A stretch of 64,000 bases of DNA from a virus. The notes beneath the pieces were generated by a model. The model saw only the letters and a list, made by a program, of their open reading frames with translations, had not been told where the DNA came from and made no database searches. This document shows, in pieces, positions 1 to 64,000 of this stretch; positions within the stretch are counted from its first letter, which is position 1; each line of letters begins with the position of its first letter. The stretch covers positions 1 through 64,000 of the IMG/VR virus record IMGVR_UViG_3300030090_007212. The stretch is one strand, 5' to 3'. Made by a program: the position numbers and the translations under genes.

Positions 1-1350
1 TTATACATACTCTGGCAACCTTGCAGATTTCCAAGAATTATATTCTCGTGTAGTTATTTCCCCATTAGATAAAATGGTTTTGTTTCCATCTTTATGGGGT
101 AAAATGTGATCCACCACGTATTTTTCACCATCTAATACTTCTAATAAAGAGATGTACTGGTGGGTATGACCTAAATTATCATTATACCATTCTCCTTCCA
201 CATTCCCGTTTATTCTAACCATACCTTTCTTTTCAACCCAAATATTAACCTTATCACAAAAGTTAAAAGCTCTTTTATTATCCTTTTCAACAGTAATATC
301 TTTAATATAGGGGGTTATATCCTGTAAAATCTTTTCAATTCTTTCCTCTATGTTGGAAGCGACTAATCTACATAAATCTCCCCATGTTTTCTCCTCCCCA
401 TTAATAACATATAATGCTCTTTTTTCATTTTTCCTAAGAGTTTCTTGTTGGTGGAATAATTCTAAAAATTCTTTATATTTGTCTTTAACTATGTGAATAT
501 TGTTATCATATAAATAACTAAGTAAAACATATAAATTATAAACAAATGATTTATCAAATTTCTTTTTGGTGGGATGGGTTTTCAACACTTTACCCCATTC
601 ACTTATAATTTTCTTAAAATCATTTAAATTAGCAGATTCTTTTTTATACATAGTGTCCCAAGAATCTTGTGTCCCCCCTCTTTTATTAGTTTCATAATAT
701 AATAACATCACTAATAATTCATCATCATACATTCTACTTTTCTTTATACTAATATAATCAGTAATAGTATTGAATTTAGTGGATATTTCTCTTATAGTAT
801 CAGCAACTACAGAATTAATACAATTTCTTTGTTCTTGTCTATTCCAAGGTTGACCTTGATTCACTTTAATACCTAACTCATGCATCTGTAATAATGACAT
901 GGAACTATATGTAGTAACGGTTAATTTCTTTTTAAGAAAAAGACTTTTATCTTTGTCGTGCGAATATTTAACTTTTATCTCTCCGTTTTTATATTTAGTA
1001 ATGGTCTGACTCCTATTATTCCCGTCAATTGAGATGTATTCAAACCCTCTATCCAGTAATCCTTTAAAATAGTCTGCATCCTTATGTCTATTTTTTTGTA
1101 AAGCAATATGATAACTAGCACCAATATTAACTAAAATAATAGAATGGGATACCATATTTTTATAAATGGAATCGATAAAATTTAGTTGGTTTTCTTTATT
1201 CCAAGAATTCCTCCTCTGGTATCTCGGATCAATAAAAATCTTCTTTGCTTCAATTTTGTTTATTATATCTTCAATATAATCTTTTTCAGTTGTAAATTGA
1301 ACTTCTTCAGCCATATCAATGACTATTTCATTTTTAGTTTTGGTTGCCAT
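1..1350 (-). CDS. DUF262 (GmrSD-like) protein with C-terminal HNH-like motif
   Basis: 449 residues, complete (TAA at the window edge). Residues 41-47 read DPRYQRR and 108-115 read IDGNNRSQ; these match the two signatures of DUF262/GmrS-type ParB-like domains (xYQRxxxW, then DGxxR). The C-terminus has VVDHILPH at 412-419, an NG pair, and YNSWKS near 437-442. This looks like an HNH metal-finger nuclease (DH...N...K) in which the usual zinc cysteines are missing. Together this is the plan of GmrSD-family nucleases, which cut modified DNA, but phages also carry DUF262 proteins of unknown role. It is the last of a run of small genes beginning near 2865. Function as a nuclease is inferred; whether it targets host, rival phage or self-marked DNA is unknown. 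Confidence 0.6.
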   Translation of the reverse strand: MATKTKNEIVIDMAEEVQFTTEKDYIEDIINKIEAKKIFIDPRYQRRNSWNKENQLNFIDSIYKNMVSHSIILVNIGASYHIALQKNRHKDADYFKGLLDRGFEYISIDGNNRSQTITKYKNGEIKVKYSHDKDKSLFLKKKLTVTTYSSMSLLQMHELGIKVNQGQPWNRQEQRNCINSVVADTIREISTKFNTITDYISIKKSRMYDDELLVMLLYYETNKRGGTQDSWDTMYKKESANLNDFKKIISEWGKVLKTHPTKKKFDKSFVYNLYVLLSYLYDNNIHIVKDKYKEFLELFHQQETLRKNEKRALYVINGEEKTWGDLCRLVASNIEERIEKILQDITPYIKDITVEKDNKRAFNFCDKVNIWVEKKGMVRINGNVEGEWYNDNLGHTHQYISLLEVLDGEKYVVDHILPHKDGNKTILSNGEITTREYNSWKSARLPEYV

Positions 1351-1377
1351 AATTATTTTTTTTTATTAACGATTTTT

Positions 1378-1671
1378 TTAAACTAATTCTTCTACTATAC
1401 CGATTATTTCACTAAATACTAAAACTGATGCAGCCACTATCAAATCAAAAGGGATTAATATGTAACCTATAATTCTTATACCACTTTTAATAAATGAAAT
1501 AATTTGATGCCATTTTTGATTAGGCATCTTTTCAATGTTTTTATCTTTTTTATATAAATCTTCCATAGGTATTATTTTTGGGGTTAATGGATTTTTTTTA
1601 TTAGTTAATTCTTCATAATAAGGATTTAATTCTCCAGTGTAAGGGTCATGTGTTGGTATCTCTTTTTTCAT
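1378..1671 (-). CDS. Small membrane protein, unknown
   Basis: 97 residues, not recognised. The first two thirds are polar and charged (HDPYTGELNPYYEEL near the N-terminus); residues about 66-94 form one long hydrophobic stretch ending in EELV, consistent with a single C-terminal membrane anchor. It sits 27 nt upstream of the DUF262 gene and 4 nt downstream of the next small gene, so it belongs to the same transcription unit. Confidence 0.55.
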   Translation of the reverse strand: MKKEIPTHDPYTGELNPYYEELTNKKNPLTPKIIPMEDLYKKDKNIEKMPNQKWHQIISFIKSGIRIIGYILIPFDLIVAASVLVFSEIIGIVEELV

Positions 1672-1675
1672 AATT

Positions 1676-1897
1676 TTAATATTCGTCTATTTTAACTTTA
1701 ACAGTAGTCATAATGGTTTTATAAAGTGTTACATTATTATCTTTACACCATTTAATAAATTCTTCATCAGTAATTTTGAATAGGGTATTACCAAAAGTTT
1801 CACGAAAATGTGGTAGATAACTTACTGGTAAGTTATAACTTCTTCTTCTACAACTTCCATCATGACTATGTGTTTGTATAGGTACGTATTTTTCCAT
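1676..1897 (-). CDS. Hypothetical protein
   Basis: 73 residues, not recognised. Contains a Cys in an Arg-rich segment near residue 16 (GSCRRRS) and a C-terminal strand-like run (TVKVKIDEY). No signal peptide or membrane segment. Tight spacing on both sides (4 nt each) supports it as a real cistron of the small-gene operon. Confidence 0.5.
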   Translation of the reverse strand: MEKYVPIQTHSHDGSCRRRSYNLPVSYLPHFRETFGNTLFKITDEEFIKWCKDNNVTLYKTIMTTVKVKIDEY

Positions 1898-1901
1898 ATT
1901 T

Positions 1902-2252
1902 TTAATTTTTCCAAAAAACTTGTATAGATAATAAAATAAAACATAATATTAGAGATATAAATGTTTTCATCGTTATCCCTTCATTCATAAAATAACTTAC
2001 ACATGCCGCATATACTGCAATACCTATACCAAACCCTATAAATCTAGCAGGCCATAATAAACCATCAAATGAGGCAACAGTATACTTTGTTGCCCATATA
2101 TAACAAAAAGAAAGGGGAATACCTATTAATGCCATTACCCATTCATGGTCTTTACACCATTTCCATAAAAATTGCCCGTTTAGTTGAAACCAAGTAGTAA
2201 ACTGAGCAACTAAAAATATAAAAGACCCTATTAACAGTAACTTAAGATTCAT
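1902..2252 (-). CDS. Four-helix membrane protein
   Basis: 116 residues from ATG at 2252, which overlaps the TGA of the upstream gene (ATGA), so translational coupling fixes this start; a longer reading frame reaching 2297 overlaps the upstream gene and is unlikely. Hydrophobic segments at about 4-20, 38-56, 63-84 and 92-111 predict four membrane helices. A WCKDHEW motif sits in the first loop. Likely an inner-membrane protein; function unknown. Small polytopic proteins like this occur in many large phages. Confidence 0.6.
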   Translation of the reverse strand: MNLKLLLIGSFIFLVAQFTTWFQLNGQFLWKWCKDHEWVMALIGIPLSFCYIWATKYTVASFDGLLWPARFIGFGIGIAVYAACVSYFMNEGITMKTFISLILCFILLSIQVFWKN

Positions 2253-2611
2253 TGTAATTCTAATAATTTTTGTGTAACTTTTTCTTTCGTTAACCACCCC
2301 TCCGGATCTTCCATATCAGACCCCCAAACTTCAAAAGTAGTTGTTCCATCCCCATATAACCCTTCTCCACCACCAACAATAGAGATCCAGTGATCTTCTC
2401 CCCCATTGGGGTTAGGGAAACCAAATGACCCTTGAATTGCTCCTGGTACCACACCATGAGGTAAAAATTGTATATCTTCAAATATATACACATCTAATAT
2501 ATCGGCAGCTTCTCTATGAGTAAACCCCATATCTTCCACTAAAGAATTAAAACCATCCTTTTTGGATAATTGGTTTACGTAATCTAAAATTTTTTGTGGT
2601 ATTGATTTCAT
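2249..2611 (-). CDS. Hypothetical protein
   Basis: 120 residues from MKSIPQ; an upstream in-frame ATG at 2647 would overlap the preceding gene's end region, and its extra segment (hydrophobic, Phe-rich) looks non-coding. The middle is rich in Gly and acidic residues (FGFPNPNGGEDHW, GGGEGLYGDG). Not recognised. Its TGA overlaps the ATG of the membrane-protein gene downstream. Confidence 0.5.
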   Translation of the reverse strand: MKSIPQKILDYVNQLSKKDGFNSLVEDMGFTHREAADILDVYIFEDIQFLPHGVVPGAIQGSFGFPNPNGGEDHWISIVGGGEGLYGDGTTTFEVWGSDMEDPEGWLTKEKVTQKLLELQ

Positions 2612-2652
2612 ATAAACAAAGATAGAAAAAAAATTCCACTTATCCAAATAAA

Positions 2653-2865
2653 TTATAAAAAATCATTATCTCGTAACTCGTCTTCGGTAGGGTACCCAAT
2701 CAATTTTTCACAAATTGCACAGACTTTACGTACTGTTTTACTTTTATTGTGAAATTGGATAATGGTATGGGAATGATCGCATTGATGTTGGATATTTTTT
2801 AAGTCGTTTTTTAAGGATCTTATGTTATCCTTTATTTCATTGACTTTTCTTTTGTTCTCTTCCAT
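2653..2865 (-). CDS. Small protein with possible zinc site
   Basis: 70 residues. The N-terminal half is a charged helix (EENKRKVNEIKDNIRSLKNDLKN). The second half has a Cys-x-His-x-x-His cluster (CDHSH, about 28-32) and CAIC near 50-53, a plausible C-H/C-C zinc-binding knuckle. Could bind nucleic acid or protein; not assigned to a family. Confidence 0.5.
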   Translation of the reverse strand: MEENKRKVNEIKDNIRSLKNDLKNIQHQCDHSHTIIQFHNKSKTVRKVCAICEKLIGYPTEDELRDNDFL

Positions 2866-2962
2866 AATAGTATTTTAACTATTATCAGATCATCTAAACT
2901 AAAAACACTGACTTAATCAGATATTTATGTTTATAAATATATCTTTTATAGATAAAGTAGTT
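2866..2962 (-). promoter_or_regulatory. Intergenic leader with palindromic AT-rich element
   Basis: The 97-nt gap upstream of the 2865 start contains, read on the minus strand at about 2921-2946, GATATATTTAT followed by two bases and ACATAAATATC, a near-palindrome that includes the ATATTTAT word found before many late genes here. It may be the promoter for the 1-2865 gene run, though it is farther from the start codon (about 55 nt) than the others. Confidence 0.3.
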
Positions 2963-3892
2963 TTAGTCTGCAGAATTTTCACTATAAATTTTAGAAATCC
3001 TTTCCCGAGCATAGTCACAAAATTTTTCTACTAAATCTATCCCAATATATTGTCTTTTCATTTTAGAGGCTGCATAGGATGTCGTCCCAGTTCCAGAAAA
3101 ATTATCTAAGACAATATCATTTTCCCTACTATAAAGATCTATAAAGAAAGCAGCAAATTCAGTAGAAAAAGTGGCTTCATGCCCCTCTACCTTTCCATCA
3201 TTATTTTTTGCCTCTAAAAAATTATAATAATTATTATAATATTTCTGACCAGTTCTAGATATAGAGGATACTTTTTTATTGGCTTTGAATTTAGGGGTTT
3301 TGGCAAAAATATAAACCATTTCTACAATCCTAGTTAATCTATTAGGGTGACCCGTTACAGGCATTGCAGATTTCTTTTTCCAAGCAATAGTGTCATAAAT
3401 TCTTAACCCAGTATTTTCAAATACTTTATTAATTAAATCATATGGTAAAGAAGGATTAAAAGTAGTATAACTAAAATTAAATGCAATTACACCATCATCT
3501 TTTAATATTCTTTCATATTCTTTAAAATTCTCTATCATCCACTCTAAATAATCGTCTACTGATTGATTATCTTTCACTTGATCTTTAGCACCAGGATATT
3601 TATGATTATCTTTACGAATAGATGCTAAATAAGGGGGTGAAGTTAGAATTAAATCTATACTATTCTTACTTAATTTTTTCATCGTTTCTACTGTATCTCC
3701 ACAATAAATTTGATTGGTGGTTAACCCAATATTACTTTTTTCTGCGGGATTATTATAATATTCCAACTTAGATAATAATAAAGTATCAGAATTTAAGGGT
3801 GGGTGTTCTTCTATCTTAGTAATAGACTTTATCATTTCAGGGAATAAAAGAAACTGATGTGCAGTCTTCTTTTTACGCTTAGGTATTTTCAT
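2963..3892 (-). CDS. Beta-class DNA methyltransferase (N4-cytosine or N6-adenine)
   Basis: 309 residues. Catalytic motif IV is TSPPY at 84-88, preceded by GDTVETMKKL, the usual start of type II beta-class amino-methyltransferases. The SAM-binding motif I, DNFSGTGTT, comes late at about 263-271, giving the permuted beta-class order. An SPPY core is most typical of N4-cytosine enzymes, but some adenine enzymes share it. No restriction partner is adjacent, so it is an orphan, which in phages usually serves to protect against host restriction. It stands alone between two intergenic gaps. Substrate and target sequence cannot be read from here. Confidence 0.85.
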   Translation of the reverse strand: MKIPKRKKKTAHQFLLFPEMIKSITKIEEHPPLNSDTLLLSKLEYYNNPAEKSNIGLTTNQIYCGDTVETMKKLSKNSIDLILTSPPYLASIRKDNHKYPGAKDQVKDNQSVDDYLEWMIENFKEYERILKDDGVIAFNFSYTTFNPSLPYDLINKVFENTGLRIYDTIAWKKKSAMPVTGHPNRLTRIVEMVYIFAKTPKFKANKKVSSISRTGQKYYNNYYNFLEAKNNDGKVEGHEATFSTEFAAFFIDLYSRENDIVLDNFSGTGTTSYAASKMKRQYIGIDLVEKFCDYARERISKIYSENSAD

Positions 3893-3901
3893 AAAACTAT
3901 T

Positions 3902-4261
3902 TTAATTTATACTATCTTCTGATGATACATTTATAGAGATACCATCCTTCTCTTCTAATTGTTTTTCCATTACAAACCAACTATCTTCATAATCATCTCT
4001 ACTATCTTCTTCTATTTGATACGCTGGTACAACATCTAACAAATATAATGAATTTTTTGTGGTTTTACAAAGAATATCATCATTTTTTAACAAAAATTCT
4101 TTCATATCATCAATATCATTGGTTATGTAATCCATAAATTCTTCATGTTTTTTACCAATAAATGCTGGTGTACACTTCCTAAACTCATCCATCTCAAATG
4201 TAAATTCAGGTGTGCTTTGAACTATTGTAAACGTCTCTATTTTTTTGATTTTAATCTCCAC
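3902..4261 (-). CDS. Hypothetical acidic protein
   Basis: 119 residues, strongly acidic, no recognised domain. The only start that fits is GTG at 4261 (no in-frame ATG upstream). A GTATTTATTAATA element, the recurring late-type motif, lies about 20 nt upstream. It is 9 nt upstream of the methyltransferase and may be co-transcribed with it. Confidence 0.5.
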   Translation of the reverse strand: MEIKIKKIETFTIVQSTPEFTFEMDEFRKCTPAFIGKKHEEFMDYITNDIDDMKEFLLKNDDILCKTTKNSLYLLDVVPAYQIEEDSRDDYEDSWFVMEKQLEEKDGISINVSSEDSIN

Positions 4262-4279
4262 TTTATTATCATTATATTA

Positions 4280-4287
4280 ATAAATAC
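4280..4287 (-). promoter_or_regulatory. ATATTTAT-type motif upstream of 4261
   Basis: Minus strand GTATTTAT followed by TAATATA, 18 nt upstream of the GTG start. One of about fifteen such sites placed just before gene starts in this window. Confidence 0.35.
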
Positions 4288-4342
4288 TTCATTATTATCT
4301 CACCCATACTATTTTCACTATTTGTGACAAAAGTATGACATT

Positions 4343-4900
4343 TCATTTAATTCTTATTTTAATGTCATGTGGTGCTTTTTCGTCTCCCCCAAAATAAGGG
4401 TAAAGATAATATTTTCTGTATGTACCATCACAACTTCTTTTAGTTTCCTCACATAAATTTCCCACACATATTATATAACTACTATCGGTAAAAGTAATAG
4501 AATAGTCATAAGGTTGGTTAAGATTTATAGTAGTTATCTTATCAAAGGTGAAAATTCCATGCATATGTTTAAACCACAACACCTCTAAACTATCATTTAA
4601 CCATCTCCACCCTAATCTCATAGAATAATAACTATGATCACAACCACAATCACTTAATCCATAAAGTTTATTAACATCATATTGGTTTACAGGGTCATCT
4701 GTTTGGTATATAGCGGAAGAATCAAATATTGCCTTAAAAGTTAAATGATTGGTCTTAGTGGTATTATATGCAGTAGTTGAACGGTGTCTATTTTCTTTGA
4801 TCGTAAATACTCTATAACCTAAATCATCAATTTTCTTACACGCATTAAGAGATAAGAAAAAAATATAAATTAAACCTAATATAAAAATTCTTTTCATCAT
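4343..4900 (-). CDS. Predicted lipoprotein
   Basis: 185 residues. Begins MMKRIFILGLIYIFFLSLNAC: a basic start, a hydrophobic core and an LNAC lipobox with the lipidated Cys at about residue 21, so export and lipid anchoring are predicted. The mature part is Tyr/Asp-rich with two Cys pairs (CGCDHS; GNLCEETKRSC). No known domain. The start overlaps the TGA of the Dam-type methyltransferase (ATGATG), so it is probably co-translated with it. A phage lipoprotein could act in superinfection exclusion or lysis; that is only inference. Confidence 0.6.
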   Translation of the reverse strand: MMKRIFILGLIYIFFLSLNACKKIDDLGYRVFTIKENRHRSTTAYNTTKTNHLTFKAIFDSSAIYQTDDPVNQYDVNKLYGLSDCGCDHSYYSMRLGWRWLNDSLEVLWFKHMHGIFTFDKITTINLNQPYDYSITFTDSSYIICVGNLCEETKRSCDGTYRKYYLYPYFGGDEKAPHDIKIRIK

Positions 4901-5808
4901 AAATAATCGTGATAAAATAAATCTAACTGATCACCATGTTGGGGTTTTTTAATGTCATTCTCCCCATAATTCATAATCAATAACTCTTCTCCCATATTTT
5001 GTTTAACCCCACTTTTCGCCGCAGCAGCTTTAGCAAATTCTTTTTTCTCCCAAACGTAATCATGCTTAGGAAACCATTTACCTAATAAAGTAAAATCATA
5101 ATAACTTAAAGAAAATAATCCTTCCATATTTTTTAAAGTATCTGCCAACCTTTCATGATCATTTCTATCAAAATCATGGTTAGAATAATAGTTCTCAGTC
5201 TTCCAATACGGTGGGTCTACGTAGAAATAACTTTTATCACCATCGTATTTTTCTATTACTTCTTGAAAATCTAAATTCTCTACAAAAGTTATTTTGTCAA
5301 AATGTTCTCTATATTTAGGATTTTTTAATTTATCCATAAAAATTAAAACCTTACACCTATACTTACCCTTATAGTCAGTATAACTGGAGGTTTCTGGTTT
5401 AGACCCAGAAAAAATCTGTGTTAATACATATACATACTTAGAAGCAATCTCATATTTATTTTCTTGAGTTATTTGAATATTACTATGGAATACTTCTTGT
5501 TGGTATTCTTTAAACATTTTTTCATATTCCGGTGGTGTGTTTTCTACACCCAATTGTTGACAAGGGTATTTACTTAATTCATCCCATAATTTATCATAAT
5601 CTTCGGCACAACAATCAAATAGATTTGCGTTTAATCCATTGAAATCATTGTAGACTACTGTTTTAAGATTAGGGTATTTCTTTAAATCCATATTAAAAAA
5701 TACCCAAAACATACCACTAAAAGGTTCAACATATGTTTCAATATCTCTAGGGATAAAGGGGACTATCCATTTCCCAATACGTGCCTTTCCACCAATATAA
5801 CTTATCAT
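4897..5808 (-). CDS. dam: D12-class (Dam-type) N6-adenine DNA methyltransferase
   Basis: 303 residues. The N-terminus SYIGGKARIGKWIVP is the YxGGK SAM-contact motif of the D12/Dam family, and VEPFSGMFWVFFN follows as motif I. The catalytic motif DPPYW is at 198-202, followed by the typical YSNHDFDRNDHERLA segment. Length fits the family (about 260-310). A host-type promoter (TTG-N20-TACCTTAA) ends 14 nt upstream of its ATG, suggesting early expression. Probably marks phage DNA against restriction. It is distinct in class from the beta-type enzyme at 2963-3892. Confidence 0.9.
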   Translation of the reverse strand: MISYIGGKARIGKWIVPFIPRDIETYVEPFSGMFWVFFNMDLKKYPNLKTVVYNDFNGLNANLFDCCAEDYDKLWDELSKYPCQQLGVENTPPEYEKMFKEYQQEVFHSNIQITQENKYEIASKYVYVLTQIFSGSKPETSSYTDYKGKYRCKVLIFMDKLKNPKYREHFDKITFVENLDFQEVIEKYDGDKSYFYVDPPYWKTENYYSNHDFDRNDHERLADTLKNMEGLFSLSYYDFTLLGKWFPKHDYVWEKKEFAKAAAAKSGVKQNMGEELLIMNYGENDIKKPQHGDQLDLFYHDYL

Positions 5809-5822
5809 TTACTATTTTTTAT

Positions 5823-5853
5823 TTAAGGTAACACTCTAATCTAAAAATGTCAA
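5823..5853 (-). promoter_or_regulatory. Bacteroidetes-type promoter upstream of Dam-type methyltransferase
   Basis: Minus strand TTG (5851-5853), 20 nt, then TACCTTAA (5823-5830), close to the Bacteroidetes consensus TTG-N19-TAnnTTTG. 14 nt separate it from the ATG at 5808. Confidence 0.55.
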
Positions 5854-5895
5854 GTATTTTACACTTAAAATTAACATCTTTTTTTAAATATACGA

Positions 5896-6606
5896 TTATT
5901 TTTCCATTTTTTCAATAACCTCTTCAATAATACCATATTTTACCGCTTCATCTGCAGTTAACCATAAATCTCTACTTGCGTCTTCCTTAACCTGTTCGGG
6001 GGTTTTATCACAATAACTACCTAACAAACCAAAAAGTATATCATTATATTTTTCTGATTCTGCTAAAGTAATTCTAATGTCTTGAATATTACCTTGTGCA
6101 CCAGAACTAACTTGATGTAACATTACTTTACTATGTTTTAGGGAAAATCTTTTTCCTTTCTGTCCAGCACCTAATAAAACTGAACCCATAGATGCAGCCA
6201 TACCCGTATTAACAGTAATAATTTCTGAATGTACGTAATTCATTACATCAATCATAGATAAACCACTTTTAACACTACCACCAGGACTATCAATATACAT
6301 TGTAATATCAGTATTATTATTTTGATCCAAAAATAATAATTGTGCCTGCACCACAGTACTCATACCATCATTAACTGGACCCGCAACCCACAATATTCTA
6401 TCCATCATTAATCTTGAGAATATATCCATTTGTGTTACTCTCATTTCTCTCTCCTCTAATATATAGGGGGTTAGTGCCGCACTAGGGGAATATAATCTAT
6501 CTTGTAATTTTTCCCAATAATGGAATTGTAACCCGCTAATCCCTAAATGTTTCATAGCATAATTTTTAAATTCGCCATAATAATCTTCTGTACTTAAATA
6601 ATCCAT
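5896..6606 (-). CDS. clpP: ClpP-like serine protease
   Basis: 236 residues. The ClpP fold signatures are in order: YIDSPGG (oxyanion loop), GMAASMGS with nucleophile Ser139, MLHQ with His164 and RDLWLTADEA with Asp213, so the catalytic triad is complete. Length is slightly above bacterial ClpP owing to an N-terminal extension of about 30 residues. Phage ClpP-like proteins can serve as prohead proteases or hijack host Clp ATPases; no scaffold or capsid gene is nearby to support the prohead role. The gene stands alone, with short AT-rich gaps on both sides. Confidence 0.92.
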   Translation of the reverse strand: MDYLSTEDYYGEFKNYAMKHLGISGLQFHYWEKLQDRLYSPSAALTPYILEEREMRVTQMDIFSRLMMDRILWVAGPVNDGMSTVVQAQLLFLDQNNNTDITMYIDSPGGSVKSGLSMIDVMNYVHSEIITVNTGMAASMGSVLLGAGQKGKRFSLKHSKVMLHQVSSGAQGNIQDIRITLAESEKYNDILFGLLGSYCDKTPEQVKEDASRDLWLTADEAVKYGIIEEVIEKMEK

Positions 6607-6655
6607 CTTTTTTTTTATTTTAAATTTTAAATATATGTTTTATAATTTTCTTGTG

Positions 6656-6922
6656 TTATTTCCAATGATCTTTTATACTATAAATATCTTTTTTAAATAT
6701 AACATTTTTATCAGAATCTTTGATATGTATATCCATTTTATTTTCCATAACAGGTAAGAGGACATCTTCCCATAAACCTAAATTGTAAGTATGAGAAGTT
6801 TTTTTTTCTTCATTAAAAAATTTCACCATTAAATGACCTAATGGTGCAATATAAATCTCCTCAATGATACGAGGAGCACCATCAATTCTTAATTTAGGGT
6901 ATAATTGATAACTATTTTTCAT
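6656..6922 (-). CDS. Hypothetical protein
   Basis: 88 residues, not recognised; predicted small mixed alpha/beta protein without membrane segments. Four nt downstream of the next gene, so likely co-transcribed with it. Confidence 0.5.
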   Translation of the reverse strand: MKNSYQLYPKLRIDGAPRIIEEIYIAPLGHLMVKFFNEEKKTSHTYNLGLWEDVLLPVMENKMDIHIKDSDKNVIFKKDIYSIKDHWK

Positions 6923-6926
6923 TATT

Positions 6927-7595
6927 TTACTGTTTAGTATTATTAAAAATATTTTTAATCTTTTCTAGAATACTCATAGAAGGCTCACCAAAATCTACTT
7001 TTTCAAATTCTTCACAATTAATAAAATCTTCTTTCAATTTGAATACTATAGATATTCTATGATATCCCTCGAAAATGGGTGCATATTCTCCTTTATTAAT
7101 TACCCATTTAAATTCTAAATTTTCATGACTTAAAAATCCATCTTTACAATATATACCCCTATTAGAATGAGTTATACTATCTAAAATAATTTGATTGTAT
7201 TTTACCCACCATTGAGTGTTAAATAAATTTTCAATAAAAGAGTTATATTCATCAACCGAAGTAAAATTATCATAAAAAGGATCACCACTTCCCCACTTAC
7301 TTTTAGTTGGGGATACTTTTATGATTGGTTCGGAGTAAAGTCTATATTTTTTAAGTTGGTTTTTACTATATTTTTTTAATTCATATAGATTCCCATCTTT
7401 ATCGATTGCATCCGACTTAATAAATTTACATTCACTTAAAATGGGTTTAAATCGTTCTGGGTTTTTATTTAAACTAACTAGTTTAATAACATTATTTTTA
7501 CCTTCTCCTGCCCAACAGAGTCTAGGTCTTTTCATGTGCCTACTCAAACCATAAGCCCTAAAAATATATTCTTCAAATTCTTTTCTTGTCTTCAC
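6927..7595 (-). CDS. Hypothetical protein
   Basis: 222 residues starting with GTG (MKTRKEFEEY). Aromatic- and Lys-rich, soluble. The C-terminus ends in a helix (MSILEKIKNIFNNTKQ). No motif I can assign. It follows the glutamine synthetase gene by 17 nt and may share its transcript. Confidence 0.5.
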   Translation of the reverse strand: MKTRKEFEEYIFRAYGLSRHMKRPRLCWAGEGKNNVIKLVSLNKNPERFKPILSECKFIKSDAIDKDGNLYELKKYSKNQLKKYRLYSEPIIKVSPTKSKWGSGDPFYDNFTSVDEYNSFIENLFNTQWWVKYNQIILDSITHSNRGIYCKDGFLSHENLEFKWVINKGEYAPIFEGYHRISIVFKLKEDFINCEEFEKVDFGEPSMSILEKIKNIFNNTKQ

Positions 7596-7612
7596 TCTTT
7601 TATTATCATTAT

Positions 7613-8662
7613 TTAATTAGTAACTACCGATTCCACTTCTTTTAAAGTCTCGGATAATAACTTTGTTATTAAGTAAGGATCCGCATTAGATGCAGGTCGT
7701 CTATCTTCTAAATAACCTTTCCATCCATCGTTTACTACCCCTAAAGGTATTCTAATACTTGCACCTCTATCCGAAACACCATAACTAAATGTATCAATAT
7801 TTGCAGTTTCATATTCACCTGTTAATCTTAATTCATTAGATGACCCATAATTTTCAATAAAGGTTGTGTGCGTGGTGTTAAGATTCTCACATATCGCAGT
7901 GAAATATTCTTTACCCCCTTCTTCTCTCATTCTATTATTAGAAAAATTAGTATGTAATCCACTACCATTCCAATCCCCTAATACAGGTTTAGGGTGGAAT
8001 TCTACGTGTACGTCATATTTCTCACAAATACGATGTAATAAATACCTAGTTAACCACAAATCATCACTAGCCCTTTTACATCCTTTACCTAGTATTTGGT
8101 ATTCCCACTGACCTAACAATACTTCCGCATTGATTCCTGTTAGTTTTAAACCTGCAGACAAACATGTATTTAAATGTTCTTCCGCTAAATTTCTTCCATT
8201 TACATTCCTAGTACCTACTGAACAATAATACAACCCTTGAGGGTCTGGATTACCATCTTTAGGAAAACCTAATGGTTTACCATCTTTAATTAATGTATAT
8301 TCTTGTTCAAAACCGAACCAATATTCCTCTTCATTACCTAATAAATGACGAGTATTGGATACATGTGGTGTACCATCTGGATTTAATACTTCACATAATA
8401 CTAAAAATGCTTGTTGACGTTGAGGGTCGGCAATTACCCTTACTGGTTGTAATAAACAATCAGAAAAGTTACCTTCCGCTTGACGAGTGGAAGATCCATC
8501 GAATGACCATGTAGGTAATTCTTCAGGACAAGGACCATTTTCCCTTAAAGTATTATATTTAGGATTAACGGTTGGATCAAAATTCCATATTTTTGTCTTA
8601 CTTCTTAAGTTAGACTCTGGTTGGTATCCATCCAACCAAATGTATTCTAGTTTAACTAACAT
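7613..8662 (-). CDS. glnA: Type II (GSII) glutamine synthetase
   Basis: 349 residues, the full length of eukaryote-like GSII enzymes rather than the 440-470 of bacterial GSI. It makes glutamine from glutamate, ammonia and ATP. Visible motifs: WSFDGSSTRQAEG near 52-64, metal ligands in GFEQEY (Glu119 and Glu121), GINAEV...GQWEYQ, the ATP/glutamate loop DWNGSGLH (His237 in NGSGLH 232-237), and RLTGEYETANIDTFS followed by DRGASIRIP. The usual RLTGxHE reads RLTGEYE here, so one conserved His is Tyr. The frame is intact, so it is probably active. It lies among thioredoxin, ClpP and DnaJ genes. A phage copy would raise glutamine supply for nucleotide synthesis (inference). Confidence 0.93.
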   Translation of the reverse strand: MLVKLEYIWLDGYQPESNLRSKTKIWNFDPTVNPKYNTLRENGPCPEELPTWSFDGSSTRQAEGNFSDCLLQPVRVIADPQRQQAFLVLCEVLNPDGTPHVSNTRHLLGNEEEYWFGFEQEYTLIKDGKPLGFPKDGNPDPQGLYYCSVGTRNVNGRNLAEEHLNTCLSAGLKLTGINAEVLLGQWEYQILGKGCKRASDDLWLTRYLLHRICEKYDVHVEFHPKPVLGDWNGSGLHTNFSNNRMREEGGKEYFTAICENLNTTHTTFIENYGSSNELRLTGEYETANIDTFSYGVSDRGASIRIPLGVVNDGWKGYLEDRRPASNADPYLITKLLSETLKEVESVVTN

Positions 8663-8682
8663 TTTATTTTTTTAATTTTTTT

Positions 8683-8949
8683 TTATTTTTCCCAAAACTT
8701 TTGGTTTTTTAATTTCACATAAATATTAAAAGGTTGGTATATCATTCCGATTACAAACCCATACATCGCCATAAAAGTTAATATGACTGGTAGTAAAGGG
8801 ATATGTCCACCATTATATTCCTCCATTATTTGTGGGGTTGCCCATATAATCTGAACAATACCTAATAATGTAAGTAATACTTTAATTTTACCTCTTTTAT
8901 GTTCGGTAAATAACCATTTTAAATAGGAAGGTTTATTGTTATTTTTCAT
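8683..8949 (-). CDS. Small membrane protein
   Basis: 88 residues with two hydrophobic segments (about 22-40 and 50-72) separated by a short acidic loop (QIMEEYNGGH). Lys-rich ends suggest both termini face the cytoplasm. Function unknown. 20 nt upstream of glnA. Confidence 0.55.
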   Translation of the reverse strand: MKNNNKPSYLKWLFTEHKRGKIKVLLTLLGIVQIIWATPQIMEEYNGGHIPLLPVILTFMAMYGFVIGMIYQPFNIYVKLKNQKFWEK

Positions 8950-8975
8950 CTTTTTTTATAACTTTATTTAAGTTG

Positions 8976-9049
8976 TGGAGGATATCGGAGTCGAACCGAT
9001 GACCTCCTGCGTGCAAGGCAGGCGCTCTAGCCATCTGAGCTAATCCCCC
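8976..9049 (-). tRNA. tRNA-Ala (anticodon TGC)
   Basis: Minus strand folds as a cloverleaf: acceptor GGGGGAT/ATCCTCC, anticodon stem CCTGC/GCAGG with loop CTTGCAC (anticodon TGC), T-loop GGTTCGACTCC. Discriminator A; CCA is not encoded. An ATATTTAT motif lies 7 nt upstream of the 5' end. Confidence 0.93.
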
Positions 9050-9055
9050 ATAACT

Positions 9056-9063
9056 ATAAATAT
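9056..9063 (-). promoter_or_regulatory. ATATTTAT motif directly upstream of tRNA-Ala
   Basis: Minus strand ATATTTATAGTTAT sits just before the tRNA 5' end. It is the same word seen before late protein genes. Its presence before an RNA gene argues for a promoter rather than a ribosome-binding role. Confidence 0.45.
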
Positions 9064-9064
9064 C

Positions 9065-9517
9065 TCATACTAATGATTTATTTTTCTTATTATTGATTTT
9101 GGCTTGATCTTCCTCAATTTTCTTTTGTTCTAATAAAGTAACTATACTTTCTTTTATACTCATATAGTGATCAATACTATATTGTCTTAAAACACCACTA
9201 AATGTTGTTACATCTGGTTGCGATATTGTTAATTTATCTTTATCTAATTCATAAACTATTCTCGCTAATAAATCTTTAACCACATATTCTTTTTGTTCGT
9301 TTTCTAATTTATCAAAAATCGGTTCGTTTATTTGAATTATAACATCATAATCTGTCATAAATTTAACTATGTCTTGTGCTTTGGTTACTGTCCCAAAGTC
9401 TTTAATAGTATTATTTGAAAGTATTTTGATGTTAATAAATTCAGGAATATTACTTTGTCTTATCTGAGTTTGAAACTCATCTAGTGTCTCTTGATAGACT
9501 TCTTCAAATTTTGCCAT
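9065..9517 (-). CDS. Putative phage metallopeptidase-family protein, catalytic motif lost
   Basis: 150 residues. The segment INEPIFDKLENEQKEYVV, then LLARIVYELD, then ISQPDVTTFSGVLRQYS follows the pattern of the putative phage metallopeptidase family (a strand, xWxxLxxEQRxxLxxHELxH, then PDVxEF). At residues 82-90, where the family has HELxH, this protein reads DLLARIVYE, so the zinc site is missing. Assignment is by eye and moderate. The C-terminus is a Lys/Glu-rich helix. It lies between tRNA-Ala and dnaJ. Confidence 0.45.
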   Translation of the reverse strand: MAKFEEVYQETLDEFQTQIRQSNIPEFINIKILSNNTIKDFGTVTKAQDIVKFMTDYDVIIQINEPIFDKLENEQKEYVVKDLLARIVYELDKDKLTISQPDVTTFSGVLRQYSIDHYMSIKESIVTLLEQKKIEEDQAKINNKKNKSLV

Positions 9518-9577
9518 TTTTTATAAATTTAATAAATTGATTATTTTATTTAAAAATACTACATAATAATCAAAAAA

Positions 9578-10594
9578 TCAATTTTTTAACTGGTTAATTA
9601 TTTCTTTTTCTTCCTCACTTATGTTTTTAGGTACATCTAACCATATTTCTATTAACATATCTCCTTGTTGGTTTTGTCTTTTTAATCCTTTTTTAGGGAC
9701 TCGAAGTATATGTCCTATTTCTGTTCCCTCTTTAATTTTAATACGTATCTTACCATCAATTGTTTCCACTTCTTTAGGTGTGCCTAATACTATTTCTTTA
9801 TAAGTTAAAGGTAATCGTACATGTAAATCTACTCCTTTCCTTTTAAAGGTGGGATGAGAAACTTCTACAATATTAATAATTAAATCCCCATTGATACCTT
9901 GTGGAATAGCATTACCTTTTCCTTTTACTACTAAAGATTCCCCATCTAATATTCCCGCAGGGATATCAAATTCTAAAGTTTCTTCACTCAAAAGTGTCCC
10001 ATTTCCTCCACATGTTTTACAAGGATTAATAATAATATTTCCTTTACCTGCACATTTACCACAATGTACCGTATTTCTTATTCTACCAAAAGGTGTGTTT
10101 TGGATTTGATTTATTACACCTGCACCGTTACAAGTAACGCATCGTTGGGTTTTCCCGCCACTATTATTACATGGTTTACATTCACCATTTCTTTTATATT
10201 TAATCTTTTTATGGGTACCAGTAAAAATATCTTCTAATTCTAATTTTATATTTACTCTAATATCAGATCCCTTTTTCATTTGTTTTCTCCCCCTATTACC
10301 AAAGGGATTACCCCCAAAAAACGAATTAATAATATCGTCCATGTTCATATTACCCCCACCAAATGGGTTAGATTGACCATCCGCTGACCCATACATATCA
10401 TAATTTTGGCGTTTTTGTTTGTCAGATAAAATAGTATAGGCGTGAGAAATTTCTTTAAATTTTTCTTCTGCAGTTGGGTCATCAGGGTTAACATCGGGAT
10501 GATACTTTTTTGAAAGCTTCCTATACGCTTTTTTTAGTGTAGAATCATCTACATTTTTATCTACACCCAATATATCATACAAATCCTTCGTCAT
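9578..10594 (-). CDS. dnaJ: DnaJ (Hsp40) co-chaperone
   Basis: 338 residues. J domain at 1-65 with HPD at 32-34, then a Gly/Phe-rich linker ([11 protein letters not shown]), then four CxxCxGxG-type zinc motifs ([32 protein letters not shown]; the first has Ser for the last Gly position) and the two C-terminal beta-sandwich domains. This is a complete type I DnaJ, somewhat shorter than the bacterial 370-380. It would recruit host DnaK through the HPD motif. Phage T4 uses host chaperones for capsid folding; here the phage brings its own Hsp40. It is divergent from the plus-strand gene at 10650. Confidence 0.93.
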
Positions 10595-10649
10595 TGTTAA
10601 TCTTTATTTATTTATAATAAATAACTATTATTTATATAAAAATAAAGGT

Positions 10650-11297
10650 ATGCAATACAGAATAATAATTACTTCTAACGGTAAAAAGAAAAAAATTGTG
10701 CATGAAAGTGAACATCTCTCTTCTATTAAAAGGAAATATTTTTCTTTAAAAGATAAAAACGTTGTATTATGCCCAAAAAAAACTTCGGCATACCTTAAAA
10801 CCAAACCGATAGAATATGAAATAATCCTTATGAAAAAATGGGAGGAAAATGATTTACCTTTTGTGGGAAGAGATGAAATGGGAAGGACAATAGAAATAGA
10901 AGATAAAAATAAAAAGTGGACAATTTTACATAAAGCACCTTACTACTACGAAGAAAAATTTACTGTGTTTGGATTTAAAACACGTCTAACTTCTATCGAA
11001 ATCATTAAATCTATATTACTCAGAAAACATACTAGTATCATTGTCAAACAAGTTAATTATATAGAAAATAAATTACTAATCCATCAAGACAATGACTTTG
11101 ATGTTGTTTTATGTAAATGTCCGGCAGACGCTAAACGATTATTTGAAACGTTAAGAGAATTTATTAATCATAATGGTATTAAACATATTATGTTTACAGG
11201 TAAGATTAATTTAGGGAAAACCGACACCTATAAAATGATTATTGAAAAAACTGGTTGGAAAAAAGAAAAGATATATCGAAGGGTTACTCGGCCTTAA
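10650..11297 (+). CDS. Hypothetical protein on the opposite strand
   Basis: 215 residues, basic, soluble. Not recognised. It is one of only five plus-strand genes, and is divergent from dnaJ. Its 3' end overlaps the convergent gene at 11284 by 14 nt. The 55-nt divergent spacer is almost pure A/T with overlapping TTTAT repeats and could hold back-to-back promoters. Confidence 0.6.
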   Translation: MQYRIIITSNGKKKKIVHESEHLSSIKRKYFSLKDKNVVLCPKKTSAYLKTKPIEYEIILMKKWEENDLPFVGRDEMGRTIEIEDKNKKWTILHKAPYYYEEKFTVFGFKTRLTSIEIIKSILLRKHTSIIVKQVNYIENKLLIHQDNDFDVVLCKCPADAKRLFETLREFINHNGIKHIMFTGKINLGKTDTYKMIIEKTGWKKEKIYRRVTRP

Positions 11298-11766
11298 CCC
11301 CTACTTGAAATTGTTCTTCTAATTGATGTACTAGTGTATTTAATTTTTCAAATTCTCCTTCGTCTTTAATATATAAGGGGTTGATACAAACTATTTTTTC
11401 TTCACCATCCGTTGCCATAAAAAATAATCTTACATTATCACCTCGCTCCTCCAAATACAACCTCACATTATCACCATATTGTTTAATGAGTTCTGGGTTA
11501 GCAAAAGTACCCCTATCCAAATAAAATACTAAGATTAAAGGAGTATCAGTAGGATCTTCTTGTGTTTTAAATTCTTCTAAAGAAATATATTGTAAATCTT
11601 CATCACCTAAATTATATTTTTCACTTAATTCATTTTCTTTAGAAATTCTCTCTTTATCTCCTTTAATATCATAACACTCTAAAGAATTGTCATTGTGATC
11701 AGTTAAGTACACTAAATAGGATCTAACCCCATTTTGTAGTGAATAATTTTTAGTAACGATTTTCAT
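11284..11766 (-). CDS. Hypothetical protein
   Basis: 160 residues, acidic. Contains a segment PLILVFYLDRGTFANPELIKQYGDNVRLYLEERGDNVRL, with a short internal echo (GDNVRLY/GDNVRLF). No family recognised. The end is convergent with, and overlaps by 14 nt, the plus-strand gene. A 16-bp perfect palindrome lies 38 nt upstream of its start. Confidence 0.55.
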   Translation of the reverse strand: MKIVTKNYSLQNGVRSYLVYLTDHNDNSLECYDIKGDKERISKENELSEKYNLGDEDLQYISLEEFKTQEDPTDTPLILVFYLDRGTFANPELIKQYGDNVRLYLEERGDNVRLFFMATDGEEKIVCINPLYIKDEGEFEKLNTLVHQLEEQFQVGVKAE

Positions 11767-11803
11767 TTACATATTTTTTATATTTCTTTGTTATTAATAA
11801 TAT

Positions 11804-11819
11804 AATTTTACGTAAAATT
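11804..11819. promoter_or_regulatory. 16-bp perfect palindrome, candidate operator
   Basis: AATTTTACGTAAAATT is its own reverse complement. It lies between the thioredoxin gene and the 11766 start, 38 nt upstream of the latter. With no loop it is a better protein-binding site than a hairpin. Confidence 0.35.
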
Positions 11820-11836
11820 CAGGGAACTGTAAATGT

Positions 11837-12133
11837 TTAAATATGTTTTTTAACGTTTTCCACAATTAACCCTTTGGGTGGGACACCACTTTGTCTCCAT
11901 ACTACTCTACCTTCCTTAAACACCATTAATGTAGGCACACTTCTAATTGCATAATTTCTTGCAAATTCTTTATTTTTATCAATATCTACTTTAATAACTT
12001 TAGCCTCTTCTCCTAATTCCGAAGAAACTTGTTCTAATAATGGATTCATCATTTTACATGGTCCACACCAAGTTGCATAAAAGTCTACTAAAGTAGGTTT
12101 AGTAGAATTAATTATTTCATCAAATTTTCCCAT
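11837..12133 (-). CDS. trxA: Thioredoxin
   Basis: 98 residues. The redox site is WCGPC with Cys23 and Cys26. Other fold landmarks are VDFYATW before it, KVDIDKN after it, and the cis-Pro loop SVPTLMVF near 65-72. Length is at the lower end of the thioredoxin range. It could supply ribonucleotide reductase or keep phage enzymes reduced. A 14-bp palindrome lies about 23 nt upstream of the ATG. Confidence 0.95.
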   Translation of the reverse strand: MGKFDEIINSTKPTLVDFYATWCGPCKMMNPLLEQVSSELGEEAKVIKVDIDKNKEFARNYAIRSVPTLMVFKEGRVVWRQSGVPPKGLIVENVKKHI

Positions 12134-12155
12134 AATGTTTTTTTTTATTAATATA

Positions 12156-12169
12156 ATACCTATAGGTAT
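12156..12169. promoter_or_regulatory. 14-bp palindrome upstream of thioredoxin
   Basis: ATACCTATAGGTAT is a perfect palindrome, 22 nt upstream of the thioredoxin ATG and 17 nt downstream of the stop of the next gene. Candidate operator. Confidence 0.3.
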
Positions 12170-12170
12170 A

Positions 12171-12189
12171 AAAAAAAAGAGGATACTTA
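12171..12189. repeat. Direct repeat copy 1, half of a terminator
   Basis: AAAAAAAAGAGGATACTTA recurs at 12837-12855, flanking the gene in between. At 12837 the word is one arm of a terminator hairpin; here the partner arm is absent. Confidence 0.5.
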
Positions 12190-12816
12190 TAATAATTCAT
12201 TTATTGTATCATAAATTGAATCTACTAAAATTGTGTCATCAAAAACAGGATCACCCATTTTTTCAAATTCTATAAATGTCCTATTTAAAGTTGGGGAATA
12301 AGTTTTTGTTGTGGGATTTTGGATTTTAAACGTATCCAGATGTGCAATTTTTTGAATGGCTTTAGTTATATTTTCTTTTAGGGTGGTTTGGGATTTAATC
12401 GCCCATAAACCTTTTAAAATTATATATTGTTTTGGGGATAAATTATTAACAACTTGTGTAATAATATTATTAATAAAAGTTTGGGTGGTAGAACTATTAT
12501 ATACTGTTTCGGCAGCATTTCTATATATTTTTAAGTCATTTGGTTTTATACCTAAATTATATTCTGAAATCTGATCCCCACTAAATCCTTGTTGTGTCAT
12601 TATATTTGCGATTTTTTGACGATTACTATCTAGTTCTGGTATGACACTTTTAATAATGGGTATTTTAGGAAGTATCCCCTTTACTGTCTTCTTACTCTCA
12701 TCATTCATATAGTTAAAAGCATTATTCATAATATATGTAATACCAACAGATTTACCTTCCCACTCAGATTCATTTAAAATTTTCCTAAATTGTGACTCTG
12801 TAACAATTACTTTCAT
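12187..12816 (-). CDS. Late protein with candidate capsid-targeting N-terminus
   Basis: 209 residues from ATG at 12816; a further ATG at 12834 lies upstream of the ATATTTAT motif and would add only MIYLYG. The N-terminus, MKVIVTESQFRKILNESE, matches the tag seen on the M23 peptidase at 22351 and others. The rest is helical and Asn/Ile/Thr-rich with no enzyme motif. A terminator lies immediately upstream and a late-type motif 6 nt before the ATG, so it is a separate late cistron. It is probably an internal virion or ejected protein (inference). Confidence 0.6.
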   Translation of the reverse strand: MKVIVTESQFRKILNESEWEGKSVGITYIMNNAFNYMNDESKKTVKGILPKIPIIKSVIPELDSNRQKIANIMTQQGFSGDQISEYNLGIKPNDLKIYRNAAETVYNSSTTQTFINNIITQVVNNLSPKQYIILKGLWAIKSQTTLKENITKAIQKIAHLDTFKIQNPTTKTYSPTLNRTFIEFEKMGDPVFDDTILVDSIYDTINELL

Positions 12817-12821
12817 ACCAT

Positions 12822-12829
12822 ATAAATAT
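12822..12829 (-). promoter_or_regulatory. ATATTTAT motif upstream of 12816
   Basis: Minus strand ATATTTAT followed by ATGGT and the ATG, 5 nt from the start codon and immediately after the T-run of the upstream terminator. Confidence 0.45.
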
Positions 12830-12833
12830 ATCA

Positions 12834-12871
12834 CAAAAAAAAAAGAGGATACTTAAAAAAATATCCTCTTT
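12834..12871 (-). terminator. Intrinsic terminator
   Basis: Minus strand stem AAAGAGGATA (12862-12871) pairs with TATCCTCTTT (12842-12851) across a 10-nt loop and is followed by a run of at least seven T. It ends the transcript coming from the TROVE-like gene and the downstream region. Confidence 0.85.
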
Positions 12872-12897
12872 ATAATGTCGGAATGATGATTCGGCTT

Positions 12898-13122
12898 TTA
12901 TTTAACGTAATGGCCGTCCCTACGGTAGACTTGGTAACTCAGTCCCACTGAATGTCTTTTTTTATTTGTGACAAAACAAAAGGTATGTTTTACAACCTCA
13001 AGGTAGGGAAATTCCCTGTTTAAACCTCCCCTATGGTTGATCCCTTTATTGATTTTGGGTAAAGGGATAATAAAACCTCGGTTTTCAGCTTTGAATTTAA
13101 AGATTTGTTTGCAGTAAATCAT
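12898..13122 (-). CDS. Possible small basic protein, or part of a structured RNA
   Basis: 74-codon frame, ATG at 13122. The translation looks protein-like (basic, aromatic, ends YQVYRRDGHYVK), but its codons use C and G at third positions more than neighbouring genes do (TAC, ATC, CCC, AAC). The same stretch holds many local inverted repeats, such as GGGAATTTCCC and TTATCCCTTTAC/ATAAAGGGAT. It lies between the TROVE-like gene and a strong terminator, with a stop in frame just upstream of the ATG. It may be a coding gene, or the frame may be chance within a non-coding RNA bound by the TROVE-like protein. I cannot decide from sequence alone. Confidence 0.4.
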   Translation of the reverse strand: MIYCKQIFKFKAENRGFIIPLPKINKGINHRGGLNREFPYLEVVKHTFCFVTNKKRHSVGLSYQVYRRDGHYVK

Positions 13123-13306
13123 TCGTTTACATTTAATTGGTATGCGGAATCTGTTTAACAGTTTTTACTAACACTCGTTATGTCCCCCGCCTAAACGGTT
13201 TAATAACTTCTGGTTAGAAGGTTACCATTACACCTTTCTCGTCATCATTGTTGAGTTTTTTAAAGGTTGCTGCAATGATTCCTTTTATACCATTATTTTC
13301 AAAGAA
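13123..13306 (-). other. 184-nt non-coding stretch downstream of TROVE-like gene
   Basis: No start-to-stop gene here. The first 90 nt continue in frame after the TAG of the TROVE-like gene for 30 sense codons. Next comes GGCGGGGGACATAACGAGTG, unusually GC-rich for this genome, then CTGTTAAACAG, an odd palindrome. Candidate leader or non-coding RNA; no known RNA family recognised. Confidence 0.35.
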
Positions 13307-14764
13307 CTATACTGTTATTGGTCGGTATCTAACACCATCTATTGTTTCCATCATAACACTATAAGGAGTAATATCCTTAGCGGATAGGATAGATTTCAAT
13401 ATGGATGGGCTAAATCCCGAAACCAAAGCAGTATTTAACTCATCTTTCTTCACTGGAAAATTATCACCTCGTGAGTTGATATTCCAGAAGATTATGCCAG
13501 GCATTTTATAACCTGCTTGTTCATAATCCTTACGGATCATTTCAATCGCTGACGGGTTAAAATCAGGGACTCTATCCCAGTCATTACCAGTCGCTTGATC
13601 AAATTCCATATCAGATAAAATGAGAATTTTTGTTGGCATCTTATCCTGTGGTACACTATTAGATTGCGCTTGTCTTAATAAAAGATTAAACGTTGCTTCT
13701 AAATTAGTATTCATTCCCCAATCACTAGATCTTAATTGAGATAATCTTTCTTTAAGAGTACCTTGAAGATATTGTAATTCAGGATTAGAAGAAAATGTTA
13801 GGAAACAATCTTTAAATGTACCTTCATTTCTTTCAGAGATATATAACCCTAAAGAAAGTGCTACATCCATACATTGTACATTGGAATTATTTCCAGCTGG
13901 ACATTGCATTGATCCTGACACATCTACCATAGGTAACACAATGTCATTATTATCTTCCATATAGTTAGGTAATGATTCCCATTGTTTTTGACAAACAATT
14001 TCTTCACCACCACAGTAAAGTGATTTAGTTATATCGTAAGGATATAAAGCCCCACTATTAACTTTCGTTTTACCTTCCATAAGGTCCTCCATGTATTTAC
14101 CATATCCTTCCTTATCATTTCTACTGAAAGTTTTTTGATACCTAGATGATGCAAGAGAAGGTAATTTAGAATAATCTATCTTATCCCACTCGTTGGCACA
14201 CATCTTAGTTTCAACGACATTGGTTAGGTTAACCAACAGTTTTCGGAGTTGTTTGGGTGTTACCCTTAACAACTTCCTTAATTTGTTAAATGCCTCACCT
14301 TTGCGTGGCATCCACTTGGCACATAAACCATCTTCGTTTTGTAAAGCGGTTTCGATTAGTTTAAGAGTTTCCTCTTCTAATTCCGTACCTAACAATACTA
14401 AAACATCATCCCATCTTCCATATTCAGGAATTAGAGAAATGTTTTTCTTAACTACTACCGGAGAAAGTTTAACCAAATGAGATAAAATATCTCTAAAGAT
14501 TTGTCTTTCACCAGCACCTCCTCGTACGTCTCTAGCCCAAAATAAAAGTTTTGTCGCTATTAATGAATTGTTAGAATAAGCTTTAGAAAATTTCTCAATT
14601 AACCTCACTTTATCCTTACCTCTCATTGCACCTACGCTGAAGAAAAAGTCCACACAATCATCTAAGGATGATTCGTTAGTAGACATTCCGTTTGCAGTCT
14701 GTGGAGTTTTATTTTCCATAGCTTCTTCCTGAATTTCTAAATAACGTGTGTATGAATTTTCCAT
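13307..14764 (-). CDS. Ro60/TROVE-like (DUF2828) protein with vWA domain
   Basis: 485 residues. The N-terminal two thirds are helical HEAT-like repeats (LLFWARDVRGGAGERQIFRDIL, then IPEYGRWDDVLVLL and AKWMPRKG), typical of the TROVE/DUF2828 RNA-binding ring. The C-terminal third is a von Willebrand A domain with an intact MIDAS, DVSGSM (DxSxS) near 288-293, followed by SDMEFDQA and a final YRPITV. Ro60-type proteins bind structured RNAs (Y RNAs) and take part in RNA quality control; phage DUF2828 members are uncharacterised. It has a canonical host-type promoter and stands next to a cluster of three tRNA genes. The stop is TAG, rare in this window. Confidence 0.85.
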   Translation of the reverse strand: MENSYTRYLEIQEEAMENKTPQTANGMSTNESSLDDCVDFFFSVGAMRGKDKVRLIEKFSKAYSNNSLIATKLLFWARDVRGGAGERQIFRDILSHLVKLSPVVVKKNISLIPEYGRWDDVLVLLGTELEEETLKLIETALQNEDGLCAKWMPRKGEAFNKLRKLLRVTPKQLRKLLVNLTNVVETKMCANEWDKIDYSKLPSLASSRYQKTFSRNDKEGYGKYMEDLMEGKTKVNSGALYPYDITKSLYCGGEEIVCQKQWESLPNYMEDNNDIVLPMVDVSGSMQCPAGNNSNVQCMDVALSLGLYISERNEGTFKDCFLTFSSNPELQYLQGTLKERLSQLRSSDWGMNTNLEATFNLLLRQAQSNSVPQDKMPTKILILSDMEFDQATGNDWDRVPDFNPSAIEMIRKDYEQAGYKMPGIIFWNINSRGDNFPVKKDELNTALVSGFSPSILKSILSAKDITPYSVMMETIDGVRYRPITV

Positions 14765-14805
14765 AGTTTTGATTGTTTTTTAAAGTGTTTAACAAAAGTA
14801 TTAGA

Positions 14806-14836
14806 CAAATATATAACATTAATTTTGAAAAGTCAA
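14806..14836 (-). promoter_or_regulatory. Bacteroidetes-type promoter of TROVE-like gene
   Basis: Minus strand TTG (14834-14836), 20 nt, TATATTTG (14806-14813): a perfect TAnnTTTG. The ATG is 41 nt downstream. An A/T-only tract of about 40 nt lies just upstream, as in an UP element. Confidence 0.75.
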
Positions 14837-14873
14837 ATGTTTTTTTAATTTTTTTTCTTTTTTTTTTAAAATG

Positions 14874-14945
14874 TTGTCGGGGAAGGACTCGAACCTCCGT
14901 TTCATGGACCAAAACCACGCGTCCTGCCAACTAGACGACCCGACA
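14874..14945 (-). tRNA. tRNA-Gln (anticodon TTG)
   Basis: Acceptor TGTCGGG/CCCGACA, anticodon stem CGTGG/CCATG with loop TTTTGGT (anticodon TTG), T-loop GGTTCGAGTCC. CCA not encoded. First of three adjacent tRNA genes. Confidence 0.93.
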
Positions 14946-14948
14946 AGT

Positions 14949-15025
14949 TGGCGGACTGGACGAGACTCGAACTCGCGACCCCCTGCGTGACAGGCAGGTA
15001 TTCTAACCAACTGAACTACCAGTCC
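14949..15025 (-). tRNA. tRNA-Asp (anticodon GTC)
   Basis: Acceptor GGACTGG/CCAGTCC, anticodon stem CCTGC/GCAGG with loop CTGTCAC (anticodon GTC), discriminator G and an encoded CCA, unlike its two neighbours. The spacer to the Gln tRNA is 3 nt. Confidence 0.95.
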
Positions 15026-15032
15026 TTTTTTG

Positions 15033-15104
15033 TACTCCGTAGGGGAATCGAACCCCTGTTTTTAGGATGAAAACCTAATGTCCTAACCCCTAGACGAACG
15101 GAGC
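15033..15104 (-). tRNA. tRNA-Glu (anticodon TTC)
   Basis: Acceptor GCTCCGT/ACGGAGT, anticodon stem TTAGG/CCTAA with loop TTTTCAT (anticodon TTC), T-loop GGTTCGATTCC. CCA not encoded. Seven nt upstream of the Asp tRNA; likely one precursor. Confidence 0.93.
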
Positions 15105-15133
15105 AATTTTTAAATAAATATAAACAACTATTA

Positions 15134-15835
15134 TTAAATAGTCAATTTATAACCTACCCCTCTTACAGATTTAAAAAATGTATTGGGGGCGACCTCTCTT
15201 TCAAATATCTTTCTCAAAGATAGGATAACATTATCAATAGTTCTAGTTTTAATGTAAACATCGTATCCCCAAATCTTTTCTAAAATTTCTTCTCGTGAAA
15301 CCACTTCATTACTTTTATCAATTAATAATTTAAGTAACTTAACTTGCCTTTTAGTTAATCTAAATTCATTATCTAAATTATCTGTCACCATAAAGGATTT
15401 AAAATCTATTGTAAAATTACCAATCTTCACAGTATCACTAGTAATATTATTTATACTTTTACCTAATAACTTAATATAATTTTCTATTTTATATCTAATT
15501 TCAGTATAAGGTAAAGGTTTCACTAAATAATCATTTGCACCATACTTTAATGTTTTTATCCGTTTAGATGGGTCATCATGAAAACTAATATATATAATAG
15601 GGGTTATTTGATTTTCTAATCTAATAGTTTGACAAAGATCAATACCTTCTATATCTACTAATTTTTCATCTAAAATTATTACATCAAATTTAAATTCTCT
15701 TATTTTTGACAACCCTTCTTTACCATAAGGGGTGCATACAAATACGTATTTATCGGAATTAAACTCTTCTTTAATCCGTTGGTGTATTTCTTTATCCACA
15801 CCAATAATTAATACCCTGTTTTCTTTATTTATCAT
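15134..15835 (-). CDS. OmpR/PhoB-type two-component response regulator
   Basis: 233 residues. Receiver domain at 1-125: acidic Asp14, phosphoacceptor Asp56 in VIILDEK, Ser84 in YISFHDD, and Lys106 in YLVKPLP, so the phosphorylation site is complete. A winged-helix DNA-binding domain (about 138-233) follows, with RLTKRQVKLLKLL, SREEILEKIWG and RTIDNVILSLRKI...VRGVGYKL, all typical of the Trans_reg_C family. No histidine kinase is present in the window, so it would take phosphate from host kinases or act unphosphorylated. A full response regulator in a phage is unusual. It is 3 nt downstream of the GCDIH gene and may share its promoter. Confidence 0.9.
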   Translation of the reverse strand: MINKENRVLIIGVDKEIHQRIKEEFNSDKYVFVCTPYGKEGLSKIREFKFDVIILDEKLVDIEGIDLCQTIRLENQITPIIYISFHDDPSKRIKTLKYGANDYLVKPLPYTEIRYKIENYIKLLGKSINNITSDTVKIGNFTIDFKSFMVTDNLDNEFRLTKRQVKLLKLLIDKSNEVVSREEILEKIWGYDVYIKTRTIDNVILSLRKIFEREVAPNTFFKSVRGVGYKLTI

Positions 15836-15838
15836 ATA

Positions 15839-16486
15839 TTAATTGTCAAACCAAAAAATGATTCTTACATCTTCGGGTTGCCCTAGTTTTTGTAGTTGGG
15901 GGATGGTAGTGTTAAAAAAATAGGGATCAATGCCACGTACTTTTAAATCATTATCATCCATTTTATTATATTCACTATCTAATAATTCTCTTAATGTAAA
16001 ATAATTATGTGAATGACCATCAATATCCCATTCATCTGACATAGATTTTACTGACATACTCGCATCATCCGGAACACCTTTTATATCGGAATTAAACTCC
16101 GCCCCAATCATAGGATTACTTTGATCTCTAACTCCCGCTAAAATACCAAATAAGGAGTAACATCTTCCACCATAAGGTTGATTAGTGTAAGGATTTCTTA
16201 TCATTCCTTTACTATAAGTATACTCCCATGAAGCATCAGCAGGTGCAACTCTTTTAGGTATAAATTTAGATATGATATATTGTTCTTGTCTATTAGTTGG
16301 TGACTCACCATTTACCCATTTCATTGTAATTTCCCATGCTTCTTCTTCCTCTAAACCAAAAACTTCTTTAAGTTCTTGAGAAAGTGACCATAAAGCATAA
16401 CTATCAGTAAATTCTTCACCAATCACATCCCATTCATTAGTAACTGGATTTCGTTTTTCCGCAAACATATGTATATCACATCCCAT
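15839..16486 (-). CDS. GCDIH-family phage protein, unknown function
   Basis: 215 residues beginning MGCDIHMFAEKR, the start of a family seen in many phages and some bacteria with conserved GCDIH and YSLFGILAGVR segments. Both are present here (GGRCYSLFGILAGVRD near 104-119). The Cys, Asp and His may form a metal site, but no activity is known to me. The final gene pair is tight with the response regulator. Confidence 0.6.
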   Translation of the reverse strand: MGCDIHMFAEKRNPVTNEWDVIGEEFTDSYALWSLSQELKEVFGLEEEEAWEITMKWVNGESPTNRQEQYIISKFIPKRVAPADASWEYTYSKGMIRNPYTNQPYGGRCYSLFGILAGVRDQSNPMIGAEFNSDIKGVPDDASMSVKSMSDEWDIDGHSHNYFTLRELLDSEYNKMDDNDLKVRGIDPYFFNTTIPQLQKLGQPEDVRIIFWFDN

Positions 16487-16490
16487 AATA

Positions 16491-16517
16491 ATAAATATTT
16501 AGAGTTTTACAAATATA
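16491..16517 (-). promoter_or_regulatory. Two promoter-like elements before 16486
   Basis: Minus strand TATATTTG (16510-16517), a perfect host-type -7 element but without a TTG at the right distance, followed by ATATTTAT (16491-16498), the late-type word, 4 nt before the ATG. Possibly dual control of the GCDIH and response-regulator genes. Confidence 0.4.
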
Positions 16518-16529
16518 AGTAATTTAATC

Positions 16530-19163
16530 TTAAAAACCTAATGCTTCCGCAATATATCTATCTAAAGATTCATTTAGAGGATGTGGGTCAAAAATAACTC
16601 GAGGAGTGTTATTTTCCCCACCACAATATTTAAGATTTACGGTATTGGGGGTAATTTTTTCATCTTCTTTTTTATCTAATATCCACTCACCATCTTCCTC
16701 TTTTAATTTATAAAGAGTTATGTTGGTGTTACGTTTAACCCTATATCTTATAGTTATTCTTCTATGATTCTTACAAGAATTTTGTCCTTTATTAGAAATA
16801 TAAAATTCAATATCGTCTATCGGAACATATATATTATTATCAAATAACACACCTGCTGTTCCACTAATCATTTTACGAATTAATTCCACCCCATATTCAT
16901 TCCCCTCTTCAGTATTATTAATCCACTCATATAATCCATCTATTATTTCATTATATTTTTTTCTATATGTAGAATTACTTCTAATCTCCGAAGTAGTTTT
17001 TTTCATTGGGGAGGCTAAAGGCTCGGAATAATAACTATCTAAAGTGTATGTTTGACTTTTCACTTCTACTTTAGATTTAGGGGGTAAAATTATATCTCCC
17101 TCTTTATCTTTAATCCCCTTATTCTTTACCTGTAGATCATGTTTGACGATATCTCTTTTTACTGTATTGCCTTTATCGTCAACATAATCCTTTACATATG
17201 TAGAAATATTATCTTTAATCTTTTTTAAAATTTCTTCAGAAGTAGTATTACTTTTAATAGATGTGGTTAAATATCCAGCATCTAGATTATGTATTCTTCC
17301 TTCTATATCTCTATTTTCTCCTCTATCAAATAACTTCCCTTTATCTTCTATAAAACTTTTTTCATATTCCCCCCACGCTAAAGTTTTTAACTCTAATATT
17401 TCCTCAATCGTTTTATTATCTATATTCCCTTCTTTAATGGACCCAATAACTTCTTTAATAGCCTGTTTTATTCTATTTTTTCTATTTTCCGATATTTCCC
17501 CACTAAATTCAGTATTTAAAATTTTATTAATCTTCGCAATGGCATTATTAATATCCTTTAAAGGTATCTCTCCCTCTAATTCTACTTCTTCCACTGCTTT
17601 ATATAATTTTTTAAATAATCCAACAATAGTACTATTTTGACGAGATGATTCGGTCTTATCTTTTACATAATTTTTCATATGTTTTTCTTGACTACTAATA
17701 TGCCCCCCTCTATACTTTTTATTGAATGTTTCTGCTTTTTTAATATCGTCTTCTTTAGATTTTTCAAATCTTTCTATGTTTTCTTCCTGCACACCTATCT
17801 CTATCCATCGCTCATTCCACATCCTCTGATATTTTTTTACTTCCAACTCTTTCCACTCACTGGTCGTAGTTATATCATTAATCCCAAACTTATCCACTAA
17901 ATCTCTATAAGTAGGGGATTTTGGGTTCTTAGTAAGACGTGTATTTTCTAATTTATCTATATTCTCTTTTGCTTGTTCTATTTTAGTATCCCATTTTGTA
18001 TTAATATTGTCATAGGTTATATTAGTTAAGGACCACTGGTTGGGTGTATAATATTGTTTAAGTTTTTCAAACTCACTTTCATAATCTTTACTCTTAAAGG
18101 AAGTATGTACGTATATATCTTTATCTTGTAGATGGTATAGAAAATTTCCTAAATTATGGGATAATAAAGTTTTTAACATAGATCCATCATTTTCTTTAGG
18201 GGTAATTAATTCTTTATATTCTGATGAACTAACAATATTTTTTCTATCACTATCAACAAACTTTTTGATTCTATTTTCATACCGCTCTATTCTTTTTTCC
18301 ATAGATAAAAGATGTGACCATGTTCTTTCGTCTACTTCACCTGTCCTTCTTAATTTATTCTCTTCTTGGTAATCCCCCACAATCTTCTCAGTAGCATCAC
18401 CATATATACTTTCATCTCTTTCTTTTTCTAAATTAATTAACTTTTCTATATTTTTTTCTTTTCTTCTTGAATTATCTATTTTTTGGTTTTGGTAATGTAT
18501 TAATATATTTTGTACGGTTCGAAGAAACATATCATCATCTTCGATTTCTATAACTTTACTTAATATAGGTAAAGGTGCTTGATTCTGTAATTTAATACTT
18601 TCTTTTTTTTGATTGGTGATTTGGCGTTTAATTTTACTTTCACTATCTCTTAATTTACTGTTGAAGTAAGCAAATCCTGATGTTTCTATTTTATCTTTAC
18701 TAGACTTTAATTGTGTTTGGGACTCTTTACTTAAGTTATCATAATAGGACACCATATTTTCGTATTTACTCAATGCCTCCCCCCATTTTTGGTTTTTCTG
18801 TAAGTGCTGTATGTCTTCTAAATCTTTTTCCCATATTTTTTTTTCACTATCTACTATCTTATTCTTAATAAAGTCTACATTTATATTATCATCTAAAAAG
18901 ATTTTCATCCCATCTTCTAAATCATTAAATAAGGTAAGGGCATTACTATAATAAGTTAGCGCGCCCTTAAAATCTGACTTCCGCAGTGCCTGATCCCCCA
19001 TAGATATTTTATTATTTACCATAATTGCGGGTTCCCCCATTATGGATTCATTAAGAAGATCTAATTGATCGAAGGTTATTCCTTCTTCTTCTTTATTAAG
19101 ATTAATTTGTCCAGAATTAAAAAATTCTTCCACAAGGAAATCTATTTGTTTCTTCGGTTTCAT
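16530..19163 (-). CDS. Large helical protein with peptidoglycan-binding-like domain; probable virion protein
   Basis: 877 residues, Lys/Glu-rich. Residues about 57-85 look like a TPR helix pair (ALRKSDFKGALTYYSNAL). Residues about 241-285 match PG_binding_1: YGDATEKIVGDYQEENKLRRTGEVDERTWSHLL-type pattern (GxxTxxxVxxFQ...GxVDxxTW). Much of the rest is long charged helix; the C-terminal 200 residues are more mixed and include a Cys/His pair (NSCKNHRRITIRYRV). The late-type motif is 6 nt upstream of the ATG, within the end of the preceding gene. Likely a tail or ejected protein that acts at the cell wall (inference). Confidence 0.6.
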   Translation of the reverse strand: MKPKKQIDFLVEEFFNSGQINLNKEEEGITFDQLDLLNESIMGEPAIMVNNKISMGDQALRKSDFKGALTYYSNALTLFNDLEDGMKIFLDDNINVDFIKNKIVDSEKKIWEKDLEDIQHLQKNQKWGEALSKYENMVSYYDNLSKESQTQLKSSKDKIETSGFAYFNSKLRDSESKIKRQITNQKKESIKLQNQAPLPILSKVIEIEDDDMFLRTVQNILIHYQNQKIDNSRRKEKNIEKLINLEKERDESIYGDATEKIVGDYQEENKLRRTGEVDERTWSHLLSMEKRIERYENRIKKFVDSDRKNIVSSSEYKELITPKENDGSMLKTLLSHNLGNFLYHLQDKDIYVHTSFKSKDYESEFEKLKQYYTPNQWSLTNITYDNINTKWDTKIEQAKENIDKLENTRLTKNPKSPTYRDLVDKFGINDITTTSEWKELEVKKYQRMWNERWIEIGVQEENIERFEKSKEDDIKKAETFNKKYRGGHISSQEKHMKNYVKDKTESSRQNSTIVGLFKKLYKAVEEVELEGEIPLKDINNAIAKINKILNTEFSGEISENRKNRIKQAIKEVIGSIKEGNIDNKTIEEILELKTLAWGEYEKSFIEDKGKLFDRGENRDIEGRIHNLDAGYLTTSIKSNTTSEEILKKIKDNISTYVKDYVDDKGNTVKRDIVKHDLQVKNKGIKDKEGDIILPPKSKVEVKSQTYTLDSYYSEPLASPMKKTTSEIRSNSTYRKKYNEIIDGLYEWINNTEEGNEYGVELIRKMISGTAGVLFDNNIYVPIDDIEFYISNKGQNSCKNHRRITIRYRVKRNTNITLYKLKEEDGEWILDKKEDEKITPNTVNLKYCGGENNTPRVIFDPHPLNESLDRYIAEALGF

Positions 19164-19169
19164 ATATCT

Positions 19170-19177
19170 ATAAATAT
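19170..19177 (-). promoter_or_regulatory. ATATTTAT motif upstream of 19163
   Basis: Minus strand AAGATATTTATAGATAT then ATG; 6 nt from the start and immediately after the stop of the upstream gene, so promoter activity here would start a new transcript inside the gene run. Confidence 0.45.
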
Positions 19178-19178
19178 C

Positions 19179-20264
19179 TTAACCTAAATTTAGATCCCCA
19201 GTGTCGTAAAATTTATTCATAAGATAATCTAGATTTTCTTGTAGTATATCTTTACCAATAAATTCACCGTCTTTCATTTTGTCCCTATCGTATAACATTA
19301 TACCATTTTGATCAGGAGTTTGTCCAGCAAAAATATCGATATATCTATAATATTTCTGATCAACTGAACGTTTGGCGGCGGCTGCCTTACTTTTTACTTG
19401 AATTAAGTATATTTCTCCCTCTAATTCCATAATTAAATCAATACCATATTTCATATCGATAAAATCACCATTTCCACCTTGATATATTAACTTAAATCCT
19501 TGTTTTTCTAATAATTTTACTGTTAAATCTTCAATTGCATCACCAATTTTAGTATTTTTCTCTGTATTATAAGTAAAATCTCTATATTCTTTAGTATCAA
19601 AATATTTTTTAAACAATCTATATAAATAAGAAGGTGTAACATCTTGTCTGGTAGGATTTCCCCCTTGTCGTAACCCTAATAAGTAGTTTTTAACCTCTGT
19701 AATGTTTAATTTTGACAATTCCGATATCTTATCCCCTTTTATTAATAAAGTCGTTAATAACTCCGCTAAATCACTCCAACTAGTATTTAATTTATTCACA
19801 TAGATCCAATTTCCTAACTCATCTCTAACTAATTCACAACTAATTAATCTTTTAGAGGTGTAAATTCCATCTTTTACATTTATATCCTCAAATTTACCTG
19901 TACTATGTAGATATTTTAAAGGTTCTTGATAATCAGGATTTAAATCAGTACATGTTTTTTCTTCCTTTAATAAGGTATCTATAATAGGTTGCATATCTAA
20001 CCCATCTTTTTCTTTTAACCACATACCTAATTTATGTATTTTATCACACACTCCCCTAGCATCCCCACTAAATCGGTGACATGCATAATACGGAGTGGCA
20101 GCATCGGCTTCTTTATCTAACATAATCTTATCTGCCGCTTCTCTCTCTTTTTCTTCAAATTCTACACTTGGATGTGATAAATTTAATTCTTTTTCCTTTT
20201 CTTTTTCGGTTGGGGTGAGAATAAAATCTATGAATTCCCCCATTTCATTATCTTCTGTTTCCAT
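19179..20264 (-). CDS. PD-(D/E)XK nuclease-domain protein (Mrr-like, QxK variant)
   Basis: 361 residues. The C-terminal third has IGDAIEDLTVKLLEKQGF (helix with the leading Glu), then YGIDLIMELEGEIYLIQVKSK: an Asp followed about 14 residues later by QVK, the QxK form of the PD-(D/E)XK active site found in Mrr and related restriction endonucleases. The N-terminus is an acidic low-complexity region, and residues 55-80 contain three Cys. It precedes the 877-residue protein by 15 nt. Could be a virion-carried nuclease or a host-DNA-degrading enzyme. Nuclease fold likely, role unknown. Confidence 0.65.
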   Translation of the reverse strand: METEDNEMGEFIDFILTPTEKEKEKELNLSHPSVEFEEKEREAADKIMLDKEADAATPYYACHRFSGDARGVCDKIHKLGMWLKEKDGLDMQPIIDTLLKEEKTCTDLNPDYQEPLKYLHSTGKFEDINVKDGIYTSKRLISCELVRDELGNWIYVNKLNTSWSDLAELLTTLLIKGDKISELSKLNITEVKNYLLGLRQGGNPTRQDVTPSYLYRLFKKYFDTKEYRDFTYNTEKNTKIGDAIEDLTVKLLEKQGFKLIYQGGNGDFIDMKYGIDLIMELEGEIYLIQVKSKAAAAKRSVDQKYYRYIDIFAGQTPDQNGIMLYDRDKMKDGEFIGKDILQENLDYLMNKFYDTGDLNLG

Positions 20265-20309
20265 ATGAGTTTTTTTCTAATATTAATAAAAAAAAATGAG
20301 ATAGTAAAA

Positions 20310-20531
20310 TTATTTTTGATCGAATACAAAGGTAACCCCCGCCACTGTTAACTCAATTACTTCATTGTGATTGAAGGAATCTAGACTATTATTAGTCTTA
20401 TAAAATAATTCTTCATCTAATTTTTTATGAGTGTTTTCGTCAAGACTATATTTTAGAGTTAACCCTTCTACTGGTATGTTATCATTATAAACACACTCAT
20501 TTGCTATTTCTAAAACTTTATCTAATGTCAT
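20310..20531 (-). CDS. Hypothetical protein
   Basis: 73 residues, acidic, ends in a strand-rich segment (VIELTVAGVTFVFDQK). Not recognised. One nt downstream of the next gene, so clearly co-transcribed. Confidence 0.5.
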   Translation of the reverse strand: MTLDKVLEIANECVYNDNIPVEGLTLKYSLDENTHKKLDEELFYKTNNSLDSFNHNEVIELTVAGVTFVFDQK

Positions 20532-20532
20532 T

Positions 20533-20724
20533 TTAAAATATTTTAGAGAAAATGGATAAAATTCTTTTACCCAAAGATTTTCTCATAGGTATAGTTTTAT
20601 TATCATTATTTTTAATGTGTTCACCTAACCCATTACGAATCTCTCTAATAAACTGCTCTTTTTTTAATTCAGTTTTTTCTTTTTCTAAAGCAATTAAATT
20701 TTCTTCTCTTTTAATCTTATCCAT
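20533..20724 (-). CDS. Small charged helical protein
   Basis: 63 residues. The first 40 are a Lys/Glu-rich helix, likely coiled coil; the C-terminus is basic and amphipathic (RKSLGKRILSIFSKIF), possibly membrane-associating. Function unknown. Sits between the NUDIX gene and the 73-residue gene with 1-14 nt spacing. Confidence 0.5.
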   Translation of the reverse strand: MDKIKREENLIALEKEKTELKKEQFIREIRNGLGEHIKNNDNKTIPMRKSLGKRILSIFSKIF

Positions 20725-20738
20725 ATCTTTAAGTATAA

Positions 20739-21116
20739 TTAAAAAATTCTTACTAGTGAAGAATATAAAGTTGGAAATAATGGGTTTGGTAAATTATTCA
20801 TGTCGAACCATCCCCAATCAGTATTTTCATGATCTAAATTACATTCATATTCTTTATCACAATAACCTAAATAAAAATCAAAATAAGGAATTAATTGGTT
20901 TTGATGTTCAAAAAACTCATATCTTATATTTTTACTATCTATTTGTGTTTCTTCCTTTAATTCTCTTTTTATACCTTCTAAAGGGGATTCCCCTTCTTCT
21001 ATACCACCTGAAACTATTGACCAAGTTTTAGGGTAACTGGCTTTATCATTTCTTTTTAACAATAAGAACCTATTGGTTGACTTACATATTAATAAAACTC
21101 CTCCGTACTTATTCAT
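20739..21116 (-). CDS. NUDIX hydrolase
   Basis: 125 residues. The Nudix box is complete: GGIEEGESPLEGIKRELKEET fits GX5EX7REUXEEXGU apart from the final Gly position (reads Gln-Ile). It would hydrolyse a nucleoside diphosphate-X compound, such as a dNTP, NADH or cap-like molecule; the substrate cannot be predicted. The length is typical of a minimal Nudix domain. It starts 2 nt downstream of the M23 peptidase stop. Confidence 0.88.
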   Translation of the reverse strand: MNKYGGVLLICKSTNRFLLLKRNDKASYPKTWSIVSGGIEEGESPLEGIKRELKEETQIDSKNIRYEFFEHQNQLIPYFDFYLGYCDKEYECNLDHENTDWGWFDMNNLPNPLFPTLYSSLVRIF

Positions 21117-21118
21117 TT

Positions 21119-22351
21119 TTATAACGGTTTTAAAAATTTATAATCTTTACCTTCGTAACCATGTGGGTCATTATACCTCCCATTTACCTTCATTCCGGTA
21201 TGTAAATGTGGTCCTGTACTACAACCTCTCCCTTTTTGCCCTCGAGCACCACCAGTTAAACCTAAAATACGACCCGGATATAGCTTTTCATCTTTTTTGA
21301 CAAAAATTTCACTCATATGACAAAATATCATTATTCGACCATCCCCTACCTTTATGGTAATGGTACCCCCACACGCATTTTTCTTTCCCCTACCACTACA
21401 TTTTGGGGTTCCTTCGAAATGGGCGGATCTAACAATACCACCCTTTAACCACACCAACTCTATAGGTTTGCCGGTAACATAATCATGTCCCGAATGACCT
21501 TTTCTCCCATAATGTGGACCATTCTTACCTTTCCCAAAATAATTACCAGTGGAACGAGGGGTATATAATCTATCATCATCTAATTTTACATATCCTTCCT
21601 CAGTATCAGGGGTTATTACCACCTTATCCTCATCTTCATCTGGGGTTATTACCACCTTATCATCATCTTCATCTGGGGTTATTACCACCTTATCATCAGG
21701 TGTAGTATCAAAAGTTATTGAGTTGTAGTCAGTATCACTAACATGCCCTCCCTCGGGATAATTTTCTTTACTAAATGCTTCTTGTGCCCACTGAGTAATT
21801 TTTTCCCATTCACCATCATCAACATTACTTTTATCAAAAATAATTTCCCCATCATTTATATCTATCACTTTTAATTCTTTATCAAACATTGCTTTAAACA
21901 TTGCTTGAGTAGATCCTACTTCACCCTCTAACTCACCTAAATCTACTCCCTTAATCCATTGTTCATCCAACAATTTAAATCTCTTATTCGTAACACTATT
22001 AAAAATATTTTTAATATCCTCCAACTTAATTTCCTCATTATAAGGTATTTGTATATCCAGAAATAAATTCTCTATAATGTCGTCTTTTAATTCTATTTCA
22101 AAATCATAATTTTTATCTTTTCCCTTAATCGTATTAATAGTTATATTATTAATAGGTAATTTTTTATAAAAATTATTTCTATAAATTTTTCTATTTAATT
22201 GTGTTTCACTTATAATTTCTTCAGTGGATAAAGGAATATTTAATAACATTTTATCCATTATAAATGTTGACCATTGGTCAACCATTTTATTTCTAGATTG
22301 TTGTTCCCTTATAATACTCTTATATTGACTTTCCTTTACTATTAGACGCAT
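21119..22351 (-). CDS. M23-type peptidase with candidate capsid-targeting N-terminus
   Basis: 410 residues. The N-terminus, MRLIVKESQYKSIIREQQ, matches the tag at 12816. Residues about 215-250 are an 11-residue acidic tandem repeat (DKVVITPDEDE, three copies). The C-terminal 140 residues are a LytM/M23 domain: HSGHDYV (HxxxD zinc ligands), a later HMSE and the final HLHTG (HxH), so the zinc site is intact. Such enzymes cut peptidoglycan cross-bridges. With the tag and late-type motif, it is probably virion-borne and acts during DNA entry (inference). Confidence 0.85.
   Translation of the reverse strand: MRLIVKESQYKSIIREQQSRNKMVDQWSTFIMDKMLLNIPLSTEEIISETQLNRKIYRNNFYKKLPINNITINTIKGKDKNYDFEIELKDDIIENLFLDIQIPYNEEIKLEDIKNIFNSVTNKRFKLLDEQWIKGVDLGELEGEVGSTQAMFKAMFDKELKVIDINDGEIIFDKSNVDDGEWEKITQWAQEAFSKENYPEGGHVSDTDYNSITFDTTPDDKVVITPDEDDDKVVITPDEDEDKVVITPDTEEGYVKLDDDRLYTPRSTGNYFGKGKNGPHYGRKGHSGHDYVTGKPIELVWLKGGIVRSAHFEGTPKCSGRGKKNACGGTITIKVGDGRIMIFCHMSEIFVKKDEKLYPGRILGLTGGARGQKGRGCSTGPHLHTGMKVNGRYNDPHGYEGKDYKFLKPL
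21609..21697. repeat. 33-bp tandem repeat inside the M23 gene
   Basis: Three near-identical 33-bp units, the last partial, encode an acidic linker between the N-terminal part and the peptidase domain. Units are in frame (11 codons), so copy-number change would only lengthen the linker. Confidence 0.85.
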
Positions 22352-22371
22352 TTTATCTATATTTCTTTATA

Positions 22372-22379
22372 ATAAATAT
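22372..22379 (-). promoter_or_regulatory. ATATTTAT motif upstream of the M23 gene
   Basis: Minus strand TTGATATTTATTATAAAG, 20 nt before the ATG at 22351. The divergent plus-strand gene starts 27 nt beyond. Confidence 0.4.
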
Positions 22380-22406
22380 CAATAAAAAATTAATAAAATA
22401 AATGAA

Positions 22407-22727
22407 ATGGAGATATTATTAATAATTTTAGTAACATATGGGATATCCAATATTATAGTTTATGGTTCCATCTTTGAGAAATTAAGAGACTACGCTATGG
22501 CATTCAGTCCTAATTTTTTTGGTAAACTTTTAACTTGTATGATGTGTACCCCATTTTGGGTGGGATTTTTCCTAACTTTAGGATCTTTTATAAGTGGGTA
22601 TGATCAGTTCTCCCCCTTTTATAATGTGGGGTTAGATAACGTCTATCTATGTTTATTTTTAGATGCTTGTTTGTTATCAGGAACCACTTTTATTATTCAT
22701 ACACTTCAAGAATATTTTGAGGTATAA
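22407..22727 (+). CDS. DUF1360-like small membrane protein
   Basis: 106 residues with three hydrophobic segments (about 2-20, 50-65, 78-100). The CMMCTPFWVGF motif at about 44-54 matches the Cys-x-x-Cys-x-x-FWVG core of DUF1360-type membrane proteins found in phages and bacteria; function is unknown. Divergent from the M23 gene and closed by a bidirectional terminator. Confidence 0.6.
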   Translation: MEILLIILVTYGISNIIVYGSIFEKLRDYAMAFSPNFFGKLLTCMMCTPFWVGFFLTLGSFISGYDQFSPFYNVGLDNVYLCLFLDACLLSGTTFIIHTLQEYFEV

Positions 22728-22728
22728 A

Positions 22729-22754
22729 AAAAGAGGAATTAATTTTCCTCTTTT
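22729..22754. terminator. Bidirectional terminator
   Basis: Stem AAAAGAGGAA/TTCCTCTTTT with a 6-nt loop, A-run on one side and T-run on the other, between convergent genes. The stop codon of the minus-strand gene lies in the loop. Confidence 0.85.
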
Positions 22755-23209
22755 TCTAAAACTTTTTCTGTTTTTTCCTCTTTGGGTGGTAATTCCACAC
22801 CATTTTTAGAATGTCTACTAGTGGTATTTAAATTCAAATCCTCTAAGGTAGGTTCAGGTAAGGTTTCAAAAACAAACTTTAATTTTTCTAACTCACTTAA
22901 AGGTTTATTAGTAAATAAAGTTTTTAATTCTTCAATCTTTGCCCTTAATAAAACCAATTTATTTTCTTTTTCGACATTAACTTCGATAACATGTTCTGCA
23001 TGTTCAAATACGACATCAATAGTATCACTAGGGTTTTTTGGGTGTAACATGAAATAATTAGAATTTTCTCTACTAGGTTTATAGGTAACACTATTAGATT
23101 CAAATATATTCCACCCTTCTTTTAACACCATATCCACTACTGGTAGATCTTTTACAAATCTAATACCTGTGACATAAGGTCGTAAACTATTTAATTTATC
23201 TTGTAACAT
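22739..23209 (-). CDS. Hypothetical protein
   Basis: 156 residues. N-terminal part is mixed alpha/beta; from about 80 onward it is charged and helical, with an acidic Lys/Glu-rich tail (PPKEEKTEKVLEKEEN). Not recognised. It ends inside the terminator hairpin and begins a five-gene run of small proteins (22739-24401). Confidence 0.55.
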   Translation of the reverse strand: MLQDKLNSLRPYVTGIRFVKDLPVVDMVLKEGWNIFESNSVTYKPSRENSNYFMLHPKNPSDTIDVVFEHAEHVIEVNVEKENKLVLLRAKIEELKTLFTNKPLSELEKLKFVFETLPEPTLEDLNLNTTSRHSKNGVELPPKEEKTEKVLEKEEN

Positions 23210-23214
23210 TTTTT

Positions 23215-23412
23215 TTAAATATTTATACCATCTATTAAAGACATAATAATATAGGCAATAGATAGACCTAGTAAAGTTAAAGAAGATCTATCTAATATAA
23301 ATCGCTCTTTATCCCTATAAAATCTTATCAAGAAAAACGTATGTCTTATCACATTTAAAATTGATAAAACGAACAATACTAATAAAATTTTATTTAGTCC
23401 ATCTATGACCAT
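23215..23412 (-). CDS. Small membrane protein
   Basis: 65 residues with two hydrophobic helices (about 6-25 and 43-62) separated by a basic loop (RFYRDKERFILDRSS). A hairpin membrane topology of this size could fit a holin or a small regulator. No further evidence. 5 nt upstream of the next gene. Confidence 0.5.
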   Translation of the reverse strand: MVIDGLNKILLVLFVLSILNVIRHTFFLIRFYRDKERFILDRSSLTLLGLSIAYIIMSLIDGINI

Positions 23413-23425
23413 ATTATTTTATAAT

Positions 23426-23614
23426 TTATGCAGTTGCTGTTTCTGCTTTCTTACGATCAGAAACTTCTACACGAATCGCTTGACATACATTTTTAATCTC
23501 TTGACAACCTTTTCTTACACGTGTACCTGCCGCCTTATTTCCTTTTTCATTAAATTTTGTTACATCTTCTTCTAATCCTGCAACCAATGCTTTTAATTCT
23601 TCAAACTTTTCCAT
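23426..23614 (-). CDS. Histone H1-like Hc1-family DNA-binding protein
   Basis: 62 residues: MEKFEELKALVAGLEEDV then KFNEKGNKAAGTRVRKGCQEIK. This is the hallmark of the Hc1 family as found in Bacteroidetes (FxxKGNKAAGTRxRKxxQEIK). Those proteins bind DNA and are about 60-70 residues long. Among T4-type phages, small basic DNA-binding proteins are known, but an Hc1 copy suggests capture from the host. It may compact phage DNA or displace the host version. Surrounded by late-type small genes. Confidence 0.82.
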   Translation of the reverse strand: MEKFEELKALVAGLEEDVTKFNEKGNKAAGTRVRKGCQEIKNVCQAIRVEVSDRKKAETATA

Positions 23615-23634
23615 TTTGTTTAATTTAATTTTTG

Positions 23635-23883
23635 TTATTTTAAATTTTCTTCCGACACTGCAGCATTAGGTGTTGTAGCCTGAGTTAGGTATTCACTTAA
23701 TGTTTTAATTTTATTGTTCACATTAACTATCTCACCTAATACCTCTTCAAAATCATTTTTTTGTTCGGTAACTCTTTTTTTAGAATCTTGATTTAAAATA
23801 ATATTCAAATCTAATTCTAAAGTGTCTCTTTTTGCAACTAAATCTGCTAAAAGTATTTCTAAAAATTTAATTTTATTATTCAT
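23635..23883 (-). CDS. Small coiled-coil protein
   Basis: 82 residues, heptad-like throughout (EILLADLVAKRDTLELDLNIIL; EEVLGEIVNVNNKIKTLSEYL). No domain recognised. A GTATTTAT element lies about 35 nt upstream of the ATG and may be its promoter. Confidence 0.5.
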   Translation of the reverse strand: MNNKIKFLEILLADLVAKRDTLELDLNIILNQDSKKRVTEQKNDFEEVLGEIVNVNNKIKTLSEYLTQATTPNAAVSEENLK

Positions 23884-23930
23884 ATATCTTTAACTATAAA
23901 ACTTTTTTTGTATAAAATAAATACTATAAT

Positions 23931-24401
23931 CTACGTTTTTAACTTAAAATTCAAACTTTTTTCAAATAATCTATATAATTCCAATAAAACATCTAAATCA
24001 GAACGTGTCTTTATTCGTTTATAATCAAAGGATAACTCTGCCAGTTTATTTAACTTTTTTAAAACATTATGTTTTTCTGGTTGGTTATAAAAAATTTCTA
24101 TATAAAAATTATAAAAATATTCTTTAATCTCTTCATTATGTGCAAAAATAATATTCTCTTTACTAAAATTATCAAATACCTTCTCAATACACCAATTAAA
24201 ATGATTTTGTATATCTTTAGGTGAATTGATACAATCATCCCCTAAAAAAGTATCCACTACTACATAATTTAAGGTAATTATAAAATCATAATATAATTCA
24301 CATTTATCATAAACTATATTATTAGCTTTATACATTAATTGCATATCCTCTATTGTCATAGGGTTACTAATATATTTAATAAATTCTGCACTATTCATCA
24401 C
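23931..24401 (-). CDS. Hypothetical protein
   Basis: 156 residues, predicted all-helical and aromatic-rich (Tyr/Phe). Not recognised; no membrane segment. ATGATG start, 48 nt upstream of which lies an AT-rich spacer with TATTTTTG, a possible weak host-type -7 element. Confidence 0.5.
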   Translation of the reverse strand: MMNSAEFIKYISNPMTIEDMQLMYKANNIVYDKCELYYDFIITLNYVVVDTFLGDDCINSPKDIQNHFNWCIEKVFDNFSKENIIFAHNEEIKEYFYNFYIEIFYNQPEKHNVLKKLNKLAELSFDYKRIKTRSDLDVLLELYRLFEKSLNFKLKT

Positions 24402-24449
24402 ACCACTAATATAATATTATAACAAAAATATATAAAGTTTTAACATCTA

Positions 24450-25283
24450 TTATATTATATTTGATGAGTCTATTTCTTGTATCATTTGGAAATGTATCTT
24501 TGCGATTCGATCTCGCCCCTCTTCACTTAAAAGTAATTTAGATTCTTCTCTATTAGTCATGAAGAAATTTTCTGATAAGATTGCTGGCATCACTACTTTT
24601 CGTAATACCCAAAAATTAGATTCTTTATCCGCATCTCCATCTCTAGTATCCATTCTCATTTTATGGGTAGGAAATTCTGCTTTTGCCTTTTCATGTAGCA
24701 CTTGAGCTATTTTATCCGATTTAGTTTCTCCTACTGTGGTGTAAACTGACCAACCATGAGCAGATTCTTTATTAAAACCATTTGCATGAACGGAAACATA
24801 TATACATTTTTTACCATCACTTTGTTGTCTTTCTCTATATATGTCATTTGCTTTATCTGTTCTCCATCTTAATGATAAATCCTTTTCTGTGTCCACCAAA
24901 TTAATACACTCAATTCCCGCTTTTTCACATAACTTAATAATTCGTTTTACAACCGCCCTATTAAACTCTCCCTCAAATAACTGACTACCATCTTCCCATT
25001 TAGGTGATCGTTTACCAGATGTTTGATATACACCATCTATAATACCTCCATGTCCATTATCTAATATCCATACATAACCTCCTTTAGTTGGGGAAGTATT
25101 ACTATATTTTAATTTTTCCCATGTTTTTGCACCCACTATACCATCTACCTTCAATCCTTTTTGACCTTGAAACTTCATAACAGCCAATTCGGTAGCCGGA
25201 CCGAAATCTCCATCTACCGTTATTTTCAGTAATTTTTGTAATTCCTTAACTTCTGCCCCCTTACTTCCTTTTTTTAAAACCAT
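24450..25283 (-). CDS. N-acetylmuramoyl-L-alanine amidase (Amidase_3) with peptidoglycan-binding domain
   Basis: 277 residues from ATG at 25283 (MVLKKGSKG); the frame is open to 25385 but that part overlaps the upstream gene. Residues 1-56 are PG_binding_1 (GSKGAEVKELQKLL, VDGDFGPATELAVMKFQ, GIVGAKTWEKL). The rest is an Amidase_3 domain: zinc ligands in DNGHGG, EGEFN and SVHANG, and the catalytic Glu in LSENFF. It cleaves the amide bond between MurNAc and L-Ala. No signal peptide, so it would need a holin to reach the wall. Probable endolysin. Confidence 0.9.
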   Translation of the reverse strand: MVLKKGSKGAEVKELQKLLKITVDGDFGPATELAVMKFQGQKGLKVDGIVGAKTWEKLKYSNTSPTKGGYVWILDNGHGGIIDGVYQTSGKRSPKWEDGSQLFEGEFNRAVVKRIIKLCEKAGIECINLVDTEKDLSLRWRTDKANDIYRERQQSDGKKCIYVSVHANGFNKESAHGWSVYTTVGETKSDKIAQVLHEKAKAEFPTHKMRMDTRDGDADKESNFWVLRKVVMPAILSENFFMTNREESKLLLSEEGRDRIAKIHFQMIQEIDSSNII

Positions 25284-25323
25284 CCTTTTTGTTTTTAATT
25301 TATTATTATTTAGGTATACTACC

Positions 25324-26043
25324 TTATCTTTCAGTTTCTTTATAATACGACTTAATTTCTTCATCCCATTGCTGTATAAATTCAAACATTATTTCTAATA
25401 TTTTATCAAAATATAACTCTAAACTCTTATCACTTAAATCTTTAGGGGGGTCAACAGGCATTTTTTCTTGATCCAGTAAATCATAATGATTACTTATCAT
25501 ATTATCATACATATATGTTCCTATCCCATCTTCATCCATACTCAATAAATCTATTACTATTTCTGTATTGGGTTGTTTAGATAATCTTAAATCAGAATAT
25601 ATGGTAGGGGGGTAATCTATATTTCTAACTTCCATTGTTATCATCTCTTCCGCCAGCATAGTCTCCATAGTTTCCATCGCCTCTACCCTCCAGCCAGGAT
25701 AAACCATCTTCCCTACAATATTCTCCATAAAATAATTCATTATAATTACATCTGACACACTATCATAATCGTCAATAGTATATTTCCCTAAATTATCTAA
25801 CGAATTAAATAAAATATCTCCATAGTTTTTATAGATGTTCCACATTTTAAAAATATAATCACCATCCTTTAAACCAAATGTAACCATCAAATCCCATATC
25901 TTTGCTTTATTAAGATCGTCCCAGTATTGATCATATTTTTTTTCTTTATGTAAAAACTTTAATACTGCCTTATCCATCTTAGTTAGGGTGTCGATATCAT
26001 CTATCACCCCTTCTACTAATATATTATTTAAAGTTATCTTCAT
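25324..26043 (-). CDS. Late protein, unknown
   Basis: 239 residues, acidic, Asp/Tyr/Met-rich. N-terminus MKITLNNILVEGVIDDID is loosely like the tag on 12816 and 22351. No enzyme motif seen. A terminator lies just upstream and a late-type motif 4 nt before the ATG, so the transcript starts here and likely continues into the amidase. Confidence 0.55.
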   Translation of the reverse strand: MKITLNNILVEGVIDDIDTLTKMDKAVLKFLHKEKKYDQYWDDLNKAKIWDLMVTFGLKDGDYIFKMWNIYKNYGDILFNSLDNLGKYTIDDYDSVSDVIIMNYFMENIVGKMVYPGWRVEAMETMETMLAEEMITMEVRNIDYPPTIYSDLRLSKQPNTEIVIDLLSMDEDGIGTYMYDNMISNHYDLLDQEKMPVDPPKDLSDKSLELYFDKILEIMFEFIQQWDEEIKSYYKETER

Positions 26044-26047
26044 ATTA

Positions 26048-26055
26048 ATAAATAT
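26048..26055 (-). promoter_or_regulatory. ATATTTAT motif upstream of 26043
   Basis: Minus strand CCATATTTATTAATATG: the motif ends 4 nt from the ATG and directly follows the upstream terminator, which makes a promoter role more likely. Confidence 0.5.
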
Positions 26056-26065
26056 GGTTTAGGCA

Positions 26066-26092
26066 CAAAAAAACCCATCGATAGATGGGTTT
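26066..26092 (-). terminator. Intrinsic terminator
   Basis: Minus strand stem AAACCCATC/GATGGGTTT with a 4-nt loop (TATC), followed by T7. Ends the transcript of the 26116-26964 gene. Confidence 0.88.
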
Positions 26093-26115
26093 AATGTGGT
26101 AGTAGTAATAAAATA

Positions 26116-26964
26116 TTAATCACCTAATAAATCTTTTCCTTTTACATTTTCCATTAAAGTAGAAAATACTTTTTCTTCTGTACCATAATCGTTAGTTTTA
26201 CCCATTTGATCCGAATACTTGTAATTGAATAATTTCTTCATTTTTTCTACATTCTCTTTAATAAACCCTTCATTCTTATAATTAAGAATTGTTGCTTCAT
26301 TTAAGTTTTCATCCCATCTAACTTTATAAGTTTGGTTACCGTCTGCCATTAGGAATATATTTTGATCTACTTTATAATTCTCAGGAATTAATTCTTTCAT
26401 CTGTTCATCAGATGTAAATTCATTTTTAAAATTTAATCTTTTCATTTTATTAGGTTTTGATTCATTCGTTACTCTCAAACGAGGAGTTTGATGTTGTGGA
26501 TTTTTACCATCATATTTAATTTTTTTGTATTCATCAGCGGCTTTAGTAAGTTTCTCATAAGTTTCATCTTCTTCATCAGTTTCACCAAATCCATCTTTAG
26601 TACCAAAATTCTTATCGTATTCTTTAGTGTCATTTAACTCATCTACTCTATCTTCAAATTTCTCATATACTTCACTACCTTCATCATCATATTTCAATGC
26701 TGACATTTTTCCAGCACCTAATCCTTCTATTTCGTATACATCTACATCGGCAGAATCTTCTTCTCTATCCACTTTAAGAACTGGATCCAATTCTTTTAAC
26801 TCATCACCATAGTAATCTTCTAATTTAGTTGCTATAGCTTTTAGTGCGTCTTTATTAATTGCACCATCTTCATCATGAACTTTCTCATATTCTTTTAGTC
26901 CAGGTGGGACAGTTTCTTCTTTAATAGTCACCTTAGTATTTTTCGTTAAAAATTTATCTTCCAT
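26116..26964 (-). CDS. Acidic late protein, unknown
   Basis: 282 residues; the first 160 are strongly acidic (many Glu/Asp/Lys), likely extended or helical. The last 100 contain FKNEFTSDEQMKELIP, VDQNIFLMADGNQTYKVRW and EKMKKLFNYKYSDQ. I recall similar C-terminal patterns in virion-associated proteins of other large phages, but cannot name a family. Flanked by a late-type motif upstream and a terminator downstream, so it is a single-gene unit. Confidence 0.55.
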   Translation of the reverse strand: MEDKFLTKNTKVTIKEETVPPGLKEYEKVHDEDGAINKDALKAIATKLEDYYGDELKELDPVLKVDREEDSADVDVYEIEGLGAGKMSALKYDDEGSEVYEKFEDRVDELNDTKEYDKNFGTKDGFGETDEEDETYEKLTKAADEYKKIKYDGKNPQHQTPRLRVTNESKPNKMKRLNFKNEFTSDEQMKELIPENYKVDQNIFLMADGNQTYKVRWDENLNEATILNYKNEGFIKENVEKMKKLFNYKYSDQMGKTNDYGTEEKVFSTLMENVKGKDLLGD

Positions 26965-26978
26965 TTTAATGTTTATTA

Positions 26979-26986
26979 ATAAATAT
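26979..26986 (-). promoter_or_regulatory. ATATTTAT motif upstream of 26964
   Basis: Minus strand GATATTTATTAATAAACATT, 14 nt before the ATG. The same 18-nt context (ATATTTATTAATAAACATT) is repeated before 28459. Confidence 0.5.
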
Positions 26987-27005
26987 CTTATAATTGATTA
27001 ATGTT

Positions 27006-28202
27006 CTATTTTTTAATCTTTAAATGTCTTTTTTTCACTATTTTGTTCTCTGCAAAGACATTATCTATCTTCATATCAGAAGTATCACTCAATGTGATAG
27101 GAGGACCTCCAGGACCACCCCATCCTTGATTACAATAAGGGTGTTTAGAACATTTTTTCTTAATATTAACAAATTTACCACCTGGATATGTTAATTTATG
27201 GGCCCCTCTCCAGTTCTTTTTATTTTTAGCCCACATTACTGGTGGAACATATGACCCTACCGCACCGGCATAATCAACTGCTTCTTCAATTTCTTCATCT
27301 TCTTCTAAAACATCTAAAGAATACATCTTACCAATAGGTTTATCCATCTTAGTAGTTGCCACACCATTTACGGATACTGGTATATCAGTTTTAATGTTTC
27401 TAGTTACAATGTCTTTAGTTAATGGCCCAATATATACACCTGACGAAGCTGTACCAGTGGCTTCTTCTATTTCTTCTTCATCAAATAAAGATGCCCATTC
27501 TTCATCTTCTTTTTCCCTTCTCCTCATCTCATCTTCTCTTCTTCTTTCAATTTCTCGAAAAATCTCATCTTTACTATATTTTCTACTATTCCTTTTCTTT
27601 AATTGATCTTTTAAAGATTGAGTAATATCGTTCATATCTAAATTTTCATGGTATATCTCCATATCTGCTAATAACAATTGTTCTTTTCCCTCTTTACTCT
27701 TTTCGTAAATATCTTTCTCAACTCGTATTGTTTTTTTATCCCCTTCCTTGTTTTCAACAGCAATTATACAATAATCAGGATTAGTATAATAATCAGAAAT
27801 TTCTTTTACATTAGCAGTTGCCAATTCTTTAGCTTCATCATTACTCAAATGGTTACTTTCTATTTGTGTCCCAATATTAATTTCTTTTATGATATCTTCA
27901 TTAGATTCATCAAATGTTAATTTTTGTAACTCTGGTTGTCCACTCATTGCTGCAGCCTTTCTAAATTCTTTACCAATATTAGATGTTTCCTCATTAACTT
28001 CTTCTCCTAAACATTTTATTCTCATTAAACCAATAAGTTCTTTTAAAATATGAATAGAATGATCATCTATCTTATCTCCATATTTAGATAGGAAAATATT
28101 AAACATTTTAACCGCAACTCTTAATTGCTTTTCATTTTCACAAGATTTAATTACTTTTTTAACCTTGTCATATTTTTGATATACTTCTCCTGTTTCCATC
28201 AT
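27006..28202 (-). CDS. Virion-associated-like protein, unknown
   Basis: 398 residues. The first 240 are charged and helical with an Arg/Glu-rich stretch (FREIERRREDEMRRREKEDEEW). The C-terminal 150 contain two acidic repeats (LDVLEEDEEIEEAV; DEEEIEEATG) and a Cys motif KKKCSKHPYCNQGWGGPGGPP, which resembles a conserved C-terminal element of other large-phage proteins. Stop is TAG. Start overlaps the upstream gene's TGA (ATGATG), so it is translationally coupled to 28199-28459. Confidence 0.5.
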   Translation of the reverse strand: MMETGEVYQKYDKVKKVIKSCENEKQLRVAVKMFNIFLSKYGDKIDDHSIHILKELIGLMRIKCLGEEVNEETSNIGKEFRKAAAMSGQPELQKLTFDESNEDIIKEINIGTQIESNHLSNDEAKELATANVKEISDYYTNPDYCIIAVENKEGDKKTIRVEKDIYEKSKEGKEQLLLADMEIYHENLDMNDITQSLKDQLKKRNSRKYSKDEIFREIERRREDEMRRREKEDEEWASLFDEEEIEEATGTASSGVYIGPLTKDIVTRNIKTDIPVSVNGVATTKMDKPIGKMYSLDVLEEDEEIEEAVDYAGAVGSYVPPVMWAKNKKNWRGAHKLTYPGGKFVNIKKKCSKHPYCNQGWGGPGGPPITLSDTSDMKIDNVFAENKIVKKRHLKIKK

Positions 28203-28459
28203 TTAATTGCATTTTTCCAAAACATCCTTCTCATCCATAATTCTCTATATAATTGTTCTAAAACATCTTTACTAATTTTTACCACTTCTTTTTCGAATTT
28301 AGTACCTTTAAGTTGTTTATCCACAATAGCGGTAACTTTTTTTTCCAAATCCTTACCAAAGGCATCTTTAATTTCCTTCCTAATCATCACACCGATTTTA
28401 TTCTCATCAGTTTTGGTTAGTGCTTCTTTAATTATATGGCGTAAATTCATATCTTCCAT
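28199..28459 (-). CDS. Small helical protein with tag-like N-terminus
   Basis: 86 residues; ATG at 28459, or 28450 (MNLRHIIKEALTK). From the second Met the start resembles the tag of other late proteins (M-x-L-x-x-II-KEAL). Lys-rich, helical. Coupled to the 27006 gene by an ATGA overlap. Confidence 0.5.
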   Translation of the reverse strand: MEDMNLRHIIKEALTKTDENKIGVMIRKEIKDAFGKDLEKKVTAIVDKQLKGTKFEKEVVKISKDVLEQLYRELWMRRMFWKNAIK

Positions 28460-28475
28460 AAGAGAATGTTTATTA

Positions 28476-28483
28476 ATAAATAT
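28476..28483 (-). promoter_or_regulatory. ATATTTAT motif upstream of 28459
   Basis: Minus strand TAATATTTATTAATAAACATT, 16 nt before ATG 28459; shares an 18-nt block with the site before 26964. Confidence 0.5.
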
Positions 28484-28502
28484 TAAAATAATGTAAAAAA
28501 AA

Positions 28503-28961
28503 CTACTTTAAAATTAATAAAGTAATGATAGGTAAAATTATAGAACCAGTAAAACCAAAAAACTTTAATACTTTCTGTTTTCTAATTTCTTTTTTCATAT
28601 TTTTTATAGTATCTTCTTTAAGTTCTATTTCTGTATTTTTATTATCCAATATAGATTGAAAATTAGATACTTGCAATTCCAAATTTTGAGATTTTTTAGT
28701 TAACTTTACTATAACATCTTTTTGTAAAGTGATGGTTTGAGTATTTAAAGAATCTTTTTCTTTATAAATTGTAAGCAAGCTATCAACTACCTCATATTCC
28801 ATAAGGTCACTTAAAATTATTTTGGCGTCTTCAAGATTCATTATTACTAATGTATCTCCGTTCTCATTGACTGTTGTTTTTACCTCTCCTTTTGAGATAG
28901 TCTGAGATTGACTCGGTAACGCCATCACTATCAAGATTATCAACGATATCAGGTATTTCAT
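28503..28961 (-). CDS. Spanin-like exported protein
   Basis: 152 residues. Begins MKYLISLIILIVMALPSQSQ: signal peptide with likely cleavage after SQSQ; no lipobox Cys. The middle (about 50-120) is coiled coil. The C-terminus has a hydrophobic helix (FFGFTGSIILPIITLLIL). It overlaps the upstream gene by 98 nt in another frame, a layout typical of two-part spanins. Because it lacks a lipid anchor but has a C-terminal membrane segment, it does not fit a classical Rz1 and may be a variant. Role in outer-membrane disruption is inferred from position. Confidence 0.5.
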   Translation of the reverse strand: MKYLISLIILIVMALPSQSQTISKGEVKTTVNENGDTLVIMNLEDAKIILSDLMEYEVVDSLLTIYKEKDSLNTQTITLQKDVIVKLTKKSQNLELQVSNFQSILDNKNTEIELKEDTIKNMKKEIRKQKVLKFFGFTGSIILPIITLLILK

Positions 28962-29247
28962 CTCTTTTTCTTTCTAATTCTTTTAATTTTATTTCTGTAT
29001 TCCGTAATAAAGCTTCCGTACTATCAATAGTAAAAAGTATTTGTTGTATTTCCTCTTCTAATTTCTTATTTAATGCAACTATACTATCATTAGAAATTAA
29101 TAATTCTTTATTTTTCTTTTTTAGAATATTAATTTCATTTTCATATTCCTCAATCGGAACGGATGGTCTAAACAATAAACTTAATACTAATGCACCCCCT
29201 AGTATTAATATAAAAATAGTTTTTAAATCAATATTAATATTAAGCAT
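28864..29247 (-). CDS. Inner-membrane spanin-like protein
   Basis: 127 residues from ATG at 29247, which overlaps the upstream stop by 8 nt; a longer frame to 29295 is less likely. One N-terminal membrane helix (TIFILILGGALVLSLLF), then a periplasmic coiled coil rich in Glu/Lys/Leu (YENEINILKKKNKELL, LNKKLEEEIQQIL, NTEIKLKELERKRDEI). This is the topology of Rz-type inner spanins. Located between two amidase genes in a lysis region. Confidence 0.6.
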   Translation of the reverse strand: MLNINIDLKTIFILILGGALVLSLLFRPSVPIEEYENEINILKKKNKELLISNDSIVALNKKLEEEIQQILFTIDSTEALLRNTEIKLKELERKRDEIPDIVDNLDSDGVTESISDYLKRRGKNNSQ

Positions 29248-29773
29248 CTTGAAATGGTGTTTGGGGCATAGTTTCACCTCCACCTTCTTCACCAAATGCT
29301 GGGTCTTCTAATGCTTGTGGACCTTCTTCCGCATTTTCTTCGTCTACCAATTCATTTTGGTATTCCTCCGCAATTCTATTCGCCCACTCATCTGACCATG
29401 TTTCATAATACCCTACTAATTTTTTAATCTGATTTAAAGTATCATCTCTTAATTGTAATAAATCAGTAGAAATATAAACTCCTCTACTATCATCTAAAGA
29501 ATAATACCATTCTATCCCATTATCAGTAAACTCCCCACTAAATTCTACATTTTGTGCTTTAGGATACAATTTAAATTTATTAAATTTAACTCTAGGAGTA
29601 ACAGTATCACGAAACTTCTTTTCCTCTTCAGCTACTTCAGTAGGATCCAATTCTTGTTCAGTAGACGCATTTTGATCTTGTTCAGTTAAAACTTTCCTAT
29701 TATTATTTGTGTGTTTTCTATTACTTTCACGTATTAGATCTAACATCTTTCTCGTTTCATCGTGCTGATTCAT
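29240..29773 (-). CDS. Hypothetical protein, acidic C-terminus
   Basis: 177 residues. Begins MNQHDETRKMLDLIRESNRK, distantly like the late-protein tag. Middle is beta-rich (VKFNKFKLYPKAQNVEFSGEF), C-terminus is acidic and Gly/Pro-rich. Overlaps both neighbours (17 nt upstream, 8 nt downstream), so it is translationally coupled within the lysis region. Confidence 0.5.
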   Translation of the reverse strand: MNQHDETRKMLDLIRESNRKHTNNNRKVLTEQDQNASTEQELDPTEVAEEEKKFRDTVTPRVKFNKFKLYPKAQNVEFSGEFTDNGIEWYYSLDDSRGVYISTDLLQLRDDTLNQIKKLVGYYETWSDEWANRIAEEYQNELVDEENAEEGPQALEDPAFGEEGGGETMPQTPFQDA

Positions 29774-30389
29774 AATTCTTTATTTTTTCTATTCTTTTTT
29801 TAAACTTCTTAAAATCCCACGCTGGACTTAAATCCGTTTTTTCTTTATAATAATTACTTCTATAGGTAATACCTTCAAATACTTCGATACCACTTACATA
29901 AGTATTATGTCCAACACAATGGTTGGGTATTTCATAATTTTCACATAAATAATTAATCAATTCAGCAGTGGCTTTAATTTGGGAAGCTGTATAAGGATCC
30001 CAATATAAAAATCCTCTCCATCGTTTTTCAATTACTTTTGCTTTTCTTTTATAAATATTACCAACCCAATCAATATACCTATCTTTTATTAAATCTTTTA
30101 ATAACCATCCTTGATTTTCAACAGTTATAGAAATTATTTTTTTATCAATACGTTTTTCATCAATAAAATCTGAATAATATTTAGGATCATAATGTTGGTA
30201 AATATTTCCTTTTCTATCTATAGTAAAAGTAGATGTCTTAGTATAATTACCCCCTAACCTATATTCCCAACCTTTAACATGGTGTAAATTGTTACTAAAA
30301 GAATTACCTAATACTATTTGATGTTTAGGGAATTCTTTTTTATGGTAGTTAGAATTTTTTAATTTATATTTCTTCTTATCTATAATCAT
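29757..30389 (-). CDS. N-acetylmuramoyl-L-alanine amidase (Amidase_2/T7 lysozyme-like)
   Basis: 210 residues. HQIVLGNSFSNNLHHVKGW places two or three His at the zinc-site position, and CVGHNTYVSG near 170-176 gives the second zinc ligand. FLYWDPYTASQIKATAELINYLCENYEIP is the family's conserved helix. This matches phage amidases of the Amidase_2 family. It is a second MurNAc-Ala amidase besides 24450-25283. The start overlaps the upstream stop (TAATG). Confidence 0.82.
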   Translation of the reverse strand: MIIDKKKYKLKNSNYHKKEFPKHQIVLGNSFSNNLHHVKGWEYRLGGNYTKTSTFTIDRKGNIYQHYDPKYYSDFIDEKRIDKKIISITVENQGWLLKDLIKDRYIDWVGNIYKRKAKVIEKRWRGFLYWDPYTASQIKATAELINYLCENYEIPNHCVGHNTYVSGIEVFEGITYRSNYYKEKTDLSPAWDFKKFKKRIEKIKNYESAR

Positions 30390-31327
30390 TAATCAATTCT
30401 TTCTATATTAGTTTTTCCTCCACTTTTAGGTGAAATTATAGGAGTTTCTTTAGGTTGTTTTTTTTCTTTTATTTTTGCCTCCATAAAATCTAACATTGCT
30501 GTAGGATTATCTGATTTTTTTAATTGATCTATAAGAAATTTACGCTTTTCTTCGATGGTACTCTCAGGAGTTTCCGTTATAGTTTCTATTTCTTCCACCT
30601 GCTTTATAGACTCTTCTAAATGTTCTTTATTCTTTTCGGATTTTAAAAGATATTCTGTTTCATCTTCCTCATCTTCAATGTTACTATCACCTTCGTCTAC
30701 ATCAGGTTCTTCTTCCGTAGGTTTTTCTACTGGTTGTGTTGGTTCCGGATATAATTCCTCTTCCGATTTAACCGACTCGGATTTTTTTTTATTTTCTTCT
30801 ACTTTTTCTACTATTAATTGATTGCGTTTTTCAAAATAATCTTCTACTTTTTCTTTTTCGTCTGGCTTTAATTTATAATTAACAAAGAAATGTAAAGAAG
30901 TTAAAGAGATAATTGGTAATAAGCCACCTTCCAATAATGCCAACCATCTTTTAAGTCCTACCGTGTCATTAACATCTGTACCCATTATTTCCCATATTGG
31001 TAATGTTAATTCCACCCAAGATTTAAAAAGTTCTCCATCAGAATCTATTTCTTTAAAACAGAAAAATATATTACCTATTATTTGAATGAATGTAACAATA
31101 CCAAACATAAACCATACTCCGGCTTTAGATTGGTTATTTACTGCTACCAGTGCCGTCATAGCGGCTATCTCAATGGCGATAGACAAATACATCGCCCACA
31201 TCATAGGATTTGCCATATCATACCACGTTACTACGTGAGATATAGAAATGATTGCAACCAACACTATAGGTACCAGAAACATTGACCTATGAGGGTTGTG
31301 TTTAATCCAACTAAGTACTTTTTTCAT
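30389..31327 (-). CDS. Four-helix membrane protein with acidic cytoplasmic tail; holin candidate
   Basis: 312 residues. Membrane helices at about 14-34, 42-65, 69-90 and 126-150; the last 150 residues are acidic, Glu/Pro-rich and cytoplasmic (EELYPEPTQPVEKPTEEEPDVDEGDSN), ending in a basic stretch. Lies between an amidase and a small anchored protein. Position in the lysis region makes a holin role possible, but it is larger than common holins. Coupled on both sides by TAATG overlaps. Confidence 0.55.
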   Translation of the reverse strand: MKKVLSWIKHNPHRSMFLVPIVLVAIISISHVVTWYDMANPMMWAMYLSIAIEIAAMTALVAVNNQSKAGVWFMFGIVTFIQIIGNIFFCFKEIDSDGELFKSWVELTLPIWEIMGTDVNDTVGLKRWLALLEGGLLPIISLTSLHFFVNYKLKPDEKEKVEDYFEKRNQLIVEKVEENKKKSESVKSEEELYPEPTQPVEKPTEEEPDVDEGDSNIEDEEDETEYLLKSEKNKEHLEESIKQVEEIETITETPESTIEEKRKFLIDQLKKSDNPTAMLDFMEAKIKEKKQPKETPIISPKSGGKTNIERID

Positions 31328-31635
31328 TAATCTTCTTTTTCGTATTCGTTCTTTAACTGATTGATGGGGACTCTATTTTTATCTGATAATTCCTCTAATT
31401 CTAAAGATTTCCAAAAAGGAGTTTCTTTTACTATATCAATCATTTCATTAGTAGTAATAGTTTTACCATTTATTTTTTCTACCACACTATCTAACTCAAT
31501 AAGTTTATTATCTATTCGTTTTTCGGTTTTTTCTATATTAGTATTCGTAGTACATGTTTTAAAAAAAATAACAATAACTAAAAAGAAAACTAAAATATTA
31601 CCTTTTGTGTTTATAAAATTCAATATGTTTTTCAT
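31327..31635 (-). CDS. Small anchored protein
   Basis: 102 residues. N-terminal hydrophobic helix (ILVFFLVIVIFFKTC) and a Cys at its end that is not in a standard lipobox; then a charged coiled-coil-like region (IEKTEKRIDNKLIELDSVVEKI). Signal anchor or atypical lipoprotein. First gene of the lysis run, with a late-type motif 14 nt upstream. Confidence 0.5.
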   Translation of the reverse strand: MKNILNFINTKGNILVFFLVIVIFFKTCTTNTNIEKTEKRIDNKLIELDSVVEKINGKTITTNEMIDIVKETPFWKSLELEELSDKNRVPINQLKNEYEKED

Positions 31636-31649
31636 AATACTCTTTTTTA

Positions 31650-31657
31650 ATAAATAT
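31650..31657 (-). promoter_or_regulatory. ATATTTAT motif upstream of the lysis run
   Basis: Minus strand AGAATATTTATTAAAAAAG, 14 nt before ATG 31635. The sigma-gene terminator lies just upstream, so this should start a new transcript. Confidence 0.45.
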
Positions 31658-31695
31658 TCTTTTACAATAAATAATGATAAAATATAAAAAAGTGT

Positions 31696-31724
31696 ATAAA
31701 AAAAGGGGGTAAATACCCCCTTTT
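31696..31724 (-). terminator. Intrinsic terminator after the sigma gene
   Basis: Minus strand stem AAAAGGGGGT/ACCCCCTTTT, loop of four, followed by a T-run. Separates the sigma-factor unit from the lysis region. Confidence 0.9.
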
Positions 31725-31744
31725 CTCTATAAAGTTAATTTTTT

Positions 31745-32545
31745 TTACTCAAAGTAGTTAAATAAATCCCCTACATTATTTCGTATTTTTCTAATTGCAG
31801 CTTCTTTAATTTGACGTATTCTCTCTTTAGTTAAATCAAATTCCTCACCTATTGCCTCCAAAGTCATAGGTTCACCATATATACCAAAATAACAATTAAC
31901 TATCTCTTTTTCTCTATAAGATAATTTAGACATAACCATTTCTAATTGATATTTTAAAGTGTCTTCTTTTTCATTCATCTTATCAGGACTATCAAAAATA
32001 TCATCTTTAAGTAAAGAGCTTAACTCATCACCTTCTTCATTGATGGGCGCACTTAAAGATGAACAAGAAGGAACATGAATATATTCTATCTCATTACAAC
32101 TAGGTTTACGTTGGTTTTCCATTTCAAACCTTTCTATTTCCTTTTTAATTTTAGAAAGTTTATTAATCATATTTGCTGGTAATCTAACAGTCCGAGAATT
32201 ATCATTCAAAGATTGTAAAATAGCTTGTTTAACCCACCATACTGCATATGAAATAAATCTATATCCTTTAGTATGATCAAACCTTTTGGCTGCAGTAATT
32301 AGTCCGTAATTACCTTCTGAAATTAAATCGGCTAAAGGTACTCCTTGATTTTGATATTCCTTTGCCACTGCAATAACAAATCTAAGATTAGCATTAACTA
32401 ATTCTTCTATAGCAGTATCGTCACCTGCCGCAATACGTTTAGCCAATTCTAATTCAAATTGAGGGGTTATTACATCGTGTTTACGTACGTCTTTTAAATA
32501 CATAGACATACAATCTTCTTTAGTGTTAATAAATCTTTTATTCAT
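31745..32545 (-). CDS. rpoD: RpoD-like sigma-70 factor
   Basis: 266 residues. Region 1.2 (SMYLKDVRKHDVITPQFELELAKRI), region 2 (NANLRFVIAVAKEYQNQG, ADLISEGNYGLITAAKRFD, YRFISYAVWWVKQAILQSL), region 3 start (RTVRLPANMINKLSKI) and region 4 (REKEIVNCYFG, LEAIGEEFDLTKERIRQIKEAAIRKIR) are all present. It resembles the compact Bacteroidetes RpoD (about 285 residues), unlike the T4 late factor gp55, which is far more divergent. It lies downstream of a host-type promoter and is closed by a strong terminator. It may redirect host polymerase to phage promoters, for example the ATATTTAT class (inference). Confidence 0.93.
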   Translation of the reverse strand: MNKRFINTKEDCMSMYLKDVRKHDVITPQFELELAKRIAAGDDTAIEELVNANLRFVIAVAKEYQNQGVPLADLISEGNYGLITAAKRFDHTKGYRFISYAVWWVKQAILQSLNDNSRTVRLPANMINKLSKIKKEIERFEMENQRKPSCNEIEYIHVPSCSSLSAPINEEGDELSSLLKDDIFDSPDKMNEKEDTLKYQLEMVMSKLSYREKEIVNCYFGIYGEPMTLEAIGEEFDLTKERIRQIKEAAIRKIRNNVGDLFNYFE

Positions 32546-32553
32546 ATATTACA

Positions 32554-33066
32554 TTATTTATCGTTGGAATAGTTATTTAATATTTCTTTTTCTTTATTAG
32601 TTAAATTTTTAATACCTACTTTACTTATTTTATCTAATATATCATCCACAGTAGGTGTGTCTTCTTGATCCACTTTAAATTTAAAAGGTAAACTACCTTC
32701 TTCTTCCATTTCTTCTTTTATCGTTTTAATAAATTCCTTTATACCTTCTGAAATATGTTGGAAAGAATTATCCCCATAATGATCTATTTTACCTCCAAAT
32801 AAGGCTTGTTGAAATTCTTCGTTATTTAGATTAGCAGAAAATGTAGCAGGTAACATTTCAAAAATTATGTAATCCCTTTCATGCATATTAAGAAATTCTT
32901 CTATTTCACTTAATACTAAAGCTGATCTAAAAGTAGTAATTATAACATCATTACCACTAACAAAATTTGCGGTAGGTTCCGAAATAAATGAAAGATCTTT
33001 TTTTAATTCTTCTATGTCACCAAATCCTGTGAGACAATACGACCTTAAAAACATTTTATTTTCCAT
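32554..33066 (-). CDS. Hypothetical protein with DUF6576-like C-terminus
   Basis: 170 residues. The first 120 are not recognised. The last 35 (VDDILDKISKVGIKNLTNKEKEILNNYS) match the short VDxILDKISxxGxxSLTxxEKxxL motif found at the C-terminus of Bacteroidetes rhomboid proteases. Upstream of, and likely co-transcribed with, the sigma factor (8-nt gap). Confidence 0.55.
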   Translation of the reverse strand: MENKMFLRSYCLTGFGDIEELKKDLSFISEPTANFVSGNDVIITTFRSALVLSEIEEFLNMHERDYIIFEMLPATFSANLNNEEFQQALFGGKIDHYGDNSFQHISEGIKEFIKTIKEEMEEEGSLPFKFKVDQEDTPTVDDILDKISKVGIKNLTNKEKEILNNYSNDK

Positions 33067-33085
33067 CTCAGTGAGTTTGTTTTAA

Positions 33086-33093
33086 ATAAATAC
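33086..33093 (-). promoter_or_regulatory. GTATTTAT element before 33066
   Basis: Minus strand AAGTATTTATTTAAAAC, 19 nt upstream of the ATG; a late-type variant downstream of the host-type promoter, so the sigma unit may be transcribed by both classes. Confidence 0.3.
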
Positions 33094-33100
33094 TTACAAA

Positions 33101-33118
33101 ATGGGTACCATTACCCAT
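33101..33118. promoter_or_regulatory. Inverted repeat at the sigma-operon promoter
   Basis: ATGGGTA-CCAT-TACCCAT: 7-bp perfect arms with a 4-nt centre, starting 7 nt downstream of the TATATTTG element, near the expected transcription start. Candidate operator or 5' hairpin. Confidence 0.45.
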
Positions 33119-33124
33119 ATAATA

Positions 33125-33154
33125 CAAATATACAAAAAATTATTTGATTTGCAA
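33125..33154 (-). promoter_or_regulatory. Bacteroidetes-type promoter of the sigma operon
   Basis: Minus strand TTG (33152-33154), 19 nt, TATATTTG (33125-33132). Exact consensus and spacing. It lies just inside the 3' end of the SbcC-like gene. Confidence 0.72.
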
Positions 33155-35521
33155 TGTCGAAATGTCATTATTTTTTTCTATTGTGATAATTTTGTCAGCC
33201 CAATCTTGTGTTATAGGGTTGTGTGTTATCAATAAAATTATTTCGTACATCTTTTTTATTTTATCAAAAAATATTTTTACATAATCTAAGTTGATATTAG
33301 CAACTTTACCTAATACCTCATCAAAGACGATAATATTTGGTTTTGGTAACGTGGAAATTCTACCTAATACACATCTTAATGCTAAAGATGCTAATGTAGT
33401 CTCTAATCCAGAACCAGATTTTAATTTTTTAGTAACATTCTTTTTGATGATATTAAAGTCTACTTCATTCTTATCATTCATTTCCAATTCAATATCAAAA
33501 TCACATACTTCGTCTAATAAACGATTAAGTTCATAATTAATTATAGGTATAACTGAAGATAATACTAATTTAGAAATACCATTTTTACCAATCATTCTAT
33601 TATAGATCTCAAATATTTTAAGAACTTCTTCTTCTTTTAATATTTGCTCTATTATTTTTTGGTTTTCAATATTCTGGGTTTTTTTAGTTTTACTATCATT
33701 CTTAAAGTCTTGTATTTCAGTACGTAGATTATCTCTTTTATTATTTAATTTATCTAATAATTGATTATAACCCAATATTTTACTTTCAACATCCCTATTC
33801 TTCTCTATATATTCTATATTTCTTTGATAATTTTTTAATAAATTCATTTTTTCCTTAACATCCACTCTCAATCCTTCTATTTCTACTTCTGTTCTATCGC
33901 GAGTGAGTTCTAATTTATCCCTTAAATCAGATTTAGATTTTAAATCACTTTGTTTTTCTAATGACTTATTAATTTTTTCTAATGCTTTTAGTAATTTTTT
34001 TAGATTACTATTATATTCCTTTAATTTTCTTTTTTCTTCTTTTATTTCTTTAGTGTGATCAACATCCTCCAATGCTCTTTTACAAGTAGGACATATTTCT
34101 CCTTCCTCTAAATTCTTAATTAAATCTTCAATCCTCTCTATAGAATCCTCTTCTTTCCCTTTTTTAAGTAAAATATCTCTTTCTTCTCCCCTTATTTCTT
34201 CATGAATATCTTCATCATACTCTACTTTAACTAATTTTTTAATACCATCATTAACATCAGTTAACTCTTCCTTTATTTTAACCCCTTTTTCGGTTAAAAT
34301 ATCAATCTCATCTTGTAAAGTTTTAGGGTTAACATTTTTTATTTCATCATCAATAATATATTTTTCTGATAATAATACTTCTTTTTTCCGTTTAGCTTCT
34401 TCTATTTCTCCATCAACCCCCTTTAATTTTTTATTACTTTCTTTAATGGATAATTTATTCTCTTCTATTTTTGTAAGATTTTCCTCTATATCCAATTCTA
34501 ACTGTTTAGTATTAAAAATGTTTGATTTCATCTTACTTTTAAAATTAGACATCATTCCTTTATTGATATCTTCTTTCTTTTCAATTACTTCTAATCCAAT
34601 AAATTTAGTTAGTAATCTTCCTCTTTGGGTGGGTTTAGTTTCTAATAAATCTTCTAAATTTTTAGCAGTAGATACAATAGTTAACATAAAATCATCAAAG
34701 GTACCAATAGTATCGGAAATCAATTTATCAGTTTCTCTTCGTTGTTCACCTTCTAAATTTTCTTTACTTCCATCTACTAATAATCTATAAAAATTTAATT
34801 CTGAAGAAGTTTTATAATTACCTGTCTTTGTTTTTTTCCTAAATAATTTCCTTTCAATAATATATTCATCACCATCAATATTAATTTGACCACCAACCTC
34901 TACTTCATCTTTATCAGTAAATGTATTAAAGATTTCTCCTGCAGTATCCGTTTTAGTAGTTTTACCAAAAAATAAAAATAATAAAGAATCAATACTAAAA
35001 ATAGTTTTACCTCCTTGATTGGCAGGTAAAGAATTAACAACAGTTAACCCTTTCAAACTATCATATTGTATGGTATTATCTCCACCAAAAGATAAGAAAT
35101 TATCAATCCAAAGTTTACTAATAGACCATCTTCTATATCTAATATCTTCTTCACCTAAATTTACTAAAACATCATTAACTTTATCATCTAATCTACATAA
35201 TCTATCAAAATCCACATCTATACCATTCAGTTCAACCCATTGTGAAAACAATCTTCTTTGGTAGGCGGTATCCATAATATTATCTATCAATCCTTCAGTG
35301 ATATCTACTACTTTACCAGCACTATTTTTAAGAATAGGTATAAAATTTATTTTAATAGATGTTTTAGGTAACTCATATTTTTGAGAGAAATAAGTTTTAA
35401 CTCTATTAATTGTTTCTAATGTTCTATTTTCAGGATAATCTTGCCAATCTACCCTTATAAACCCATTTTTAGGAACATTAATTAATTTTTTAGTTTTAAT
35501 TGTATCCATAACACTTTCCAT
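33140..35521 (-). CDS. sbcC: SbcC/Rad50-like recombination ATPase (T4 gp46 type)
   Basis: 793 residues. Walker A (ANQGGKT) is near 165-171, after SISKLWIDNFLSFGG, the usual start of Rad50/gp46. Two long coiled-coil arms (about 300-650) flank a zinc hook CPTC at 477-480. Signature LKSGSGLETTLASLALR and Walker B IIVFDEVLG are near 700 and 735. With the SbcD-like nuclease it forms the complex that resects ends in phage recombination. An extra N-terminal domain of about 145 residues precedes the ATPase, which is not present in T4 gp46. A coiled-coil gene is inserted between it and sbcD. Confidence 0.92.
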   Translation of the reverse strand: MESVMDTIKTKKLINVPKNGFIRVDWQDYPENRTLETINRVKTYFSQKYELPKTSIKINFIPILKNSAGKVVDITEGLIDNIMDTAYQRRLFSQWVELNGIDVDFDRLCRLDDKVNDVLVNLGEEDIRYRRWSISKLWIDNFLSFGGDNTIQYDSLKGLTVVNSLPANQGGKTIFSIDSLLFLFFGKTTKTDTAGEIFNTFTDKDEVEVGGQINIDGDEYIIERKLFRKKTKTGNYKTSSELNFYRLLVDGSKENLEGEQRRETDKLISDTIGTFDDFMLTIVSTAKNLEDLLETKPTQRGRLLTKFIGLEVIEKKEDINKGMMSNFKSKMKSNIFNTKQLELDIEENLTKIEENKLSIKESNKKLKGVDGEIEEAKRKKEVLLSEKYIIDDEIKNVNPKTLQDEIDILTEKGVKIKEELTDVNDGIKKLVKVEYDEDIHEEIRGEERDILLKKGKEEDSIERIEDLIKNLEEGEICPTCKRALEDVDHTKEIKEEKRKLKEYNSNLKKLLKALEKINKSLEKQSDLKSKSDLRDKLELTRDRTEVEIEGLRVDVKEKMNLLKNYQRNIEYIEKNRDVESKILGYNQLLDKLNNKRDNLRTEIQDFKNDSKTKKTQNIENQKIIEQILKEEEVLKIFEIYNRMIGKNGISKLVLSSVIPIINYELNRLLDEVCDFDIELEMNDKNEVDFNIIKKNVTKKLKSGSGLETTLASLALRCVLGRISTLPKPNIIVFDEVLGKVANINLDYVKIFFDKIKKMYEIILLITHNPITQDWADKIITIEKNNDISTLQIK

Positions 35522-35527
35522 TTGTTA

Positions 35528-36184
35528 TTATTTTTTATCTTTTAAATTAGACCCCCAAAACCCTCCTTTTCCATCTTCGTCATAAATGTCTCTAATTGGT
35601 CTACCATCAGGGTGAGGTGCTTTATTTCTCAGTGACACTATTTCTTTTTCTAATTCTAGAATTTTATTATTTAATTCTTTTATCTTATTATCTTTTTTAT
35701 AATTCTTACCATTAGATTCTTTAACTTTTTCAATAGTCTTATCTTTTTCTTCCTTAACTATTCTAACATTTTCTTCTAATTTTCTTATAATAGAATCTTT
35801 ATTATTAATACTTTGGTTTTGAGTGGTTATATTTTCTTCTAATTTAATTATTTTTTCCCCTAATTCTTGAACTTGTGTATCATCGGTAATATAAGTTTCT
35901 TTTTCTACTATTATTTCTTTAATAACTTCTTTTTCTACTGGTATCTCCTTAATTACCTCTTTTATTATTTCGACAGGCACTTCCTTTTCTACAATAATTT
36001 CTTTTATCTTTTCTATAGGTACCTCCTTTTCCACTACTACTTCTTGAACAAAAGGTGCATTTCCATATTTAGTAATGTTAAAACCTTTTACTATTTGTTC
36101 CACAATAAAGGGATCAATATTTTCTATATTGTTGATTTCACAATACGCTTTTATTTCATCCCTTATTTTCTTTGGTACTCTCAT
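35528..36184 (-). CDS. Coiled-coil protein with VEKEVP repeats between sbcD and sbcC
   Basis: 218 residues. The first 45 residues include a helix of N-terminal type (RVPKKIRDEIKAYCEINNIEN). Residues about 48-100 are an irregular Val/Glu/Lys/Ile repeat (VVEKEVPIEKIKEIIVEKEVP...). Then coiled coil (EKIIKLEENITTQNQSINNK...), and a C-terminus with RPIRDIYDEDGKGGFWGSNLKDKK. Stop and ATG overlap with sbcD (ATG at 36184), so it is coupled. It may bridge or regulate the SbcCD-type complex (inference). Confidence 0.6.
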   Translation of the reverse strand: MRVPKKIRDEIKAYCEINNIENIDPFIVEQIVKGFNITKYGNAPFVQEVVVEKEVPIEKIKEIIVEKEVPVEIIKEVIKEIPVEKEVIKEIIVEKETYITDDTQVQELGEKIIKLEENITTQNQSINNKDSIIRKLEENVRIVKEEKDKTIEKVKESNGKNYKKDNKIKELNNKILELEKEIVSLRNKAPHPDGRPIRDIYDEDGKGGFWGSNLKDKK

Positions 36185-37002
36185 TATGCATTAGTCAAAT
36201 ATTCTTTACCATTGTCAATATCATCTAAAGAATTAATTTTAAAAACATAATACCCATAATCTGTATCTATATCATGTTCCGTATAATCTAAATGTTCTAC
36301 ATCCCAAATTAAATATCCATGTTCACTTACTCTCTCACCAAAATCTTGTTGTATGAAACTTCCACAATAAGTAATATTTATCCCTTTATGGACAAAATTT
36401 TGTCTATGATGAATATCACCCATTATTACTGCGTCACATCCCTCAAATTGTTGTAAATCTGCAGATTCTTCAAATTCAAAACCTACTGAAGTAATAGCAC
36501 CATTTACTGGTGCGTGAAATAATCCGATATACTTTTTATCATTCCCATATTCTTTACGAGCTTTATCAATATCTGGTTTAGCATTATGTTCAAAAATAGA
36601 ATAACTACACCACACAATATTATCATCTAAATAACACTTACAGTCAGTTAAATAAGAAACATATGGATTATTCATTATCTCAATAATAGGGGTTAGGGAA
36701 TCTAGTCTATCTTTATTATTTTCTAATAAATCGTGATTACCTGCAATTAAAATGGTTGGACATAGTTTAGTACACTCATTTAAAAACCACGCTACTAACA
36801 TAGTTAATTCATTAGATATAGTAATCTTTTGGTGAACAATATCCCCCGCAATCACTATTCTACATTCCTCAAAAGTTAATTTACTATCTTCCATATAAAA
36901 TTTAACTTCATTTAGGAATTTATGACACACTTCCTTACTTTCAGTATGTCTATTATAGGTACGGAAATGAAGATCCGCAATGTGAAATATTTTCTTAATC
37001 AT
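36184..37002 (-). CDS. sbcD: SbcD/Mre11-like nuclease (T4 gp47 type)
   Basis: 272 residues. All calcineurin-like metallophosphatase motifs are present: HIADLHF (D-x-H), AGDIV, AGNHD, HAPVN and MGDIHHRQN. This is the partner of the SbcC-like ATPase. A TATATTTA element ends only 4 nt upstream of the ATG with TTG 20 nt before it, so the transcript should begin at or next to the start codon. Confidence 0.93.
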   Translation of the reverse strand: MIKKIFHIADLHFRTYNRHTESKEVCHKFLNEVKFYMEDSKLTFEECRIVIAGDIVHQKITISNELTMLVAWFLNECTKLCPTILIAGNHDLLENNKDRLDSLTPIIEIMNNPYVSYLTDCKCYLDDNIVWCSYSIFEHNAKPDIDKARKEYGNDKKYIGLFHAPVNGAITSVGFEFEESADLQQFEGCDAVIMGDIHHRQNFVHKGINITYCGSFIQQDFGERVSEHGYLIWDVEHLDYTEHDIDTDYGYYVFKINSLDDIDNGKEYLTNA

Positions 37003-37006
37003 ATCT

Positions 37007-37037
37007 TAAATATAAAGGTTTTTTTCATAAAAGACAA
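37007..37037 (-). promoter_or_regulatory. Bacteroidetes-type promoter of sbcD
   Basis: Minus strand TTG (37035-37037), 20 nt, TATATTTA (37007-37014); 4 nt to the ATG at 37002, predicting a nearly leaderless mRNA. Confidence 0.65.
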
Positions 37038-37057
37038 TAAATCTTAATAATGACTTA

Positions 37058-37963
37058 TTAAGCTGCCACCAAAGTTTTCAACATATTGGTTACATGGTCA
37101 CTATAATCCGCACATTTAATAACTTTATAGTTAGGGTTGTTTTCATTAAACCAAACTAAATTACAACGTCCTATTTTTAAATTAGTATTTTTTTCTATAA
37201 TATGTTTGTAAATAGATAACTGTAGAGAGTAGGTATTAAACTCACAATCATCTAACATCCATAAACAATCTTTCATTTTATTTCCATAATCATCTTTCAT
37301 GTTTAATCGTGTATTGGTTTTCCAATCCCATATTTCTAATGTTCCATATCTTTCATTCCAAAATAATTGGTCTACCATACCACATAACATATAATCTTTA
37401 TCTCCCACTACTAATTCAGATTTAATAGGTATTAACTTACCTTTTTTCACTGTATCATTATAAAAATTATGAAAATACCCTTCCATAACATTATAAGTTT
37501 CTTCAATCTCTTCAAATTTTAACCCTTCGGGACTCACCAAAGGATAAGGCATAATCTTATTATTGAGATAATTTTCTATATAATCATGTAATGTATTACC
37601 TTCAAAAGTGGCATGGTGATTTTTATAATCCCATAATTTTTGTATATCTTCTTCAGTTACACATTCCGATTCTGGTTTGGGTTTGGAATAATCTGGCCTA
37701 CCATAAGGATCCTCTTCCATTGGATAAAAATTTTGTTTATGTGCATATCTATCCGCCATTGTTTTTGCCTTATAAAAATGACCTTGTTTTTCTGCCCATT
37801 TATCGGGTTTTTCCACATTAGATTCAAAATCTTTACTAAATTTATGTATAAAAGTAGTGCACGATATTGTTTTTTCTCCATCAATATAATACTTATGAGG
37901 TTCATCATAGTATTTTATGTTGTTAAAGACTGATAATTCTTTAATAATCTCCATTTTTCGCAT
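37058..37963 (-). CDS. PD-(D/E)XK exonuclease, RecB/Cas4-like
   Basis: 301 residues from MRKMEII at 37963; the frame is open to 38005 but would run into the promoter. Active site in order: GNTLHDYIENYL (motif with His), DQLFWNERYGTLEIWDWKTN (GxVDxxx...E-x-WDWK), and YSLQLSIYKHIIE (Q-xxx-Y). This is the layout of RecB/Cas4-type nucleases, often with an iron-sulphur or DNA-binding role in phage recombination. No iron-sulphur Cys set is clear. It neighbours sbcD, in keeping with phage replication-recombination. Confidence 0.8.
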   Translation of the reverse strand: MRKMEIIKELSVFNNIKYYDEPHKYYIDGEKTISCTTFIHKFSKDFESNVEKPDKWAEKQGHFYKAKTMADRYAHKQNFYPMEEDPYGRPDYSKPKPESECVTEEDIQKLWDYKNHHATFEGNTLHDYIENYLNNKIMPYPLVSPEGLKFEEIEETYNVMEGYFHNFYNDTVKKGKLIPIKSELVVGDKDYMLCGMVDQLFWNERYGTLEIWDWKTNTRLNMKDDYGNKMKDCLWMLDDCEFNTYSLQLSIYKHIIEKNTNLKIGRCNLVWFNENNPNYKVIKCADYSDHVTNMLKTLVAA

Positions 37964-37974
37964 ATTTATTAGTA

Positions 37975-38005
37975 TAAAGATAGGAAAAAAATCTGTAAAA
38001 AACAA
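37975..38005 (-). promoter_or_regulatory. Bacteroidetes-type promoter of the RecB-like nuclease
   Basis: Minus strand TTG (38003-38005), 20 nt, TATCTTTA (37975-37982), 11 nt upstream of ATG 37963. The divergent plus-strand gene starts at 38011, so its upstream region overlaps this promoter. Confidence 0.62.
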
Positions 38006-38010
38006 ATATT

Positions 38011-38544
38011 TTGAGTAAAATAATTAGAAAAGTAACTAATACTAAACCTTTTAATAAGTTCGAATTGGGAATATTAAAATGGATGTTTAAAACATTGGAG
38101 GGAGGAGCTCCTCGAGATATGGTGCGTAAACTAATGAATCAGGATTTTAAAAACATGTTTGGTTTATCAAAAGAAGAAGTAATGTATTTTATAGGCTTAT
38201 ATAACGAAAATTATACATCTGATGTGGTTTTTGAGGATATTGAAGAAGTAGTAGTTCCTTTAATGCGGGAATATGATGTAGAATATATGCAAGATGTAAG
38301 TGCCTATAGAAGTCTGGAACATAAAGTATGGGCGGCAGATGAAGACGATGCCTTAGATGCAATGGATTGGGATTTTGATTATAGTTATAAAGAAGACAGT
38401 AGTTTAACATATTATGTAGATGATTTTGTAGAAACCGGAGATTACCACGATGTTTTTGATCAAGCAGTACACCAATATAACCCCACTCCTCTTAATGAAA
38501 CTAAAATTATTATTAAAAAAATATTAAAGGAGTATGGAAAATAA
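38011..38544 (+). CDS. Hypothetical acidic protein
   Basis: 177 residues starting with TTG (MSKIIRKVTNTKPF); the next ATG (38081) would lose a conserved-looking N-terminus, so TTG is preferred. Central part is very acidic (EDDALDAMDWDFDYSYKED). The C-terminus, LNETKIIIKKILKEYGK, resembles the N-terminal tag of late proteins but at the other end. First gene of a three-gene plus-strand operon. Confidence 0.55.
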   Translation: MSKIIRKVTNTKPFNKFELGILKWMFKTLEGGAPRDMVRKLMNQDFKNMFGLSKEEVMYFIGLYNENYTSDVVFEDIEEVVVPLMREYDVEYMQDVSAYRSLEHKVWAADEDDALDAMDWDFDYSYKEDSSLTYYVDDFVETGDYHDVFDQAVHQYNPTPLNETKIIIKKILKEYGK

Positions 38545-39010
38545 ATTTACTATTAAATTTCTTAAATCTTTATTTAAAAATTTAAGTAAAGAATGGAATA
38601 GTAGTCGACAAATAGAAGACTTAGAATTCGATGCTTGGGAATTTGAACAATTTTTAGGGGTGTTAGAAAAAATCTATGGATTTACCAATCAAGATGAGAA
38701 AGATTGGATTTATGCGTGTTTCATTGAAAATTGGAAAAATCTTGCAGGAGATTTTGATGATTTAACTGAGGAAAATCTTATTATTCCACAATTAAAAGAA
38801 ATGGTAGCAATAGAAGATGAATGGTGGGACGCTAGAATTACTAACACTTATAAAACTAAGACTTATACTAATGCGATGTTTAGATCCGACATTTATAATG
38901 GTTTTGCAGATCCTGACACTGAAGATACACAGTGGATAGAAAGAACGGATAGTGAGATAGAAATAAATGAAGTAGAGCCTGAAGAAGTAACGGATAATGA
39001 AGAAAATTAA
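38534..39010 (+). CDS. Hypothetical protein
   Basis: 158 residues, acidic, Trp-rich, all soluble. Overlaps the preceding gene by 11 nt and the next by 14 nt, so the three are translationally coupled. The N-terminal half resembles that of 38011-38544 loosely in composition. Unknown. Confidence 0.55.
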   Translation: MENKFTIKFLKSLFKNLSKEWNSSRQIEDLEFDAWEFEQFLGVLEKIYGFTNQDEKDWIYACFIENWKNLAGDFDDLTEENLIIPQLKEMVAIEDEWWDARITNTYKTKTYTNAMFRSDIYNGFADPDTEDTQWIERTDSEIEINEVEPEEVTDNEEN

Positions 39011-39563
39011 AATAACCGAAAAACAATTTATTAAATTACAGGAAGACTTAGAATATTGGTCGGTTAGTGATGCATCTCCATCTAGTGATACCTATGAAAT
39101 GGGGGTAGATTTAAATGAATCGTTTGAAGATGTTGAAGATTATAAAAAAAAGTTTGAGGATGCGTATGAAAAATACCCACACACAAAAATTATTCCTTCG
39201 ATATTAAAATATTTAGATGGGATGATAACTATAGATATGATAGTACCATCAGATAAAAATTCCACAACATATACTGTTTATTTAGATGATGTAGAACCTA
39301 TCGAAAAAAACTATTGTTATGGGTGTAGTGGTACTTACCATTATCCAACAGGTACAAATGATTTATATACCGCAAGTCATATGGAGGATAACGATCAATA
39401 TGTTGGTGCAGTACACGAAACAATGTTAGAAATATTCGGTGGGGAATTATCAGATTGGGAATTTTATGATATAATACATAAATTTTTATTAGATAAAATA
39501 AAAAAACATATGGATAATGACGGTATAAATGCCTATCCAGAAGAACATGATATGGATTGGTAG
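38997..39563 (+). CDS. Late-type protein with candidate targeting peptide
   Basis: 188 residues. Begins MKKIKITEKQFIKLQED, the same pattern as MKVIVTESQF (12816). Acidic and Asp/Tyr-rich after that; a Cys pair YCYGCSG occurs near 106-112. Ends in TAG abutting the convergent stop of the QueF-like gene. Probably a late or virion protein. Confidence 0.55.
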   Translation: MKKIKITEKQFIKLQEDLEYWSVSDASPSSDTYEMGVDLNESFEDVEDYKKKFEDAYEKYPHTKIIPSILKYLDGMITIDMIVPSDKNSTTYTVYLDDVEPIEKNYCYGCSGTYHYPTGTNDLYTASHMEDNDQYVGAVHETMLEIFGGELSDWEFYDIIHKFLLDKIKKHMDNDGINAYPEEHDMDW

Positions 39564-39575
39564 TTACATTGTAAC
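39561..39575. other. Inverted repeat at convergent gene ends
   Basis: AGTTACA-T-TGTAACT lies exactly across the two abutting stop codons. No T-run follows, so it is not a standard terminator. It may still slow the two converging polymerases or be a binding site. Confidence 0.35.
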
Positions 39576-39989
39576 TTCCCAAATATCTTCCCCATTCCAA
39601 TCATTAAATTTTTCTTTTCCTCCTCTTACTTCCCAATCAGAATCAATGGTTAATTTAGAACTAATTCCACCTCTTGGATTACATACCATAACCATTCTCA
39701 ATCTATCCGGTTTATAAGTTTCCATTAAATGATCATAAAATAAATTGATTAATCTTTCATAAGAAACCACAATATTTCTTAATTGGAAGGAGTATTCCTT
39801 CAAAGATTTTAATTCAATTATTTTATCTTTAGGATAAAAAGTAAGATACATAGTTGCAAAATCAGGTTGTTTACTAACACCTAAAAATGTGAATTCAGGT
39901 ATCTTAATTTTAATCTCATATGCCCCATTACTAGGGTTAGGTAAAGACTTTAAAATTTTTTTATCGATTTTATCATATAAATTATCCAT
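39564..39989 (-). CDS. QueF-like T-fold protein lacking the catalytic cysteine
   Basis: 141 residues, the size of short QueF enzymes (preQ0 reductase). The T-fold signatures are clear: IPEFTFLG, QPDFATMY, ELKSLKEYSFQLRN, and NPRGGIS. In QueF the catalytic motif is SVCPITGQPDFA; here it reads FLGVSKQPDFA, one residue shorter and without the Cys that forms the thioimide. The following His of FHE is replaced (SYE), while Glu and the QPD Asp remain. So it should bind a pterin- or deazaguanine-like ligand but not act as a normal reductase. No queC/D/E genes are in the window. It overlaps its upstream neighbour by 8 nt. Confidence 0.82.
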   Translation of the reverse strand: MDNLYDKIDKKILKSLPNPSNGAYEIKIKIPEFTFLGVSKQPDFATMYLTFYPKDKIIELKSLKEYSFQLRNIVVSYERLINLFYDHLMETYKPDRLRMVMVCNPRGGISSKLTIDSDWEVRGGKEKFNDWNGEDIWEVTM

Positions 39990-40344
39990 TCTTTAACTTT
40001 TTAATTTTTTTATGGTTTTGAATAAGTATACCTGTCAATGTCAATAATAAACCTATAGAAAGGGTAGACAATTTTAATGATTGGTTATGATTATTTTCAC
40101 GATTTATGTGGGTAATACCATATTTTCCACTATACTGAGTATATGCAGAAGTTTTCATGGTGGTACCTATCGCACATATACTCATACCTGCACCTGTAAC
40201 CGCTAACCCATAATCTGGTTTAGGAGAATATCCTATATCTCTTATCGTAGGATTAGGATTACTTACCCCCGTAACATTAGGTAAGGTTTGCCCATAAGTT
40301 AATGAAATTAAAACAACAAAGAATAATGTGATTATAGTTTTCAT
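39982..40344 (-). CDS. Exported protein, unknown
   Basis: 120 residues: signal peptide MKTIITLFFVVLISLTYGQ, then an Asn/Pro-rich segment, a Gly-rich stretch with one hydrophobic helix (GLAVTGAGMSICAIGT), and a C-terminal membrane helix (LSIGLLLTLTGILI) followed by Lys. No family found. Its promoter ends 4 nt from the ATG, and it is coupled to the QueF-like gene. Confidence 0.55.
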   Translation of the reverse strand: MKTIITLFFVVLISLTYGQTLPNVTGVSNPNPTIRDIGYSPKPDYGLAVTGAGMSICAIGTTMKTSAYTQYSGKYGITHINRENNHNQSLKLSTLSIGLLLTLTGILIQNHKKIKKLKNG

Positions 40345-40348
40345 ATTC

Positions 40349-40379
40349 CAAAGATAGTAAAAATTTATGACTATAACAA
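40349..40379 (-). promoter_or_regulatory. Bacteroidetes-type promoter of the QueF-like operon
   Basis: Minus strand TTG (40377-40379), 20 nt, TATCTTTG (40349-40356): perfect -7 element, only 4 nt before ATG 40344. Confidence 0.72.
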
Positions 40380-41318
40380 ACTTTCTTTTATTTTTCTGGC
40401 GGTAGACAATAGTTTCACAACCCCATTACTACCTAACTTTTGGTGGACATCGGCGATATCAAATCTTTCAGGCATATAAACAATTAAAACTCTATTATGT
40501 AACTTAGTACTATTTAATTTTCTATATAAATTTATGGCATCTTTTTGTGCATCATGATCCAATACTATTATAACTTTACACTCCGCCCTATCTACTAATT
40601 TTTTAAATAATATATCATTTAATACCTTACCTAACATAGGAATACTATTAGGTATTGCAATATGATCAAATACCCCTTCTACTAAATAAATGTTAGAATC
40701 CCAATTTATTTTACCTTCATTAAAAACTATCTCCATTTTGGATACTTCGGGATTTTTATATTTTAATTTACTGTATCTATCGTAACTTCTTCCCAAATAA
40801 TAATTTATTTCATTTTCTTCATCATACGAGGGAAAAATAATTCTACCCCCATAATCTCCTGTAGTCGCATAACCTAAATTGTATTTTTCTATTAAATCTT
40901 TCCCAATATTTCTCTTCTTCAAATAGTGTATCGCCTTTTGATAATCTTCATTGGTGCGCTCAATAGTTAAAGGCATAAACTCTTTTGGTAATCCTTCTAT
41001 TATAGGTAAATCTTTAGTTTCAGTTGGTTTCTTTTCATTAGGGATAACTAAACGATATTGTTTTAAATGGGTATGATTACCATATTTCCTAATTAATTTA
41101 TTGATAGTTCCGTGTGTGCCATACGTTTCCGAACAAGCCCAACATTTATAGACATGATGGTTATAATTTACTTCTAAATTACCTTTACCATCTCCACAAT
41201 CTAATCCTTTTATAGTTGAACAAACAGGACAATCAAAAGATATTTGACTTTTATTGGAATAATGTTTTCTAGAATCTCCTAAAAAATCTTCTAATATTTC
41301 TACTATTAATTCTGACAC
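40371..41318 (-). CDS. dnaG: DnaG-type primase
   Basis: 315 residues with GTG start (no in-frame ATG). Zinc finger: CPVC (Cys30, Cys33) and CWAC (Cys59, Cys62). TOPRIM core: YLVEGVFDHIA (the conserved Glu) and IVLDHDAQ (DxD). Much shorter than bacterial DnaG and lacking the helicase-binding domain, like T4 gp61. It makes RNA primers for lagging-strand synthesis. A host-type promoter lies 4 nt upstream. Confidence 0.88.
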   Translation of the reverse strand: MSELIVEILEDFLGDSRKHYSNKSQISFDCPVCSTIKGLDCGDGKGNLEVNYNHHVYKCWACSETYGTHGTINKLIRKYGNHTHLKQYRLVIPNEKKPTETKDLPIIEGLPKEFMPLTIERTNEDYQKAIHYLKKRNIGKDLIEKYNLGYATTGDYGGRIIFPSYDEENEINYYLGRSYDRYSKLKYKNPEVSKMEIVFNEGKINWDSNIYLVEGVFDHIAIPNSIPMLGKVLNDILFKKLVDRAECKVIIVLDHDAQKDAINLYRKLNSTKLHNRVLIVYMPERFDIADVHQKLGSNGVVKLLSTARKIKESLL

Positions 41319-41322
41319 ATAG

Positions 41323-41353
41323 CAAATATAAGAAATTTTTTTTTAAAATCCAA
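41323..41353 (-). promoter_or_regulatory. Bacteroidetes-type promoter of primase
   Basis: Minus strand TTG (41351-41353), 20 nt, TATATTTG (41323-41330), 4 nt before the GTG start. The TTG immediately follows the TAA of the RuvC-like gene. Confidence 0.72.
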
Positions 41354-41986
41354 TTATAACCAATCACCACATTTTCGCATTCCCCCTACAACACACGCAT
41401 ACGCATCTGTCATATCAAAATTTTCTTTTTTGAGTTTTTGGTGTTTATCGTAAATCCAAACGATTTGTGGTTCTAATTCACTTACTTTTTGGTGAACAAC
41501 TGCTTTTTTATCTATATCATAGGGAAGTCCACCAAATAATACAGGATTCTTTTTTGCTATTTCTTTTTCTGAGTATCTTTCCCCACTTTTTTTAAACATC
41601 CTTATCGCCATTAAATCGGGAAACGCAAATTTTCTCGCATCATAAGAAGAAATAAATTCAGGTACTACATTTAAAACTTCATATACTGATCTACATATCA
41701 TTCCATTAAATCTTAATAAAGTAGCTACAGTATTCACATTATTGGAACGTAATAAAGGTTCTTCAATAAAAACTCTATCAATTTCTATATCACTATATTT
41801 TTCTAGAAATTCATTTTCAAAAGCGTGAGCTTTTTTCATTAATAATTCAATATTATCTTTAGGTTTAGGTTTAACTACAGGTGTAATATGGGTTAATAAC
41901 TGTAATTTACCTCGATCTTCTTCGTCTTCAAAAATTGCTATCCCAATAGTTTTAGTGGACACATCTAGTCCTAAAATTCTACTCAT
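41354..41986 (-). CDS. RuvC-like Holliday-junction resolvase
   Basis: 210 residues with an RNase H fold. Catalytic acids: Asp8 in GLDVSTKTIG, Glu in VFIEEPLL near 75, and Asp in DMTDAYACVVGG near 194. The middle (PDLMAIRMFKKSG) is an insertion found in phage members of the family. Resolves recombination junctions before packaging. It sits just after the structural block, whose weak terminator lies in its upstream region. Confidence 0.82.
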   Translation of the reverse strand: MSRILGLDVSTKTIGIAIFEDEEDRGKLQLLTHITPVVKPKPKDNIELLMKKAHAFENEFLEKYSDIEIDRVFIEEPLLRSNNVNTVATLLRFNGMICRSVYEVLNVVPEFISSYDARKFAFPDLMAIRMFKKSGERYSEKEIAKKNPVLFGGLPYDIDKKAVVHQKVSELEPQIVWIYDKHQKLKKENFDMTDAYACVVGGMRKCGDWL

Positions 41987-42006
41987 TTATAAAACATTTT
42001 CTTTTT

Positions 42007-42025
42007 AAAACCTCTTTTAGGTTTT
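42007..42025 (-). terminator. Weak hairpin after the structural block
   Basis: Stem AAAACCT/AGGTTTT with a 5-nt loop immediately after the stop of the 42028 gene. The T-tract is inside the stem, so termination may be partial. Confidence 0.45.
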
Positions 42026-42027
42026 AT

Positions 42028-43308
42028 TTATACCACTATTTGGACATCCATGACAATAAAATCATTTTTCTTTTTAATGACTTGTCTATCAAATTTACCA
42101 ATTGCTAAAATATCTCCTGCGATATCAGTTATTGCAATTTCACTTATTCGAATATCATCACTCATCCCAATAGTTTCATTTTGCGACCTATAAAATTCAT
42201 TTCTACCAGCAATACAGAGTAAGCTTTGTAAAACTGTATTTTCTGTCGCATCTAAAGTTACATTATAAGTCCCTCCGGTGTAAAAATAAAGACCTAAACC
42301 ATTTGTTTCGGTATTTGTTTCTGTATCTCCCGTAAAATTAACCGCCACATTATCTACAATCGTAGGGTCAGTGAATGCTAAAATACCTTTTTCTAAATAA
42401 GCAATTCCTACTACTTTGTCTGCCACAATTCCAGTAGAAGCTACAGAATTTACATTAATTAATTGTTTATCATTAACACTAAAAGGTTTAAATGTATCAT
42501 ACCCTGTTGCCCAACTTCTAGTTGCATCATTATTTGGTCTTTGAATGTTATCAGTTACTAAATACGAAACATCAAATTGTGAACCAAATAGTGAAGTAGG
42601 TAAATTACTATTATCTCTAAATTGATTATCTAAATTAGATAGAGTAATATTTGTTCTTGGGAAAGTACTGTAAATATCATACGTAGTGATTGCAGTGATT
42701 GCACCACCACTAGTAAACCCAGTCCCCACTGGTAAGTTAACTCTTATACTTTTACCATCTATTAAATCCCCATATTCATTATTATCAATAACTGCTAATA
42801 ATACATTATTGGATGCGAAACCACTGAAAGCAGTATCAGACCATCCACCGTTGTTTGATGTGGTTCCTGTAAAGGTATTCATCCTAGTACTTATAATAGG
42901 AAGACTTAAACTTCTAAATAAATTAGTAAATGCATTAGTATTATCTCCTTTATTTATAGAAATAAATGTTAAATTACTTCCACTCACCACATTTTCACCT
43001 AATGTATCCATTGTGGATCTCACTTGAGATGAATTGGGTTCTACTGACTTAGTAGTTTGAGTTGTATTATTTACAAATACTTTACTACTAATAACTGCAT
43101 CATCCGCATTATTTTCTCCCCCTAGATTTCCTCCTGTTGTCGGAATAGTACCAGTAGGTAAACTTGCACTTGTCCTATAATTAGCATCAGAATCTCCTAC
43201 TACAAAATGTGAAAAAATTGTATTAGTTTCTTTTAACATTCTTTCCCTACCATTTCTAGTAAGTTTTGCTGTTATAGTTATTGTCGTTGCGGTATTTAAA
43301 AATCCCAT
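42028..43308 (-). CDS. Virion protein, paralogue of 43321-45522 (tail-fibre-head-like)
   Basis: 426 residues. The N-terminus TITAKLTRNGRERMLKETNTIFSHFVVGDSDANY and C-terminus ISEIAITDIAGDILAIGKFDRQV mirror those of the next gene upstream. This split pattern (a KLTxxGRExL...VxGDS start and an EVGI/EIAI...GK end) resembles P2-type tail-fibre N-terminal domains (DUF3751). Between them lies a Ser/Thr/Asn-rich beta region. Likely a baseplate or fibre-attachment protein. Last gene of the structural block. Confidence 0.65.
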   Translation of the reverse strand: MGFLNTATTITITAKLTRNGRERMLKETNTIFSHFVVGDSDANYRTSASLPTGTIPTTGGNLGGENNADDAVISSKVFVNNTTQTTKSVEPNSSQVRSTMDTLGENVVSGSNLTFISINKGDNTNAFTNLFRSLSLPIISTRMNTFTGTTSNNGGWSDTAFSGFASNNVLLAVIDNNEYGDLIDGKSIRVNLPVGTGFTSGGAITAITTYDIYSTFPRTNITLSNLDNQFRDNSNLPTSLFGSQFDVSYLVTDNIQRPNNDATRSWATGYDTFKPFSVNDKQLINVNSVASTGIVADKVVGIAYLEKGILAFTDPTIVDNVAVNFTGDTETNTETNGLGLYFYTGGTYNVTLDATENTVLQSLLCIAGRNEFYRSQNETIGMSDDIRISEIAITDIAGDILAIGKFDRQVIKKKNDFIVMDVQIVV

Positions 43309-43320
43309 TGTTTATATTTT

Positions 43321-45522
43321 TTAAAAATCTATAGTTAATTCTAATGAAGCAGTACTAGCGTCACCTATTTTTATTGGTCTAGATAATTTTCCTACCAAAA
43401 CTAAATTTTGTAAATCATCTAAAATACCTACTTCGGTTATAAATCTATCACAAGTATTATCAAATGAAGGGTTACTACTCGAACAAATAGTAGCACCATC
43501 TACATTAATATTAAATAATGTCTTATAAATTGTTGCACCTATATGTGTTCTTAAATTACCATAAAATAATCTTTCGTCTCCAAATGTCATTTTACCATAA
43601 AACTCTCCACTTGACATATCTAATGTTGTCCCTAAATTAAAAGTTGACGCACTAGCCGCATCGTAAATATCACCAGTTAATAAAAATCCTGTGTTTGAAG
43701 AACTTTGGTTTTCTAATAGTTCAGGGTCAATTGCACCTGCCCCACCATTTATACTAGCTGAGGTATAATCAATTAACCTCCATTGTGAAGAAACTGGTCG
43801 TGAATGAATGGTTGGATCAACAACTTGACATAATATATTGAATTTATCTGCAAAGAATCCAAATCCATCATAACCAGGCGCATCTGGTTTTCTCATATAA
43901 GGTAACTCCCCTACATTAGATAATCTAAATTGTACATCTTTATCACTATTAGTGTTATTATCAATAACAGTATATCTTTGACAAGGTAAAGTAGGAGTAG
44001 TGGTAGTCCCAGTATTTTCTAACCAATACGTTAAATACATTCTTTCTCCTGCACTCACTGATCCAGTACACAATCCATTAGTACAACTTACTAATTCTGC
44101 TGCCAAATCAGGTAAACTATAATTTCTATTAGATTTATATGACATCGCTGCCAATAATTCTTCATTTTCTATTACCACAATTTTTAAATCTGGAAATACT
44201 TTACCCACTACTAGAGGTAAGGTTGGTGTTACCGTCATACCACTAGCCTCTATTAAATCATAGTATTGAATAGTGTTATTATATGATAAAGTTTTTTGTA
44301 TGGTATCCGAAACAAATGTCATTCCCAATGTAGTACCACTACCAGTACCTTCGTTTCGTCTATGCCACATAACCGGTATATCTAAAGATAATAACTTATC
44401 ACTATCCCCATCTATTAGGAACATTTCACCATATGAATTAGAAATACAATTATTAGTATAGTGTATAATAGAAATACCTTTACTAAATGGATCAATATAA
44501 CTAGAAGATAAATTGTTACTACTTTGTGTTACAGTTAATACTTCATTCATCCCTAAAAATTGTTTCGAACCTGCGTATTGTTCAGAACCAAATAAAGTAT
44601 TTTCATGATAATTAGTAGGAGCTTCTTTCCATAACCCTGCTAAATTTTCAGTCCATACGTTATTCATATTCCATACTGGAATATTTTCTACACAAATATC
44701 ACAACTACTATCAAAAGATAATGTACCCGTATTCCAATATGCAGTAGTAGATGGTAATCCATAATATGTGTCTAATGGGTCATCACCACCAGGTAAAGTA
44801 TAATAAGTTATAATAGTTCCTGCATCACCACTTAAGGTAGGTAATTCCCTATCTACATTAATAGTGTCACCACTAATAGATACTATATTATAAACAGCAT
44901 TTATTGTTGCTGCAGTCATAGTATCACCCACAATATCTCCTAATGTACTATTGGATAATCTAAAAATTATATAATCATTAGCACTCGTAGCAGTTAAAGT
45001 AATTCCTGATAACACTCCTTGAATATAAGTAGAAGTGTCAATTGCCCCATTAAATGCACTTAAATCTATAGTACCAGTTTCTTTAATGAAGTCTGTACCA
45101 GTCATTGCAACTAATCCAGTTTCTACTGTAGATCCTGAAAAGAATCCTCTATCATCTGCCTCATTAGAAACTATACCTTTAATTAATTGAATATTACTTT
45201 GTTGATTTAAAGGGAATACAAAATTATTTCCCTGATCTAATAAAAAAGAAGAAGGAAATGGTTGATCATCCTTCGGTCTTAATACTTTTGAATAGATGTT
45301 TTTTATTATGTTTCCATCTGCTTCAGGAAAATAAAATTCTCCTGTCGCTGCACCTTCACTAGGGGCAAATTGTGCCCATCCTTTTACATAATCATAATCT
45401 ACTTCAGAATCCCCTAGAACATAGTTAGAAAACGTCAATTGACCTTTCGCCAATTGCTCTCTTCCTATATCCGTTAATTTAACTCTTATTAACGCCGTGC
45501 TTTGTTGATTTATATAACTCAT
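43321..45522 (-). CDS. Virion protein, tail-fibre-head-like, larger paralogue
   Basis: 733 residues. Same N- and C-terminal signatures as 42028-43308 (ALIRVKLTDIGREQLAKGQLTFSNYVLGDSEVDYDY; FITEVGILDDLQNLVLVGKLSRPI), with an insertion of about 300 residues more between them. The insertion is beta-rich with Cys pairs (CDICVENIP; CTNGLCTG). Probably forms hetero- or sequential assemblies with the shorter copy. A late-type motif is about 20 nt upstream. Confidence 0.65.
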   Translation of the reverse strand: MSYINQQSTALIRVKLTDIGREQLAKGQLTFSNYVLGDSEVDYDYVKGWAQFAPSEGAATGEFYFPEADGNIIKNIYSKVLRPKDDQPFPSSFLLDQGNNFVFPLNQQSNIQLIKGIVSNEADDRGFFSGSTVETGLVAMTGTDFIKETGTIDLSAFNGAIDTSTYIQGVLSGITLTATSANDYIIFRLSNSTLGDIVGDTMTAATINAVYNIVSISGDTINVDRELPTLSGDAGTIITYYTLPGGDDPLDTYYGLPSTTAYWNTGTLSFDSSCDICVENIPVWNMNNVWTENLAGLWKEAPTNYHENTLFGSEQYAGSKQFLGMNEVLTVTQSSNNLSSSYIDPFSKGISIIHYTNNCISNSYGEMFLIDGDSDKLLSLDIPVMWHRRNEGTGSGTTLGMTFVSDTIQKTLSYNNTIQYYDLIEASGMTVTPTLPLVVGKVFPDLKIVVIENEELLAAMSYKSNRNYSLPDLAAELVSCTNGLCTGSVSAGERMYLTYWLENTGTTTTPTLPCQRYTVIDNNTNSDKDVQFRLSNVGELPYMRKPDAPGYDGFGFFADKFNILCQVVDPTIHSRPVSSQWRLIDYTSASINGGAGAIDPELLENQSSSNTGFLLTGDIYDAASASTFNLGTTLDMSSGEFYGKMTFGDERLFYGNLRTHIGATIYKTLFNINVDGATICSSSNPSFDNTCDRFITEVGILDDLQNLVLVGKLSRPIKIGDASTASLELTIDF

Positions 45523-45542
45523 TACCGATATATTATTTTAAT

Positions 45543-45550
45543 ATAAATAT
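45543..45550 (-). promoter_or_regulatory. ATATTTAT motif upstream of 45522
   Basis: Minus strand GCATATTTATATTAAAAT, 20 nt before the ATG and 18 nt after the stop of the propeller protein gene. Confidence 0.4.
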
Positions 45551-45567
45551 GCTCAATGTAAATATTA

Positions 45568-48480
45568 TTAGTAACTTTCCCCAATATTTGTCGCTATTTC
45601 TACTTTTACAACATCACTATAAGCATAACTATAAATTATTTCTCCCATTATTGGTTTATAAAATTTTTCATTTTTTATTCTATAAAGAAAAATGTCTCCT
45701 GCTTGAGCATTTTCTAAATATGTTTCTAGACTATAACTTTTATTCCCTATCACATAAGGTGTAGTAAAACTATAGACTATATTTTCAAAATCAGGATCAT
45801 CTTCTGTAGTAAATTCTACAACGAATCTTCCTTCATCATTTATTGGTTCAGATAATATCCTCCACGCAATAGTTGGTCTATTAGTGTAGATATATCCGAT
45901 TACTGAAGCACTAGGTGTATAAAATGCTTCTAAAATATCCCCTATTTGTAAATCCCCCTCTATAATTAAACGAGATGCGTCACTAGTAGACCTATAATAC
46001 TCAATATTTTCCGCTAATACATTACCATTAAGTGATAATAACACGTCACTGGCAGGTGCATTCTCTAACCAATATTCATACTTACTATGTGTAGTATTAT
46101 AAAAAACTCTATTAGTAAAAGGATCATTATTTGTACCACCACTAATAATTGGGTCAGTTATGGTATAAATATCCCCATAAAGGTCACCCTCTTGTCCATC
46201 TCTAACATATGCATATGTTAACATTTGATCTGCTAAAATTGGCTCAATTAATAATTTTATTCCCCTCGTTAACCCACTAGTGGTTGCACTATATTCAATA
46301 TTTTTAGCTAATACATTACCATTATAACTTACAATAGGGTCAGACAATCCTTGAATAGGGTAATCTGTTTGCCCTTCATTAGTATAAACTGAATTAACAA
46401 TTAAATTGTTAATACTTACTGGAACCGGAACCGTCGTATTTTCAAAAAATGGTACATCTGCTTCATATAAGTTGATAAAGTACCAATCCGTTTCTGGTGA
46501 ATATAAACCATATTCTGTCCCTCTTTTATAGGTATCTATACTATATTTTCTCACCCCTAATTGTTTGGAAATTAATGTATTTATATTGTAACCCCAATAA
46601 CCTTTAATAATAAACTCACCTTCACCTATATAAACTAAAGGAATAGTTGCTAAATTAGTAGTATCCGCACTTAATACATTATAATCAAATGCGAAATTAA
46701 ATATGGATGAATTGGTGAATTCTTTTTGGGTTTGATCATACTTATAAACTTCCGCACTAAAACCTAATTTTTTCGCATCTATAATATCATTAACATTATT
46801 AACTACTACATCAAAATTAAATGCCACTCTACCTCGCGGGTTAATATAAACATATCTATCACAAGACAATGCTTTAGTAGTAATAACATTAGGTAACCCC
46901 CACATAGAAGTTACACCTGTAATAGTAGAAGAGGTTAAAGAAAAATCATCTATATGTAAATTACACTGAACCCCTAACCCATTAGGTCGATGTATTACAT
47001 GTAAAGAAGTATTATTTAATTCTGCAATATATATTTTTTCATCCGGACCCATTTGTAATGCACCTAAACTCGCACCTGTAATAGAAGGTAATTCTATCAT
47101 ATTATCCCTTATTTCTTCCACCGTACTATAAGAAAGATCAAACTGATATAATTTTTCACCAGCACCATCAGAAATATAAAATTTAGAAGAATCAGATGAA
47201 AACTCCAACCCATAAGGTCCGACATCATAGGTAATACCAGTAAGTGTCATCACATTACTTACTCTTCCAGTCTCGTCATTAAAATCCCCAATATCTATTA
47301 TATCTTCATCATATAAAGCACTAATAATTTTTTCTCCGTTAGGAGAAGTTTTCATATACCCCCTAGCTGTATTATGTGTGGAACCCGTATCTGAAATAAT
47401 CGGTCCACTTAATCCCACAGAGTTTAATTTATAACTATAATATCTACTATCTCCACTCGTATGTGTTACAACCCAATACGCATCTTCGCTACCATGATTA
47501 CAACCAGTTACTTTTTCACTAACCGCACTATTAATTAACTTAATGTTTTTAGTTTCTACTTCTCCATTACCATCATCTAACTCCATATTAACTATAGAAT
47601 ATTCAAACCCATTAGGGGAACCGTTGAAATCGGTAGTAAATACATAATATTTGTTACTATCAGGTTGAGGTACGATTAATGCTGATTGTGTGGACGTTCC
47701 AGAACTACTTAAACCTGTTCCGTTAATCATTACTGTATGTCCGCTGGTATAAATTGTTTCACCATTAGTGTAAAATAATAACTCTCCTTCACTATTACTA
47801 ATAGTTGCACACCCTTCTTGTGTTTGCATTGCCCCACTAAAAATAGTTGGTGTAGCGCCTGTTTTTATAGGATTAAAGTTAATTCCCGCATTATTACCAA
47901 ACATCCAATTATAGTTCAATCTATCGTAAGTGTATCCTGTATAAGTAACCGGACCACATAAAGTGTCTGCAGTAGTAGCTGGTATCTTACGTGTACCCCT
48001 AACGGAAAATTGAGGGAAATCAAATCCATCTATATCTGACCTTTCAATGTAAGGATATAATTCCTGATTACTTACAGGTACATTACCAAAATTCCTTTTT
48101 TCACTTCTTTCTCCAGGTGCTTCAGACATTTTACCATTAGTAATATATTTCATCTTTGTGAAAGGTAAGATAGGAATAGGTAATGAAGGTTCACTTCTTT
48201 CTCCTTCCATAAAAATAGTGACGGTAGGAGTGGTTTGTACTGTTTTAAAAATACTATTTCCCCATGTTACTGGTGCAGTCATTTGATAAATTGTAGGAAC
48301 ATTCGAAAGATTAGTAGGTAAAAATTTATTACCCCCCACATCCATATAAGTAGTTAATGAAGATGCCTCATAACTAGCCAATATACTACTACTATCGGGG
48401 TTATTAATTAACCCAACTATAGGAGTAGAGTATACTGCCTCTACACTTACATTTTCTATTTTCCCACTACTTTTCTTCAT
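45568..48480 (-). CDS. Virion protein with Bacteroidetes-type beta-propeller
   Basis: 970 residues. Residues about 190-530 are a propeller typical of Bacteroidetes secreted surface proteins: NWMFGNNAGINFNP, then TQEGCATISNSEGELLFYTNGETIY, GTGLSSSGTSTQSALIVPQPDSNKYYVFTTD and DAYWVVTH. The rest is beta-rich. Two tandem modules near 705-855 share NGNVLAxNIEYxxST. It likely forms part of a tail or fibre that binds the host surface. The propeller was probably captured from a host gene. Late-type motif 5 nt before the ATG. Confidence 0.75.
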   Translation of the reverse strand: MKKSSGKIENVSVEAVYSTPIVGLINNPDSSSILASYEASSLTTYMDVGGNKFLPTNLSNVPTIYQMTAPVTWGNSIFKTVQTTPTVTIFMEGERSEPSLPIPILPFTKMKYITNGKMSEAPGERSEKRNFGNVPVSNQELYPYIERSDIDGFDFPQFSVRGTRKIPATTADTLCGPVTYTGYTYDRLNYNWMFGNNAGINFNPIKTGATPTIFSGAMQTQEGCATISNSEGELLFYTNGETIYTSGHTVMINGTGLSSSGTSTQSALIVPQPDSNKYYVFTTDFNGSPNGFEYSIVNMELDDGNGEVETKNIKLINSAVSEKVTGCNHGSEDAYWVVTHTSGDSRYYSYKLNSVGLSGPIISDTGSTHNTARGYMKTSPNGEKIISALYDEDIIDIGDFNDETGRVSNVMTLTGITYDVGPYGLEFSSDSSKFYISDGAGEKLYQFDLSYSTVEEIRDNMIELPSITGASLGALQMGPDEKIYIAELNNTSLHVIHRPNGLGVQCNLHIDDFSLTSSTITGVTSMWGLPNVITTKALSCDRYVYINPRGRVAFNFDVVVNNVNDIIDAKKLGFSAEVYKYDQTQKEFTNSSIFNFAFDYNVLSADTTNLATIPLVYIGEGEFIIKGYWGYNINTLISKQLGVRKYSIDTYKRGTEYGLYSPETDWYFINLYEADVPFFENTTVPVPVSINNLIVNSVYTNEGQTDYPIQGLSDPIVSYNGNVLAKNIEYSATTSGLTRGIKLLIEPILADQMLTYAYVRDGQEGDLYGDIYTITDPIISGGTNNDPFTNRVFYNTTHSKYEYWLENAPASDVLLSLNGNVLAENIEYYRSTSDASRLIIEGDLQIGDILEAFYTPSASVIGYIYTNRPTIAWRILSEPINDEGRFVVEFTTEDDPDFENIVYSFTTPYVIGNKSYSLETYLENAQAGDIFLYRIKNEKFYKPIMGEIIYSYAYSDVVKVEIATNIGESY
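45900..46380 (-). repeat. Internal duplicated module of the propeller protein
   Basis: Two copies of a roughly 75-residue module (SYNGNVLAKNIEYSATTSG; SLNGNVLAENIEYYRSTSD) lie about 300 nt apart, with near-identical DNA at GCTAATACATTACCATT. Confidence 0.6.
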
Positions 48481-48485
48481 TATCT

Positions 48486-48493
48486 ATAAATAT
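48486..48493 (-). promoter_or_regulatory. ATATTTAT motif upstream of 48480
   Basis: Minus strand AATGTTTAAAATATTTATAGATA then ATG, 5 nt away; overlaps the 3' end of the 3012-residue gene. The AATGTTTAAA block recurs before 59328. Confidence 0.5.
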
Positions 48494-48494
48494 T

Positions 48495-51400
48495 TTAAAC
48501 ATTACAATCATGTATTAATTCACTATTATAAAAATACCCTCCTGGTTCCCATTCTGGATCCCCAATAACTGTAACACTTCCCTCAAACTCATTACTATTA
48601 TTAATATGAGTTATGAAAACAGTATCATAATTACTATATTGAGTACGTGATTTTCTTTTACATTTCTCGTAACTATCTTTTAATCCAGCAATATAATTTC
48701 TTTGTCTTTCATATTCTAATGTACCTCTAACATATTGATCATCTAAATCTTTTTCTGCTTTAGTTAAGGTATCCCCTATTTGTGTACACTTAGTAAAAAG
48801 TCCATCAAAAGTTTCTTCTTGTTCTTTAGATGCTGCTTGAAGTTCATTTAATTCACTATTTAGTTTATTATATTCTTCTTTCATCGCTTCTAAAGATTCA
48901 ATTTGTTGTTTTAGTTGTTCACTAACAGATTCTATACACTCTTCTCTAGCACCAAAATCTTGTGGGTCATTAGGATCAGGATCTAAATGCTCACAAGCAC
49001 ATAATCTATCTTTTAAAACATCAATTAATTTTTCTACTTGATATATCTCATTCTGTAATTTAGTTAATTCTTTAATAATATCTTTAATTGTCGCATTTTC
49101 AGGATATAAAGATTGTTGTATGACTTGGACATCTACTGTTTCTGAACCGATATCACTACTTGTTATTCCTGATAATGGACATTCTACACTATCATTGAAA
49201 TTTAATGTGTATTTACGATAAGCGTATTTGTTTTGATCGAATATAGTATTTCTATAAATCTTACCTGAATTATCACACCCTTCCCATATAGTAGTTGCCG
49301 GAACTACCTGTTCTAATAAATCTAACCAATAATCCCCTATTTTATCCATAAATTGGAATAGGCTATTATACGTTAAATTTCCACCTAAACCTACTCCACA
49401 ATTACTTGCATTTAAATATAATTGATAGAATAATTGTAATAGTGGGTAATTGGATATAACTTGACGACTTTTAGCATCTATGAGATTACTTAACACCATA
49501 TCATCAAATACCTCTTTTACTTTTATTTCTGAAGGGGCTACCTCTAAATAATCTAGAGGGTTTATACATACATTAGTAGTTCCTGTTACGACACATATAT
49601 CCTCACATATGGTAGTGGTTCCGGTTACTGTAACCGTACTACTAGTGGTGGTTGCAGTAATATCATAACTTAATCCTGATGTAGTAATTTTTACACATGT
49701 AGGGCTTCCATAACAAGTACCATTAGTAAAGGTATATCCTGCAGGACAACTATACCCTATTGGGCTACCACCACTAGTACCGAATTCAAATAAATAAGTT
49801 GCCCCTACCACATCACTTCTATAATCTTTAGTAGAGAATAAAGTAACTGCATCTAATTCTACTGTTGTAGTCATTCCGGTTAATTGATTAGTAGTGGCGG
49901 AGTATATTTCCGCACCAAATCCTGCTTCATCTCCATCATTTCTACCTTCCATTGCGATAACATGTTCACCAGACGGTAAGTCTATTTCAAATACTTTCCA
50001 TACACTTAAATCAGAATTATCGTTACCACTTAACCCTGTAGAGGTAAATAATAAATCCCCATTTAGGTAAAATCTACTTCTATTATCTGCACCTATACCA
50101 ATAGTATATGTCCCTGGATCATTTATTTGTATACAATAACTAAATCCTATCCAACTACCAATAGGTGGGTTAGGATTAGGTGCGCCTAATGTTCCCCATA
50201 TACTACAATTATTTAATCTTCCATTAAGTGTTGATGATTGAGATACCCATAAAGTATTAAGTGGAGAGTTAACAGAGTTAACATTCGCCTCTACAGGCAC
50301 TGGTACCCCACTATTATTTAATAATTGAGTACTACTACCTTGTAAATTATAGGGTAAATCTGCAGTGTTTAAATCTAATGAGTACCATCTTGTACCATTA
50401 ACTGAATAACCAACTTGTTTACTACCCGTATATGCAGTTACATTAGTTACATTTAAAGTTGCACCTGTAGTCTCAATTAATTCACACCCATCTTCTGCAG
50501 GGGTGAGAGATAATGGTGCCACACAATATCCTGCAGTGTATCCTGTACTCGTTCCTGTTACTACTACATTAAACTGAGTAGTGGCAGTATAACATTCACC
50601 CCCAGGAATTGTTTGTTGTAAATTCTTAACTCCACTATATTCACAATCACCTTCACAATTATTTATTTCCATCCAAGTACACGCACTTACAGAGTTATTC
50701 CAAACATATTCTTTATTAACCCCTAAACCATTAATACCATTTGCAGTAATTAGATTATTAAGTGTTTGACAACACTCACTATCAAAAGAAGTAGTTTGGT
50801 TAAAGGTTTGTGCGGTTATACCACTAAAAATTTCTTCATTTACCCCACCAGTATAAGGTGTAGTTGTGTCATATAAATAAGTTTCCCAAAAAGAAATTGT
50901 TCCATCTTCATTTTCAGTAATAACCCCAAATAAGTTATCTAATTGGTTATTATCCCCAATGATTAGGTTACTTGACCCACAATTATTTTCTTCAATTTCA
51001 AATCCTGAAAGTGATCCACCTTTATTAAGTAAATCACTATAAGATGCATTAATAGATTCACTATAATTTGCAGTTAAAGAATAATAATCATTTTTGAGTT
51101 CAGTAACTTGTTGTTGTAGAATAGTAGTATAAGTGTCACAACTAAAAGTTAATCCTGCCGGTGTAGTGCCTGACAATGGTAACGAATAATCCACCAATGT
51201 ACCACCACTTAATAATTCACCTTCAAAGACTATCGTATCACCACTATCACAACTAGTTGGGCATTCATCACAATTAATATTTTTCCAAAAATTATAGACA
51301 TCACATTCTATAGCATTTGCTGGATCGATACTAAATGTTGCAGATTTAGTATTCATTAATAAATCTGAATGATGTAAATCATACTCAGTATATCTATATT

Positions 51401-54400
51401 CTAATTCTTGCCATAATCTATTTTGTGGAGTAACTAATTTAGTAATATCATAGTTATTTGTGGATCCACTATTACATTCCCCATCAGGATAAATAGTAAC
51501 TTCTTCTAACCCTTCGGTTGTATAAACCCAAGATTTTCTATTATCTATTACACAACTTAATTCAGGTATTAAACAATTATTTAATGATAAGTTTCGTTGG
51601 GTATCACAATCGCTTATATCTACTCGTATGTTATCTACTAATAAACATACTGCACATTCATAATTTTCTATTTCTATACCAATTTTAAATCTTTTATCTG
51701 GGTATAATGTCCTTAAATCTTTACACACACAATCAGGTAAATTAAAAGTAAGAGTTGACCAATTAGGGGTAAATAACTCTGTAGAAGGATTATCTCCTTG
51801 TGCAATTATTGAATCTAAAATTCCTTGTTCAACTAATGAGATATCATATTGAGTCCCATCAAAGTAAACACCACTATAAGTTGCGGTTGGATCCCACTCC
51901 CATATAGGGTTTACTACATTGGTATATGGTAAATTAGTTAAACCATTATTATCTACAAATAATTTAAATTTTAATTTAATATCGTCAATATAACTTATAT
52001 AATTTCCTCCTGAACTTATATTAATACTTTGTAAATTACTCTGTATAGAGTTATACCAAGTATCATAACAATTTTGTGCTAAAGTAGTAAGTGCTGCAAT
52101 ATTAGCATTAATACCATTTATTGAGGTATTTACACTATTTAAAGTGGTTAAACAACATTTTTTATTGGTTTGTTGTCTAGTTTCATATTCTTCTTTTCTA
52201 CCAGTATAAACATCTAAATCATTCTCCGCTTCATTAACCTTTTCACTAGTTTGTTTTGCAATTTCTTCTTTTTGGGTTGTTTTTTCATTAAGTTGTGCAA
52301 CTAATTCTTCTTTCTTTCTATTTAATTGGTTGATTTTAGCATCATTTTGTTTATTCTGTATTTCTAAAGATATTTTATCTTGGTCGGTTAATTCTAATCG
52401 CCCACTATCATCCGTAACTTCATTAGGGGTTTTACCTAATAAAGCCGCAGTAGTATCTATAGTATTAACCACATCATTTTTCTGAACCGCAGAACCCTGT
52501 AACTCCTCATTATTAGTTACCACCCCATTAGGTCCATCAGTTAAATTATTTATTTGTTTTTGAGTATTTTGTATTTCTTTTTCGTATAAATCAATTTTAA
52601 CTTGATTATTTTGGTTTTTTGCCTCAATTAATTTTTCATTAAACTCATTATTTTCTCTACATTTATTTAATAGTAAAGAATAAGTTTTTTTATCTTCTTC
52701 AATAGAAGCAGTTTTTTGTTTTACACAATCATTATAGGCAGTATTAAATTCTTCTACCCCACTTTGTCTACGTTGATTAGTTTGTGTTTTACAAAAAGAA
52801 TCAACATCAAAATTGTTTAATTGTTTAAGTGTTTCCTCATAAACACTACAATCAGTAGTTGGAGAGGTTTCAGTTAAAGATTGTTTAATTGCAGAATTAT
52901 CATTTTCTTTAGTTTGTATTTGAGTATCTAAATCATCCACTTTACGATTTAAATCTTCTATCTCTCTATCTATAGTTTCTTCTTCTTTTCTACCCTCTTC
53001 TTTAATAGTTTCTTTATTAGTTTCAGTTTCCACTATTAATTCATCCGTTCCTCTTACTAATCCACCATATCCTTCAGATTGATTTACACAATTTTCTAAT
53101 TCTAATTTAATATGATTAAATTGGTTAAGTAAATTTTGATAATTATAAATTAAATTAGAATATATACCACAATCTACAGATAAAGGTAATGCACACACAT
53201 TCTGAGTAGTTATATAATCACTAGGATCAATAAGTTGACCATTATCATCTACACAACAGTTGATATTAGGGGGCATTGAATATTGAATACATTCTGCTGC
53301 GAATATTGCATTTAACCCTCCCTGAAATTTACTATATTGTTGTTGGTAAAGTTGCATTTCCGGAGTAAACATATTAATGAATTGAGGTGTATTACCATTT
53401 ACTAAATTCATATAATCAATATCCGTTTGGTTTGCCCAGCTATCATTAATTTCATCCCAAAAATCTCCATTTGTTGGGACAATCGTACCTCCCGCAGCAT
53501 TACAACATTCTACATTAGGTTCTTGTTGAGCAACATCACTCTGCCATACTTGTAATTCTTCTGTTCTGTTAGGTTTATCACCATAATTTTGTTCCAGTAA
53601 AGAACTTTCTGTTTGACTATTAGTAAATGTTAGGAAATTTTTACACCAAATACACTCTAAAGTAGCATCATTTATTATTGCTGCTTCACATCCTATATTT
53701 TGGGACGCACATTGTATTAAATTAGCTGCATTATATTTTAACATATAATCAAAAGTAATATCTACCGAACATTCACATTCACTATCGTTAGGTAATTGGA
53801 AACCTAAATCATTTTCACTACCAAATAATACAGTCACATTACTTACTTCTTCACAATTTATCCTATTAGGAACTACTACTGCAGTGGTGGTGGCGTTATT
53901 ATTAGGGTTATAAGGTAAACTACCTTCATTGGCACCTGGTTGGATTCTTACTAATTGACTATTATTAGTATCCACCTTAAATGTATCGTACTCATATCCT
54001 TTTTGTTGCCCTATTAAATTATACAACTCTCCACCTGATTCTTTAGGTGTGTTCCAATCTATAATAATTTTATCTCCTTTATTGTCGGTAGTAGAAAAAG
54101 CAACTCTTCCATAATTATCGATTCTTTCATCTTCCCATTTAGTTGGGTCATTAACATCTGGATCTTCAAATACAGAATAAAACTCTGAATTAACTGTCTT
54201 AGGATTTGCCTTACTATTAGGTTTTACTATACCAGCTCTTTTTACTGCATCTCCTGAAGTAGATATTTTTGCCACTTCCTGAATAGGTGCATTACGATTA
54301 CTATAAGGTATATATTTATCATACCCTTCTTCTAATGAAGGTTTAATTCCTAGTTCTTCACGTAATTGTTCGTTATTCTTTTGATTTTCTAAATTAATAA

Positions 54401-57400
54401 TTTCTTCCTTCTTCTGTAGAATTTCTAATTGTGCTTTTTGATTTTCTTTAGAAGTTAAATCATTATTTTTAGTAGTCTCCTCTAATTCATATAATTCAGT
54501 TTGTTGTGCGGCGATAGCTTCTTCCATTTCTTCTACCCTACTTGGTAACTCTATCAATGATCCACCATCAATTTGTGAATCTACACATACCACATAACTA
54601 ATTTTTTCACCAGTTGCAGTAATTTCCTGCACAATTTTACTTTCATACCCATGCCATGCACAACATTCGGGTCTACTCACTGTAGTAGTATTTTTACAAG
54701 TAGTTCTAGTAAAACATTTAAAAAATTGTTCACTTCCATTATTTTGTTGTGCCCATTCTGCTACTGCCTGTGGATTTGTGTTAACATCTGCACCCACAAC
54801 TCTACTACAATATTCATTATCTTGATATTGGTAACAGCTTCCTCCATCATCACATACTTGATAACAACTATCTTCTACTAAGAATATATTATTAGGCATA
54901 TTATTACCCACCATTTCAAATACTACTGTACCATCTCTTTTAATTTCTATTGGATTACCATCACATGGTGCTTGAACCGCACAATATTCTATAATTTCCC
55001 CTCCTTCATTATAACTAATATATTTACCTTGTTGTCCATCTATTTCTTGAGATTCACAACAACATGCATATCTATCACCACTTAATTTTATCCCTGTCGC
55101 TTCATCAAATAATACTAAAAACCCTTCTTCATAATCTACTCTTATACCATCACAACAATTAATAGGGTCTTCGATTTCATCATCCTCATTACTTATATCT
55201 TCTACTATACAAATTTCTAATGTTTGATTGATATCACAATTTTCCGTAGCAATTTCTCTATTATAGTTATTACTTGCTTGTATATAATTGTTTTTAACCT
55301 TAATAAATTCAGGAGAGTATTGTAAATAAGGTTGAACCTTAATCAATTCTAAAAATGCATTATATTCATCTTCCGCAATATCTCTAATTTCCTCTAATGT
55401 AGATTTACCATTATTTTGTACTGGGGTTTCTATAATATTATATGTTATATCTAAACAATCATCTATATTCTGATATTGATTAGTGTTAACGTTATAGGTA
55501 ACCTCTTCAGTAAAAATAGAAGCGTCATTGGCAACCCCATTAAAAATACCATAATTATAATTTATAAAATGATTTACTTTAGAAATTGTTTCAGTAATTG
55601 CAAAAGTAGTTTCCCCCGTAAAGTTAGGGATATAACATTGCATAAAATAATTCAAATATTCATTACCACCATCATATTTACCCACATGTGGATTATTACC
55701 TCTTAAATTAGTTACTCCCGCATTTGGACCAAAAGTTTCTTTATACCATCCTCCTGCTTTTTGGAAATACATTTCTGTATAAGGGTTTTCTACAATACCT
55801 GGCAATTGGTTTCCTGTCAATGTAGTACCTGTTTCTAATCCCGCAATAAAATCCACTATTACTAAATCACCATTAACTGGAGGTAAAGGAAAACCATCAT
55901 CATCATAAGGTATGTGAGTAGTATCTACTTTACCAGTATAAAGAAGAAGTAATTGTTTAATTTTATCCATATCTAATGGTTTATCAACAATTACAATATA
56001 TTCGTTGAAGTTAACTAATGCTTCAGGTGCACCTATAAACCTAAATAAAAATTCTACTGCTTTTCTACTACCTTTACTCTTCCATAACCACGCAATATTA
56101 AGGATTAATCTTCTATATAATTCCGTATCGACCTCACTATTTGACATTGATGCGGATGCACCACTAAAACTTCCTAACCCAGGAACCGGAACAACTGCCC
56201 CACCTAATGTGTTGGAGGTTACAAACGTTACGGGATCCAATCCTAACATACTAACTAAATCCTTAACTAAGGCATCTGGTACATTATTCTTTTTATCGTA
56301 AGTTACTACATGGGCAAATTTAATCCCATTTATATATTTTTTGATCTCATCAAAACTAACCCCATAAATTCTTAATAACTTAGTTGCTTTTTCACCATCT
56401 AACACTAAATTATTACCATCCCCTCTTGGTACTGTATCAAAACTACTTATGACTTCCGCAGTATATTTTCTAATAATTAAGTCAGTATTGTTTTCATCAT
56501 AATTTTCACCTACTTGTGAAAGAGTATCCAAATATGAAAGATAATAACTATCAAAGAAATTAAGGTTATAACCATCATCTAATATAGGAAAAGTTAATAC
56601 ATCCTTAGTTGTCACTATTACCCCTTCATCTGTAATTTTAGGGGATATTATAATACTAGTATAGATAGGGTAGGTATTTCTATCTAATAAATTCTGTTGT
56701 AAATCATTTAAAGAAGTAAAAAAACTTTCTATTTCTATCTCATTAGGTTTAATAAAAAATGGTATAGAACCTACAAATGGAGTTACTAATGGTGTAAATT
56801 GTGGTATAATAATTCCTGTTAACTCAGGAAAAGGATTTCCTTCTACTACTAAATCAATAGTTGAATTGGTAGTCTGAGTGGCAGGTGTTATATCTTTTAT
56901 TTTTTTAATTATACCATTATGTTCAATAACATAAGATTTATAATTAACTGTGAAATTACGTAAAGGATTTTCTTCTTCTTCCGTACCAGTAATTCCTTCA
57001 TCTAATGTATATTTTATTGAGTAGGGATTACTAAAATAACTTGTACTGATAGTAAATGTAGATTCATCATTAGTAATATCATACACATAGTTAGTTATAT
57101 TATTTCCTGTAATAGATCCTACTTTATTATCCACATAAATGGCGGCTGGCCAATTTTCTTGTATTTCTTCTAAGGAAGCCCTAATTAATTCAGACGCTGA
57201 CCCATACCATATATAACTTAATGGGTTAGTTAAATCTAAATTAAGACTTGTTTTTATATTTTTTTCTATAACTAACTCTTGATCATTAGAAACTACATCA
57301 TCTAATGTATAAAGAGGAGATTGTGTTCCTTGACGAAAAACAACATCAGGTTTAGGGTCTAAATTTGTATCAATAGAAAAATTACCGTTGGTAAATAAAG

Positions 57401-57533
57401 GCGTTCCTCCCTCACTAGTTAGTTGAAAACCTACTAAATCTGGACTAAAATCTCTATATTCAATATTATCATTGAAAAAGACTCTTTTAGCGTATCCCGC
57501 AATTTTAATTCTATCCTTTTTATTATTCGCCAT
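48495..57533 (-). CDS. Giant virion protein, 3012 residues (baseplate or tail component)
   Basis: 3012 residues, no stop in 9 kb. Near 480-500, RRLILNIAWLWKSKGSRKAVEFLFRFIGAPEAL resembles the folded core of tail proteins like P2 gpI. From about 800 to 2250 there are repeated double-Cys modules (CCDG, CCCES, ECCAWHG, ECCNAAG, NCCVDDNG, KKCCLTT, ECCQTL) separated by coiled coils (about 1000-1060, 1500-1790). About 2410-2545 looks like a PA14-type sugar-binding beta-sandwich (IGIGADNRSRFYLNGDLLF, WKVFEIDLPSGEHVIAMEG). The C-terminus is coiled coil (2825-2950). Fits a long baseplate or fibre protein; domain calls are by eye. Confidence 0.75.
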   Translation of the reverse strand: MANNKKDRIKIAGYAKRVFFNDNIEYRDFSPDLVGFQLTSEGGTPLFTNGNFSIDTNLDPKPDVVFRQGTQSPLYTLDDVVSNDQELVIEKNIKTSLNLDLTNPLSYIWYGSASELIRASLEEIQENWPAAIYVDNKVGSITGNNITNYVYDITNDESTFTISTSYFSNPYSIKYTLDEGITGTEEEENPLRNFTVNYKSYVIEHNGIIKKIKDITPATQTTNSTIDLVVEGNPFPELTGIIIPQFTPLVTPFVGSIPFFIKPNEIEIESFFTSLNDLQQNLLDRNTYPIYTSIIISPKITDEGVIVTTKDVLTFPILDDGYNLNFFDSYYLSYLDTLSQVGENYDENNTDLIIRKYTAEVISSFDTVPRGDGNNLVLDGEKATKLLRIYGVSFDEIKKYINGIKFAHVVTYDKKNNVPDALVKDLVSMLGLDPVTFVTSNTLGGAVVPVPGLGSFSGASASMSNSEVDTELYRRLILNIAWLWKSKGSRKAVEFLFRFIGAPEALVNFNEYIVIVDKPLDMDKIKQLLLLYTGKVDTTHIPYDDDGFPLPPVNGDLVIVDFIAGLETGTTLTGNQLPGIVENPYTEMYFQKAGGWYKETFGPNAGVTNLRGNNPHVGKYDGGNEYLNYFMQCYIPNFTGETTFAITETISKVNHFINYNYGIFNGVANDASIFTEEVTYNVNTNQYQNIDDCLDITYNIIETPVQNNGKSTLEEIRDIAEDEYNAFLELIKVQPYLQYSPEFIKVKNNYIQASNNYNREIATENCDINQTLEICIVEDISNEDDEIEDPINCCDGIRVDYEEGFLVLFDEATGIKLSGDRYACCCESQEIDGQQGKYISYNEGGEIIEYCAVQAPCDGNPIEIKRDGTVVFEMVGNNMPNNIFLVEDSCYQVCDDGGSCYQYQDNEYCSRVVGADVNTNPQAVAEWAQQNNGSEQFFKCFTRTTCKNTTTVSRPECCAWHGYESKIVQEITATGEKISYVVCVDSQIDGGSLIELPSRVEEMEEAIAAQQTELYELEETTKNNDLTSKENQKAQLEILQKKEEIINLENQKNNEQLREELGIKPSLEEGYDKYIPYSNRNAPIQEVAKISTSGDAVKRAGIVKPNSKANPKTVNSEFYSVFEDPDVNDPTKWEDERIDNYGRVAFSTTDNKGDKIIIDWNTPKESGGELYNLIGQQKGYEYDTFKVDTNNSQLVRIQPGANEGSLPYNPNNNATTTAVVVPNRINCEEVSNVTVLFGSENDLGFQLPNDSECECSVDITFDYMLKYNAANLIQCASQNIGCEAAIINDATLECIWCKNFLTFTNSQTESSLLEQNYGDKPNRTEELQVWQSDVAQQEPNVECCNAAGGTIVPTNGDFWDEINDSWANQTDIDYMNLVNGNTPQFINMFTPEMQLYQQQYSKFQGGLNAIFAAECIQYSMPPNINCCVDDNGQLIDPSDYITTQNVCALPLSVDCGIYSNLIYNYQNLLNQFNHIKLELENCVNQSEGYGGLVRGTDELIVETETNKETIKEEGRKEEETIDREIEDLNRKVDDLDTQIQTKENDNSAIKQSLTETSPTTDCSVYEETLKQLNNFDVDSFCKTQTNQRRQSGVEEFNTAYNDCVKQKTASIEEDKKTYSLLLNKCRENNEFNEKLIEAKNQNNQVKIDLYEKEIQNTQKQINNLTDGPNGVVTNNEELQGSAVQKNDVVNTIDTTAALLGKTPNEVTDDSGRLELTDQDKISLEIQNKQNDAKINQLNRKKEELVAQLNEKTTQKEEIAKQTSEKVNEAENDLDVYTGRKEEYETRQQTNKKCCLTTLNSVNTSINGINANIAALTTLAQNCYDTWYNSIQSNLQSINISSGGNYISYIDDIKLKFKLFVDNNGLTNLPYTNVVNPIWEWDPTATYSGVYFDGTQYDISLVEQGILDSIIAQGDNPSTELFTPNWSTLTFNLPDCVCKDLRTLYPDKRFKIGIEIENYECAVCLLVDNIRVDISDCDTQRNLSLNNCLIPELSCVIDNRKSWVYTTEGLEEVTIYPDGECNSGSTNNYDITKLVTPQNRLWQELEYRYTEYDLHHSDLLMNTKSATFSIDPANAIECDVYNFWKNINCDECPTSCDSGDTIVFEGELLSGGTLVDYSLPLSGTTPAGLTFSCDTYTTILQQQVTELKNDYYSLTANYSESINASYSDLLNKGGSLSGFEIEENNCGSSNLIIGDNNQLDNLFGVITENEDGTISFWETYLYDTTTPYTGGVNEEIFSGITAQTFNQTTSFDSECCQTLNNLITANGINGLGVNKEYVWNNSVSACTWMEINNCEGDCEYSGVKNLQQTIPGGECYTATTQFNVVVTGTSTGYTAGYCVAPLSLTPAEDGCELIETTGATLNVTNVTAYTGSKQVGYSVNGTRWYSLDLNTADLPYNLQGSSTQLLNNSGVPVPVEANVNSVNSPLNTLWVSQSSTLNGRLNNCSIWGTLGAPNPNPPIGSWIGFSYCIQINDPGTYTIGIGADNRSRFYLNGDLLFTSTGLSGNDNSDLSVWKVFEIDLPSGEHVIAMEGRNDGDEAGFGAEIYSATTNQLTGMTTTVELDAVTLFSTKDYRSDVVGATYLFEFGTSGGSPIGYSCPAGYTFTNGTCYGSPTCVKITTSGLSYDITATTTSSTVTVTGTTTICEDICVVTGTTNVCINPLDYLEVAPSEIKVKEVFDDMVLSNLIDAKSRQVISNYPLLQLFYQLYLNASNCGVGLGGNLTYNSLFQFMDKIGDYWLDLLEQVVPATTIWEGCDNSGKIYRNTIFDQNKYAYRKYTLNFNDSVECPLSGITSSDIGSETVDVQVIQQSLYPENATIKDIIKELTKLQNEIYQVEKLIDVLKDRLCACEHLDPDPNDPQDFGAREECIESVSEQLKQQIESLEAMKEEYNKLNSELNELQAASKEQEETFDGLFTKCTQIGDTLTKAEKDLDDQYVRGTLEYERQRNYIAGLKDSYEKCKRKSRTQYSNYDTVFITHINNSNEFEGSVTVIGDPEWEPGGYFYNSELIHDCNV

Positions 57534-57541
57534 TCAATATG

Positions 57542-58432
57542 TTAAAAATTAGTTATGTCATCAAAATCTTTAGTTGGGTCAATGATAGATTTTTGCTCTC
57601 TAACTTCATAAAGAGGTTTACCTGTAAATTGATCTTTAACCTCAAATATGTTATATTGCTTATAAATTTCATTACCAAAATTATATATTGTATAAACACC
57701 ATCTTCCAATGATTTAGTTTGATTGGAGTATAAGGCATATGCTAATGTTTCATCATCATATTCTACCATTTCTACTTCCAACATCACTGGATCAAAATAA
57801 GTGTTAGTTATAATAACATCTTGTAAAGGATTACCTATAAAAGGAACCGCATTAGGTTTAACAAATGGTGCAGAAGATGGTGTTAATGTACAAAACGTAG
57901 TAGTTGTGTTATCATTAAATGACCATGCTTGTGTTGCATTGTTATTACCTGCGGGTTGTGAAATAGGTAATGCCCTATTATTGGATGTTATAATTCTATA
58001 TAAATTTGGTATTTTACTACCATCAGTTTCCAAATATTCTACTCTGTATCCTACTAAACTTCCATTTTCAAATTTATTTTGATCAGTGGAAGGGACTTGA
58101 CTTATATCAAAAACTAATCCTTTAACATCTGGCATATCTACTAAAACACCACAATCTACTATTGTTGTTCTAATTTGTTTGGGTCGGATTATTATACTAT
58201 AATACCCTTTATTACCAAATTGAGCGGTAGGTAATTTTAAAGTATACATCCCACCTAATACTTCTGTTGTACTATTAGGGTCATTAGCAGGTAATAATAC
58301 TTGTGTTGGGTCTAAAAACTCCAATTCCACAGTATTTAAAGTTTCCCTACTAGGGCTATATGCGTATAAAATTTCTACGTCATCTACTGAAACATCTGCC
58401 GGTCTTACCGTACCATAATTACCTGTTGCCAT
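57542..58432 (-). CDS. Virion protein, unknown
   Basis: 296 residues, beta-rich, Asn/Thr/Val-rich, typical of tail or baseplate proteins. Starts MATGNYGTVRPADVSVDDVEILYAYSP. Cys at about 99 and 187 only. No family recognised. 9 nt upstream of the giant gene, so co-transcribed. Confidence 0.6.
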   Translation of the reverse strand: MATGNYGTVRPADVSVDDVEILYAYSPSRETLNTVELEFLDPTQVLLPANDPNSTTEVLGGMYTLKLPTAQFGNKGYYSIIIRPKQIRTTIVDCGVLVDMPDVKGLVFDISQVPSTDQNKFENGSLVGYRVEYLETDGSKIPNLYRIITSNNRALPISQPAGNNNATQAWSFNDNTTTTFCTLTPSSAPFVKPNAVPFIGNPLQDVIITNTYFDPVMLEVEMVEYDDETLAYALYSNQTKSLEDGVYTIYNFGNEIYKQYNIFEVKDQFTGKPLYEVREQKSIIDPTKDFDDITNF

Positions 58433-58452
58433 ATCTTTCTATTTTAATCATT

Positions 58453-59328
58453 TTATTCACTAACTAAATAACCTCCCCTAAAATTATCTAAGTCATCTGT
58501 TGTTTTTATTTCTGAGAGTATTGCATTTCTTTCAAAGATATCTGCGACACCCCTATTTATAAATACATCGTCACTAATTTCCGGTGGGAAAACTATACCT
58601 AAAAATTCTTCTTCTTTTACATTAGCATATAAATCTATATTTGAAGAATTCCATCCACCGTCTACTGCTTTGAATGTTGTTTTATTCCAAGTTACGTCTT
58701 CACCTACAATATTAGTAGATTTAACAAACTCTTGATGGTAAGTAGTAAACTCTACTCCCGTAGTACCGATATTATTAATATCTGCACCTAACTTATATTT
58801 TACTCTTTGATTATTATTATCTGTTACCCCATCAAATTGACCATCTTCTTTTGATACATTTAAAAATGGTTGGTATATGGGTAACCCATTACTATCTACC
58901 CTTAATGATTTAACATAATTTAAATGGGAATCATCGGTTTCCCCAGTTACACTAATAGGTGGTGTATAATAAAAATCTACTGGTCCACCCGCAATTCTAC
59001 CATCTAAAAATGGATTAAAATTATTAGGGGGTTGTGATAAAGGTGGTTGTTTAGGGATAAAATCCATATCCGTAAAAATACCCATATCATCATACTCTTG
59101 TGTTATAAAAATATTAATATCTATAGTATTGGGTATTTTTTCCCCTGCACTATCTAATATAAAAAAACCTTCTTTGTCTATTTTATATTCAGGTATTTGA
59201 CCATAATAATAATTCGGACTACTAGTATTAACGACAGTATCTCCTGACGCATTTACTGTTATTAATCTTTTTGGGATGTTTCTAACAGTATAATTTTCTA
59301 AATTTCTTTTTATTTTTAAGTAGTCCAT
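58453..59328 (-). CDS. Virion protein, unknown
   Basis: 291 residues, beta-rich with a Pro/Asn stretch (PKQPPLSQPPNNFNP) near 92-106. No Cys. Not recognised. Late-type motif 9 nt upstream; it starts the transcription unit that runs into the giant gene. Confidence 0.6.
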   Translation of the reverse strand: MDYLKIKRNLENYTVRNIPKRLITVNASGDTVVNTSSPNYYYGQIPEYKIDKEGFFILDSAGEKIPNTIDINIFITQEYDDMGIFTDMDFIPKQPPLSQPPNNFNPFLDGRIAGGPVDFYYTPPISVTGETDDSHLNYVKSLRVDSNGLPIYQPFLNVSKEDGQFDGVTDNNNQRVKYKLGADINNIGTTGVEFTTYHQEFVKSTNIVGEDVTWNKTTFKAVDGGWNSSNIDLYANVKEEEFLGIVFPPEISDDVFINRGVADIFERNAILSEIKTTDDLDNFRGGYLVSE

Positions 59329-59337
59329 CTCTTTCCT

Positions 59338-59345
59338 ATAAATAT
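59338..59345 (-). promoter_or_regulatory. ATATTTAT motif upstream of 59328
   Basis: Minus strand AATGTTTAAATATTTATAGGAAAGAG then ATG; shares AATGTTTAAA with the site before 48480. GGAAAGAG between it and the ATG is one of few purine-rich, Shine-Dalgarno-like leaders here. Confidence 0.5.
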
Positions 59346-60251
59346 TTAAACATTAATTTGCCAAAACGTAAGAGAAGATGGTCCCGGAACAGTTGGGTTT
59401 AAGTTTACCCCTCCCGTACCATTACTACTTAATTGTTGGTTATTTCCCACAAATCTATATTTATACACTCCGTTATCATTTTTTAAAATTACTTTTAAAT
59501 GTAATTTACCTTCTTCCCCATTTAAATCTCCTATTTGAACATTAAATGGGTTTAATGTTTTGGAAGGCGCCATTAATATAGATTTACCGGTAGACGCATT
59601 ATTAAATATTAATGTCATATACATTTCATATTCTTTGTTAGGTGCATTATCTACCAAATCTGGATACCAATAAATGTGATATCCTTCGTGAGACATTTCA
59701 GGTTGTAAAAGAGGATCCGCAGTCCTTATACTAATAGGTGATTGATCGGGAGGTAAGGGTAAACCATTGGGTGTCTGTTGATCCTTACCAATTTGTGTGT
59801 AGATATCACTAAAAAATAATAATCTATTGTCTCCACTATTGGGGTTATCATAAAATAATAACCTCATAAAACTAAAGATAAATCTATTTGCTCTACAGAA
59901 TAAATCATCATATATAAACCCAATTTCACTATAAACCCCCGCACCATTTGACCCATTGGATGCATTGTGATAAACTGGTGACCCATTTTGTATACTAGTG
60001 GGTGTGAAGAAATTTAGATTTATTTTAAACTCCTCAATAATATTCCATGAATCATCCGCTGGTCGAAAAATAATTTTTTTATTGTCTACTATTTGATTAA
60101 TAACCTTTTCTTTTTCTTGTTCAACGAATTGGTGGGTGATCAATTCAGAATTATCAACCGGGAAAAAGTTGGTAGATAAAGGGATATCTATAGTAGTGCC
60201 TGACGCACCTAACTTACTTACTAATATTTTTTTACTATTAACAGTTTTCAT
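59346..60251 (-). CDS. Virion protein, unknown
   Basis: 301 residues, beta-rich. Contains a helix with FCRANRFIFSFMRLLFY (about 112-128). The stop is next to the late-type motif. Its start overlaps the upstream gene by 14 nt. Not recognised. Confidence 0.6.
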   Translation of the reverse strand: MKTVNSKKILVSKLGASGTTIDIPLSTNFFPVDNSELITHQFVEQEKEKVINQIVDNKKIIFRPADDSWNIIEEFKINLNFFTPTSIQNGSPVYHNASNGSNGAGVYSEIGFIYDDLFCRANRFIFSFMRLLFYDNPNSGDNRLLFFSDIYTQIGKDQQTPNGLPLPPDQSPISIRTADPLLQPEMSHEGYHIYWYPDLVDNAPNKEYEMYMTLIFNNASTGKSILMAPSKTLNPFNVQIGDLNGEEGKLHLKVILKNDNGVYKYRFVGNNQQLSSNGTGGVNLNPTVPGPSSLTFWQINV

Positions 60252-62247
60252 CTATATCGGTTATATCTAAAACATTATAATCTACACAAGCACCAGCTAC
60301 ATCTCTTACCCCTAATTCATATACACCAAAGAAACTAAAAAATCTTACATCTAATTTTATAGGGTTTGCAGGGTTATTATAATCTAATAAACTAGCAATC
60401 CCATTTTGTGTAATACTTGAACTCTGTCCCCCTTTAAAATCATCAATATTTAGAATATCATACTTATAAAAAGTAGGTCTGTTTATCATATCTTCAAATT
60501 TATCTTTATCTTGGGGTATAAGTATTTCTTCCGCAGTTAAATAAAAATTACAAGGAGGATCTTGTCTTTGTAAATAGAATCTATTATTAAGATACATATA
60601 ATGAGCACCACTTTCAAAAGGATAATCTACACCACTTCCCATACCATCAATTTCACCAATACCTAATAAATCTCTCCATCTATACACATTAGGGGAAATT
60701 TGGGTTGCATAATCAGGCACTTTGTAATCTTGTTTTAACTTTTCTTGTTCTTGTGGGGAAGTGATATTATATTTATCAAATACTGTTTGTAAATCCACTG
60801 TTGGGTGAATAAAACTACTAAATTCTCTAATTTTAATTCTACTATGTGGTTGATATATGTATCCTTCTCTTTTACTAGGTACTGGAACATTACTATTTTT
60901 AGTGATGGATTCTAAATTTTCTCTATATATTGTATTAAGTCTGTGATATATATTCTCTAATGATCTTTCTAAAAGTTCATATTCGTTATATTCTACAATA
61001 TCTCCATGAAAATCTTCATCTGATTCATCTATATTAGTAAACCAAGAGTTAGTTGCATAGGTAGGATCACCAAATGCCCTAATATTATAATTGACTAAAG
61101 CATTATTTTCTGTTACATAACCCCCCACTATTCGTGTCCAAAACCTATCTTTTATATTGGCTGGTAGTTGAGATTGTTGATTATGCCAATATCTATTATA
61201 AACACTATTAGGTTGTGAATCATTGTCATTTTTAACAATCGTTAAAAATAATTCACTCAATGGTCTTCCTAAATTATCTTTTAACCCTTCAACATCTATA
61301 TCTTTAATAAAATTAAAAGACGCAACACCATCTTCATAATAATTAACACCAAATGCTGCAGGAAATAAATCATAATCAGTATATCCCGTAGTTAAAGATT
61401 TTAATATTCTTACATAATAAGAAGATTCATAATTATTTTTTATTCTTTTTATAGTTGATACTCCCGCTTGAAAATCAATATCTAAAGGATCAATATCCAT
61501 TACGAAAATTCTTTCAGTATTTTTACCTTCATTATCACCTAACTTAAATACTGCCTTCGATCTTTGAGAAAGTGCTAAATCTCCACTTAAATCTTGAAAA
61601 TTATAAAGATTTATTAAATCTCTAGGTTGTAAACCATGATTAATAGGTGTTTTAAATGCCACATAATCTCTACCATGTAATGAAACAACCATTTTTTCTA
61701 TGATAGGTAAACCATCTTTTAGGGAGATATTAAATTCATTTTGAACTAAAGTTATGTCGGTTTGTGCGTAAGGATAAGTAATTTTCATCAAATAATTTGA
61801 CGACCCATCACTATCTAATATACTCAATCGTTTATATCCTGGATCAAATGGAAAAAATTCACATAGAGAACTTTCATTATCACCTATTAATTCTAATTCT
61901 TCGTTAGTTTCATCATTAAAGTATCCTATCCACCCATCTTTTTCATAAATGTCACTACTAGATATCTTTTTAGACTCTACGGCTCCCGTATTAGAATTTT
62001 CATAAATTTTAATATTATCATTATAAATTGGATTGGATACTACTCCATTCAAAATTCCATAAAACCTATATATGCTACTTTCTTTTCTCTCTTCTTCAAA
62101 GACTTCGTAAGCATTTATATTAGTGTCAATATCATTAACAGGAATAGGTTTATTAGTATTTTCCATAGAAATGTTAAATTGTGTATTAACATTTACGGAA
62201 TCTACTGTCCTAGTTTTATTTAATAATATTTTAGTATTTTTCTCCAT
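60238..62247 (-). CDS. Virion protein, unknown
   Basis: 669 residues, mixed alpha/beta. Recognisable landmarks are YIYQPHSRIKIREFSSFIHP (near 470-490), NVYRWRDLLGIGEIDG (530s) and a C-terminus with two Cys. Resembles large baseplate wedge proteins in size and position, but I cannot name a homologue. Late-type motif 5 nt upstream of the ATG. Confidence 0.6.
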   Translation of the reverse strand: MEKNTKILLNKTRTVDSVNVNTQFNISMENTNKPIPVNDIDTNINAYEVFEEERKESSIYRFYGILNGVVSNPIYNDNIKIYENSNTGAVESKKISSSDIYEKDGWIGYFNDETNEELELIGDNESSLCEFFPFDPGYKRLSILDSDGSSNYLMKITYPYAQTDITLVQNEFNISLKDGLPIIEKMVVSLHGRDYVAFKTPINHGLQPRDLINLYNFQDLSGDLALSQRSKAVFKLGDNEGKNTERIFVMDIDPLDIDFQAGVSTIKRIKNNYESSYYVRILKSLTTGYTDYDLFPAAFGVNYYEDGVASFNFIKDIDVEGLKDNLGRPLSELFLTIVKNDNDSQPNSVYNRYWHNQQSQLPANIKDRFWTRIVGGYVTENNALVNYNIRAFGDPTYATNSWFTNIDESDEDFHGDIVEYNEYELLERSLENIYHRLNTIYRENLESITKNSNVPVPSKREGYIYQPHSRIKIREFSSFIHPTVDLQTVFDKYNITSPQEQEKLKQDYKVPDYATQISPNVYRWRDLLGIGEIDGMGSGVDYPFESGAHYMYLNNRFYLQRQDPPCNFYLTAEEILIPQDKDKFEDMINRPTFYKYDILNIDDFKGGQSSSITQNGIASLLDYNNPANPIKLDVRFFSFFGVYELGVRDVAGACVDYNVLDITDIDENC

Positions 62248-62252
62248 TTATA

Positions 62253-62260
62253 ATAAATAT
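62253..62260 (-). promoter_or_regulatory. ATATTTAT motif upstream of 62247
   Basis: Minus strand AAAATATTTATTATAA then ATG, between the stop of the fibre-like gene and the start of the 669-residue protein. Confidence 0.45.
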
Positions 62261-62263
62261 TTT

Positions 62264-64000
62264 CTATAAAATTTTAAAATATCCATCTTGATTACAATTC
62301 AATGGGCTATATGATAAATTCAAATCATAAGTTCCTGTTTGATTTATTGTTATGGTTATTGTTTTAATTTCATCTGCAGTTGCTACTGTACTAGTACCGT
62401 TTTGAATACTAACTCCTAACCCACCTAAATTAGATGACATACCTATTTGTGCTACGTTAGGTTGTGTAAGTGTAGTTGTTCCTCCGTTATATAAATTTAA
62501 ACCACCAGCTCCTTTAGAATTACTAATAGGGGGTATAGTTGGACAAAACGTTCCACCAAATAAACTTAAAGTTATAACTGCAGGTGCATTAAATACATTA
62601 ATTAAAGCGGTAGCGGCCATTGAAGGGAATCCGTAACCTACTCCTTGTGTTCCACTTATAGTGTAATTAGTAATAGTGGTAGTTGGTGTAGTTTGTGAGT
62701 TAGATCCCACATTACCACCAGTACTTAAACCACCACCCGGAGGATTAGCCAGTCCTGTTGTTCCACCAATACCAATAGGTGTAGTGTTTCCTATGTTACC
62801 TCCTGGGGTATTTACACCACCCGACCCACCTGATCCACCTGGTGTTCCGCCACCTCCTGTTTGAGAAGCGATTAATGTTTCACCTAAACATGTTTTATAT
62901 ATACTAAAAGGATTAGTAACTTCATGCCTTAAATTGTTTTGATTATTAGTGTTCTCTGAAGCGTCATCATTAGATGCACCTATACCTTGTAATGTCACTG
63001 CGTTTATTTTATCTGCAAAGAATTTCCCTACTGTTTTATGTAATGCTGTTTTACCTGGCAATAAACCAAAATATAAATAATATGGAGTTTGACTTCTATT
63101 AAATTTAATTCCATATATAGTACCACTACCATTAATTCCATCATCTACATCGTCTACACCACCACTATGTGCATTTTGTCCAAATGTAATTAAAGGTGGG
63201 GTAGTAGAATTAGGGAAATTAACAAAACTTGATGTTTGTCCAGGCGCTAATCCATAAAAATAGTCTGACCCTGTTGGGTTAGTGTCTTTATAAAATCCAC
63301 AAGCGTCTCCAGGGACAAACGCATCCCCATCATTGTAGGTAGATAATATAGGGTCACCACTGGAAAAATCATCTACTAATCTATAATAAGTAGGTGTGCC
63401 ATCCACTAAAGTAATTTCATCATATGTTTGGTAATCATTTTCAAATTCATTGGATCCTGGTCGCATATAATGTACATTTAAATCACCATCTTTATAACCA
63501 GAGAATCTTCTACAGAAATATTCTCTAATTTCTGTATCATGTTCAAAACGCATAAAACAATTACTAATCTCTATTTCTAAATCGTTAGTATCTATAGTGT
63601 CTACCCCTATTTGGGATTGATTAACTGTTGCAGGTGTATTAAGACAAGTGGTTGCTAAACAAGAAAAATCTACGTAACCTCTTAAATTTAATGCCCCTTC
63701 TTTATCTTCTCCGTAATTTAAATCTTTTCTAATTCCAGGAGGATTTCCACTATTTGGTGGGGGTGTATAGTTATTAATAACATTATCAATCTTATATTTT
63801 ATCGCCTCATAACTAACTTGAAAAGTGGTTGGTTGTAATTTATCCATTATAAATGGAACATCATCTATATCACAATAAGTAGTACTACCTAATTCCGTAA
63901 TTGTTGTAGGTAACATTATATTTGCCTTATATTCTAAATCATTATAACTATAATCACCTTTGGGTATAATAGAAGTATAATATAATTCTTGATCATACCA
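62264..64000 (-). CDS. Virion protein with Gly/Pro hinge, 5' end outside window
   Basis: At least 578 residues. A Met at 63916 gives a 550-residue frame, but 28 further codons in the same frame (WYDQELYYTS...YKANI) run to the window edge without a stop. So the real start is probably outside. Residues about 350-415 of the 550 form a Gly/Pro/Thr-rich linker (GGGGTPGGSGGSGG...), as in flexible fibre or appendage proteins. The C-terminal 130 residues are a small beta domain (PTTTITNYTISG, TITINQTGTYDLNLSYS). The N-terminal part is Cys-bearing and beta-rich. Confidence 0.65.
   Translation of the reverse strand, partial: WYDQELYYTSIIPKGDYSYNDLEYKANIMLPTTITELGSTTYCDIDDVPFIMDKLQPTTFQVSYEAIKYKIDNVINNYTPPPNSGNPPGIRKDLNYGEDKEGALNLRGYVDFSCLATTCLNTPATVNQSQIGVDTIDTNDLEIEISNCFMRFEHDTEIREYFCRRFSGYKDGDLNVHYMRPGSNEFENDYQTYDEITLVDGTPTYYRLVDDFSSGDPILSTYNDGDAFVPGDACGFYKDTNPTGSDYFYGLAPGQTSSFVNFPNSTTPPLITFGQNAHSGGVDDVDDGINGSGTIYGIKFNRSQTPYYLYFGLLPGKTALHKTVGKFFADKINAVTLQGIGASNDDASENTNNQNNLRHEVTNPFSIYKTCLGETLIASQTGGGGTPGGSGGSGGVNTPGGNIGNTTPIGIGGTTGLANPPGGGLSTGGNVGSNSQTTPTTTITNYTISGTQGVGYGFPSMAATALINVFNAPAVITLSLFGGTFCPTIPPISNSKGAGGLNLYNGGTTTLTQPNVAQIGMSSNLGGLGVSIQNGTSTVATADEIKTITITINQTGTYDLNLSYSPLNCNQDGYFKIL

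Follow-up and report, generated by a model that had tools for sequence, protein, structure and literature searches.

We found that the DNA analysed here (the window, a 64,000-nt stretch that is part of a 138.5-kb virus record) very probably encodes a phage Ro60 ribonucleoprotein, with a rough probability of 85%: a protein of predicted Ro60 fold, together with an RNA of ~420 nt that carries two tandem Y-RNA-type modules and starts ~15 nt past the Ro60 stop codon. Since some relatives of this RNA close a YrlA-like tRNA domain and others sit permuted in tRNA genes, the window's RNA is, on sequence grounds, a Y-RNA-type partner, and its binding of Ro60 in this phage is a prediction.

The protein part of the putative particle is encoded directly before the RNA:

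13307-14764, minus strand: Ro60-fold protein gene (485 aa; DUF2828 and DUF7788; PHROG 850 'RNA-binding protein')
within 13307-14764, minus strand: vWA domain of this protein, with a DVSGS MIDAS motif

Profile searches with the 485-aa protein gave DUF7788 and DUF2828 in Pfam and 850 in PHROG, and no match to Pfam TROVE (PF05731, the detection profile for one branch of the Ro60/TROVE family) at E 0.001. An AlphaFold model made from 36 relatives (pLDDT 85.8) predicts a ring of helical repeats followed by the vWA domain. We found this predicted structure aligns with Ro60 (2i91) at Z 25.1 over 408 aa (residues 19-465 of the phage protein); the Ro60 chains scored 25.1, 24.7 and 24.7, and non-Ro chains reached at most 10.9, mainly on the vWA part. 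Ro60 of Thermus phage phiLo scored 15.9 against the predicted structure; this phage Ro60 fold (PDB 9l5y; also 9kop) is alike at Z 15.9-17.2, with ~16% identity, and Foldseek matched the Trove domain 9kop at E 2.6e-8. The MIDAS site is intact, with D281, S283, S285, T353 and D385 invariant in the 36 relatives. Because the TROVE/Ro60 identity rests on the fold and PF05731 is unmatched, we word the family claim accordingly: as modelled, the protein is Ro60-fold, not a PF05731 member. Hence, the label 'TROVE-vWA protein' in the preliminary description stands by fold and falls by sequence, which is DUF2828/DUF7788. A literature search for DUF2828 together with phage found no paper.

The gene is preceded on its own strand by these features:

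14806-14837, minus strand: Bacteroidota-type promoter-like sequence TTTG-N-TATATTTG
14873-14945, minus strand: tRNA-Gln
14949-15025, minus strand: tRNA-Asp
15032-15104, minus strand: tRNA-Glu

The three tRNA genes are thus where the preliminary description had put them, before the Ro60 gene (14873-15104, minus strand). As a fixed part of the module, the tRNA cluster did not hold up, since the gene lacks neighbouring tRNAs in the close relative L002 and in several others. A promoter-like sequence similar to that of the window precedes the Ro60 gene in L001-L005; the window contains only 4 sequences of the TTTG-N-TATATTTG type, approximately the number expected by chance.

Two neighbouring genes were also observed. 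A phage response regulator with a winged-helix output domain (Response_reg and Trans_reg_C) is encoded at 15134-15835 (minus strand), and the end of such a gene also lies directly 5' of Ro60 in L001-L004. The protein of 15839-16486 (minus strand) belongs to PHROG 10141, whose function is not known, and by sequence reading a related C-terminus lies directly before Ro60 in L014, L019 and L022. The closest relative (L203, contig QCKH01000004.1, 72% identity) is recorded as a single-cell contig of Prochlorococcus; this host label is doubtful, as the place is the same as that in the IMG/VR virus contig L001, with its Bacteroidota-type promoter-like sequence.

Alignment of relatives divided the RNA into two tandem domains, D1 (13292-13138) and D2 (13133-12874), with a terminator behind them. 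The clade relatives were drawn from IMG/VR, since phage records gave no blastn match to the RNA. The parts of the two domains are:

13138-13292, minus strand: RNA domain D1 (whole), first Ro60-module unit plus apical region
13287-13292, minus strand: D1 outer helix, 5' strand UGGUAU, pairing with AUACCA at 13138-13143
13277-13282, minus strand: D1 inner helix, 5' strand GGAAUC, pairing with GAUUCC at 13146-13151
13267-13276, minus strand: D1 conserved strand AUUGCAGCAA
12874-13133, minus strand: RNA domain D2 (whole), second Ro60-module unit with the multi-helix apical domain that it closes
13129-13133, minus strand: D2 outer helix, 5' strand AAUGU, pairing with ACAUU at 12874-12878
13118-13124, minus strand: D2 inner helix, 5' strand GAAUGAU, pairing with AUCAUUC at 12881-12887
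13107-13117, minus strand: D2 conserved strand UUACUGCAAAC

D1 and D2 share a closing module that consists of an outer helix, an asymmetric internal loop (about AAAA or AAAC on its 5' side, two bases on its 3' side), an inner helix of 6-7 bp, and a 5' strand that reads UUGCAGCAA or UUACUGCAA and has a GCAA motif at its end. The strand that follows the inner helix is AUUGCAGCAA or UUACUGCAA in both domains.

The covariance check proposed in the preliminary description showed that the D2 helices are kept by compensatory changes. Across 17 clade members, the 33 pairs of D2 are 99.5% paired with 36 two-sided changes (9.3 in shuffles), and slid controls are 31-45% paired. The outer helix AAUGU/ACAUU of the window becomes GAUGU/ACAUC and GGUGU/ACACC in relatives, and an extra hairpin, AUCCCUUUA/UAAAGGGAU in the window, reads CCACUUUA/UAAAGUGG and CCAAUUUA/UAAAUUGG in relatives. 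Within the clade, the inner helix of D2 hardly changes: one of its six pairs varies. RNAalifold, unaided, recovered largely the same D2 helices.

Two further features lie in or behind D2:

12898-13122, minus strand: spurious 74-codon ORF, overlapping D2 and open only in this phage
12842-12871, minus strand: intrinsic terminator hairpin of 13 bp with a T-run after it (whole, 12871-12835)

The strong terminator announced for the end of the stretch is therefore present. Folding, also proposed earlier, gave -107.1 kcal/mol for 473 nt, better than 100 of 100 dinucleotide shuffles, at a z of -3.1 that is partly due to the terminator, as the shuffles lose this strong hairpin too; D2 folded alone has a z of -1.7. 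Hence, the case for the RNA rests on covariation, not on energy. The stretch had also been called GC-rich, which is true relative to this AT-rich phage (36% vs 29.7% for the window, in the top 3.5% of equal-length stretches) and not in absolute terms.

That the conservation comes from a 74-aa protein gene at 12898-13122, or from decayed gene remnants, is exceedingly improbable. The frame is open in the window, but all 16 aligned relatives have 2 to 9 in-frame stops, 15 of the 16 have frame-breaking indels, and the helices change by compensation; neither Pfam nor PHROG matched the 74-aa product. In relatives with 68-72% protein identity, the stretch is kept as DNA with all reading frames broken. 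Protein-coding evolution of 12898-13122 with no RNA structure, which the preliminary description had set against its own proposal, is thus ruled out by the stops in 16/16 relatives and by the covarying helices.

The Y-RNA-type module is not confined to the window's clade: more distant loci have it behind the Ro60 gene, in one to three copies. A descriptor for the unit, designed on the same data and controlled by shuffles, found 54 units vs 1.3 per shuffled set. The 7-bp inner helix of 24 short units is paired to 98.8%, with 45 two-sided changes vs 10.6 in shuffles (slid controls, 35-49% paired); for 35 units from both sides of the gene, it is 96.3% paired with 82 two-sided changes vs 21.2.

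A covariance model made from downstream units only (R1) and run on whole loci matched directly upstream of Ro60 in loci without downstream units, an unplanned confirmation. A second model (R2), made from the 35 units of both positions, gave 81 matches in 88 phage Ro60 loci, 81/81 on the Ro60 strand and 73 within 500 nt; R2 was trained on many units that it matches, so those matches are not independent, and the upstream matches of R1 are. On 315 kb of control phage DNA, R2 gave one unconvincing match (E 4.1). With model, descriptor or clade alignment combined, the unit is present in 76/89 loci, and among the 13 unit-less loci, L039 and L041 show the module by eye. R1 and R2 miss the window's own units, R2 even over the whole virus record, because their apical parts, of 119 and 225 nt, exceed what the models can span; this miss is not evidence of absence, and the window's case therefore rests on the descriptor and clade covariation. 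Hence, the suspected RNA partner beside the Ro60 protein is corroborated by a covarying structured RNA and by a module near most phage Ro60 genes examined.

Units adjoin Ro60 in Listeria phages P100 and CKA15, E. coli phage finno, Campylobacter phage CP81, mycobacteriophage Winky, Staphylococcus phage S-CoN_Ph3 and Enterococcus phage iF6, with weaker matches in KVP40 and Fusobacterium phage Fnu1. Finno, which has E. coli K-12 MG1655 as its host, carries its units among tRNAs on the 3' side of the Ro60 gene. In Winky, whose protein is annotated as 'Ro-like RNA binding protein', three units are seen by eye behind the gene and two were found by the model. Scans of whole records gave two matches only in P100 and one in the 1.4-Mb genome G002, all beside Ro60. 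Unit positions vary: upstream, downstream or >1 kb from the gene, with up to four or more units per locus. In KVP40 (L192 3939-3996), L056, L174 and L176 (~2892-2969), units abut or enclose the RBS or start codon of the Ro60 gene, which suggests autoregulation. In L142, L148, L150 and L152, the stop codon of Ro60 is separated from the unit by a terminator-like hairpin, and the outer helix of the unit begins within the T-run or immediately behind it. In L035, L043, L046, L144 and L170, TATAAATA-like sequences directly before single units downstream of Ro60 resemble T4-type late promoters; therefore, the units in those loci may be separate transcripts. A T4 Gp23 search of the window's virus record found no match, and its control also matched nowhere.

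These positions bear on the idea that the structured stretch is a cis-regulatory 3' UTR, where Ro60 would bind its own mRNA and set its stability or translation, with no free Y RNA. In keeping with it, no convincing promoter separates the Ro60 gene from the clade RNA, which begins at most 20 nt past the stop codon, and the units at the RBS and start codon in KVP40 and several other upstream cases fit autoregulation. We consider it unlikely nonetheless, given the terminator hairpin between gene and unit in the four loci named above, the units that lie upstream or >1 kb off, and the loci with up to four or more units, some of which enclose tRNA-like domains.

As for the Y-RNA-type partner, its apical parts were compared with known RNAs. 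In the Rfam search of the window, only tRNA reached its gathering score; the loose-threshold matches (L20 leader at E 0.025, the best, others >1) are far below cut-offs and were taken as chance. Neither the Rfam search nor the clade structure revealed a tRNA-like domain in the window's RNA, and because of this absence we did not file it as YrlA.

In several units of other loci, the module encloses a tRNA-like domain in permuted order (T arm, acceptor, D arm), at sub-threshold Rfam YrlA matches (L055, E 1.8e-5; L051, 3e-4; L080, 0.0018). Such matches were counted only when inside a paired module, because neighbouring tRNA genes can also yield them; the sub-threshold YrlA matches in 191/299 Bacillota genomes were rejected as mostly artefacts of adjacent tRNA genes, and bacterial YrlA was used only from beside PF05731 genes (G068, G107, G005). 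There, the layout is the same and the motif is another.

In a strict permuted form (arm3-UGNYAA-arm5, then a GCA motif), written after the first cases were seen, we found 7 cases vs 0 in shuffles. All are in Ro60 loci (S13, Ahp1, phiAS5, L204), within tRNA genes or tRNA-like sequences, and several of these places score as tRNA. The permuted module is a closed hairpin next to the anticodon side, e.g. CAAAC-UGACAA-GUUUG-UAUUCAGCA; permuted places are L193 5872-6114, L197 8322-8435, L200 7860-8130 and L204 2660-2900. When the permuted module was searched for more loosely, 8 cases were found vs 6 in shuffles, a chance level, and this search was discarded.

The tRNA-like heads raise the idea that the RNA, stabilised by Ro60, mimics tRNA or acts as a decoy against tRNA-directed defences, such as the anticodon nucleases of the host. 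Ro60 genes and units do often lie within phage tRNA clusters, several units surround a tRNA-like domain or are themselves embedded in a tRNA gene, and a competitive inhibitor has been considered for Salmonella YrlA (PMC7790460). We nevertheless regard this as improbable for the window, whose RNA is without an evident tRNA-like domain and whose close relatives include some with no tRNAs beside the gene.

Compared with a Y-RNA-type partner of this kind, the YrlA/Rsr system (Salmonella rsr-yrlBA-rtcBA; RF02553) is alike in having the RNA gene beside a Ro60-family gene and in its outer helix, asymmetric loop and short inner helix, and several relatives of the window's RNA close the permuted tRNA-like domain that matches RF02553 below threshold. 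It differs in the 5' strand, UUACUUCG in bacterial YrlA beside Rsr vs UUACAGCAA in phages; bacterial YrlA gave no match with R2; and the window's RNA has two modules. RtcB was not found in the virus record, another difference from the Salmonella operon. The Y RNA/Rsr/PNPase particle of Deinococcus radiodurans is alike in its Ro60 ring, in a Y RNA adjoining the Ro60 gene and, by analogy, in a likely tethering function (PMC7790460, PMC12282133), but the window's RNA is larger and bipartite.

ROOL (RF03087) is likewise a large phage ncRNA of tRNA regions. It is highly improbable that the window's RNA is itself one of the large phage RNAs already known, for instance ROOL or GOLLD: its location in a phage near tRNAs would fit, as would a ROOL match upstream of Ro60 in Listeria phages P100 (L191 4450-5001) and CKA15 (L233 1951-2502; 90.1 bits, E 2.7e-18, just under the cut-off of 99.1), but the ROOL and GOLLD models do not match the window, where no family except tRNA reaches its gathering score. 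The CKA15 match covers CKA15_059-061, by far the most abundant phage transcripts and tentatively proposed as Y RNAs (PMC12282133); the Y units lie elsewhere, at L233 3137-3297, before the Ro60 gene. Hence, the published Listeria data can be re-read: the most abundant phage RNA is within the ROOL match and not in the Y RNA units. Purified CKA15 particles contained the Ro60 protein of this phage (CKA15_055, 57% coverage; PMC12282133), and virion delivery of Ro60 is therefore possible in CKA15.

For the ribonucleoprotein of the window, we infer the following mechanism. The RNA would share a transcript with the Ro60 mRNA, begun at the promoter-like site (14837), or be released from that mRNA by processing, and its 3' end is probably at the terminator (12842). 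The putative Ro60-binding site is the inner helix, loop and GCAA strand, because this module is the only part common to all these RNAs. As it is present twice, one transcript could hold two Ro60 molecules; alternatively, one Ro60 may be held in two ways. The apical parts, or heads, would be the working ends or effectors, above all the conserved multi-helix domain of D2, and may occupy the ring or tether another RNA or enzyme, as has been suggested for the tRNA-like part of YrlA and for the Deinococcus Y RNA with PNPase. For the cellular systems, the models are tethering to PNPase and tRNA mimicry (PMC7790460, PMC12282133). During infection, the particle could serve in surveillance of structured RNA, in decay or in tRNA-related RNA handling.

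Phage Y RNAs near Ro60 are already known as a class. Chen et al. 2014 (RNA 20:1715, cited in PMC12282133) reportedly described them in mycobacteriophage and other phages, and at least one Y RNA per species is said to have a tRNA-like domain; the window clade differs in its conserved multi-helix domain without a tRNA-like part. Apparently new are the phage module consensus, the large non-tRNA domain and bipartite RNA of the window clade, and the permuted tRNA form: searches of Rfam and the literature turned up no account of a consensus for phages, of such a bipartite RNA or of permuted modules within tRNA genes, but some of this may be in Chen et al. 2014.

More tentatively, and with rather less than even confidence, we propose that phage Ro60 RNAs are one modular family, in which a common closing module, predicted to bind Ro60, carries interchangeable heads: an A-rich loop only, a permuted tRNA, a whole tRNA gene with a circularly permuted module inserted, or the large conserved non-tRNA domain of the window clade, which would send Ro60 to a target that no cellular Ro60 system is known to have.

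Ro60 is found in hundreds of phages, with 681/50,697 phage records matching; in a jumbo-phage survey, a TROVE protein was present in a small subset (PMC7824862). Most of the phage proteins carry only the annotation 'RNA-binding protein' or hypothetical, and their RNA partner reaches the cut-off of no Rfam family. With the consensus module, phage Ro60 RNAs become findable, and the interaction of Ro60 with Y RNA becomes testable in phages of hosts like E. coli K-12. The variety of heads amounts to a natural experiment that can show to which targets Y RNAs tether Ro60.

Follow-up and report, generated by a model that had tools for sequence, protein, structure and literature searches.

The 970-aa protein encoded at 45568..48480 (- strand) of the 64,000-nucleotide stretch of viral DNA analysed here (the window) is a mosaic tail/baseplate-type protein, in which a beta-propeller of the kind carried by Bacteroidota T9SS type B surface proteins lies between an N-terminal arm and a phage-only C-terminal domain. 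That a tail-type protein captured this host-phylum propeller is well supported. The best reading is a single capture, in which a surface domain of the host phylum entered an exchangeable slot in a peripheral tail protein, and the best explanation as a whole is a captured attachment head on a peripheral baseplate/tail-fibre-type protein of a T4-like phage (probability of roughly 55%).

Domain architecture of the 970-aa protein

The gene is an uninterrupted ORF of 970 codons (ORF list and translation), and all of its parts are given here on the - strand. The N-terminal arm (residues 1-136; 48073..48480) is the least conserved part. It is followed by an anchor (residues 137-176, SNQELYPYIERSDIDGFDFPQFSVRGTRKIPATTADTLCG; 47953..48072) which gives a weak profile match to the corresponding anchor of propeller-less orthologues (RN..NVNMSSDICIFGAPLFTMSGASKIDC). 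The Bacteroidota T9SS-B-type propeller spans residues ~190-535 (46876..47913) and carries the motifs NWMFGNNAGINFN...EGCATISNSEGELLFYTNG...GLSSSGTSTQSALIVPQPDSNKYYVFT at residues ~191-283. A sequence-only reading had placed the propeller at residues about 190-530 and quoted an NWxFGN-type consensus; the domain was confirmed, with its end extended to ~535, and the consensus was borne out almost letter for letter (exceptions were ISN for ISD and small differences in spacing). The C-terminal domain (residues 541-970; 45571..46860) was found in ~63 IMG/VR loci, some of which lack the propeller, and harbours two NGNVLA.NIEY repeat units (residues ~712-757 and ~811-854; 46210..46347 and 45919..46050 respectively).

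Searches of Pfam, PHROGs, NCBIfam and, with the single sequence, the PDB gave no match to the 970-aa ORF above cut-off; accordingly, no BACON domain was found in the Pfam search. A cleavable Sec signal peptide is absent, as judged by eye rather than with a predictor (a hydrophobic core is missing from MKKSSGKIENVSVEAVYSTPIVG). The T9SS type B sorting domain (TIGR04131/PF13585) was matched neither in the ORF nor anywhere in the 138.5-kb record from which the window comes.

The propeller and its relatives in Bacteroidota

Sequence comparison shows the propeller to be homologous to the one at the N-terminus of T9SS type B surface proteins from Bacteroidota. Tblastn matched it to five Bacteroidota plasmids (E 2e-23 to 6e-33, 87-95% of the query covered), some of the matched genes being annotated as gliding motility-associated C-terminal domain proteins, while no phage record was matched by the propeller segment below E 1. 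Among genome contigs, 394 relatives were found; the best 80 of these 394 were nearly all from Bacteroidota, and the top identity was 44-45% over ~320 aa. With the single window sequence as query, the propeller was present in 41 of 198 Bacteroidota genomes (best E 1.6e-74, 47% identity). Chance resemblance was rejected on E values down to 1e-74. In the cellular copies the propeller is placed directly after a signal-peptide-like stretch. The claim that a Bacteroidota surface-protein propeller sits inside a phage protein is thus upheld by the plasmid, contig and genome matches, and these searches returned abundant cellular relatives rather than phage relatives only. By contrast, the profile of the C-terminal domain gave a single marginal match (E 8e-4) against the same 198 genomes, which to judge by this search hold no convincing relative of it.

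The predicted fold agrees with this assignment. AlphaFold2 run on an 88-sequence alignment returned a propeller (pLDDT 91.7, pTM 0.91), and every PDB match of the 88-sequence profile was a propeller; solved phage propellers were absent from these 28 matches. A full-length model from six sequences reached a pLDDT of 35, too low for domain arrangement. Weak similarity in sequence and fold to 6-phosphogluconolactonase and YVTN propellers raises the idea that the propeller is enzymatic; a glycan-cleaving or lactonase-type activity, for instance, would thin the surface layer at the baseplate. We consider this very unlikely, as no family match rose above any cut-off and the resemblance is no more specific than between any two propellers (TM-score normalised by query length not above 0.53 in the PDB matches listed).

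Phage genome and conserved gene neighbourhood

The source record is an IMG/VR virus of 138,502 bases. It encodes SbcC, SbcD, primase, RuvC, DNA polymerase and helicase, together with a tail sheath (phrog_23, E 1.9e-63), a tail tube and gp25- and gp6-type baseplate wedge subunits, a gene content that identifies it as a T4-like contractile-tail phage. The large terminase (PF03237) was matched in the related clade records G019 and G023 and not in this record, which may be incomplete. The wedge genes lie upstream of the 970-aa ORF, which stands in a row with giant tail-type ORFs, and the phage structural block described in the sequence-only reading therefore holds. A giant protein of 3012 aa (48495..57533), the conserved upstream neighbour in the clade, ends 14 bases before the 970-aa ORF, and two conserved downstream neighbours of 733 aa (43321..45522) and 426 aa (42028..43308) follow closely; all are on the - strand. 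The order giant protein, 970-aa protein, 733 aa, 426 aa, RuvC and primase was kept in all phages examined, propeller-bearing and propeller-less alike. This gene order suggests that the protein is located in the virion. Cellular contamination was rejected (phage scaffold, conserved phage synteny, 28 loci), as was a host protein misplaced in the phage (neither signal peptide nor sorting domain).

The two downstream neighbours have an N-terminal 44-aa motif in common (43%), which is likely an attachment or assembly module. For neither the C-terminal domain nor the 733-aa neighbour was a relative found in a cultured phage. Elsewhere in the window, a 485-aa ORF (13307-14764) matched phrog_850 (RNA-binding protein, E 4.9e-150). 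Outside the window, four ORFs of G000 (93463-94104, 94260-96485, 97905-99221 and 99292-99615) have in common a short N-terminal leader, MKK.IKLKESDL..I....L.EQ, that is also present on ORFs in L205 and L207 and resembles the T4-type capsid-targeting peptide of packaged internal proteins. The G000 ORFs 91861-93453 and 97905-99221 have a 178-aa stretch in common (66% identity), probably through duplication.

An exchangeable domain slot

The C-terminal domain was found in 63 viral loci, 20 with the propeller, 42 without it and one not resolved. The 42 propeller-less orthologues have either 458-501 aa and no large insert, or 632-921 aa and another insert. In sister phages the slot holds nothing, a ~150-aa insert or a PA14-like module, and the inserts begin right after the anchor RN...SSD..F..P...SG..K(I/L).C and stop before the C-terminal domain. 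L141 (492 aa, empty) and L138 (904 aa, filled) are close relatives on the flanking-gene tree, and their flanking sequence is nearly identical on both sides of the slot. The propeller clade has a similar anchor, SN...RSD..FD.PQF..RG.RKIP...C, directly before the propeller, and the match between the two anchor profiles is weak (hhalign E 0.0014, probability 17.6%). The propeller therefore occupies an exchangeable domain slot. Such a slot, empty or filled with other modules in sister phages, points to a captured attachment module.

The filler in L138, L143, L145 and L168 is homologous (33-47%) to residues 2322-2616 of the 3012-aa neighbour of the window protein (49686..50570, - strand). This PA14-like module appears to move between neighbouring genes. 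The sole PA14 match in Pfam was in L201, which has the propeller, and was below cut-off (E 9e-4). The PA14-like head of a sister phage was found in none of the 198 Bacteroidota genomes. Modules of the PA14 kind occur in adhesins as well as in other proteins (title of a reference in PMC7468147). A second insertion site is indicated by the orthologue at L106:10001-13159, with ~80 extra residues in the N-terminal arm.

Fixation and constraint in the phage clade

With the C-terminal 431 aa as query, six IMG/VR contigs were retrieved, each with a relative of the whole protein; alignment searches raised the whole-protein loci to 18 and then to at least 28 IMG/VR loci with the phage-type propeller (61-72% identity). 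None of 50,697 phage records contained it. A tree of four flanking genes requires a single change for propeller presence (support 100) and repeated changes for the other head classes, and the propeller was never lost within its clade, throughout which it is fixed. The capture that had been proposed stands as regards a host-phylum domain in a phage protein, but not as a lone capture, since the propeller is fixed in a whole clade and sits in an exchangeable slot.

The propeller is also the most constrained part of the protein and is under purifying selection. Across the clade it is 60-71% identical to that of the window protein, whereas the C-terminal domain reaches 40-56% and the N-terminal arm (172 aa) 30-42%. 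Median dN/dS was 0.047 in the propeller, 0.114 in the C-terminal domain and 0.108 in the N-terminal arm, over 17 closely related pairs that are not independent of each other. The rapid change often seen in receptor-binding tips was not observed. Strong conservation argues against a fast receptor arms race, and a conserved ligand or a structural role would each explain it.

The second of these corresponds to a possible, though clearly less probable, alternative, in which the propeller is a structural platform in the baseplate that holds neighbouring tail proteins without receptor contact. It is consistent with the propeller being the most conserved and most strongly selected part, never lost in the clade, and with the phi11 and PhiKZ propellers, which can sit in baseplates (PMC4901313). 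However, the same slot is empty in some sister phages, so the scaffold needs no insert, and a domain that trades places with PA14-like modules is more typically a binding head. An attachment head remains our best guess for the propeller, favoured by position, slot pattern and precedents from other phages. The N-terminal arm and the 430-residue C-terminal domain would form a phage scaffold with the domain-insertion slot between them. The ancestor of the clade would have put a Bacteroidota T9SS type B propeller into this slot, where it would have stayed fixed ever since. The propeller would most likely be a surface-exposed attachment head. Its ligand would be a conserved constituent of the host envelope, either a surface glycan or a protein associated with adhesins, and its binding would bring the baseplate to the cell.

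Origin of the propeller

In the propeller tree, rooted at midpoint, the virion sequences group together (100/100) at the end of a long stem, and none of the cellular sequences was resolved as their sister. The tree proposed for the direction of transfer thus established a single virion lineage, but did not resolve its placement among the cellular sequences. Transfer from host to phage is likely; it is the simpler reading because the domain is spread over a phylum and, in its tail role, confined to one phage clade. The host phylum is probably Bacteroidota. The Bacteroidota promoter motif was not enriched in the phage (5 matches vs. 3.5 expected, not significant).

A second phage group with secreted propellers

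Sixteen further viral loci encode the propeller; identity is 33-41%, or 50% when taken over a fragment. Most of the proteins read have a signal-peptide-like N-terminus, and many are of ~460 aa with a PKD-type tail. The T9SS type B sorting domain was present in 10 of the 16 records, compared to none of the 10 searched records of the scaffold clade; in L203, L205 and L207 it sits in the second gene after the propeller. The C-terminal scaffold domain was absent from the 15 second-group records searched, and a terminase was found in three of the group. In the propeller tree these propellers group apart from the others with good support, together with two MAG sequences, which may be viral as well. 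Type B sorting and phage were not linked by any paper in the literature searched.

A three-gene cassette was observed at L207:5923-8465, and also in L203 and L205. It consists of a signal-peptide propeller with PKD, a second secreted ORF and a secreted sorting-domain ORF (TIGR04131, 47-55 bits, cut-off 35), and it is in effect a surface protein of the phage divided among genes; its first and second ORFs have similar ends (...YTN/D). Related cassettes occur in L217 and other loci of L203-L220, on large phage contigs.

This group does show that phages encode secreted propellers, and the window protein might likewise be a non-virion protein released in or on the infected cell. We regard this as the least probable reading: the protein has neither a signal peptide (by eye) nor a sorting domain, is embedded in a conserved tail gene order and has phage scaffold domains on either side of the propeller.

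The same propeller family in two separate phage groups is also compatible with mimicry, in which the propeller would copy the T9SS-B/gliding adhesin domain and the virion would dock on its host partners (the export/gliding machinery) or compete with them. The direct homology to proteins annotated as gliding motility-associated fits this, as do the Flavobacterium phage receptors proposed to belong to the gliding machinery (PMC7345892), but the phage protein lacks the sorting domain, which is what the secretion system recognises. Receptor mimicry, suggested in the sequence-only reading, gained no specific support, and we consider it unlikely. A broader proposal is likewise improbable: phages of gliding Bacteroidota would have taken the T9SS-B adhesin propeller at least twice, once into a baseplate protein and once into a secreted surface cassette, to engage the host adhesin/gliding apparatus. 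The virion would dock on the partners of the gliding adhesin, and the secreted version would remodel or block the surface of the infected cell.

Comparison with known systems

This is a well-delimited case of a host-phylum surface domain turned into a phage tail part, with empty, alternative and filled versions of the slot in a conserved gene order. The series lets one ask directly how phages gain new attachment modules. The ligand of the propeller could reveal the target of a common, uncharacterised Bacteroidota T9SS-B propeller and, through it, a receptor for phages of gliding bacteria.

Compared to the Bacteroidota T9SS type B proteins (TIGR04131/CHU_C), the phage protein has the propeller in common, at about 26-47% identity over most of its length. 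The cellular proteins have a signal-peptide-like start and the annotated ones end in a T9SS sorting domain; the phage protein lacks both features, and phage-only domains take their place. Among phages, phi11 Gp45, PRD1 P2 and PhiKZ gp131C likewise bear a beta-propeller on an attachment or baseplate-periphery protein, and the propeller of the phi11 receptor-binding protein is a platform with a cavity that could hold GlcNAc (PMC4901313). The gene of the window protein is in a tail/baseplate block, as for those receptor-binding proteins, and host binding by its propeller is proposed. However, the phi11, PRD1 and PhiKZ propellers were not among the sequence matches of the propeller profile, and PMC4901313 describes no origin from a surface protein of the host phylum.

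Phage genes akin to T9SS surface proteins, including a PA14 protein, were reported earlier as T9SS type A cargo of a cryophage (PMC7468147), a finding relevant to the second group. That cargo is predicted to be secreted and has type A sorting domains; those of the second group are of type B, and the window protein lacks one altogether. The crAss-like phages have taken BACON domains into tail-associated proteins (PMC6949934), which likewise places a Bacteroidetes-associated surface domain, moved between lineages, in the phage tail. BACON domains there are Ig-like tandem repeats in other phages, whereas the window protein has a single propeller in a defined slot with empty or differently filled versions. 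The recruitment of host surface domains into phage tail proteins is thus already known, and this propeller adds another form of it.
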